Below, in pieces: positions 1-28,173 of a DNA stretch of 28,173 bases (the stretch's first letter is position 1; each line of letters starts with the position of its first letter). The stretch covers positions 1 through 28,173 of IMG/VR virus record IMGVR_UViG_3300023184_000424; one strand, 5' to 3'. The DNA comes from a virus. The notes under the pieces were generated by a model. It did not search any database. It saw nothing but the letters and a program-made list of their open reading frames with translations, and was not told the DNA's origin. The position numbers were made by a program, and so were the translations under genes.

Positions 1-301
1 GACACTCAATCAGTTTATGTTTGTGTATGTTACCATACTCCATGGACTATATCTTCAACTCATTTAAGAGTTGCTGGACGCTTAATCTTGTTATTAAGAG
101 GACTATACCTCTCAAGTAGTCTCTGCACCTTCCAAGAATGTATTCTTGGCTTGGCTCAATGTTGACCTATTATTCATAGGCTTTCTTTGAGTTCATCCAG
201 TTTTCCAATAAGGATCACTCCTTATGGTCACAATACTATGAGCCGCATCTATCAGTATTGCAATCAACGTATCTCACGATACGAAACAGCCAGCTTTTTT
301 T
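1..301 (-). ncRNA. group I intron (IA-like), 3' end outside window
   Basis: Read on the minus strand, this stretch folds as a group I self-splicing intron core. P3 is CTGGATG/CGTCCAG (194-200 with 74-80). P4 is CTCAA/TTGAG, P5 is CCTAT/ATAGG, and P6a is an 8-bp hairpin at 132-149. P7 joins the R element GTGCAGAGACTA (about 117-128) to the S element AAGATATAGTCC (44-55) through GACTA/TAGTC. P8 is at 56-73 and P9 is GTATG-GTAA-CATAC (25-38). Two extra hairpins between P7 and P3' (81-112) correspond to P7.1/P7.2, which mark subgroup IA. Two P2-region hairpins (268-283, 208-225) and P9 carry GNRA loops. No homing-endonuclease ORF is present. The 3' splice site cannot be fixed inside the window. 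The core identification is very secure. Confidence 0.93.
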
Positions 302-330
302 AACTGCTTTAACCATTAAGCTACTCCCCC
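302..330 (-). tRNA. tRNA 5' exon interrupted by group I intron (partial)
   Basis: On the minus strand the sequence reads GGGGGAG (acceptor 5' strand), T8, A9, a 4-bp D stem GCTT/AAGC around a loop with GG, A26, then GTT. That is a normal tRNA up to position 29. After it the group I intron begins. P1 can form between exon CAGTT and downstream GGCTG (or AGCTG), giving the U.G wobble expected at a 5' splice site. The exon therefore seems to end at position 28 or 29, inside the anticodon stem. The anticodon and 3' half lie beyond position 1, so the amino acid is unknown. Confidence 0.8.
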
Positions 331-341
331 AATTTAAAAAG

Positions 342-426
342 TGCTGATGGAGGAAGTCGAATCCTCATGCCCAAATGGGCGACAGATTTTAAGTCTGTTG
401 CGTATAACCAGTTCCGCCACATCAGC
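342..426 (-). tRNA. tRNA-Leu (anticodon UAA)
   Basis: A complete class II tRNA on the minus strand. The acceptor stem is GCTGATG/CATCAGC with discriminator A. The anticodon stem ACAGA/TCTGT encloses CTTAAAA (anticodon TAA). A long variable arm has a 4-bp GCCC/GGGC stem, and the T arm is GAGGA-TTCGACT-TCCTC. The 3' CCA is not encoded. It reads UUA/UUG codons, which are frequent in this AT-rich genome. Confidence 0.95.
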
Positions 427-456
427 TTATGTAAATTATTTTCTCTACCTATTCTT

Positions 457-486
457 TCAAAAATCTATTCCAATTATTTTTACAAG
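457..486 (-). repeat. intercistronic repeat upstream of tRNA-Leu (copy 1)
   Basis: About 30 bp nearly identical to 863-890. On the minus strand both read CTTGTAAAA, then TTGGAAT, then GATTTTTGA. Each copy lies about 30-60 nt upstream of a tRNA gene, so it may be a promoter or processing element of a duplicated tRNA unit. The rest of 427-603 holds only the element at 553-584. Confidence 0.6.
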
Positions 487-552
487 GTTTGGATAACCTT
501 CATTTAACTACCAATATATTATCTGCTTTCACTAACAATAGCAAGAACTATT

Positions 553-584
553 TTCGATTTTTTAATCTGGATCATCGAGAACCT
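553..584 (-). other. GGTTCYCGATGATCC...ATCGRAA element, copy C
   Basis: On the minus strand this reads GGTTCTCGATGATCC, a short spacer, then AAAAAATCGAAA. TCGAT can pair with ATCGA. In the related copy at 903-938 the pair is CCGAT/ATCGG, so one base pair has changed on both sides, which supports an RNA structure. The element precedes tRNA-Leu and the intron-containing tRNA. A third version opens the structured RNA upstream of the tmRNA. Confidence 0.55.
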
Positions 585-603
585 TTTTATCTTTTGTAAG
601 ATG

Positions 604-686
604 CTCCTCGTCTTGGACTTGAACCAAGAGTGCATTTCTGCGCGGGATTAACAATCCCGTGAATTTACCAATTCTTCTAACGAGGA
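604..686 (-). tRNA. tRNA with GTT (Asn) anticodon and long variable arm
   Basis: The acceptor TCCTCGT/ACGAGGA with discriminator G73 and the anticodon loop TTGTTAA resemble bacterial tRNA-Asn. The anticodon stem is CGGGA/TCCCG and the T arm CTTGG-TTCAAGT-CCAAG. The D stem is only 3 bp (GAA/TTC). The variable region is 14 nt (CGCAGAAATGCACT) and can form GCA-GAAA-TGC, the class II form normally found in Leu, Ser and Tyr tRNAs. CCA is not encoded. That it is a tRNA is secure; its charging identity is less so. Confidence 0.88.
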
Positions 687-749
687 ATAAATTATATTAT
701 ATTTAACTCTTCTAAATCTTTATTCATATTAACATTCTCAAAAACAAAA

Positions 750-831
750 TAGCAGAGGAAGGAATCGAACCTTCGAGGCACAAGGGCGGTGCGTTATGAG
801 CGCACTGAGATACCACTTCTCACACTCTGCA
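750..831 (-). tRNA. tRNA with CAT anticodon (Met or Ile2), long variable region
   Basis: The minus-strand acceptor GCAGAG/CTCTGC has a probable T.T mismatch at 1:72. The D stem is TGAG/CTCA. The anticodon stem GTGCG/CGCAC encloses CTCATAA, the loop typical of elongator Met or Ile(CAU). The T arm is GAAGG-TTCGATT-CCTTC. Between the anticodon and T stems lie 14 nt (CGCCCTTGTGCCTC) instead of the usual 4-5. Position 26 seems to be missing and CCA is not encoded. It may derive from a Leu-type tRNA: its variable region starts CGCCC, as in the nearby tRNA-Leu. Confidence 0.82.
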
Positions 832-862
832 ATATAAACTATTTATCTAACCCTCAATAATA

Positions 863-890
863 TCAAAAATCAATTCCAATGTTTTACAAG
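863..890 (-). repeat. intercistronic repeat upstream of the CAT tRNA (copy 2)
   Basis: Second copy of the repeat at 457-486, with about 85% identity over 28 bp. Here it lies about 32 nt upstream of the tRNA 5' end on the minus strand. Confidence 0.6.
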
Positions 891-902
891 ACTGGATTCT
901 TG

Positions 903-938
903 CTTCCGATTTTTTTAGCAGGATCATCGGGAACCTCT
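903..938 (-). other. GGTTCYCGATGATCC...ATCGRAA element, copy B
   Basis: On the minus strand it reads GGTTCCCGATGATCC, then AAAAAAATCGGAA, with CCGAT able to pair with ATCGG. It matches copy C (553-584) and the start of the RNA at 15687. It precedes the CAT/GTT tRNA pair just as copy C precedes the Leu/intron-tRNA pair, so the pattern looks like a duplicated unit of element plus two tRNAs. Confidence 0.55.
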
Positions 939-1010
939 TTGTCTTCTCAATCACTACTCAAATACTTTACTATACCTTCCTATATTTAACAAGTATTTTT
1001 TTGTGATTTT

Positions 1011-1035
1011 TTGTAATACTAAAAATGTATTACAA
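1011..1035. repeat. inverted repeat TTGTAATAC/GTATTACAA after a minus-strand gene
   Basis: Perfect 9-bp arms with a 7-nt spacer, just past the stop of the 1049-1237 gene. The same word (TGTATTACAA) recurs in the tandem array at 8661-8775 and near 5050. It could be a 3'-end hairpin without a U tract, or a protein-binding palindrome. Confidence 0.5.
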
Positions 1036-1048
1036 TACATTACAATAT

Positions 1049-1237
1049 CTAGTCATATACTTCAACGTCTTCCATTACGATGAATGTCTTGAGTTTCTTC
1101 CATGCGGAACCAAGAGTATCATTGACGCTTGTATATCCATCGGTATTGAATGTGTTACCATTCTCATCATCGTATGAATATCCATAGAGATCAGTTTGTT
1201 TATTGAGTGTTATTGTTAGTGTGGGAATATGTTTCAT
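1049..1237 (-). CDS. hypothetical protein, 62 aa
   Basis: A small acidic protein of no recognised family. It starts MKHIPTLTITLNKQ and has a GYSYDDENGN stretch suggesting a small beta-rich fold. There is no membrane segment. The ATG follows an A/C-rich leader (AAATAAAATACAATG) with no Shine-Dalgarno, as for its neighbours. It is the last gene of the minus-strand run before the tRNA cluster. Confidence 0.6.
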   Translation of the reverse strand: MKHIPTLTITLNKQTDLYGYSYDDENGNTFNTDGYTSVNDTLGSAWKKLKTFIVMEDVEVYD

Positions 1238-1270
1238 TGTATTTTATTTATATTGGTTGTATTTTGTTGT

Positions 1271-1453
1271 TTAATCTTCGTCGTCATAATCAGTAATATC
1301 CACTAGGTCGAAAGCATCTAAATACTTTTCTTTTTTCAATTCATCTAATCTGTCTTCCATTGCCTTTACGAAAGCGGAGTAAGGAATTTCCTCAAAGTTT
1401 TCCCAATCTCCATCTACGTCAAAGCATACTGATGTTGTATATGATTTACTCAT
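1271..1453 (-). CDS. hypothetical acidic protein, 60 aa
   Basis: An acidic soluble protein with an Asp/Glu-rich C-terminus (DITDYDDED). Its start overlaps the end of the upstream 151-aa gene by 4 nt, so the two are probably translationally coupled. No family recognised. Confidence 0.65.
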   Translation of the reverse strand: MSKSYTTSVCFDVDGDWENFEEIPYSAFVKAMEDRLDELKKEKYLDAFDLVDITDYDDED

Positions 1454-1905
1454 GGTTTGTTTGTATTTGTTTGTGTTATGTTGTATGTTCTTTTTATTTG
1501 TCTTTTAACTTCTTTTTGTATTTCTTCTGGAGAATTTTTAATTTGAATTGGTTTATTATTTCCAGAAGTATTTAATGTTGCTTCTTCATGGAGTCCGTAT
1601 ATTTCCAATTCACCTTTATGATTTCTTACTGGAAATCCATATTGATCTATGGCTATGTAATTATCCATATCTGCAATGTGAGAGTTCCCGCATGAGCAAG
1701 AGATAACAATATTGGGTAAAGTTGTCTGATCTAGTTTTGATTCTGATATTGGTTCTACGAATATAAATTCACGTTCCAAGTCTTGTAATGTGAGAACATG
1801 AGATTCCCAATCGTGTGCTTGTAAATCTAATTTTGCGTATGATTGATATGCCCCCACCAAGTCCGCATACGCACATTTGATTGCTGTTATTTGTGATTCC
1901 GTCAC
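1450..1905 (-). CDS. phage hypothetical protein, 151 aa, GTG start
   Basis: The N-terminal 50 residues (ITAIKCAYADLVGAYQSY, then HDWESHVLTLQDLE) share a pattern with the 61-aa protein at 5603-5788 (LAIRNACAYLI, then VWEDHLNTIKELI), so these are paralogues of a small phage family. A C-terminal extension contains a CSCGNSH motif, perhaps metal-binding, and a basic tail. The start is GTG, preceded by CACAATACAA with no SD. Function unknown. Confidence 0.65.
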   Translation of the reverse strand: MTESQITAIKCAYADLVGAYQSYAKLDLQAHDWESHVLTLQDLEREFIFVEPISESKLDQTTLPNIVISCSCGNSHIADMDNYIAIDQYGFPVRNHKGELEIYGLHEEATLNTSGNNKPIQIKNSPEEIQKEVKRQIKRTYNITQTNTNKP

Positions 1906-1927
1906 TTGTATTGTGATGTAATATGTT

Positions 1928-1976
1928 TAGTGGTTTGATGGAGGGGAACCACCCCCTCCATCATTACCAACCACTA
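1928..1976. other. long intergenic hairpin without U tract
   Basis: TGATGGAGGGG (1936-1946) pairs with CCCCTCCATCA (1953-1963), and outer arms TAGTGGTT (1928-1935) pair with AACCACTA (1969-1976). It lies immediately after the rIIB stop and before the A/C-rich leader of the next gene. With no U run on either strand it is not a standard intrinsic terminator. It may instead be an mRNA-end or processing hairpin. Confidence 0.65.
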
Positions 1977-2903
1977 CTAATTCTTCTTGACGAATTTGCC
2001 GTTATTGTCGCGCATATTATGGAACTTGTGTCCATTGGGTTTCACTCCGTAGTGACAACCATTGCCGCAACAGGATGATGAATCGCAATCATCATCATTG
2101 TCGTCATCCCAATCATAGTCTCCACCATCGGAGGAATAGAGATCGGAATCGAATCCAGATTCACCACGATCAACTTTGCTTCTCCAATCCTCTTTATATT
2201 CGGCTACCACTTCGTATCGGCAACAACGTCCCTTGGTGTTATTGTAATCGGAAGGAATGCTTACCACGTCTGCTGGATTGATCTTGAGGATCATGGTCTT
2301 TCCTCCATTACTATCAGAGAAGGAAGGAAGGTATGCAATGGAGCAGAAGTGAAGACCAGACGAACACGTTTGATCCTTATTATCACACACTCGATTGCGA
2401 GACATTTCACATACCTTACCAACGGAGTTGTCGAATGTTCCAGAATGAATGTCTTTGTAATCACTACGGACATTCTTAAAGGCGAGGAAGCATCCATCCT
2501 CGGTGATAGGAAGTTCCCCTGCTTCAAGGAAGTCATAGAGTTCATCTACTGCTCTTTTGCTTGGGTTTCCCATCAGATTAGAGAGGAACTTCATCATAGG
2601 GTCAAATGGAAGACCTTGCCCCATGAAACTCACAATGCGCTTTGTGAGCGTGTTGTGGATGACCTCTCCGTTGACGATCAACGCCCCATCTTGAATGTCA
2701 ATGCCGTCCGCATACTGCTCTACTTGCTTGGAGATGTTCACCAGATTAACGAAAGCATCCCAATCCTTCTGTTTGATCGACTCAATGATCTGTTTGTATT
2801 TCGGGTGATCGTTTGCAATCGTGTAAGATTGCCCATTGATAACAGCACATACTTTGCCGCTACCTGTTATTGTAATTGCCGCTTGTGTGGTTGTATTACT
2901 CAT
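1977..2903 (-). CDS. rIIB: rIIB-like protein, 308 aa
   Basis: Clearly related to T4 rIIB, a lysis-timing/exclusion protein that works with rIIA. The central and C-terminal part (residues about 112-235) contains NPSKRAVDELYDFLEAGE, ITEDGCFLAFKNVRSDY, HSGTFDNSVGKV and QTCSSGLHFCS, all close to T4 rIIB as I recall it. Two things differ. The N-terminal helix-turn-helix region of T4 rIIB is not evident. A tail of about 60 residues rich in Asp, Ser and Cys (SSSCCGNGCHYG) has been added. ATG 2903 is preferred because an in-frame ATG at 2966 would overlap rIIA. It lies 37 nt downstream of rIIA. Confidence 0.92.
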   Translation of the reverse strand: MSNTTTQAAITITGSGKVCAVINGQSYTIANDHPKYKQIIESIKQKDWDAFVNLVNISKQVEQYADGIDIQDGALIVNGEVIHNTLTKRIVSFMGQGLPFDPMMKFLSNLMGNPSKRAVDELYDFLEAGELPITEDGCFLAFKNVRSDYKDIHSGTFDNSVGKVCEMSRNRVCDNKDQTCSSGLHFCSIAYLPSFSDSNGGKTMILKINPADVVSIPSDYNNTKGRCCRYEVVAEYKEDWRSKVDRGESGFDSDLYSSDGGDYDWDDDNDDDCDSSSCCGNGCHYGVKPNGHKFHNMRDNNGKFVKKN

Positions 2904-2940
2904 AGTATTACTTTGTATTATATTTACTTTGGTTTGGTTT

Positions 2941-4953
2941 TTAGTTGGATTTGTTCTCTGTCTCAAGTGCCGCTTTCAGCACCATGCCTTCATTCACTCT
3001 CCAACTTGCGAGTGATTGATACATTAACTCTACTAAAGAATTTGGGAATGTCAACTCTCTTTTTGCGTTATGTTTGATTCTACCATGTAACCATGCGAAC
3101 AGATTGTTTGTCTTCTTGGAATCTATTCTTTTCTGGACGCAATCGGAGATGAATACCTTGAGAGGATTCTCGTCTGATAGCTTGGAGAATGTTTTGTGTT
3201 TCGAGATTTTGTCAATAACAGAATGATCCATTAGAGAAACATCATTCAATACATCCAAATCGTATGTGACTGATTCGTTGTCAACTAATTCGTTGAATGG
3301 TTTTGATCCAAGTGCTTTCAATAATTCCCCACTTCGATTGGCTACCAATGCAACATCTTTTTCTGTCAATCCGAAATATCGGACAACTGCTAGGTATGTT
3401 TGTTTATCCTTGACAGATACAATATCCTTACCCTTGTCGTCTTTTATTGTTCCTGCATCGAATTTAAATGTATTACCTTCCTTGACGATATAATACTTGG
3501 GTGTTGCATCTATCCCAAGATTGTGATCGTTGCTGTCCCAAGAATCTTTGTGGATGCTACCAAGGCTATAAACTACCACCACGCCTTTTGGTTTTCCACA
3601 ACCACCACCACCAGATGACTTGCGTATTGTTGAAACAGCAGGGAGTGAAGATGCCAACTGGAAGATTGATGCAGGGAATCCTAATCCGATTAAAGTCATC
3701 ATATCCTTTGAATCAACCAGATTGATTGCAATATCGGCATTTTGACTCATGCGAACTTCTTGTGAAACTCTTGATATTGCTCCACCACGCTTGAGATCAT
3801 CGTAGAACCACAAGGCATTATTGTGTAGTGCGGCAAATTCCGAAACACTTGTCTTGCCTCTACCCCATTGCTTCTTGCAGATGGATATCAGATTGACCTT
3901 ATCTTTGATGACTGATCTTGGGTTGGATATATCAATGTTTTTCCATTTGACTTTTCCCTTAACCATTTTTGAATTGAGGAAAGACCATTTACCTTCCAGC
4001 AAATAATATGCTTTCATGGCATCCAGAAGATTGTCTGAATCCTTCACCATTGCTTCCACCTTGGTAACGAAATCTTTCTTGACCAGTTCTACCTTGGCAT
4101 TGATCGCTTTGATAGTGTCATCACAATATGAGATAGATTCGCGGGATGGAGTGAAGTCAATCTCGCCAATCTCAAATCGAATAACCAATCCTGCTTTGCG
4201 TAGAATGTCGTAGTGTTCGTTATCCAACTTGTATGTTTCGATTGGATATGTTACACCACCCATGATTGCATACGATTGTTGTAATTTGTGATAAGACTTC
4301 CAGAACGATCCAGTAAAGTCTGGTTTGATTTCATCCCAATCAATTTTACCACCAGAGATGGTTGGTTTGGTATCGAAGAATCTGAATGCCTTATAGACTG
4401 CATGACTGAAATCAGAAAAATTGCTTACCTTAATCGGAATCTGGATTGCTACACCATTCCCATCCTTGGTCTTCTCACAAGACATAAGGGAGATTGTAGG
4501 CATATTTGCCGCATTGAAGTAAGCATTGTAGATGCGTTTCTCTCCATTGTGGATGGAAGTGATGGTGAAGTTATCAGAATAACAGAAGGGACTTTTGCTA
4601 CCAAGTCCAAGGCAACCGATTTGCGTATTGCTGTTGGTCTTGGTTGACTCGAAATATGTAGTATAGATGGAATAGATATTCTCATGGGAGATACCAGTTC
4701 CGAAATCTTGAATGATTAGCCAAGGTTCAAGCGCATTGGGCAAGTGAATATGGAAAGGTTTGTCTGGTTGTCCAGATGCAGTCATGGAATCGGAAGCATT
4801 ACATCCAAGTTCCCTCACGATTGCGAGAGGCTTATCTGAATATAGATCAGATAAGATTTGGAATGCCTTGCGGCTTGCCTTCATCTTAAATTGTGCCTCA
4901 TCGGTCACGATGCCGATTTGTTCGATGGTAGTGTCGTTGTCTTGTAGGATCAT
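2941..4953 (-). CDS. rIIA: rIIA-like GHKL ATPase-fold protein, 670 aa
   Basis: Homologue of T4 rIIA, the membrane-associated partner of rIIB in lysis inhibition and superinfection exclusion. The N-terminal GHKL ATP-binding motifs are visible: N box RELGCNASDS (about 48-57), G1 box DFGTGIS (83-89) and G2 box IGCLGLGSKSPF (112-123). Further T4-like blocks follow, such as YAIMGGVTYPI and EIDFTPSRESISY. Its length is close to T4 rIIA (about 725 aa). The start ATG follows a leader of AACC repeats without SD. rIIB lies directly downstream, the T4 order. Confidence 0.92.
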   Translation of the reverse strand: MILQDNDTTIEQIGIVTDEAQFKMKASRKAFQILSDLYSDKPLAIVRELGCNASDSMTASGQPDKPFHIHLPNALEPWLIIQDFGTGISHENIYSIYTTYFESTKTNSNTQIGCLGLGSKSPFCYSDNFTITSIHNGEKRIYNAYFNAANMPTISLMSCEKTKDGNGVAIQIPIKVSNFSDFSHAVYKAFRFFDTKPTISGGKIDWDEIKPDFTGSFWKSYHKLQQSYAIMGGVTYPIETYKLDNEHYDILRKAGLVIRFEIGEIDFTPSRESISYCDDTIKAINAKVELVKKDFVTKVEAMVKDSDNLLDAMKAYYLLEGKWSFLNSKMVKGKVKWKNIDISNPRSVIKDKVNLISICKKQWGRGKTSVSEFAALHNNALWFYDDLKRGGAISRVSQEVRMSQNADIAINLVDSKDMMTLIGLGFPASIFQLASSLPAVSTIRKSSGGGGCGKPKGVVVVYSLGSIHKDSWDSNDHNLGIDATPKYYIVKEGNTFKFDAGTIKDDKGKDIVSVKDKQTYLAVVRYFGLTEKDVALVANRSGELLKALGSKPFNELVDNESVTYDLDVLNDVSLMDHSVIDKISKHKTFSKLSDENPLKVFISDCVQKRIDSKKTNNLFAWLHGRIKHNAKRELTFPNSLVELMYQSLASWRVNEGMVLKAALETENKSN

Positions 4954-5085
4954 ATTAGTGGTTTGGTTGGTTTGGTTGGTTTAGTTGATGTTCGTTAGAA
5001 CGCAATCAATCTCTCATGGGTGATTCGGATAGTCAAATTATTTTTTGTAATTTTTTGTATTACGTTTTTTGTGATGTGTTGTATT

Positions 5086-5118
5086 TGAGTGTGGATGGAT
5101 GTATCACATCCACACTCA
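5086..5118. other. intergenic 12-bp hairpin without U tract
   Basis: TGAGTGTGGATG pairs with CATCCACACTCA around a 9-nt loop. It sits just past the stop of the 5125-5343 gene and upstream of the rIIA leader. It matches the arrangement after rIIB (1928-1976): a strong hairpin, no T run, then an A/C-rich leader. Confidence 0.6.
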
Positions 5119-5124
5119 TTACAA

Positions 5125-5343
5125 TTAGTCTGCTTTCAATATAATCGGATCAAACTCTTTATGTTCGATTGTATCGAGTATAGTTACTTCTGGTTTAAAT
5201 TCATCCAAATCATCATTGAACTCAAGCTCATCTCTATGTTTATCCCATTTAGATTGAAAACAACCATGTATCCAGTTGTCATACTCATCATCTAATCCTC
5301 CATTGTTTTTGAATAAATCGGGACTTACTGAATATATGTGCAT
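5125..5343 (-). CDS. hypothetical protein, 72 aa
   Basis: A soluble acidic protein (MHIYSVSPDLFKNNGG) with no recognised domain. It is one nucleotide from the upstream gene in a tight minus-strand run and is followed by the hairpin at 5086-5118, so it is probably the last gene of that transcript. Confidence 0.65.
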   Translation of the reverse strand: MHIYSVSPDLFKNNGGLDDEYDNWIHGCFQSKWDKHRDELEFNDDLDEFKPEVTILDTIEHKEFDPIILKAD

Positions 5344-5344
5344 A

Positions 5345-5596
5345 TTATTTTATGATTGTAATTTTTAATTGTTTTGTTGTTATTGTATTATCTTGTATTA
5401 CGGAATCAAGTAAATCATCCGTAAAGATGGTTCCGTATAATCCCCCAATTACAAGTTCTGGAATTTCTTGATCCGTATCTACGTTCGGGTCAAAAAAATT
5501 CATTTCAATATCTGTATCGTCATCGAGTGTGACACATTGTATTTCTTTTGCATTCTTTAAAACCTCCAATGCAATTTCTATTTTTTTATTTTTCAT
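5345..5596 (-). CDS. hypothetical protein, 83 aa
   Basis: Starts MKNKKIEIALEVLKNAKEI, a probable amphipathic helix, followed by an acidic segment. No family recognised. It lies between, and co-oriented with, small genes spaced by 1-6 nt. Confidence 0.65.
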   Translation of the reverse strand: MKNKKIEIALEVLKNAKEIQCVTLDDDTDIEMNFFDPNVDTDQEIPELVIGGLYGTIFTDDLLDSVIQDNTITTKQLKITIIK

Positions 5597-5602
5597 TTTG
5601 TT

Positions 5603-5788
5603 CTATTTTAGATTTCTCAAGAATGGTTTGAAGTCATTCAAGAATGGATAAGTCTTGATGAGTTCTTTAATCGTATTGAGATGATCCTCCCAAACGTAAC
5701 TCTGTATATCTCCAGTCTGTTTAATTTCAAATGTGCTTATCAAATAAGCACAAGCATTTCTAATTGCTAGTTGTTGTTCTGTTGTCAT
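5603..5788 (-). CDS. phage hypothetical protein, 61 aa (paralogue of the 1450-1905 product)
   Basis: MTTEQQLAIRNACAYLI, then WEDHLNTIKELIKTYPFL: a short helical phage protein sharing its pattern with the N-terminus of the 151-aa protein at 1450-1905. It has no C-terminal extension. The start overlaps the upstream stop by 4 nt and is preceded by CAAATACAATCAATG (no SD). Confidence 0.7.
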   Translation of the reverse strand: MTTEQQLAIRNACAYLISTFEIKQTGDIQSYVWEDHLNTIKELIKTYPFLNDFKPFLRNLK

Positions 5789-5979
5789 TGATTGTATTTG
5801 GTTTCTATTTTCCAGTTTAATTTATCAAGTGATTTCTCAAATGATTTTGTTTGTTGTATGATTGGTTTTAGCAACCAACCAAACTCTCTAAAGAGAGTCT
5901 CCTTTATAGATTCCCCCTTTTGTTGTCTCATCAACAATCTTTCCCCTTGGCAAATTATTTCAAATGTATTCCATCTCAT
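5785..5979 (-). CDS. hypothetical protein, 64 aa
   Basis: Starts MRWNTFEIICQGERLLMRQQ. ATG 5979 is chosen because it forms an ATGA overlap with the upstream stop; a longer in-frame start would overlap that gene by about 70 nt. It is rich in charged residues and probably helical. No family recognised. Confidence 0.65.
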   Translation of the reverse strand: MRWNTFEIICQGERLLMRQQKGESIKETLFREFGWLLKPIIQQTKSFEKSLDKLNWKIETKYNQ

Positions 5980-6272
5980 AGTTTCTCCAATTCCTCGGTA
6001 AAGTTTAGTGGTTGTAGAAACATTGGCGTGTTGTCTCCCACCCATGCTCCTTCTACATTATACTGGAAGTATTCCTCTGCTTCCTCTTCACTCATACCAT
6101 CACGATTCACAAGTATATCAATACATTTGTTTCTGTCATATAATGCAAGTGGTGTTTTTGTGAATTGTCTTGCTAGTCCCATGTAGGCATCCTCAAATCC
6201 ATCTGCTAATATGATTTCGTTATCCTCTCCTTCTATTTCAATAATAGAATCAATTATTTCTTCCTTTGTCAT
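5976..6272 (-). CDS. conserved phage hypothetical protein, 98 aa
   Basis: The pattern ILADGFEDAYMGLARQF, then ALYDRNKCIDILVNRDGMSEEEA, then NVEGAWVGDNTPMFL resembles a small protein common in tailed phages, from memory of that pattern. No catalytic motif is visible. It is coupled to the downstream gene by an ATGA overlap. Confidence 0.75.
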   Translation of the reverse strand: MTKEEIIDSIIEIEGEDNEIILADGFEDAYMGLARQFTKTPLALYDRNKCIDILVNRDGMSEEEAEEYFQYNVEGAWVGDNTPMFLQPLNFTEELEKL

Positions 6273-6283
6273 TTTGTTTTTTT

Positions 6284-6964
6284 CTAGTTTCGGTTTGGTG
6301 TTACTTCGTCTATGAAATCACCTTCTTCAAGAACATGACTCCAATAGCGGGAATCGGATTTCTCCTGTTTCCTATCCCAATAGATACAACGTGCAATGTA
6401 GCTTGGCAAGGATTTTCTTTGAGAATTTTCAACCCAATGTTTTTCGAGTGTCTGGTATTGGTTACGATGTTTGGATTGGTTTAATCCGTATGCTTGGTAT
6501 AAGTGAGTATCCAGACAAGTTACTTCTGCTTCTACTGGATATATCATCTCAATAGCAAAGGAAGACTTTGCCATTCCTAATCCAACTATATTCTTTTCGA
6601 TCCGATTACGGAAACTATTCCAAAGTTCTCCCTGTCCCTTCTCATAGTAGGAAGGATTGCTCCAAAATTTCATGGTGAAATCCTTAATGAATCTAACTCG
6701 ATTATTGTGTAGTCCAACTCTGGACTCAACTATCTTTTCCTCTAACAATTCCCAACGATTCATCCATTCCCACCAGTTCTTAATCATAGAGTATCCTTTG
6801 ATGTTGGATTCCCAAGAGGTATGAACTGACATATAGGCAAAGAGAAACCTCTGGAATCTCTCGCTATCGTTAATTGGTTTTAATTTATTCCAGTATTCAT
6901 ACTGGTATGTTACTTCTTCTGGTTTGATTGAATCAAAGAATGATTCTACTGGCTCGGTATTCAT
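6284..6964 (-). CDS. HhH-GPD DNA-glycosylase-like protein, 226 aa
   Basis: The segment around residues 125-160 reads VGLGMAKSSFAIEMI, then VTCLDTHLYQAYG. This matches a helix-hairpin-helix followed by the (V/L)DTH motif of the HhH-GPD glycosylase superfamily (EndoIII/OGG), where the Asp is catalytic. No Fe-S cysteines are seen. A base-repair or modification-editing role is inferred from motifs only. A clear minus-strand promoter (7004-7032) and an AACCAACCACAACC leader precede the ATG. Confidence 0.7.
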   Translation of the reverse strand: MNTEPVESFFDSIKPEEVTYQYEYWNKLKPINDSERFQRFLFAYMSVHTSWESNIKGYSMIKNWWEWMNRWELLEEKIVESRVGLHNNRVRFIKDFTMKFWSNPSYYEKGQGELWNSFRNRIEKNIVGLGMAKSSFAIEMIYPVEAEVTCLDTHLYQAYGLNQSKHRNQYQTLEKHWVENSQRKSLPSYIARCIYWDRKQEKSDSRYWSHVLEEGDFIDEVTPNRN

Positions 6965-7003
6965 TGTGGTTGGTTGTGGTTGGTTTGTTTGCTGACGATT
7001 ACC

Positions 7004-7032
7004 TTTATACTTGGTCTGTATTTTTATGTCAA
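7004..7032 (-). promoter_or_regulatory. sigma70-type promoter for the 6284-6964 gene
   Basis: On the minus strand: TTGACA (7027-7032), a 17-nt spacer, TATAAA (7004-7009). The predicted start is near 6997, giving a leader of about 33 nt with C and A in AACC repeats and almost no G. Confidence 0.75.
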
Positions 7033-7053
7033 TATCTTTTTTAGGTTTTATTC

Positions 7054-8118
7054 CTATTTGTCTAATCTAAATCCAAAGCATACAGGGAAGCGAGGAATGC
7101 CATCCATAGAGTATTCAAAAAACCTAATCTCGGCAATCGTTCCAATATAATTATTTTTATTAACAAGAAACTCTTTTCTTTCCTCATGTGAGAATTTCAT
7201 TCCTGCTCTAAATAGTTTTCCATTATGCTCTAATACAGGGGTTCCCCATTCGGGACGACTTTCGGATGGTTCTACATCTACAATTTTGCAAGCAATATCA
7301 AGGAAGTCTTTGTATTTAAGAAGATTAGAACTTCTACCATTTGTTTTATATGTTTCATCTCCCCATCTAACAATAGACCCCTCATATCCTTTGGAAATAA
7401 ACCTTTGGTGATGCTCTTTTAACTCATCCTCATTTTTAATTTGGTGAGTTTCGACAACTACCAAGTGATCCCTGCCATTTACATACGGAGGAATGGACTT
7501 CGACCTTTCGGAGAATGGCTTATCAACCACAACATCATATACATGGAATTTAACTCTTTCCGAAATACCTTCTTGATACTTCTTTATGCTTCTCATGTTG
7601 TTTTGAAAGTTCTCACCTTCAATATACAACTCCCCATCAAGTATAACATTTACAGGGATAGTGGATAAAGACTTCTCGATATGTTCCATGTTGGAAATTG
7701 GTTTACCCTGTCTTGAAATCAAAATGACATTGCCGTTTTTTATATGAGCAAGACAACGCATTCCATCCAGCTTTGGCTGAACCCATGTTTTATTCCATTC
7801 TATTTTTTCTTTCTCGTCCTTGAATGACTTGGCTAACATCGGTAGGATAACAACAGATGATTCTAATTCACCGATAGATCGAAAATATCCCTCTGTCAAT
7901 TTGTCCGAAATCTTGCTTTCCCCTTCTTGCTCTGCTTGTTGTTCTGGTGTTGTTTCGTTCACCTTGCCTACATTTTTAGACTTGCATATTTTAGAATGAG
8001 TTATGGGAGAGTCTGTTCCAATGATTCCCGATTCTTGAATCATTTCTGCTCCAATAGTATATACCTTTAAGTATCTTGTATTTCCAGATGTATCTTTTTT
8101 ATATATTGTGGTTTGCAT
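7054..8118 (-). CDS. ATP-dependent DNA ligase, 354 aa
   Basis: A nucleotidyltransferase with motif I QPKLDGMRC (Lys116 would be adenylated), motif III LDGELY, motif IV EGSIVR and motif V LLKYKD, then an OB domain ending RFPVCFGFR. The N-terminal 80 residues (YKKDTSGNTRYLKVYTIG, then KNVGKVNETTPEQQA) are the small WGR-like domain seen in some phage ligases. It seals nicks in phage DNA replication or repair. ATG 8118 is chosen over an in-frame upstream ATG (8286): the intervening sequence is the promoter and leader and overlaps the 8165-8359 gene. A (CAACC) leader precedes it. Confidence 0.93.
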   Translation of the reverse strand: MQTTIYKKDTSGNTRYLKVYTIGAEMIQESGIIGTDSPITHSKICKSKNVGKVNETTPEQQAEQEGESKISDKLTEGYFRSIGELESSVVILPMLAKSFKDEKEKIEWNKTWVQPKLDGMRCLAHIKNGNVILISRQGKPISNMEHIEKSLSTIPVNVILDGELYIEGENFQNNMRSIKKYQEGISERVKFHVYDVVVDKPFSERSKSIPPYVNGRDHLVVVETHQIKNEDELKEHHQRFISKGYEGSIVRWGDETYKTNGRSSNLLKYKDFLDIACKIVDVEPSESRPEWGTPVLEHNGKLFRAGMKFSHEERKEFLVNKNNYIGTIAEIRFFEYSMDGIPRFPVCFGFRLDK

Positions 8119-8146
8119 TTGTTTTGGTTGTGGTTGGTTGTGGTTG

Positions 8147-8175
8147 GTTGTATGTGAGAGTATTTTAATTGTCAA
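8147..8175 (-). promoter_or_regulatory. possible promoter for the DNA ligase
   Basis: Minus strand TTGACA (8170-8175), 17 nt, then TACAAC (a weak -10). It overlaps the 3' end of the 8165-8359 gene and feeds the A/C-rich ligase leader. The -35 is perfect but the -10 is poor. Confidence 0.4.
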
Positions 8176-8359
8176 TAATATCCATCGACTTGTTGCGAGA
8201 ATATCCAACTTTATGACATTTGCAATAAGAAATTGCATCCCGCAAGTTTCGGAAGGATTCGCCTCGTCCCGCAAAAGAAGGATCAATCAAATCCATTACA
8301 TTGTATCTCACATCTTTTTCGATTTCGTCTCTAGTAATAACCAGTTCGATTTGTTTCAT
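8165..8359 (-). CDS. hypothetical protein, 64 aa
   Basis: MKQIELVITRDEIEKDVRY, then GRGESFRNLRDAISYCKCHKV: soluble, with a CKCH motif near residue 47. No family recognised. It is the first minus-strand gene downstream of the 8360-8933 regulatory island. Confidence 0.6.
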   Translation of the reverse strand: MKQIELVITRDEIEKDVRYNVMDLIDPSFAGRGESFRNLRDAISYCKCHKVGYSRNKSMDIIDN

Positions 8360-8415
8360 GCCTCGAAAGTATTATATTTTTGTAGTATGTCCAGAATTAT
8401 TTTTTATTTTTTTTG

Positions 8416-8464
8416 TGTTACATTTATGTAACACAATACAACACGCAAACTATTGTGTTACATG
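8416..8464. promoter_or_regulatory. GTGTTACAT operator-like repeats
   Basis: A perfect palindrome GTGTTACAT-TT-ATGTAACAC (8416-8435) is followed by a third GTGTTACAT (8456-8464). A fourth, inverted copy (ATGTAACAC) is at 8587-8595. The first three lie upstream of the minus-strand gene starting at 8359 and of a possible plus-strand small RNA. They could bind a dimeric phage repressor or activator. Confidence 0.55.
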
Positions 8465-8480
8465 ATATTGATTGACTATT

Positions 8481-8569
8481 AGGAATCGAGATTGTAGGAT
8501 GGATTCATGGTTAAATTCTATTCCTCACTCTCCCCGATTGATTGGGTCATTCCGATCAATCGGTTTTTT
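8481..8569 (+). ncRNA. candidate small RNA ending in an intrinsic terminator
   Basis: There is no coding gene here, but the plus strand has a pairing AGGAAT (8481-8486)/ATTCCT (8520-8525) followed by a strong terminator. A poor promoter (TTGTGT, 18 nt, TATTAG) lies just upstream and overlaps the third GTGTTACAT copy. Flanking genes are all on the minus strand, so this terminator serves no visible gene. That suggests a transcript of about 90 nt. Confidence 0.4.
8534..8569 (+). terminator. Rho-independent terminator, plus strand
   Basis: CCGATTGAT pairs with ATCAATCGG (9 bp, 12-nt loop) and is followed by six T. On the minus strand no T run follows, so it acts for plus-strand transcription. 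Confidence 0.75.
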
Positions 8570-8660
8570 ATTTCAAATGGATTTTCATGTAACACAAATG
8601 CAATGTATTACAACATCTTACAACACATTAAAACATAACACAATACAACACCTTACATTA

Positions 8661-8775
8661 TATTACAATGTATTACAATGTAATACAATATAATCTAATA
8701 CAACATATTACAATGTATTACAATATAATCTAATACAACATATTACAATGTATTACAATATAATCTAATAAAACA
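8661..8775. repeat. AT-rich tandem repeats (35-bp unit), iteron-like
   Basis: Three units begin TATTACAATGTATTACAATA: 8661-8705 (45 bp, with a 10-bp internal insertion), 8706-8740 and 8741-8775 (one mismatch). A degenerate fourth continues to about 8810. TGTATTACAA occurs at least five times between 8600 and 8800. The tract has no gene. It could be a replication origin or a multi-site regulator platform. Confidence 0.85.
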
Positions 8776-8848
8776 TCTTACAATGTATTACAATCTATTG
8801 TAACCACTTATCTTATAATACTAATAAAATATTTTTTGTTTTAAAATT

Positions 8849-8881
8849 AAAACCCCCTCTCATTTTTAATTTAAGGGGTTT
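8849..8881 (-). terminator. terminator after the 8934-9254 gene
   Basis: On the minus strand AAACCCC pairs with GGGGTTT, with an 18-nt AT-rich loop, followed by TAATTTTAAAAC. The T run is interrupted, so efficiency is uncertain. It lies 53 nt past the stop. Confidence 0.5.
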
Positions 8882-8933
8882 CAATATATTTCTTCCATAT
8901 TAATATATGGATTGTTATTTGTTTTATTTTATA

Positions 8934-9254
8934 TTAAACGGATACTTCGTGATATGCGCTTGGATTATTTTCTAATTCCATAAAAGTATCAAGATCGGAT
9001 TCTACGGAATCATCTAATACTTTAATAATGACGTTTTTATTTGTTGTAAATATTTTATTAGTAAATCTACCATTATGTAATGGTATATAAATTTCAATCT
9101 TTGGGGTTTCTTCCTGATTATTTGATGTTTGAGTCTCTTGTGGTTGAACTTGAGTTTGTGGTTGAACTTGAGGTTGAACTTGAGGTTGTGGTTGTGGTTG
9201 ATTTAATTCTTCGATGAGGAATTTGTTTATGAGGTCTGTTGTTTTTGTTTTCAT
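8934..9254 (-). CDS. hypothetical protein with Gln-Pro repeat linker, 106 aa
   Basis: The N-terminus MKTKTTDLINKFLIEELN resembles the short N-terminal motif of several unrelated proteins here (see findings). It is followed by about 25 residues of QPQPQVQPQVQPQTQ-type repeat and a C-terminal domain of about 60 residues. ATG 9254 is chosen; the upstream in-frame extension translates a region full of inverted repeats. The anchor-linker-domain layout would suit a virion or membrane-tethered protein. Function unknown. Confidence 0.65.
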   Translation of the reverse strand: MKTKTTDLINKFLIEELNQPQPQPQVQPQVQPQTQVQPQETQTSNNQEETPKIEIYIPLHNGRFTNKIFTTNKNVIIKVLDDSVESDLDTFMELENNPSAYHEVSV

Positions 9255-9300
9255 GTTATTATATGATGTAAAATAGTGCGGTAATGCTACACCATGCAGC

Positions 9301-9339
9301 AATACAACACCATGTTGCATTAAAACAGAGTGTTGTATT
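9301..9339. other. 10-bp inverted repeat after the 9347 gene
   Basis: AATACAACAC (9301-9310) and GTGTTGTATT (9330-9339) flank a 19-nt loop, directly past a minus-strand stop codon and without a T run. It is the third such post-stop hairpin (compare 1928-1976 and 5086-5118). Confidence 0.5.
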
Positions 9340-9346
9340 AAAACGC

Positions 9347-10153
9347 TTATGCTTTTCCTTGTCTCATCAATTCAACCAATGATGGTCTTTTTGTTTTCAT
9401 TGATCTTCCTTGTTTTCCATCAATAAGTTCAAGTAATGCATCAAATGTATTTCCTCTTTCTTTTAAAGCATTAACGAATTGCCCATAAGACATATCAGAA
9501 ACTGCTTCTGGTTTAACATGCGACCTATCAAACTCTACTGTAGATGAAAACGGAGAACCGGTAATTTCACCAGTAGGTCTTGTGTGGAATCGGTATTCCG
9601 TTTGTTGACCATCTAAATTTGTATATGTTGCATATTTAGCTTCGGTTTCTTCCTGTCTTAAATCGGATTCTTTAAATTCTGATGATTGAAATACCAAAGT
9701 TAATAATTGACCCCAACTTACATATTTCTCTGGTGTTTTAGAGAAATCTTTATATTTGGTCAAAAACTCTTGATTATTTTGTTGTCTCGCTTGACCTATT
9801 TTTTTAGCAAAACCAAGCAGTTGTGCTTGAGTAGGAATTTGTCCTTCTTTTGTTTTTGGTATATTAACATAATTAGGGGAAGATTCGTTTGTAAAGAATA
9901 CTTCCTTTACTTTATTAACAAACGCCATACCGGATAGATATTCTTTTCCAACTTTAATTTTTTTGTCTTTATGTTTAAAATCTGATGCGACAACTAAAGG
10001 ATATATTAGGAACTTGGGATCGGATGATTGAACGAAATTATTAACGTCATTTTCGGTGTCTAGATTTGTTAATGCTTCTTCTAAAGATACGTGTCCACCT
10101 CTGGAACCAATTGCTTCAGTTAAAAGTTCTTTAATTAATACATCAAATTTCAT
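9347..10153 (-). CDS. hypothetical, possible virion-associated protein, 268 aa
   Basis: N-terminus MKFDVLIKELLTEAIGSRGG: an amphipathic start of the type h-h-x-E-h-h that recurs on several proteins in this window and resembles T4 capsid-targeting peptides. The remainder is soluble and of mixed composition, with no recognised domain. It is flanked by an inverted repeat downstream and the 54-aa gene upstream. A structural or head-packaged role is inference only. Confidence 0.7.
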   Translation of the reverse strand: MKFDVLIKELLTEAIGSRGGHVSLEEALTNLDTENDVNNFVQSSDPKFLIYPLVVASDFKHKDKKIKVGKEYLSGMAFVNKVKEVFFTNESSPNYVNIPKTKEGQIPTQAQLLGFAKKIGQARQQNNQEFLTKYKDFSKTPEKYVSWGQLLTLVFQSSEFKESDLRQEETEAKYATYTNLDGQQTEYRFHTRPTGEITGSPFSSTVEFDRSHVKPEAVSDMSYGQFVNALKERGNTFDALLELIDGKQGRSMKTKRPSLVELMRQGKA

Positions 10154-10201
10154 ATGTTTATATATTTACCACAATAAAGTCTCTTATTCTATAAAAATAT
10201 T

Positions 10202-10366
10202 TTATTTATTTTTTGTGGATTTACGCATAAATAATTCAGCCACATCGAGATCACTTGTATTTTCGTCATCCGTCTCGTAGTAATTAACTTCGTCATCAAT
10301 CACAATTTTCCATTTTTTAATGCTTTTTTTCTCCAAAATAGGTATTTTTTCGTCTTTTTTTTCCAT
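10202..10366 (-). CDS. hypothetical charged protein, 54 aa
   Basis: Starts MEKKDEKIPILEKKSIKKWK and ends MRKSTKNK. It is very rich in Lys, Glu and Asp and probably soluble. Two 21-bp direct repeats lie just before the ATG. No family recognised. Confidence 0.55.
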   Translation of the reverse strand: MEKKDEKIPILEKKSIKKWKIVIDDEVNYYETDDENTSDLDVAELFMRKSTKNK

Positions 10367-10407
10367 TTTTATGTACTTTTTTCTCGTTTTTATGTACTTT
10401 TTTTTCG
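10366..10407. repeat. 21-bp tandem direct repeat before a start codon
   Basis: TTTTTATGTACTTTTTTCTCG occurs at 10366-10386 and again, with one mismatch, at 10387-10407. On the minus strand this gives a purine-rich GAGAAAAAAGTACATAAAAA leader copied twice, the last base merging with the ATG. It may be slippage or a duplicated translation leader. Confidence 0.6.
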
Positions 10408-10434
10408 TTTTATCGGTTAAAAAACTTCATAATC

Positions 10435-10869
10435 TTACCAATAAAACCCGGTTTCAGATTTTTTTGTGTATCTAATAGCAGTCAAAGGCATATATGTCCA
10501 TGTTGATTTTAGGATATAATATACTCCAGAAACTAACTCTTTTAGTCTAGACCAAGGCGTGGTTTTTATTTTAATCTTGGGGATTTTGGGGTCGGAGATT
10601 TGTAATGTATCTGTTAAAAAATCTAATTCATGTGTATCCTGATACACTTCCCGACATCCAAAATCAAAAAATTTATAATCCAATAACATTGGTTTTATAG
10701 AAAAATTCCAATTATCTTTTAGAAGATTCCAGCGATCTTTTAGTGTAAAGATTGTTAGATTTTTGGGTGGAATTTCATCTACTATTTTTTTAGGTGAATT
10801 TGTTTGTTTATACTCGACGCCATCATCAGACGCCATAATTTTAACATAATCTATGGGATTGGGTTTCAT
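10435..10869 (-). CDS. hypothetical protein, 144 aa
   Basis: MKPNPIDYVKIMASDDGVEYK; Trp-rich in the middle (DRWNLLKDNWNF, then TPWSRLKELVSG, then YYILKSTWTYM). The last hydrophobic stretch is not a clear membrane helix. Its start overlaps the upstream stop by 4 nt. No family recognised. Confidence 0.65.
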   Translation of the reverse strand: MKPNPIDYVKIMASDDGVEYKQTNSPKKIVDEIPPKNLTIFTLKDRWNLLKDNWNFSIKPMLLDYKFFDFGCREVYQDTHELDFLTDTLQISDPKIPKIKIKTTPWSRLKELVSGVYYILKSTWTYMPLTAIRYTKKSETGFYW

Positions 10870-11138
10870 TCAAAATATAAGTTATGGGTTCTCGCTTCGT
10901 CCATATACCCCTCCGCTTTTAAATAGTATTTAATATATTCTATTTCGTTTTTATTCAATTCGTATTTTTCATTTTCTAAACTATATTCTTTGGTTTTTTT
11001 CCTCTTATACGAAATATGTATTTTTTGTGCATTCAATCCTTTTGGATTTTCTATCTTAATCAAAAGATCTAATCCTCTTATAGATACATTTCGTTCGTAA
11101 ATAATAGGATTTGTTAATTTTAATTCATTATTTTTCAT
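10866..11138 (-). CDS. hypothetical protein, 90 aa
   Basis: MKNNELKLTNPIIYERNVSI; a beta-strand-like N-terminal half and a basic central stretch (YKRKKTKEYS). It abuts the upstream zinc-ribbon-like gene with no gap. Function unknown. Confidence 0.65.
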   Translation of the reverse strand: MKNNELKLTNPIIYERNVSIRGLDLLIKIENPKGLNAQKIHISYKRKKTKEYSLENEKYELNKNEIEYIKYYLKAEGYMDEARTHNLYFE

Positions 11139-11654
11139 CTATTTTCTATTCTTGCTAAATTTTTTAAGAGCACACGCACAATACTCATTTATACTACAAT
11201 AGTCACAAGTTCTATCATTATCAAGATATATATCAGGTCGAATGCACATATTTTTAGTAAACTCTGCACATGCTTTTTTATCTTTATTGAGATCAATAGT
11301 AGTCCGTGGTTTGTTTAAATCTATCTTAGGAGTCTCTCTGCGAATTTTTTCGATCTCCTCTTCAATCTCCCATTGAGTTTTAACTTTCTTAACGATTGGT
11401 TTTCGTTCTATGGGTGGTGCAGTTAAAATTCTACAATCTTTACACATTGTAGATTTTAACATTACTTCCACGTTACCCCCCGCATTTTTGAAAGCATGTT
11501 TCATACCCGCACCCTTTAACTTGGCGGGATACATTTTACATTTACAACAAATTATCTCATTGTAAGGTAACTTATTATGTTCCTTATAATGTTCTAACCA
11601 ACCCTTTAAATTTTCAAATTGGTTTTTTGATAGTTTCTTTTTTGGTCTTCCCAT
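11139..11654 (-). CDS. Cys-rich, AT-hook-like putative DNA-binding protein, 171 aa
   Basis: The N-terminus MGRPKKKLS has the GRP core of an AT hook. Two cysteine groups follow: ICCKCKMYPAKLKGAG, then STMCKDC (about 35-80), suggesting one zinc-binding unit; and near the C-terminus NMCIRPD, then RTCDYCSINEYCACALKK, suggesting a second. This implies nucleic-acid binding, possibly a phage transcription factor, but no family is recognised. AGGAG touches the ATG, and a TATAAT lies 16 nt upstream of it. Confidence 0.65.
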   Translation of the reverse strand: MGRPKKKLSKNQFENLKGWLEHYKEHNKLPYNEIICCKCKMYPAKLKGAGMKHAFKNAGGNVEVMLKSTMCKDCRILTAPPIERKPIVKKVKTQWEIEEEIEKIRRETPKIDLNKPRTTIDLNKDKKACAEFTKNMCIRPDIYLDNDRTCDYCSINEYCACALKKFSKNRK

Positions 11655-11718
11655 CTCCTATATATTATAGGTAATTATTGACAATGCAATAATATTTTTT
11701 ATTTTTTCAAAAAAGATT

Positions 11719-11913
11719 TTATCTACGTATCAACGTAAATTTAACAGCGAAAGATGATGCATTTTTAGAAATGACTTCGTGATCCTTCGTAAACAATCCA
11801 TTTAATCTAAAAGCGTCAATCTGTTTGATTATTTCTTCATTCATGAATCTTTCTCTTTCTGAGAAAGTTGTGTTCTGCTTTTTAAAATTTATTCGTATTG
11901 TTTGAATTTCCAT
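11719..11913 (-). CDS. hypothetical protein, 64 aa
   Basis: MEIQTIRINFKKQNTTFSERERF; basic, soluble. It is the first minus-strand gene left of the divergent region at 11914-12001. No family recognised. Confidence 0.55.
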   Translation of the reverse strand: MEIQTIRINFKKQNTTFSERERFMNEEIIKQIDAFRLNGLFTKDHEVISKNASSFAVKFTLIRR

Positions 11914-12001
11914 ACCTATTACTTAATCAACATATCTTATTTTACAATTGGGTTCAATAAATATTCTTTAAAAATGATTAACTTATAATAAATATAATTA
12001 T
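11914..12001. promoter_or_regulatory. divergent intergenic region with candidate late promoter
   Basis: Transcription switches from minus to plus here. For the plus strand, AATAAATA (11987-11994), one base from the T4 late-promoter octamer TATAAATA, ends 7 nt before the ATG at 12002. The TATAAATA upstream of the 16564 gene has exactly the same spacing. No good -35 is seen. Confidence 0.45.
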
Positions 12002-12793
12002 ATGAGAAAAGATGACATTCTATTAAATGAAATATACGGTAAACTTAATGTAGATATTTTAATAGAAGGAATTATACAAACGGCGAAAGATAAAATAAGT
12101 TCTGTTTGGAAAAATCCATTTAGAAAACATAAAGAAGATATAGATAGTGATATTGTTAGTGTTCTTAGTGCTGCCGCTGAAAAACTTAAACGTTTGGGTG
12201 TAAATCCAGAAGAATATTTAAGTCCAAAAACCGTTAGAGGTATGGTTACACCGCCGAATTGGTCTGCACCTTCTAATGCATCAATGTCTACTGAACCAAC
12301 TCCAACTACCACTCCTACCAAAATTATTACAAAACCACCAGTAGTTTCGGTTAATTCCAAACCAACCCCATCAATACCACAGAAAAAATCACCTACGGCT
12401 ATTTATAGTTCGGTAAAACCTGGCGAATTACATAATATTCTAAAAGGTAAAGATCCTATGGGATATAAAGTTCCTGATGATTTAAAAGATCCAAAGACAA
12501 ACAAAATGACAGGTCCAGAAGTAATGGAATATTTAGGAATTGATTTGGAAGAGTTAAATTATTTAGTTACAAAACTTAAAGCATTCTCATTTAAAAAAGA
12601 TAAAATAGATGTTAGTGATGTAGAAGGTAGTAAATACTTGAGAATACAACAAGCTCTAAAAGATAGAGATGATTCACTAAAAACGGCTGCTGCTACCAAG
12701 AAACCCGCTGCTACCAAGAAACCCGCTGCTACCAAGAAACCCGCTGCTACCAAGAAACCCGCTGCTGCAAAAAAACCAGCTAAAAATAAATAA
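12002..12793 (+). CDS. putative DNA-binding (internal-head-type) protein with histone H1-like tail, 263 aa
   Basis: The N-terminus MRKDDILLNEIYGKLNVDIL carries the motif shared by several proteins here. A Pro/Thr-rich linker (about 85-135) and a central helical domain follow. The C-terminus (about 230-263) is a run of AATKKP repeats like eukaryotic H1 and bacterial H1-like tails, which bind DNA. The repeat is encoded by four perfect 18-bp copies. A packaging-associated role is inferred from the signal-like N-terminus plus basic tail. A late-type promoter precedes the start. Confidence 0.75.
   Translation: MRKDDILLNEIYGKLNVDILIEGIIQTAKDKISSVWKNPFRKHKEDIDSDIVSVLSAAAEKLKRLGVNPEEYLSPKTVRGMVTPPNWSAPSNASMSTEPTPTTTPTKIITKPPVVSVNSKPTPSIPQKKSPTAIYSSVKPGELHNILKGKDPMGYKVPDDLKDPKTNKMTGPEVMEYLGIDLEELNYLVTKLKAFSFKKDKIDVSDVEGSKYLRIQQALKDRDDSLKTAAATKKPAATKKPAATKKPAATKKPAAAKKPAKNK
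12689..12760 (+). repeat. four 18-bp perfect tandem repeats
   Basis: GCTGCTACCAAGAAACCC is repeated four times without mismatch, encoding AATKKP. Perfect identity suggests recent expansion by slippage, so copy number may differ between strains. Confidence 0.95.
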
Positions 12794-12801
12794 TTTTTTT
12801 A

Positions 12802-12830
12802 TTGACTTCATATTTTTTATCACATACATT
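12802..12830 (+). promoter_or_regulatory. sigma70-type promoter for the 12850 gene
   Basis: TTGACT (12802-12807), a 17-nt spacer, TACATT (12825-12830). The predicted start near 12837 gives a leader of about 13 nt. Confidence 0.65.
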
Positions 12831-12849
12831 AGGATTGTGGTAGTCATAT

Positions 12850-13380
12850 ATGAGTATTAAAATAAAGTCTAATGATGATTTTTTAGAAGTTGTTGTTACA
12901 AAACAATTAATAAAAGAAGCACAAGATAGAAACCAATATTTTTATAGCAAATATGGAAATTTAGGAACAAATAGAATTGATAAAAAAAATCAAAGAATAA
13001 CTGGATATCTTGCAGAAGTAGCTATAAAAAATACATTTAAAAAACTAAACTATAGTGAAGATGACGAAGTAGATTTTATATCTCAATCTAAATTGATAAC
13101 GTTAGATTCCAAATCTCAAGGATGTAATGGAAAACCAAAAACAAATTACGTTGGAACATTATACGAAAATCAAAAAAATAGAAATTGTGATATATTAATT
13201 TTTTCTAGGGTAAAAAATACGCATGACATAATTTGGATAACTGGCTTTATAACTAAAAAAGAATTTTTAAATATTTCCAATCTAATTCCAAAGGGAACTA
13301 AAAATAATAATTTCACATATGATGACTCTAGATATGAATTGGAATATAGTTCATTATACAATCCATCTCTTTTGTTATAA
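12850..13380 (+). CDS. PD-(D/E)XK nuclease-like protein, 176 aa
   Basis: A helix with GYLAEVAIKNTF (about 52-63) is followed by EVDFISQ and ITLDSKSQGC (about 83-98). This matches the order GxxxE...D...(D/E)xK of the PD-(D/E)XK nuclease fold, with Glu56, Asp80 and DSK as candidate active-site residues. Such proteins include restriction-like and repair nucleases. The assignment rests on motif spacing only. It has its own promoter, and another promoter follows it. Confidence 0.55.
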   Translation: MSIKIKSNDDFLEVVVTKQLIKEAQDRNQYFYSKYGNLGTNRIDKKNQRITGYLAEVAIKNTFKKLNYSEDDEVDFISQSKLITLDSKSQGCNGKPKTNYVGTLYENQKNRNCDILIFSRVKNTHDIIWITGFITKKEFLNISNLIPKGTKNNNFTYDDSRYELEYSSLYNPSLLL

Positions 13381-13390
13381 ATTTTTTTAT

Positions 13391-13419
13391 TTGACATATT
13401 TTATTTTATAACCGATAAT
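13391..13419 (+). promoter_or_regulatory. sigma70-type promoter for the RNA ligase
   Basis: TTGACA (13391-13396), a 17-nt spacer, GATAAT (13414-13419). The -10 ends 6 nt before the ATG at 13426, so transcription should start at or very near the initiation codon. AGGAAT between them could be a coincidental SD. Confidence 0.75.
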
Positions 13420-13425
13420 AGGAAT

Positions 13426-14436
13426 ATGAAATTAGCATCAATAGAGATTATTAAATCTATAAAAAATCATAATAATGCAGATTCTTTAGAAATAGTAGAG
13501 ATTCTTGGGTGGCAAACTGTTGTTAAAAAGGGCATTCATACGGAAGGAGATAAAGTAGTTTTTATTACTATCGATGCGATTGTGCCTCGTTGCGATTGGT
13601 CGGAATTTTTGGTAGATAAAAAAAATCCAGACAAACAAATAAGAATAAAAAACATAAAACTTCGCGGTGAATATAGTTCAGGATTAGTTATTTCTCTAAG
13701 TGAATTCACTCCGAATATTCAAGTACTTGACGTTGGTTCAGATATTACTAATGTTTTAGAAATTAAAAAGTATATCAAGGATATTCCCGCTAATCTATCC
13801 GGAGAAACCATTGGAGACTTCCCAAATCATTTAGCATCTAAAACTGATGAGGATAATGGATTAAATGATCCGGAATTAGTAGAAAAAGTTCTTGCTTACG
13901 ATCCATATATAACAATAACCTCTAAATTAGATGGTTCTAGTATAACTTTAATTGTTGAAGATGGAATACTTACACAAGTTTGCAGTAGAAATCTCTCTAA
14001 AAAGGATACTGAAAATAGTGCATTTTGGAATGCTGCTAAAAAAATAAAAATACCCAAAAATTGGACGGGTGTTATTGCTGGAGAATTATGCGGAAATGGA
14101 ATACAGAAGAATCACCTTAGATTGGATGGTGTTAAGATTTTTGTTTTCCAGATTAGTCAAAATGGAACATATATGACTTATGATGAAATGGAAAAATTTT
14201 GTACAAATATCTTGCAGTGTGATGTAGTTCCTTTAATTTCTAGTTTAGAAGTAGCGGCAACCATTAAAATCTGGAAAGATCCATTACAAAAACTTCAACA
14301 TCTAGCAGACTTACAAAGATATGATAGTGGATTATTTGGAGAAGGTATCGTTGTTCGTCCATCATCATATCCTAGAGGTTATTCTTCCCGTCGTCCACTT
14401 GGATTTAAATTGATTAACAGAAATTATAAAGATTAA
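13426..14436 (+). CDS. RNA ligase, Rnl5/DRB0094-type, 336 aa
   Basis: The N-terminal domain of about 120 residues (VEILGWQTVVKKG, then GDKVVFITIDAIVP) looks like the OB module of the Deinococcus DRB0094-type RNA ligases. The nucleotidyltransferase domain has motif I TSKLDGSS (Lys167), a GELCGNGIQ block, motif IV EGIVVRP (306-312) and motif V FKLIN (327-331). The enzyme would seal RNA ends via an AMP-RNA intermediate, perhaps repairing tRNAs cut by host anticodon nucleases; this fits a tRNA-rich phage but is inference. The promoter suggests a leaderless mRNA. Confidence 0.9.
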   Translation: MKLASIEIIKSIKNHNNADSLEIVEILGWQTVVKKGIHTEGDKVVFITIDAIVPRCDWSEFLVDKKNPDKQIRIKNIKLRGEYSSGLVISLSEFTPNIQVLDVGSDITNVLEIKKYIKDIPANLSGETIGDFPNHLASKTDEDNGLNDPELVEKVLAYDPYITITSKLDGSSITLIVEDGILTQVCSRNLSKKDTENSAFWNAAKKIKIPKNWTGVIAGELCGNGIQKNHLRLDGVKIFVFQISQNGTYMTYDEMEKFCTNILQCDVVPLISSLEVAATIKIWKDPLQKLQHLADLQRYDSGLFGEGIVVRPSSYPRGYSSRRPLGFKLINRNYKD

Positions 14437-14631
14437 ATGCATTCTACATATAGAGAAGCAGCTGAAGTTTGCGAACTTCAAGATCAAGTATCGGAAATGA
14501 CTAATAATATTTTAGACCTATATAAAAGAAACCCCGAAGCGTGTAAAAAAATGTTATTGGAACTTGATGGTGTAAATAAAGAATTGGATGAATTAGAAAA
14601 AGATTACGAATTAATTTTAAAACAATTATGA
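14437..14631 (+). CDS. hypothetical coiled-coil protein, 64 aa
   Basis: Helical throughout (EAAEVCELQDQVSEM, then LLELDGVNKELDELEKDYEL), with heptad-like spacing. It begins directly after the RNA ligase stop and its own stop overlaps the next start by 4 nt. Function unknown. Confidence 0.65.
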   Translation: MHSTYREAAEVCELQDQVSEMTNNILDLYKRNPEACKKMLLELDGVNKELDELEKDYELILKQL

Positions 14632-15110
14632 AATTCACAGATATTATTATAGAAAATAGTTCGGTTAAAGAATCGAAGTTATATGCACCCGCAAAAAAAG
14701 CATACGCAAATCCAGATACCGGAATTACCATTCAAAATAAATCAGCATACCATGTTATTAAAGATTGTGCTCTTATGACAATCAATTATCTTCCTCTTTG
14801 GGCATTTGGTAATTATAAAAATCCATTCGATGAATTAAAAGGAAAGTTCCAAAGAAAAGATGTAGAAGAGTTTGTATCATCAGCCGAGAAGTATGTGATG
14901 TCTAAACAATTAATATTAGCAATTTTAGATAAAAGCGGTGATATTATTAACAATAAACAAGAAGTTGATAAATCATATAAACATGAAATAGAATCTAGTG
15001 ATCCTTATGGTGAGTATGGAGCAGCTTCCGATGAAGAATCCACTAAAGTTGAAATTAATAACAATTCATCTATGGTAGATACTATTTGTAAACTTTTTGA
15101 TGTCAAGTAA
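14628..15110 (+). CDS. hypothetical, possible virion-associated protein, 160 aa
   Basis: N-terminus MKFTDIIIENSSVKESKLYA belongs to the recurring N-terminal motif set. The body is soluble and helical with an acidic C-terminal part (YGEYGAASDEESTKVE). ATGA overlap with the preceding gene. No family recognised. Confidence 0.7.
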   Translation: MKFTDIIIENSSVKESKLYAPAKKAYANPDTGITIQNKSAYHVIKDCALMTINYLPLWAFGNYKNPFDELKGKFQRKDVEEFVSSAEKYVMSKQLILAILDKSGDIINNKQEVDKSYKHEIESSDPYGEYGAASDEESTKVEINNNSSMVDTICKLFDVK

Positions 15111-15126
15111 GATAAGTAATTAAACA

Positions 15127-15651
15127 ATGAGAAATAAAGACACAATATTATTAGAACAAGCATATTCAAAAGTATTGAAAGAAAATCATGATAAGTTTCA
15201 ACCAAATGATTCGGAAATGCAAGACTTATCAAAAGTCGGAATGGGAGAAGAATATCCAGAAGAAGATATTTCAGATTCAGATGAATTAACTTTTGATCAA
15301 GATCCAGAAGATCCACGATCAATCATATCAAATCAAGTATTTGATGTTGATGGTAGGAAAACCGCTTTAAAAGTAGAGGAAGATCGTTCTGATGATGATA
15401 TGTGGCATCATTACTCTTTTATTGATCCAGAAACAAAAAAACACATAGCCAATATGAATTGGGGTAGAGGATCATTGACATATCCAGATGTTTTGGATTA
15501 CATTGAACTTGGTCTTCCTGCTGGCGTTTCGAGAAAATCAGAAAAATCTTCTTATCCAACTAGATTCAACTTAAATTCAGAAACTCTTAAAAAATTTATA
15601 AATGGTACGGCAGAGAGAGAAGGACTTGAATTAATTCCTAGAGAAAAGTAA
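15127..15651 (+). CDS. hypothetical, possible virion-associated protein, 174 aa
   Basis: N-terminus MRNKDTILLEQAYSKVLKEN again shows the shared motif. An acidic segment (SDSDELTFDQDPEDP) precedes a small globular domain (WHHYSFIDPETKKHIANMNW). It is the last coding gene before the tmRNA operon. Function unknown. Confidence 0.7.
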   Translation: MRNKDTILLEQAYSKVLKENHDKFQPNDSEMQDLSKVGMGEEYPEEDISDSDELTFDQDPEDPRSIISNQVFDVDGRKTALKVEEDRSDDDMWHHYSFIDPETKKHIANMNWGRGSLTYPDVLDYIELGLPAGVSRKSEKSSYPTRFNLNSETLKKFINGTAEREGLELIPREK

Positions 15652-15680
15652 TTGACATTTTTATAAAATTAATATATATT
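15652..15680 (+). promoter_or_regulatory. near-consensus promoter for the structured RNA and tmRNA
   Basis: TTGACA (15652-15657), a 17-nt spacer, TATATT (15675-15680). The predicted start is about 15687. No other promoter is evident before the tmRNA, so the two RNAs are probably transcribed together and then processed. Confidence 0.85.
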
Positions 15681-15686
15681 TTTAAT

Positions 15687-16000
15687 TAGATAGTTGGTTC
15701 CCGATGAGCCAACGGGACTGGGAATACTCGGTCGAAACCAAAATCGGAAATATTGTTCTCTACCAGAGGCAGAGAATCTACAGAGGCTTAACCGTTGAGC
15801 CAGTATTGCGAATCAACGGTATTGATCTTTGATATATAAAATTTTGATAGTGTCGGGCGGGAATGGTATGATATGCTGTTCTCAAAAGCTAACCGCTTCT
15901 GACCTATCACCAGACTCGATTAGGCAGGGGGTAACAAGAAAACTTCGTCCAACGTGTTAAAAACACGGTAGCCAATGAAGAACTTTCTGGTAATTAATTT
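15687..16000 (+). ncRNA. structured non-coding RNA upstream of tmRNA, unknown class
   Basis: About 310 nt with no gene and clearly higher G+C than its surroundings. Visible structures: an H-type pseudoknot at its 5' end (TTGGTT 15694-15699/AGCCAA 15707-15712 with CCCG 15700-15703/CGGG 15713-15716); a 7-bp hairpin GACTGGG/CTCGGTC (15716-15733); TTCTCT/AGAGAA; a second pseudoknot (GGCT/AGCC with CCGTTG 15792-15797/CAACGG 15814-15819); and hairpin CGTGTT/AACACG (15953-15967). I compared it with RNase P, SRP, 6S, group I/II introns and hammerheads and found no convincing match. The 3' boundary is approximate. The 5' motif resembles elements at 553-584 and 903-938. Confidence 0.7.
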
Positions 16001-16011
16001 TTTAAATTTAT

Positions 16012-16483
16012 GGGGGTGACAGGAATCGACATTGAATTCTAGCTTCTCAGTGCATGTAGAGGATGATAGTTGGCCTCTTTAATAATCTATCAAAAACCTA
16101 AATGCAGAAAATTATATTTCTGACCTTTTAGCTGAAGCTGAGTATATCTTCAATAATGCTTCCGAGTTTCTCGGTGACGTTGTTGATAGTGTTGTTGATT
16201 TTTTCAACGGCGCTGACGAAGAATACGCACTCGCAGCCTAAAAGCCTAACGGTAATCCTCTAAATCCGTTTTGAATCGCAGAGGTTTTGATGAACTGTTA
16301 GATATCGTGTAAAAATTAATACAGAGGTGGTATGTGACCTCTCGCACATACAGGCAGACTTAAAAAAAGATGGTTAATAAGCCAAGACAGCCTTTAGTCA
16401 AAAAATGTTAAATTTATTAAAGCATGTAGATCTGAAAGTAAACGTTCATTGAACTCGGCTATCGTATGCCGACACCTCCACCA
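16012..16483 (+). ncRNA. ssrA: tmRNA with a 45-codon tag reading frame
   Basis: The tRNA-like ends pair (GGGGGTG 16012-16018 with CACCTCC 16473-16479), followed by A and encoded CCA. PK1 is AGAGG/CCTCT plus TGATAG/CTATCA (16058-16092). The resume codon GCA (16104) follows PK1 by 11 nt, the normal distance. The frame then stays open for 45 codons, starting AENYISDLL and ending ADEEYALAA, to TAA at 16239. PK2 (16248-16284), PK3 (16323-16351) and PK4 (16352-16399) are all visible. The T-arm stem TCGGC/GCCGA has an unusual 8-nt loop. At 472 nt it is about 100 nt longer than typical, which the long tag explains. Its product rescues stalled ribosomes and adds a tag ending in the ClpXP-type LAA. Confidence 0.95.
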
Positions 16484-16486
16484 TTT

Positions 16487-16523
16487 AAACTCACTAATAT
16501 ATAAATATTAGTGAGTTTTTATT
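16487..16523 (+). terminator. Rho-independent terminator after tmRNA
   Basis: AAACTCACTAATAT pairs perfectly over 14 bp with ATATTAGTGAGTTT (loop ATAA), followed by a T-rich tract. It begins 4 nt after the tmRNA CCA. Confidence 0.93.
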
Positions 16524-16548
16524 TTATACTGTTATATTTATATATTTA

Positions 16549-16556
16549 TATAAATA
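16549..16556 (+). promoter_or_regulatory. T4-type late promoter octamer TATAAATA
   Basis: A perfect TATAAATA ends 7 nt before the ATG of the virion-type gene at 16564. There is no -35 element, as in T4 late promoters. The surroundings are very AT-rich, so a chance match is possible. Confidence 0.45.
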
Positions 16557-16563
16557 TATAGAC

Positions 16564-17400
16564 ATGAGAAATATTAATTCGTACATAAAACAATTAAAAA
16601 AAGATGATTCTTCGGTTAGAAGAACTGTAAATAATATTAATCCATATCATAATAGTTTTTCTAATAGAATATTAGAAGAACAGAAAATTCTTCAATATAG
16701 AAGAATGAGAGATGAAGAAATTTCTAATTCGATAGGTTCCGATAGCGGAGAAAATATAAATGAAAATCAAAAAACAATAATTTCATATCCACCACCTAAC
16801 GTATGGGATGTTAATGATAATTATTTGTTCGGAGATGTTGTGACTCATAATTCATTGTTATATATGGCTATTGGAAATAATTTTGCTAATTATGAACCGG
16901 GAAATAGTCCATCTCAAAATGTCTGGTTACAACTTGGAGTTACTAATATACGAGCCGCACGTATAACTGGAATAACGGGTGTGGGTGTTTTACATCAAGG
17001 ATATGGTATAAGATTCGCATCGGATCTGAATGGAACTTATATTGAAACTTCTACTCCGGTTGGATTTGTGGGATCTGCTGTGACAGGTTCTAATTTTTAT
17101 AAAATTGCGAATTTACCAGGGGAAGTAGATGGAACCGTTTATTTATGTGCGCCAAATGGGGTAAGTAACTTCCCATCAGATCAAACGTGGCCAAACTGGA
17201 CGCTTTCTTATATATCGAATACTAGATATGATTATCTGCAAAATTTAAGTACTGATCCATCTATACTACCAAAAACATCATGGCAAGTATTTTGCCCTAA
17301 TGCGTGGGATGCTGTATATGCTTCTGTAATTAATACAACAAGTTTATCTATATCGGTTGCATCTTATGATTCAACAACACTTCAAGTTACATTAATTTAA
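16564..17400 (+). CDS. virion-type protein with CBM5/12-like module, 278 aa
   Basis: The N-terminal 75 residues are polar and helical and end IISYPPPN. A module of about 45 residues follows: VWDVNDNYLFGDVVTHNSLLY, then NVWLQLG. It has the aromatic/GDVV pattern of chitin-binding CBM5/12-like domains common in phage fibre and baseplate proteins. The C-terminal region is beta-rich with Gly/Thr/Ser. It probably binds a surface polysaccharide. A late-type promoter octamer supports a structural role. Confidence 0.7.
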   Translation: MRNINSYIKQLKKDDSSVRRTVNNINPYHNSFSNRILEEQKILQYRRMRDEEISNSIGSDSGENINENQKTIISYPPPNVWDVNDNYLFGDVVTHNSLLYMAIGNNFANYEPGNSPSQNVWLQLGVTNIRAARITGITGVGVLHQGYGIRFASDLNGTYIETSTPVGFVGSAVTGSNFYKIANLPGEVDGTVYLCAPNGVSNFPSDQTWPNWTLSYISNTRYDYLQNLSTDPSILPKTSWQVFCPNAWDAVYASVINTTSLSISVASYDSTTLQVTLI

Positions 17401-17423
17401 TATAATTTGTATTTTTATTGTTA

Positions 17424-17451
17424 TTGACAATAAAATGAACAATGATAAATT
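17424..17451 (+). promoter_or_regulatory. promoter for tRNA-Tyr
   Basis: TTGACA (17424-17429), a 16-nt spacer, TAAATT (17446-17451). The predicted start is just upstream of the tRNA 5' end at 17462. Confidence 0.65.
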
Positions 17452-17461
17452 ATTAGTATAT

Positions 17462-17547
17462 GGGTGTGCGGCGAAGTTGGAGAGTCGCGGAAGACTGTAA
17501 ATCTTTTGTCATAGACTGAGTTGGTTCGAATCCATCCACACCCACCA
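17462..17547 (+). tRNA. tRNA-Tyr (anticodon GTA)
   Basis: The acceptor GGGTGTG/CACACCC has discriminator A and an encoded CCA. The anticodon stem-loop AAGA-CTGTAAA-TCTT gives GTA. A long variable arm is as expected for Tyr. The T arm is GTTGG-TTCGAAT-CCATC, with one mismatch. Unlike the minus-strand tRNA cluster, CCA is encoded. Confidence 0.95.
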
Positions 17548-17562
17548 TTTCGGAGTCGAACC

Positions 17563-17604
17563 AAACCCCTTCGGGCTACCAACCTGAAGGGGTTTAATTC
17601 TTTT
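17563..17604 (+). terminator. terminator after tRNA-Tyr
   Basis: AAACCCCTTC pairs with GAAGGGGTTT (17563-17595, 13-nt loop), followed by AATTCTTTTT. It overlaps the 3' end of the converging 31-aa gene by a few bases. Confidence 0.8.
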
Positions 17605-17689
17605 TAGTTGAATCTTTTTTAGAAGACTTAGATCCTTCTTTTTTTGGTTTTTTTGTTTCTTTTTTATGTGAGTTGTTACCTTTTGCCAT
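17594..17689 (-). CDS. Lys-rich micro-protein, 31 aa
   Basis: Starts MAKGNNSHKKETKKPKKEG and ends KKDSTKKN; about 40% Lys, no hydrophobic core. The MAKGxNxxKKexKKPKK pattern is one I associate with small basic proteins in bacteria and phages, but that is memory, not a search. It would bind nucleic acid if expressed. Confidence 0.6.
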   Translation of the reverse strand: MAKGNNSHKKETKKPKKEGSKSSKKDSTKKN

Positions 17690-17700
17690 AGTAGTATTAT

Positions 17701-18036
17701 TTACCCCTTTAGTTTCTTATTCCAAGTAGCGGAATCTTCAACTACATTTGGATTTATTTTTTTATAGTCGCCTAAATGTCCTACTGTTCTATGGCAGCAT
17801 ATACCATAACTATAAGATTCGCATAATGTGATTAAATTAGTTGATTTTAATTCTAATTCTGGATGTTTATGAAATGGTTTGATATGATGTACTTCTATCT
17901 TAGAATCACCTTCGCATAATGCACATTTTGGATTTTTATCAAGATGATGCTTTCTTATGGTCGGCCATTGCGATGATCTTTTATGTTTTAATGTGGATTT
18001 ACCAGCTAAAACATCTTTTATCTTTTTAATTATCAT
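17701..18036 (-). CDS. HNH endonuclease, 111 aa
   Basis: The HNH beta-beta-alpha-metal fold is clear: CALC (about 38-41), VHHIKPF (catalytic HH), PELELKSTNLITLC, then CCHRTVGHLGD. Free-standing HNH proteins of this size occur in phages as homing-type or packaging-associated nucleases. It is on the opposite strand to its neighbours and lies beside tRNA-Tyr and the tmRNA, which suits a mobile, inserted gene. Function beyond DNA cleavage is not known. Confidence 0.88.
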   Translation of the reverse strand: MIIKKIKDVLAGKSTLKHKRSSQWPTIRKHHLDKNPKCALCEGDSKIEVHHIKPFHKHPELELKSTNLITLCESYSYGICCHRTVGHLGDYKKINPNVVEDSATWNKKLKG

Positions 18037-18073
18037 ATTATAATATTTACGAAATAAATGATAAGTATTATAT

Positions 18074-18691
18074 ATGTTAAATAAAAAATTGTTTTTGTTT
18101 TGTTTTATGTTTTTAAGTTTAAGTAGTTGTACAGTTTATACCGAAAAACAATCGGAAGCTTTATCTAAAGTTGTATATGCTTCTAAAGATTCGATGGAAG
18201 CTGCTAGAATAGATTTGGCGGACAAATATATAACAGAAACCACCAGATTGATCAGACCACCAAAAAATAGGATCAAAATCGAATCAATTTATCAAAAAAC
18301 CGTCAATCAACACATTAATACAATTGGTTCTAGTAGTAAACATGATGCAATACCGATTAATAAACAACGAATGGTCATAATTCCGGAAAAATATAGAGCA
18401 GACACTGTTGTTGTTGTTAGCACAGATGAATATCAAAAGTTATTAAACGATAAGGAAACATTTGCTCAAATACAAAGAGATAATGAAGGGTTATCAGAAG
18501 CAAAACAAACCGTTGATGAAGAATTAGTACGTCAATTAAATAATAGAGATAAGATGGTGAATGATCTTAATATGATGCAAAAAAAACTAGTTGAAAAAGA
18601 TCTTGCAATTTTACAAAGAAATATAATTATTTTAGCTTTAGTTGCAATGATGGGTGGTGCGACATACCTAAGAATTAAAGGAATACTATGA
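18074..18691 (+). CDS. putative unimolecular spanin (u-spanin), 205 aa
   Basis: The N-terminus MLNKKLFLFCFMFLSLSSCT is a lipoprotein signal with lipobox LSSC (Cys19). The middle (about 40-175) is polar and helical with coiled-coil character (VDEELVRQLNNRDKMVNDL). The C-terminus has one hydrophobic segment (NIIILALVAMMGGATYL, about 182-198) and a short basic tail. An outer-membrane lipid anchor plus an inner-membrane helix in one protein is the layout of T1 gp11-type u-spanins, which disrupt the outer membrane at lysis. It is larger than T1 gp11 (about 130 aa). Other lipoprotein roles are possible. Confidence 0.65.
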   Translation: MLNKKLFLFCFMFLSLSSCTVYTEKQSEALSKVVYASKDSMEAARIDLADKYITETTRLIRPPKNRIKIESIYQKTVNQHINTIGSSSKHDAIPINKQRMVIIPEKYRADTVVVVSTDEYQKLLNDKETFAQIQRDNEGLSEAKQTVDEELVRQLNNRDKMVNDLNMMQKKLVEKDLAILQRNIIILALVAMMGGATYLRIKGIL

Positions 18692-18795
18692 ACAATATTG
18701 AAGAAAAAATTAAAGAAATAATATGGAACCATCCAATTAAAATTTTATTCACGGCTGGTTTTATTTTAGGATTTATAATTAGAAGTTTAATATAA
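18688..18795 (+). CDS. small membrane protein, 35 aa
   Basis: MNNIEEKIKEIIWNHPIKIL, then one membrane helix (FTAGFILGFIIRSLI). It overlaps the u-spanin-like gene (ATGA) and the next gene (TAATG). Adjacent to a lysis candidate it might be a holin or antiholin, but size and topology alone do not show this. Confidence 0.65.
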   Translation: MNNIEEKIKEIIWNHPIKILFTAGFILGFIIRSLI

Positions 18796-19088
18796 TGGAT
18801 GATATAATAAAGAATCTTTCTGATTTGTACCCACAGTTTGAATTTAAATCTTCGATATATTCTCAAGCAACCCAAAGACCCCCATCTCAAATATATAACG
18901 TATTGAGTTGGTTGAATGAACAACCTACCGAATTAGAAACATTGTCGGATAACGAGTGGGATAGTACAGAAGTTAATGAGGTTAATATTGGTAAGCTTTG
19001 GGATTGTTTGGTTATGAATAGTGGAGAAGTATCATTTGATGGTGACATCAATTTCGATGCTTCGTTGGACAAATATAATAATTTTTAA
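18795..19088 (+). CDS. hypothetical acidic protein, 97 aa
   Basis: MDDIIKNLSDLYPQFEFKSS, then SGEVSFDGDINFDASLDKYN. Strongly acidic and soluble. The start overlaps the preceding stop by one base. No family recognised. Confidence 0.65.
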   Translation: MDDIIKNLSDLYPQFEFKSSIYSQATQRPPSQIYNVLSWLNEQPTELETLSDNEWDSTEVNEVNIGKLWDCLVMNSGEVSFDGDINFDASLDKYNNF

Positions 19089-19094
19089 AATGTT

Positions 19095-19664
19095 ATGAAA
19101 TTTGATTTTTTAGTAGAAAATCTTTTAAATAAAAAAACTTTTGTTATTGTTAGTGGTTTACATGGGGATGAACCAGCGGGTAATAAAGCGGCAGAATATT
19201 TTAAAAATCAAAAAAATGTTCATGTTATATCTAACATAAATAAAACAAATAAAAGAAGAGTTGATGGTAGAGATTTAAACCGTCACTTTGATGATAAGGG
19301 ACATTCTGATAAAATTCAAGAAGATATAATATCACAAATAGAAGAATTAACCCCATCAATGGTTATAGACCTACATGAAGATGATGAAGTGGATGGGGTA
19401 TATGCATATTGTTCTTCGGAATTAGAGAATATTGTAAAATCTTGTTTATCCAACATTGAATTGGATATAGCAAAATCTGCTCACGGGGATAAAACTAACC
19501 ACGGTGTAATAGTAAATGGTAAGCAACCATATAAAGGGACTCTAGAGAGAGCCTTAGCAAAAAGAAACATACCATACTGTACAATAGAAACACCATCAAA
19601 TATTGAAAATTTTGAAAAAAGAGTTGACTGTTTAAAGAATATAGTCCATAATCTTATAAAGTAA
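19095..19664 (+). CDS. M14/AstE-like zinc peptidase or deacylase, 189 aa
   Basis: Zinc-binding and catalytic motifs are all present: SGLHGDEPAGN (His23, Glu26), GRDLNRHF (substrate-binding Arg), VIDLHE (third zinc ligand) and TIETP (candidate catalytic Glu). This is the order seen in the succinylglutamate desuccinylase/aspartoacylase branch of M14 carboxypeptidases. The substrate is unknown; a peptidoglycan peptide is possible given the spanin-like gene nearby. The N-terminus MKFDFLVENLLNKK carries the recurring motif. Confidence 0.8.
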   Translation: MKFDFLVENLLNKKTFVIVSGLHGDEPAGNKAAEYFKNQKNVHVISNINKTNKRRVDGRDLNRHFDDKGHSDKIQEDIISQIEELTPSMVIDLHEDDEVDGVYAYCSSELENIVKSCLSNIELDIAKSAHGDKTNHGVIVNGKQPYKGTLERALAKRNIPYCTIETPSNIENFEKRVDCLKNIVHNLIK

Positions 19665-19680
19665 CCATTCTTTATAAATT

Positions 19681-20025
19681 ATGAAATATCAAATCCGCAA
19701 AAGAGAAAACGTAACATTATACGAAGCAAGCGAAGTTGTAGAACTTGATGACAAACCTTTCCGTAAATTGAAAGTAAATCCTTATACTGGGGATAGTGAG
19801 GAAGAGTTTTTGAAATATATCTCCAATCTCAATTTATATGAGGGAGAAACACCAGATGGTTTAAAAGATTCCGTAGTTGAGGATCTTTTGAAACTTGGAG
19901 AAAATGCAACAATGGAAACATTTGGAAGCTCTGCTGAAAAATTTGCAAATGTTTGGTTTGAATCTGGTGAAAAGGGGCAGTCGAAGTATGGGGGATTCGT
20001 TATCAATCACAGTACCCATGAATAA
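19681..20025 (+). CDS. hypothetical protein, 114 aa
   Basis: MKYQIRKRENVTLYEASEVV, then ENATMETFGSSAEKFANVWF. Soluble, mixed composition. It overlaps the next start by 8 nt. No family recognised. Confidence 0.65.
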   Translation: MKYQIRKRENVTLYEASEVVELDDKPFRKLKVNPYTGDSEEEFLKYISNLNLYEGETPDGLKDSVVEDLLKLGENATMETFGSSAEKFANVWFESGEKGQSKYGGFVINHSTHE

Positions 20026-20233
20026 TGGTGTGAGTGAAATAAAAAGATACAAAGATTCTTTAGAACATAAGAAATGGAAAATTGCAAGATTTTTCACTTT
20101 GTATTGTGATTCACCAACAGATCCATCCGAAATAAGCGAAGACACTGTTACGGATTTCGAGAAAGTATTCAATACCGCAGAACCATCTGAAGATGTCTCT
20201 ATTCTTTTTAAAACCGAAAAAAATAATGACTGA
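20018..20233 (+). CDS. hypothetical protein, 71 aa
   Basis: MNNGVSEIKRYKDSLEHKKW, then an acidic C-terminus. ATG 20018 overlaps the upstream gene by 8 nt; an in-frame ATG at 19988 would overlap by 38 nt and has a better purine run upstream, so the start is uncertain. It is coupled to the next gene by an 8-nt overlap. Confidence 0.55.
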   Translation: MNNGVSEIKRYKDSLEHKKWKIARFFTLYCDSPTDPSEISEDTVTDFEKVFNTAEPSEDVSILFKTEKNND

Positions 20234-20471
20234 GATATTAAAAGAAAAATGGCGGCCTGCTATAGAATTTTTAGGAAACTGTGTACCAGAAGAAAAAATA
20301 CTTGCATGTTGTGAGGAATTAGAATATATTAGAGAGAAATATTTAAATGATGAATTTAAAACCAATTCGCCATTTTCTATGAACGGATTGCATTCTGATG
20401 AAACAGAATCATTCCACGAGGAAATTAAAAATATTATAAAAAAATTCTCATATGAAAAAAATAAAATCTAA
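20226..20471 (+). CDS. hypothetical protein, 81 aa
   Basis: MTEILKEKWRPAIEFLGNCV, helical with two Cys (LACCEELEYI). The ATG follows TA to form a TAATG start overlapping the preceding frame. Function unknown. Confidence 0.65.
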   Translation: MTEILKEKWRPAIEFLGNCVPEEKILACCEELEYIREKYLNDEFKTNSPFSMNGLHSDETESFHEEIKNIIKKFSYEKNKI

Positions 20472-21093
20472 AAAAATTGCGATTGAGTTTGATGAAAAAC
20501 ATCTATCTACAATAACTACTGCATTGGAGGTTTATAGTCGTTTAAGATCCGGTCAAATTAAATTTGCAATGGATGCTGCATTTTATGATAAGGACTTAAC
20601 ATATCTAGATGGAGAGGCTATTGAAAGTTTCGTTAGAACTGTAGTTTTCTATAAAGAAAAAGAAATAATCGAAAATAGAAATTCCTATTACGGTGTTGGT
20701 TGTAAATCGATGAAAGATGGTACTGTTGCTTGGGAGATCAAAAAAACAATAGATCAGTATTTACATTACCAAAGAAATGATGGTTTCAGAATGATTTGTG
20801 ATGTTTCTGGAGATGGACCATTCCAAAGTTCTGATGTTCCTATTCCCAAAATCATTGACACCATTTGTACTCTATCACCATTTAGATATTGGAAACCACA
20901 AAAACATTTTAGAATCCCTCAAAGATATCAAGAAAAAATGGATATTTATATGAAAGAGAAACAATTTGATAAAGTATGGGAATTGGTTGATAAATCTTTT
21001 AAAAAGAATCCTATACCTAAAGGCAAATTAACAAAAATAGATGAACTCAGTGGAACTTATTATGTTGTTGTCGAAGAACCTTATAAATTATGA
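20452..21093 (+). CDS. phage hypothetical protein, 213 aa
   Basis: IAIEFDEKHLSTITTALEVY, then SRLRSGQIKFAMDAAF: the pattern recalls a conserved phage protein in which a helix packs near the N-terminus. No catalytic motif. The C-terminal half is basic with paired aromatics (PFRYWKPQKHFRIPQRYQ). It overlaps both neighbours by 4-20 nt. Confidence 0.65.
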   Translation: MKKIKSKKIAIEFDEKHLSTITTALEVYSRLRSGQIKFAMDAAFYDKDLTYLDGEAIESFVRTVVFYKEKEIIENRNSYYGVGCKSMKDGTVAWEIKKTIDQYLHYQRNDGFRMICDVSGDGPFQSSDVPIPKIIDTICTLSPFRYWKPQKHFRIPQRYQEKMDIYMKEKQFDKVWELVDKSFKKNPIPKGKLTKIDELSGTYYVVVEEPYKL

Positions 21094-21347
21094 ACAAAAA
21101 AAACTACACAAAAACCGGACAACATCCAGATGATGCAATTATTAAGGTGAAAGAATTCATCAATGAACTGCAAAAGGTACAAGAAAAATATTATAATGAT
21201 CTCGTTGACGATCTCAATATTGATAATGAATTGAATGATTGGCTTTTCGATTACATATATAATGAAGATGCGGATATAGAATTAATGTTTACAGAATACT
21301 TGGAAGATTTAAATAAAAAGTACGAAGATTTTGTTAAGAAAGATTAA
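21090..21347 (+). CDS. hypothetical acidic protein, 85 aa
   Basis: MNKKNYTKTGQHPDDAIIKV, then an acidic helical tail (DADIELMFTEYLEDLNKKYE). ATGA overlap upstream. No family recognised. Confidence 0.65.
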   Translation: MNKKNYTKTGQHPDDAIIKVKEFINELQKVQEKYYNDLVDDLNIDNELNDWLFDYIYNEDADIELMFTEYLEDLNKKYEDFVKKD

Positions 21348-21447
21348 ACAATTTATTTTCGCTTTCGTGTGGATAACAATACTTTTACTAATATTTGGTT
21401 TTTGTATTGTTATCTCACTAATTGGATCTGTTAAGTATAAACTATGA
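21343..21447 (+). CDS. possible membrane micro-protein, non-ATG start, about 34 aa
   Basis: An open frame with a clear hydrophobic helix (FVWITILLLIFGFCIVISLI) ends in TGA overlapping the ATG of the next gene. There is no ATG. Candidate starts are ATT 21343 (overlapping the preceding stop, with AAGAAAG just upstream), TTG 21331 and GTG 21367. The same kind of single-helix micro-gene recurs downstream, which makes a real gene plausible. Confidence 0.35.
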   Translation: MKQFIFAFVWITILLLIFGFCIVISLIGSVKYKL

Positions 21448-21731
21448 AAGATTTAATAGATGAGATTACGAAATTAACCAATGAATGGTACACGTTGATT
21501 GGACCGGATCATCATAAAAATAAAGATTGTCACTGGTATATAGAGACGAGATGGAGTTATGGGAACCCACCCAAATATACATTCTGGCATCATGGTTACA
21601 TTTTAGATAAAATTGAAGAAGAATGTGATTCATATGACGAAGCTCTTATAAAATTAAAAGAAACATTGACATACGAGATAAAACAATATAGAATGTATGC
21701 AACAAATGAAGACGAAGAAACTGGATGGTAA
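21444..21731 (+). CDS. hypothetical protein, 95 aa
   Basis: MKDLIDEITKLTNEWYTLIG, then HHKNKDCHWYIETRWSYG. Rich in Trp, Tyr and His, acidic C-terminus. It overlaps the next gene by about 26 nt. No family recognised. Confidence 0.65.
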   Translation: MKDLIDEITKLTNEWYTLIGPDHHKNKDCHWYIETRWSYGNPPKYTFWHHGYILDKIEEECDSYDEALIKLKETLTYEIKQYRMYATNEDEETGW

Positions 21732-22410
21732 TAAACAATTATTATTTCTGGGAGATAACCACGGAAATTGGAACAATTTGCTTTATGAAGTAGAGTCGGG
21801 TAATATTTCTGATGCAAATATTATTTCCGTTGGTGATTTGGGAGTTGGTTTTAGACCTAACCGCGACTTGGAACAATATCAGTCTCTAGATAAACAATTT
21901 AAAGATAGCAATATTAACTTCTATGGTATTCGCGGGAATCACGATGATCCATCTGCGTTTAAAGGAGATAGTAGAATTTGTTTAAATAATTTTGAATTAA
22001 TCGAAGATTATTCAATTTTTGAATATAATTCCAAACTAATTCAATTCATCGGTGGTGCTATTTCAATTGATAGAACCGCAAGAAAGGTGGGAATTTCTTA
22101 TTGGGAAAATGAAGGTGTTGTTTTTGATAAAGACAAACTCCAAAAAGTTGATATTTTAGTAACCCATACTGCTCCATCTTGGTGTTTTCCACAGGCATTT
22201 AATGAAATGGTATATGGTTGGGCAAGAGAAGATGCTTACTTATTAGAAGATCTAGTAGATGAACGTGCAGTAATGGATGAAATATTTAAAATATGTAAAC
22301 CGTCTTTACATCTATATGGTCATTTCCATTCTTCTTGGAATGAAGAAATTAATGGTTGCAAGCATAGATTGTTAGGGATTGATGAAATTTGGAATAATAA
22401 TTTCAATTGA
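21706..22410 (+). CDS. metallophosphoesterase, 234 aa
   Basis: Calcineurin-like phosphoesterase motifs in order: LGDNHGNW (the first motif, Asn in place of the usual xHG Asp-x-His), VGDLGVG, IRGNHDDPS, VTHTAPS and YGHFHSS. These coordinate two metal ions. Substrates of phage members vary (nucleic acid ends, cyclic or dinucleotides). The start is uncertain: ATG 21697 is also in frame. The protein differs clearly from the second family member at 24428. Confidence 0.85.
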   Translation: MKTKKLDGNKQLLFLGDNHGNWNNLLYEVESGNISDANIISVGDLGVGFRPNRDLEQYQSLDKQFKDSNINFYGIRGNHDDPSAFKGDSRICLNNFELIEDYSIFEYNSKLIQFIGGAISIDRTARKVGISYWENEGVVFDKDKLQKVDILVTHTAPSWCFPQAFNEMVYGWAREDAYLLEDLVDERAVMDEIFKICKPSLHLYGHFHSSWNEEINGCKHRLLGIDEIWNNNFN

Positions 22411-22444
22411 AATAATTTTTTTAAGAGTTAAAAAGGATAAATAT

Positions 22445-22666
22445 ATGTATATGACTGCGCTTAGTGCTATCCCTAATTTTTTAACAAATTCTTTAATTTA
22501 TAAAGAATTTATAGAAGAACGTAACGAAATCCTAAAACATAAATGGTTGGAGAGTGAAAAATTAGGATATGATATTGGATTTGATAAAGCAATTTTTGAT
22601 TGGATTATAAACCATAGAACGGCTTGGAGAAAAAAAAGAATGTTAAATATACATGAAAATGATTAA
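22445..22666 (+). CDS. phage hypothetical protein, 73 aa
   Basis: EFIEERNEILKHKWLESEKL, then DKAIFDWIINHRTAWRKKR. The WLESEKxGxDIGxxxAxxDWixxHRxxWRK pattern is one I associate with small phage/bacterial proteins of unknown function. ATG 22445 is chosen for AAAAAGGA 8 nt upstream, one of the few convincing SD sequences in the window. Confidence 0.7.
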   Translation: MYMTALSAIPNFLTNSLIYKEFIEERNEILKHKWLESEKLGYDIGFDKAIFDWIINHRTAWRKKRMLNIHEND

Positions 22667-22733
22667 AAAACAAATTTTAGCGGTTGTAGTTTTTTTAACT
22701 TGTACATATATATATTTTTATTTTTTAAAATAA
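22653..22733 (+). CDS. membrane micro-protein, 26 aa
   Basis: MKMIKKQILAVVVFLTCTYI, then YFYFLK: one membrane helix with a basic N-terminus. It overlaps the preceding gene by 14 nt. Single-helix micro-genes also occur at 18688, 23996, 26246 and 27095. Confidence 0.5.
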   Translation: MKMIKKQILAVVVFLTCTYIYFYFLK

Positions 22734-22737
22734 ACGT

Positions 22738-22766
22738 TTGACTTTGTATATTCGTTCTGATATTTT
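22738..22766 (+). promoter_or_regulatory. promoter for the 22774 gene
   Basis: TTGACT (22738-22743), a 17-nt spacer, TATTTT (22761-22766). The -10 ends 7 nt before the ATG at 22774, so a leaderless transcript is predicted. Confidence 0.6.
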
Positions 22767-22773
22767 TATTTCA

Positions 22774-22989
22774 ATGAAAGCTAAAGAATTAATCGAGGTT
22801 CTGCAAAAACTAGATCCGGATACTCTCATAGTGATTGATGGGTATGAGGGAGACTATGATATTCCAAAAGGAGCGGAACAAATATATGTAACTGGGCCGC
22901 ATGAAGCTGTACCTTGGTATTATGGAGATTATAAAGATTGCCCTGAAGATGAAGTCGGAGCAATGAAGGCACTATATCTAATTCGGTAA
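22774..22989 (+). CDS. small phage protein, 71 aa
   Basis: MKAKELIEVLQKLDPDTLIV, then DGYEGDYD. The 'LI..L..LdPd..V.v.GyeGg.d' pattern is common in short phage proteins of unknown function. ATG 22774 is chosen over an in-frame 22738 ATG because the latter lies inside the promoter -35. Confidence 0.75.
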   Translation: MKAKELIEVLQKLDPDTLIVIDGYEGDYDIPKGAEQIYVTGPHEAVPWYYGDYKDCPEDEVGAMKALYLIR

Positions 22990-22992
22990 TTT

Positions 22993-23271
22993 ATGTATTT
23001 TAATTTTACAATTTATAATTATACAAAAAAACCAGATTTTTGGTATAAACTGAAGTCCTACCATAAACAACTTTCTAAAAACAAACACTTAGAGATCGAG
23101 ACATTTTTTACAAATTACTACTTGCTTTCTTTTGAATTTGATTGTAAGCTTAAGGGAAAGGACCATGCTGGTATTAGATTAAAAGTTAATATTGGTAGTC
23201 TAGAATTAACAATAAGTTTTTATGATTCCAGACATTGGGATTATAAAAAGAAATGCTGGGAAAATAAATAA
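22993..23271 (+). CDS. hypothetical protein, 92 aa
   Basis: MYFNFTIYNYTKKPDFWYKL, then GIRLKVNIGSLELTISFYD. Aromatic-rich, beta-strand-like, soluble. It is followed after one base by the next ATG. Function unknown. Confidence 0.65.
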   Translation: MYFNFTIYNYTKKPDFWYKLKSYHKQLSKNKHLEIETFFTNYYLLSFEFDCKLKGKDHAGIRLKVNIGSLELTISFYDSRHWDYKKKCWENK

Positions 23272-23272
23272 T

Positions 23273-23755
23273 ATGAAAAATGAACTAGAATTAGAACTTG
23301 TAAAGAAATATCCTAAAATTCTTAAGGATTATAAAGGAGATCCAATGCAGACTTGTTTAAGTTTTGGAATAGAACACGATGATGGTTGGTATAAGCTTCT
23401 CGATAAATGTATGGAAAAGCTTCAATATTTTTGCGACCTTTGTTCTAAAGACGGCGAAGAAGTACAAGTTGTTGCCAATCAGATTAAAGAGAAATACGGA
23501 ACTCTCTGTTTTTACACAAGCGTTTATGGTGGTGATAATATTCAACACGATATTATTGAAGACATTATTGACCAAGCAGAAAGAAAATCTGCATATACTT
23601 GTGAAGTAACAGGAGAGCATGGTGAACCTTGTAAAAAAGGTGGTTGGTACAGAACACTATGTTACGAACAAGCTAGGAAAGATGGTTATGTAGCTTGTAA
23701 AGAAACAACTGAAGCATACTGGAAAGAAAAAGATGTAAAGGGGTCTAGCATATAA
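23273..23755 (+). CDS. conserved phage hypothetical protein, 160 aa
   Basis: YPKILKDYKGDPMQTCLSFG, then DDGWYKLLDKCMEKLQYFCD, then IKEKYGTLCFYTSV and CEVTGEHGEPCKKGGW. This resembles a widespread phage protein of unknown function, with Cys pairs that may bind metal. The last 35 residues (YEQARKDGYVACKETTEAYW) are repeated, diverged, in the next gene. ATG 23273 is chosen because the longer frame overlaps the preceding gene by 50 nt. Confidence 0.75.
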   Translation: MKNELELELVKKYPKILKDYKGDPMQTCLSFGIEHDDGWYKLLDKCMEKLQYFCDLCSKDGEEVQVVANQIKEKYGTLCFYTSVYGGDNIQHDIIEDIIDQAERKSAYTCEVTGEHGEPCKKGGWYRTLCYEQARKDGYVACKETTEAYWKEKDVKGSSI

Positions 23756-23760
23756 ATAAT

Positions 23761-24003
23761 ATGAATCAGGAAGAAATGGAAGAATATGCTTTTTACGAAA
23801 GCGGCTTATGTGCAGATGGGTGCCTTGAGAAATTAGACGAATACGCTAAACAATGCATTAAAAGATATGGCAGGATTCTATTGTATCAACATCACGAACA
23901 AGCCAGAAAAGATGGTTATGAAGCCTGGAAAAAATCAAGCGAAGAATACTGGAAAGAAAAGGACAAAAAAGATGTAGCGTGTTCATGTGACATAAATGAA
24001 TAA
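23761..24003 (+). CDS. hypothetical protein sharing a C-terminal module with its neighbour, 80 aa
   Basis: The last half (HHEQARKDGYEAWKKSSEEY, then WKEKDKKD) matches the C-terminus of the preceding 160-aa protein at protein and DNA level, pointing to a tandem partial duplication. The N-terminal half (MNQEEMEEYAFYESGLCADG) is unrelated or degraded. Cys residues at CSCD near the end. Confidence 0.65.
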   Translation: MNQEEMEEYAFYESGLCADGCLEKLDEYAKQCIKRYGRILLYQHHEQARKDGYEAWKKSSEEYWKEKDKKDVACSCDINE

Positions 24004-24175
24004 TCTAGACATAGCTATTAAACGTATAATAACCAACGTTGTATTTGGTTGTGTAATATTATTAATATTAATTTTAGCAGTGACGTTTCGTTATTACATT
24101 GACAAACAAAATAATTTAAACATAAATGAATTAAAGCAAATGGTTGAGGAAGAAATTACAAAAAATGAGCACTAA
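23996..24175 (+). CDS. small membrane protein, 59 aa
   Basis: MNNLDIAIKRIITNVVFGCV, then ILLILILAVTFRYY: one membrane helix (about 12-32), then a polar helical tail (LNINELKQMVEEEITKNEH). It overlaps its neighbours by 8 and 11 nt. Function unknown. Confidence 0.6.
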   Translation: MNNLDIAIKRIITNVVFGCVILLILILAVTFRYYIDKQNNLNINELKQMVEEEITKNEH

Positions 24176-24431
24176 ATATAAATTTGAAGAAGTAACAGGT
24201 TGCACAGCTTTTGACTTTTTAGTGAATGGTAATTCACTTTCCGATATTTCAAAAAACGATCAAGATGAAATCTTAGACTATCTGTTCGTTAAAATTAAAG
24301 AAGGTATTAAAGAAAACACTATTAAACTTGAAAGTGTTGTTGAATTATTTCAATATGACGATTATGAAAGTGATCCAGTTCAATGCACCCAATGTTTTGA
24401 TACGGTTTCGACCACTACTTGGAATATATGA
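24165..24431 (+). CDS. hypothetical protein, 88 aa
   Basis: MSTKYKFEEVTGCTAFDFLV, acidic, with a CTQC pair near residue 76. ATG 24165 is chosen over an upstream in-frame ATG (24144), which would overlap the membrane protein further. It is coupled to the next gene by ATGA. Confidence 0.65.
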   Translation: MSTKYKFEEVTGCTAFDFLVNGNSLSDISKNDQDEILDYLFVKIKEGIKENTIKLESVVELFQYDDYESDPVQCTQCFDTVSTTTWNI

Positions 24432-25090
24432 TTCTAGCTTTATCTGACATTCACCTCGGTAGTCCAATTTGCCAAGCAGATTTGACACTAGAAATTATTA
24501 AAAGAGATGACTATGATACTTTAATATTGTGTGGTGATTTGTTAGATAGCTATAACATCCATAGACTTTGTAAAAAACAATGGAAAATTCTTTCGGAATT
24601 GAGAAAAATTTCAAAGAAAAAACACTGTGTTTTTATTAAAGGTAATCATGATAAGGATTTAGAAACAATTTCCGCTCTTCTTGGTTTTGAATTTGTAGAT
24701 GAATATGTGCAAGTCGTAAATAAAAAGAGAATTTTGTTTACTCATGGTGATAGATGGGATATTTTTATCAACACAAAACCATTTTTGACAGAATTAGCTT
24801 CTGGTATATATTATCTTTTGCAGAAATTAGACAAGAAACAAAAATTTACTAGAAAAATTAAACAATATGTTAAAACATGGAAAGGTGCTGCTCACGATTT
24901 GACAGTTAGAATTGCTCAATATTGCTACAACAACAATTATGATGCTGTTTGTTTTGGACATACTCATGTACCTAGACAATACGATATAGGTGGAATAGAA
25001 TGTATTAATTTGGGATCACAATGCGAACTACCTATAACATATGCAATGATTGATGATCGTGGGACAATAACACTAAAACACCATGAGTAA
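24428..25090 (+). CDS. metallophosphoesterase, LpxH-like, 220 aa
   Basis: LSDIHLGSP, LCGDLLD, IKGNHDKD, FTHGDRWD and FGHTHVPRQ are the five metal-binding motifs of calcineurin-like phosphoesterases. SDIHLG plus THGD and GHTHxP resemble the UDP-2,3-diacylglucosamine hydrolase (LpxH) branch. A lipid A role in a phage is not established; other phosphodiesters are equally possible. It is the second family member in about 3 kb. Confidence 0.85.
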   Translation: MILALSDIHLGSPICQADLTLEIIKRDDYDTLILCGDLLDSYNIHRLCKKQWKILSELRKISKKKHCVFIKGNHDKDLETISALLGFEFVDEYVQVVNKKRILFTHGDRWDIFINTKPFLTELASGIYYLLQKLDKKQKFTRKIKQYVKTWKGAAHDLTVRIAQYCYNNNYDAVCFGHTHVPRQYDIGGIECINLGSQCELPITYAMIDDRGTITLKHHE

Positions 25091-25096
25091 AAATGC

Positions 25097-25124
25097 TTGA
25101 CATTTAACAATAATATCCTAGAAT
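25097..25124 (+). promoter_or_regulatory. promoter for the 25131 gene
   Basis: TTGACA (25097-25102), a 16-nt spacer, TAGAAT (25119-25124). The ATG at 25131 is 6 nt after the -10, at the predicted transcription start. Confidence 0.65.
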
Positions 25125-25130
25125 GATTAT

Positions 25131-25430
25131 ATGAGTAACAAATACGAAAAGTTCACTAAAAAAGCACTAGACAAGATGTTTACTTACATTGGCTTCGAGG
25201 GCTTCAATGAGGAGTTCACAAAACAACATGAGGATTGGTATCAGCAGAAAACATGGACAATGGAACAATCTGCTGATTTTAAAAAGTGGTTTATTACGGA
25301 AACCAAGAAGGATTTGAAATTCAATAAAAACATGGCTGAAAAAGAACATGCTTGGTTTGATTTAAAATGGGGTTGGAAAGTCTCAGATGATCCTTACTTC
25401 TCCAAACAAAAAGAATTAGTACATGATTGA
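25131..25430 (+). CDS. hypothetical protein, 99 aa
   Basis: MSNKYEKFTKKALDKMFTYI, Trp/Phe/Lys-rich and helical (WYQQKTWTMEQSADFKKWF). The Trp spacing recalls a conserved small phage protein. Transcription probably starts at its ATG. No domain recognised. Confidence 0.65.
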   Translation: MSNKYEKFTKKALDKMFTYIGFEGFNEEFTKQHEDWYQQKTWTMEQSADFKKWFITETKKDLKFNKNMAEKEHAWFDLKWGWKVSDDPYFSKQKELVHD

Positions 25431-25482
25431 AATTATTTCATTCGTGGGTTTGTTTGAACTTAAATGCATCATTATTAAATGA
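25423..25482 (+). CDS. micro-ORF, 19 aa, truncated copy of the 26246 product
   Basis: MIEIISFVGLFELKCIIIK. The first 11 codons match the micro-protein at 26246 (MIEIVSFVGLF) at protein and DNA level, after which the frame diverges and stops. It overlaps both neighbours by 4-8 nt. Either a degraded duplicate or a coupling leader. Confidence 0.35.
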   Translation: MIEIISFVGLFELKCIIIK

Positions 25483-25637
25483 AAAAAATAATTGACAAGA
25501 TCTTTAGAGAGAGTATATTTGAAGACAAATATTTTTTACGAATAGAAGACACTATTAAAAATTTTGTACATGATATACAGGTAGATGTTGAAAGTTGGAA
25601 ACGATATAATACGGGCGACGAATATAATGAAAAATAA
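25479..25637 (+). CDS. hypothetical protein, 52 aa
   Basis: MKKIIDKIFRESIFEDKYFL, helical and charged, ending NTGDEYNEK. It overlaps ThyX by 11 nt. No family recognised. Confidence 0.55.
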   Translation: MKKIIDKIFRESIFEDKYFLRIEDTIKNFVHDIQVDVESWKRYNTGDEYNEK

Positions 25638-26244
25638 AGTAGAATTAATTGGATGGTATGGTGATGATACCACGATAGCTTGTTCTGCATGGACATCAAC
25701 ATCTAGAGAATTAACTGATGATAAAAAAGAAAGAATTCCAATTTTGATAAACATGCTTTGGAGTAACGGACACGAAACTCCATTTGAAAAAGCAACTGTA
25801 CATTTCCTAATTGATTGTGATATTGCCAGTCACATTCATTTATTAAAACATCGTATCGCAAGCATAAATGCTGAATCTGCAAGGTATAAAGAATTAAAAG
25901 AAGACAAGACATACATACCAGATGATTGGACCACAGAATGGCAGGAAAAGCTTGCCGAATACACCAATGCTGGTAATGTTTACTATCGTCATTGTCTTAG
26001 TCAACTAACACCAATTCTCGGAAGAAAAAGAGCAAAAGAATCTGCTAGGTTTTTTAAAACTTATAATTCTCAAATTCAGTCTGATGTTATGTTTAATCTT
26101 CGTAGCTTTGCAAATTTTCTTAAGTTGAGAAATAACGAACATGCTCAGAAAGAAATTCAAGAGATTGCCCAACAAATGCTTGAACTAGTTAAAAATATTG
26201 AAGGAAATCCATTTGAACACACTTTAAAAGCTTGGAACATTTGA
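25627..26244 (+). CDS. thyX: flavin-dependent thymidylate synthase ThyX, 205 aa
   Basis: The ThyX signature RHRx7S is present as KHR-IASINAE-S (74-84), extended by ARYKEL; the first Arg is replaced by Lys. Other family features are TPFEKATVHFLI, HIHLLKHR and a C-terminal LRSFANFLKLRNNEHAQKEI block. It makes dTMP from dUMP using FAD, NADPH and methylene-tetrahydrofolate, for phage DNA synthesis. ATG 25627 is chosen because upstream in-frame residues lie within the preceding gene. Confidence 0.93.
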   Translation: MKNKVELIGWYGDDTTIACSAWTSTSRELTDDKKERIPILINMLWSNGHETPFEKATVHFLIDCDIASHIHLLKHRIASINAESARYKELKEDKTYIPDDWTTEWQEKLAEYTNAGNVYYRHCLSQLTPILGRKRAKESARFFKTYNSQIQSDVMFNLRSFANFLKLRNNEHAQKEIQEIAQQMLELVKNIEGNPFEHTLKAWNI

Positions 26245-26245
26245 T

Positions 26246-26335
26246 ATGATTGAGATTGTCTCATTTGTGGGCTTGTTTAGTTTTTTATTTTGTGCATATT
26301 GTGTGTGGAATTGTAGAAATGACATGGACGAATAG
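26246..26335 (+). CDS. membrane micro-protein, 29 aa
   Basis: MIEIVSFVGLFSFLFCAYCV: a single hydrophobic helix with an acidic C-terminus (RNDMDE). It begins right after the ThyX stop. The 5' 32 bp is repeated at 25423, where the copy is truncated. Confidence 0.5.
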   Translation: MIEIVSFVGLFSFLFCAYCVWNCRNDMDE

Positions 26336-26336
26336 C

Positions 26337-26525
26337 ATGAGAGCATTTTACCAGAGAATTAATGATGGTGAATTGTTTGTTTATGACGAGGAAAGCAAAA
26401 AATTTTATTTGCAAGAAATGAAAAAGTTTAAAGACAAAGGGCATTTGATTAGTGAGTATACAGAAGAAACTCTAGATAAACTCGTAAAGGCAGGTTCTTT
26501 TAAAAAGCATGAGAGCAGATTATAA
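26337..26525 (+). CDS. hypothetical protein, 62 aa
   Basis: MRAFYQRINDGELFVYDEES, then helical (YLQEMKKFKDKGHLI). ATG 26337 follows the stop of the micro-gene; an in-frame ATG at 26319 is a possible alternative. Function unknown. Confidence 0.6.
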   Translation: MRAFYQRINDGELFVYDEESKKFYLQEMKKFKDKGHLISEYTEETLDKLVKAGSFKKHESRL

Positions 26526-26745
26526 AAATACAAAAGTTGGAGATAAAATAGTTTTCAAACGATCTGGTGAATGGCATTATTTTCTAAGTAGAGTTGAAAA
26601 TGCAAAGAAACTAGAAGCAGGAAAAACATATACAGTCAAAGAAATTTCTGTTGCTTCCTCTTCGACTGGTGTTAAGCTAGAAGAGACTGAGGAATTAGAA
26701 TACGAGCTTTGCTGGTTTGATAAAAATGAAACTTCAGAATCCTAA
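26509..26745 (+). CDS. hypothetical protein, 78 aa
   Basis: VGDKIVFKRSGEWHYFLSRV, then AGKTYTVKEISVASSSTGVK: beta-rich, similar in rhythm to small SH3-like barrel proteins common in phages. This is a structural impression only. It overlaps both neighbours. Confidence 0.65.
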   Translation: MRADYKNTKVGDKIVFKRSGEWHYFLSRVENAKKLEAGKTYTVKEISVASSSTGVKLEETEELEYELCWFDKNETSES

Positions 26746-27079
26746 CGAATATACTCCTGACAAATGGGTAGTAGTTAAGATCGAAGGTGGAAAATTTCCT
26801 TTGACCTATAAAGTATTTGGCAATTGGCATGGTGGTTATATGGATTCTGGTGGTTCATGGAAATTGAATAGTGGAATTACAAAGGTCACAAAAGCAAAGA
26901 AACATTATAAATTCAAAGGCTTTTCTGGATCAGTTTATAAGTGTCATGAGAATGCATATGGAATGACTGGTTATGGAGCAACAGTAATCAATGATATTAT
27001 TAACAAATCCAAAGAAGCTGGAGTAAATGTAGAAATCTTACCAGAAGATACGAATTGGCTTGACTTGTCCTACGAATAA
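26726..27079 (+). CDS. hypothetical protein, 117 aa
   Basis: MKLQNPNEYTPDKWVVVKIE, then FGNWHGGYMDSGGSWKLNSG and KCHENAYGMTGYGATVINDI. Aromatic/Gly-rich, probably a compact beta fold. I have seen similar WVvvki, then sWRlNSGI patterns in phage hypotheticals. Function unknown. Confidence 0.7.
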   Translation: MKLQNPNEYTPDKWVVVKIEGGKFPLTYKVFGNWHGGYMDSGGSWKLNSGITKVTKAKKHYKFKGFSGSVYKCHENAYGMTGYGATVINDIINKSKEAGVNVEILPEDTNWLDLSYE

Positions 27080-27094
27080 TTCTATATTGATTAC

Positions 27095-27202
27095 ATGAAC
27101 CCATTATTTGAAAAATTTTGCAAAGCATTTATTTGGTTTGCATTTGCTTGCTCATTAGCTTTTTACGTTTTTGCCATGTTTTTACGTTTATGTTATGGTT
27201 AA
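27095..27202 (+). CDS. small membrane protein, 35 aa
   Basis: MNPLFEKFCKAFIWFAFACS, then LAFYVFAMFLRLCYG: one long aromatic membrane helix with three Cys. It stands alone with short gaps on each side. Function unknown. Confidence 0.5.
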   Translation: MNPLFEKFCKAFIWFAFACSLAFYVFAMFLRLCYG

Positions 27203-27221
27203 TTCTTTTGCAAAATAAATT

Positions 27222-27416
27222 ATGAGAGATCCAGAAGACACAAAGTATGTTTGGGATCAAAAAAACTTTAATATCATTAAAAAAAGTATTTCGAAAGAAA
27301 AAAGATACTTTGTTGAAATTATAATAAAGGACTCTGAAACATTAGAACCAATTCGTTCTATTTCTACTGGTTCAGATTATCCAGAAAGTTTTTTAGCAAC
27401 CCACATCCCGATTTGA
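27222..27416 (+). CDS. hypothetical protein, 64 aa
   Basis: MRDPEDTKYVWDQKNFNIIK, mixed charge, soluble. The stop overlaps the ATG of the next short frame. No family recognised. Confidence 0.55.
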   Translation: MRDPEDTKYVWDQKNFNIIKKSISKEKRYFVEIIIKDSETLEPIRSISTGSDYPESFLATHIPI

Positions 27417-27490
27417 TGAGAGAAATTCATGGATGTGTAGACATTCTTTGTTCAATACATTTTGGAAACGATAAGCAATTCAAACTTTAA
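27416..27490 (+). CDS. possible micro-ORF, 24 aa
   Basis: MREIHGCVDILCSIHFGNDK, ending QFKL. Tight TGATG coupling with the upstream gene is its main support. No hydrophobic helix. Could be chance. Confidence 0.3.
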   Translation: MREIHGCVDILCSIHFGNDKQFKL

Positions 27491-27763
27491 ATGAAGATTT
27501 CGAAGAATAGTTTAGGAGGACAGAACAACCATGGACGCATGAGTGGCGCACGTTCGAGTCGTGCTTCTTCGACCATTTTTAAAAAACTGCAAAAGTTAGA
27601 TAGAGAGATTTCAAAATTACGAAATCAAATAAATCCTTTTGCTTCCCGCTATTTTGACTTTAAAAAACACTATAACAAAAAAATTCTAGAAAAAATAGAA
27701 AATCTTGACATGAAGAGAAAAGAAGTTAGACTTGAGAGAAAGAAATATGCAAAGAACCCTTAA
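27491..27763 (+). CDS. hypothetical coiled-coil protein, 90 aa (5' end overlaps a tRNA-like element)
   Basis: Residues 28-90 are charged and helical (LQKLDREISKLRNQINP, then KIENLDMKRKEVRLERKKY). The first 28 residues (MKISKNSLGGQNNHGRMSGA) are of quite different composition and are encoded by the tRNA-like sequence at 27501-27575. The true start may therefore be elsewhere, or the two functions may overlap. It overlaps the YopX gene by 17 nt. Confidence 0.55.
   Translation: MKISKNSLGGQNNHGRMSGARSSRASSTIFKKLQKLDREISKLRNQINPFASRYFDFKKHYNKKILEKIENLDMKRKEVRLERKKYAKNP
27501..27575 (+). tRNA. tRNA-like element with CCA but no normal anticodon arm
   Basis: Acceptor CGAAGAA (27501-27507) pairs perfectly with TTCTTCG (27565-27571), followed by A and CCA. 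T8 and A9 are present. The D stem GTTT/GAAC has a loop with A14 and a GG pair. The T arm GCACG-TTCGAGT-CGTGC is perfect and consensus. The D-to-T spacing fits a tRNA of 75 nt including CCA. The region 27527-27547, however, gives no 5-bp stem with a 7-nt loop. The best options are CATG-GACG-CATG or CCAT/GTGG with a 10-nt loop. It is either a decayed tRNA or a tRNA mimic. Confidence 0.7.
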
Positions 27764-28173
27764 ATTCCGAGCTTGGGATAAACTAGCAAAACAATTCACC
27801 TATCCAGACAAAGGATATCAAGGACATTATGTTCTTACTTTGAATGGGCAATTTCAAAACCTTCAGAATGGTTCTGGTGGTGATGAATATGTTGTTCAGC
27901 AATGGACTGGTGAATATGATAAGAATAAAAATCCCATCTATGAAGGTGATATTATTAGTTCATATTCAGTAGAATTTATTAACGAAAATTATGAAGCTGA
28001 AATAGTTTTTATTGATGCTGCTTTTCATGCAAAGGTTAATGAAAAAGATTATAGAGGCATATGGAGTGGTGATGATGTTGAGGTAATGGGTAACATATTT
28101 CAATTACCATGCAATCCAGATCATAATGGAGAATGCTTGGTATGCGATAATTGGGTAAGTGATTGTCCTTTTA
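27747..28173 (+). CDS. YopX-family protein (3' end beyond window)
   Basis: LKFRAWDKLAKQFTYP at the N-terminus, then QQWTGEYDKNKNPIYEGDII, and later VEVMGNIFQLPCNP, are the three hallmark blocks of the YopX family (FRAWD, then TGLxDkxGkxIYEGDiv, then vIGNiyenP), common in phages and prophages and of unknown biochemical role. Cys residues follow (CNPDHNGECLVCDN), unusual for the family end. 142 codons are visible with no stop before the window ends. Confidence 0.85.
   Translation, partial: MQRTLKFRAWDKLAKQFTYPDKGYQGHYVLTLNGQFQNLQNGSGGDEYVVQQWTGEYDKNKNPIYEGDIISSYSVEFINENYEAEIVFIDAAFHAKVNEKDYRGIWSGDDVEVMGNIFQLPCNPDHNGECLVCDNWVSDCPF

Follow-up and report, generated by a model that had tools for sequence, protein, structure and literature searches.

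A 45-residue tag in a phage tmRNA and the family of long tags to which it belongs

Background

The ssrA tags encoded by tmRNAs span 8-35 residues according to a review of these systems (PMC8012679), and in a 2025 database paper a tag length of 10 is the most frequent, the text discussing extremely short tags and not long ones (PMC11915505). In Escherichia coli, the reading frame of the tag is determined at positions -4 and -5, with A86 (-4) as the main determinant (PMC2481249). A long ssrA tag, of 32 residues by that paper's count, has been described in Mesoplasma florum, where it is read by the Lon protease (PMC3439342). Phage-encoded tmRNAs are also already known, from phage G, the Bxz1 group and Melnitz (PMC4131195, PMC9004378).

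Here, we describe the tmRNA gene of a 28,173-nt stretch of viral DNA, analysed as a whole and hereafter called the window, on which all positions are counted. Sequence comparison indicates that its tag belongs to a genuine family of long-tag phage tmRNAs, under selection at the protein level and, at least partly, at the RNA level. The window tag is the longest of this family and, within the literature consulted, the longest known; we found no report of this phage tag family there.

Results

The window carries a complete one-piece tmRNA gene (Table 1), for which the original prediction had pointed to a covariance search. The match to the Rfam model RF00023 reaches 77.7 bits (E = 8.1e-29), above the curated gathering score of 47, and covers the whole model (positions 1-374). 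All 7 base pairs of the acceptor stem (GGGGGTG/CACCTCC) are formed, the third being a G-U pair, and ACCA follows; the T stem retains 5 of 5 pairs. The PK1 stems are paired in every member of the family, their alternative versions being compensated, and PK1 of the window ends 11 nt upstream of GCA 16104. With its paired acceptor and T stems, its PK1, an A at position -4, a stop-closed frame of 45 codons and protein-level selection across the family, the gene very probably encodes a working phage tmRNA. The non-canonical T loop counts against this explanation. ARAGORN missed the gene, perhaps because of this unusual loop.

Table 1. Features of the tmRNA locus, with positions counted on the window
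Feature	Position	Strand	Basis or remark
One-piece tmRNA gene, complete, ACCA end encoded	16012-16483	+	RF00023 match and acceptor stem
PK1 pseudoknot, stems GAGG/CCTC and TGATAG/CTATCA	16059-16092	+	both stems pair throughout the family
Tag frame, 45 codons, resume codon GCA 16104, stop TAA 16239-16241	16104-16241	+	open frame, conserved family
Resume-codon hairpin CAGAAA/TTTCTG	16105-16122	+	covaries in relatives
Conserved core DLLAEAEYIFNNASEFL, predicted acidic amphipathic helix	16122-16172	+	alignment, structure prediction, hydrophobic moment, synonymous excess
11-codon (33-nt) insertion, specific to the window and L009	16185-16217	+	peptide alignment and RNA fold, z = -5.5
Tag end ADEEYALAA, canonical-looking	16212-16238	+	34 of 39 distinct family peptides end in LAA
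T arm TCGGC-TATCGTAT-GCCGA, 3' acceptor strand and ACCA	16452-16483	+	8-nt T loop, non-canonical

Three types of T loop occur under the same tag, namely UUCRAYU, the 8-nt UAUCGUAU of the window and the 9-nt GGGCAG[AC]AC (site at 16452-16476 of the window and in its relatives). The D-side sequence differs with each type, GGGCAG[AC]AC going with AATTAGATTTCGA, and exceptions are few (L012, L035 and L064). This suggests that the tRNA-like ends may have been exchanged as whole units, in which the elbow is altered. Directly upstream of the tmRNA lies a non-coding segment (15839-15993, + strand, and also 15680-15751 and 15759-15835), which about 20 related contigs retain at 84-98% identity; it has no Rfam match, and its consensus fold comprises 35 pairs, 5 of them with compensatory change; it is a candidate for an unknown phage RNA. 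A group I intron is found at the edge of the window (23-249, - strand; RF00028, 82.9 bits).

From GCA 16104 to GCC 16238, followed by TAA, the frame translates to AENYISDLLAEAEYIFNNASEFLGDVVDSVVDFFNGADEEYALAA (45 aa). The proteins encoded nearby were used to trace a 96%-identical contig (L002/L009), whose tag carries four differences, two of them synonymous and two conservative (D->E, E->Q), and a more distant contig (L004/L022) with a 35-codon tag and many synonymous differences. A degenerate pattern for DLLAEAEYIFN retrieved 41 viral contigs, with the tag in a tmRNA-like context in all of them. A second search pattern, made of PK1 only and blind to the tag, matched 76 contigs and provided 76 phage tmRNAs with readable tags, window included. 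The base at -4 is an A in all 76 and the base at -5 a T in 73. The tag core A[ED]DNTSDLLAEAEYIFNNADEFL..LAA is common to 64 of them, representing 50 distinct coding sequences and 39 distinct peptides. Tags of this family are 32-35 residues long, a version kept in 62 phage tmRNAs besides the window and the 96%-identical contig, and 45 residues long only in the window and L009. The few peptides without a final LAA (Table 1) end in MAA, LEA or LVA. The degenerate tag pattern had no match in one genome per species of 84,980 prokaryote species, nor did tblastn of the tag against 50,697 phage records (INPHARED). Tags are 56-85% identical between contigs with terminases 41-48% identical. In one member, the terminase is similar to that of T4-like cyanophages and of rhizobial phages. 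When ThyX and the terminase were used to look for a host, the matches pointed only to diverse phages.

The original prediction had placed resumption at GCA 16104 from the 11-nt PK1 spacing, had read 45 open codons from there to TAA 16239-16241, and had called the LAA end canonical in a tag exceeding a known range of roughly 8-35 residues. Each of these points holds: the A at -4 is invariant, the core shows a synonymous excess (see below), the 96%-identical contig keeps the frame, core codon changes among the relatives are mostly synonymous, the window tag ends in YALAA as most of its family ends in LAA, and the reviewed range is the same. Its broader idea was that of a possible phage-modified trans-translation system, whose added residues could redirect tagged proteins or give the tag an activity. 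The long tag is supported; the membership of the window tag, as the longest, in a family of 32-35-residue tags had not been foreseen.

Other long phage tags were encountered. A second group of phage tmRNAs (L096, L117, L144, L150, L152, L168 and L172) encodes acidic tags of 30-31 residues, AESFDYAPSVAEADAFLEATGFVGAELLAA. As in the window family, these tags (in L096, L117, L150 and others) are long, acidic, Ala-rich and end in LAA, but they have a weak hydrophobic moment, and homology between the two groups is unsupported (profile comparison probability 1%). Another phage tmRNA (L051:9466-9564, - strand) encodes a tag of 33 residues, AKAITSAVEAVKSAWSNVVEFFAPEENYCLMAA, which differs in sequence and is likewise amphipathic (p = 0.002).

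Within the core codons (alignment columns 7-22), 21 of the 28 distinct single-step changes are synonymous, where 7.1-8.6 would be expected (p between 5.8e-8 and 1.7e-6, the range being set by transition bias). Each distinct change was counted once, without placing independent events on a tree, and the p values are therefore approximate. No single-step change affects a second codon position of the core. Constraint is weaker in the C-terminal part of the tag (p = 0.02-0.05), and none is detectable at the protein level in the six codons that follow the resume codon (p = 0.2-0.4). AlphaFold2, run on a family alignment that is shallow and made of near relatives, predicted a single helix over residues 2-44 (mean pLDDT 82). 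The whole window tag is more amphipathic than its shuffles (hydrophobic moment, p = 0.0002), and a homology search of the PDB with the tag gave no support (best E 0.13).

The same nucleotides also fold as RNA: in the window, the 138 nt that encode the tag fold better than shuffles (z = -4.2). The 6-bp hairpin at the resume codon is 91% paired across 48 distinct relatives, a value that drops to 27-47% when the hairpin is slid. It shows 15 double-change cells, where shuffles give 3.1, and is lost or shortened where tags begin with ADNTDS, AEDNTDS or AEDNTA. Over the first six tag residues, the RNA covaries and no protein constraint is detectable, a combination that the original prediction had not foreseen. 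In a second hairpin (columns 24-29/34-39), 25 double-change cells were counted against 11.9, all of them pairing third with third codon positions, and the first- and second-position pairs stay fixed. This pattern fits a combined RNA and protein constraint, with moderate support because relatedness inflates double-change counts. In columns 44-86, a longer rod reaches 91% pairing and covaries no more than shuffles do, which shows a capacity to pair and is no proof of RNA constraint. Large parts of the coding region are able to form RNA pairs, so that its conservation may be partly RNA-level.

The 11 additional codons of the window were delineated twice. In the peptide alignment, 11 columns are filled only by the window and L009, one edge column being shared with three relatives. 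Independently of this alignment, 16185-16217 emerges from the RNA fold as a side branch on the 3' strand of the rod. The insert forms a 12-bp hairpin (16187-16198 pairing with 16204-16215), equalled in stability by 0 of 200 shuffles. Its 11 residues correspond to about three helical turns, and, with 100 degrees per residue, its hydrophobic moment and that of the core are 14 degrees apart (within 15-44 degrees for 98-102); on this helix model, the insert prolongs the predicted amphipathic helix in phase. As the insert is an in-frame RNA hairpin, the residues that it encodes could in part be by-products. Neither this hairpin nor the folding of the tag RNA had been foreseen in the original prediction. 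An origin of the insert by duplication of the core was rejected, the in-frame similarity being unconvincing (p = 0.04-0.55 in six comparisons), as was a mobile palindromic repeat, the sequence having a single copy in the window and no occurrence outside the loci of the window and of the near-identical contig.

Potential partners of the tag were searched with control genomes that gave signals, in phage contigs of which many are fragments. SmpB was absent from the 32 phage contigs searched, and ClpS, Lon and SspB from the 20 searched; we thus infer that a host SmpB and a host protease are used. A ClpP-family protease was detected in 3 of 32 contigs. These three (L055, L061 and L074) form part of one long-tag subgroup, and the protease (E about 1e-26, 237-aa frame) could be a head protease or a degradation partner. 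A family scan of the flanking genes (RIIA/RIIB, ligases, ThyX) revealed no tag partner.

Discussion

The reading that we favour, at about even odds (probability near 0.5), is that of a working tmRNA relying on host factors, with a helical core acting as a recognition segment, a folded tag RNA and a tolerated insert. The host alanyl-tRNA synthetase would charge the RNA, which host SmpB and EF-Tu would load and carry. During infection, the tmRNA would enter stalled ribosomes and resume translation at GCA 16104, the unfinished protein gaining Ala and the 45 residues, i.e. A+AENYISDLLAEAEYIFNN..., and the LAA end would make the product a substrate of a host protease of the ClpXP type. The long conserved core may fold as an acidic amphipathic helix and offer an AAA+ protease or an adaptor an additional segment to recognise, the phage thereby changing which factor handles the rescued proteins. 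The hairpins of the tag RNA would have to melt during reading, and the 11 extra codons would be an in-frame hairpin, tolerated because the peptide helix is extended in phase. The absence of adaptor or SmpB genes on the phage contigs searched counts against this explanation, as does the RNA pairing that may account for part of the conservation. The conservation of the protein across divergent phages, with no occurrence in the sampled prokaryotes, suggests that the tag itself matters beyond ribosome rescue, and provides a testable peptide.

A more specific picture can be drawn tentatively, with doubt prevailing over confidence. In a lineage of large phages, some of them T4-like by their terminase, the tag could be a dual-coded module, in which the same bases form RNA hairpins and encode an acidic amphipathic helix. 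This helix would direct the products of trans-translation to a particular protease or adaptor, or would interfere with proteolysis in the host, and both RNA and helix would have been lengthened in the window phage through one 33-nt hairpin.

The main rival to recognition of the protein is that RNA folding drives the length, which we regard as possible and still rather doubtful. The tag would then have been lengthened mainly by RNA hairpins, which could make the RNA compact, protect it from nucleases or control resumption, and, with a similar degree of doubt, the extra residues would be tolerated by-products, the last few sufficing for proteolysis. The resume-codon hairpin, which covaries over codons without protein constraint, the covariation of the second hairpin at third positions and an insert made of exactly one 33-nt hairpin all speak for it. 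However, first and second codon positions of the core are fixed though compensating pairs would be possible there, synonymous change is in strong excess in the core, and the covariation of the rod does not exceed that of shuffles.

An activity of the peptide itself, or of the proteins that carry it, is unlikely; in this view a host protease or adaptor could, for instance, be occupied by the tag, or products could be kept from degradation, and the tag would not be a better degradation signal. An acidic, predicted-helical core kept across divergent phages and not found in the sampled hosts would agree with such an activity, but nearly all tags have LAA-type ends, for which degradation is expected. 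Degeneration of the tmRNA, with the insert and the changed T loop as products of relaxed drift, is very improbable: the T loop is non-canonical and ARAGORN overlooked the gene, yet the acceptor-stem and T-stem pairs are all intact, the same kind of T loop occurs in 13 other contigs with full frames, and the insert is in frame and common to two contigs whose differences are non-disruptive. Resumption at GCT 16212, producing only ADEEYALAA downstream of a structural RNA, is scarcely credible and is answered by the purifying selection acting in frame upstream of 16212, together with the PK1 spacing and -4 A that indicate 16104 and the lack of an alanine codon at the equivalent of 16212 in most relatives.

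Nine-residue tags of this kind are indeed called by ARAGORN in some relatives. Its calls in this family never exceed 32 codons and begin many tags on a non-alanine codon, often inside the conserved core (EAEYIF...) or with nine codons only (ADEEMLLAA), the resume codon being misplaced in L014, L018, L036, L054, L066, L080 and others. Such misreading makes automatic calls unusable as an argument for a short tag. It also implies that ARAGORN-based annotation will under-report long tags, of which more may be hidden.

Comparison with known systems

The window tmRNA shares with the E. coli-type one-piece tmRNA (ssrA, RF00023) the G-U third acceptor pair, PK1, the resume codon GCA, the A at -4 and T at -5, a tag end of the form (D/E)-x-YALAA followed by a stop, and a downstream pseudoknot-like pairing. 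It differs by a tag of 45 codons instead of 10, a folded tag-coding RNA, another T loop and a phage-borne gene, without SmpB on the contigs searched. As in phage G, the Bxz1 group and Melnitz, the tmRNA is carried by a phage and presumably uses the host SmpB. The Melnitz tmRNA differs in consisting of two pieces and in being of the alphaproteobacterial type. A tblastn search with a Bxz1 tag sequence gave no match, and this tag was left out of the comparison. The best precedent for a long tag associated with a changed protease is Mesoplasma florum, as a functional analogy only, its long tag being bacterial instead of phage-borne and orthogonal to ClpXP tags.
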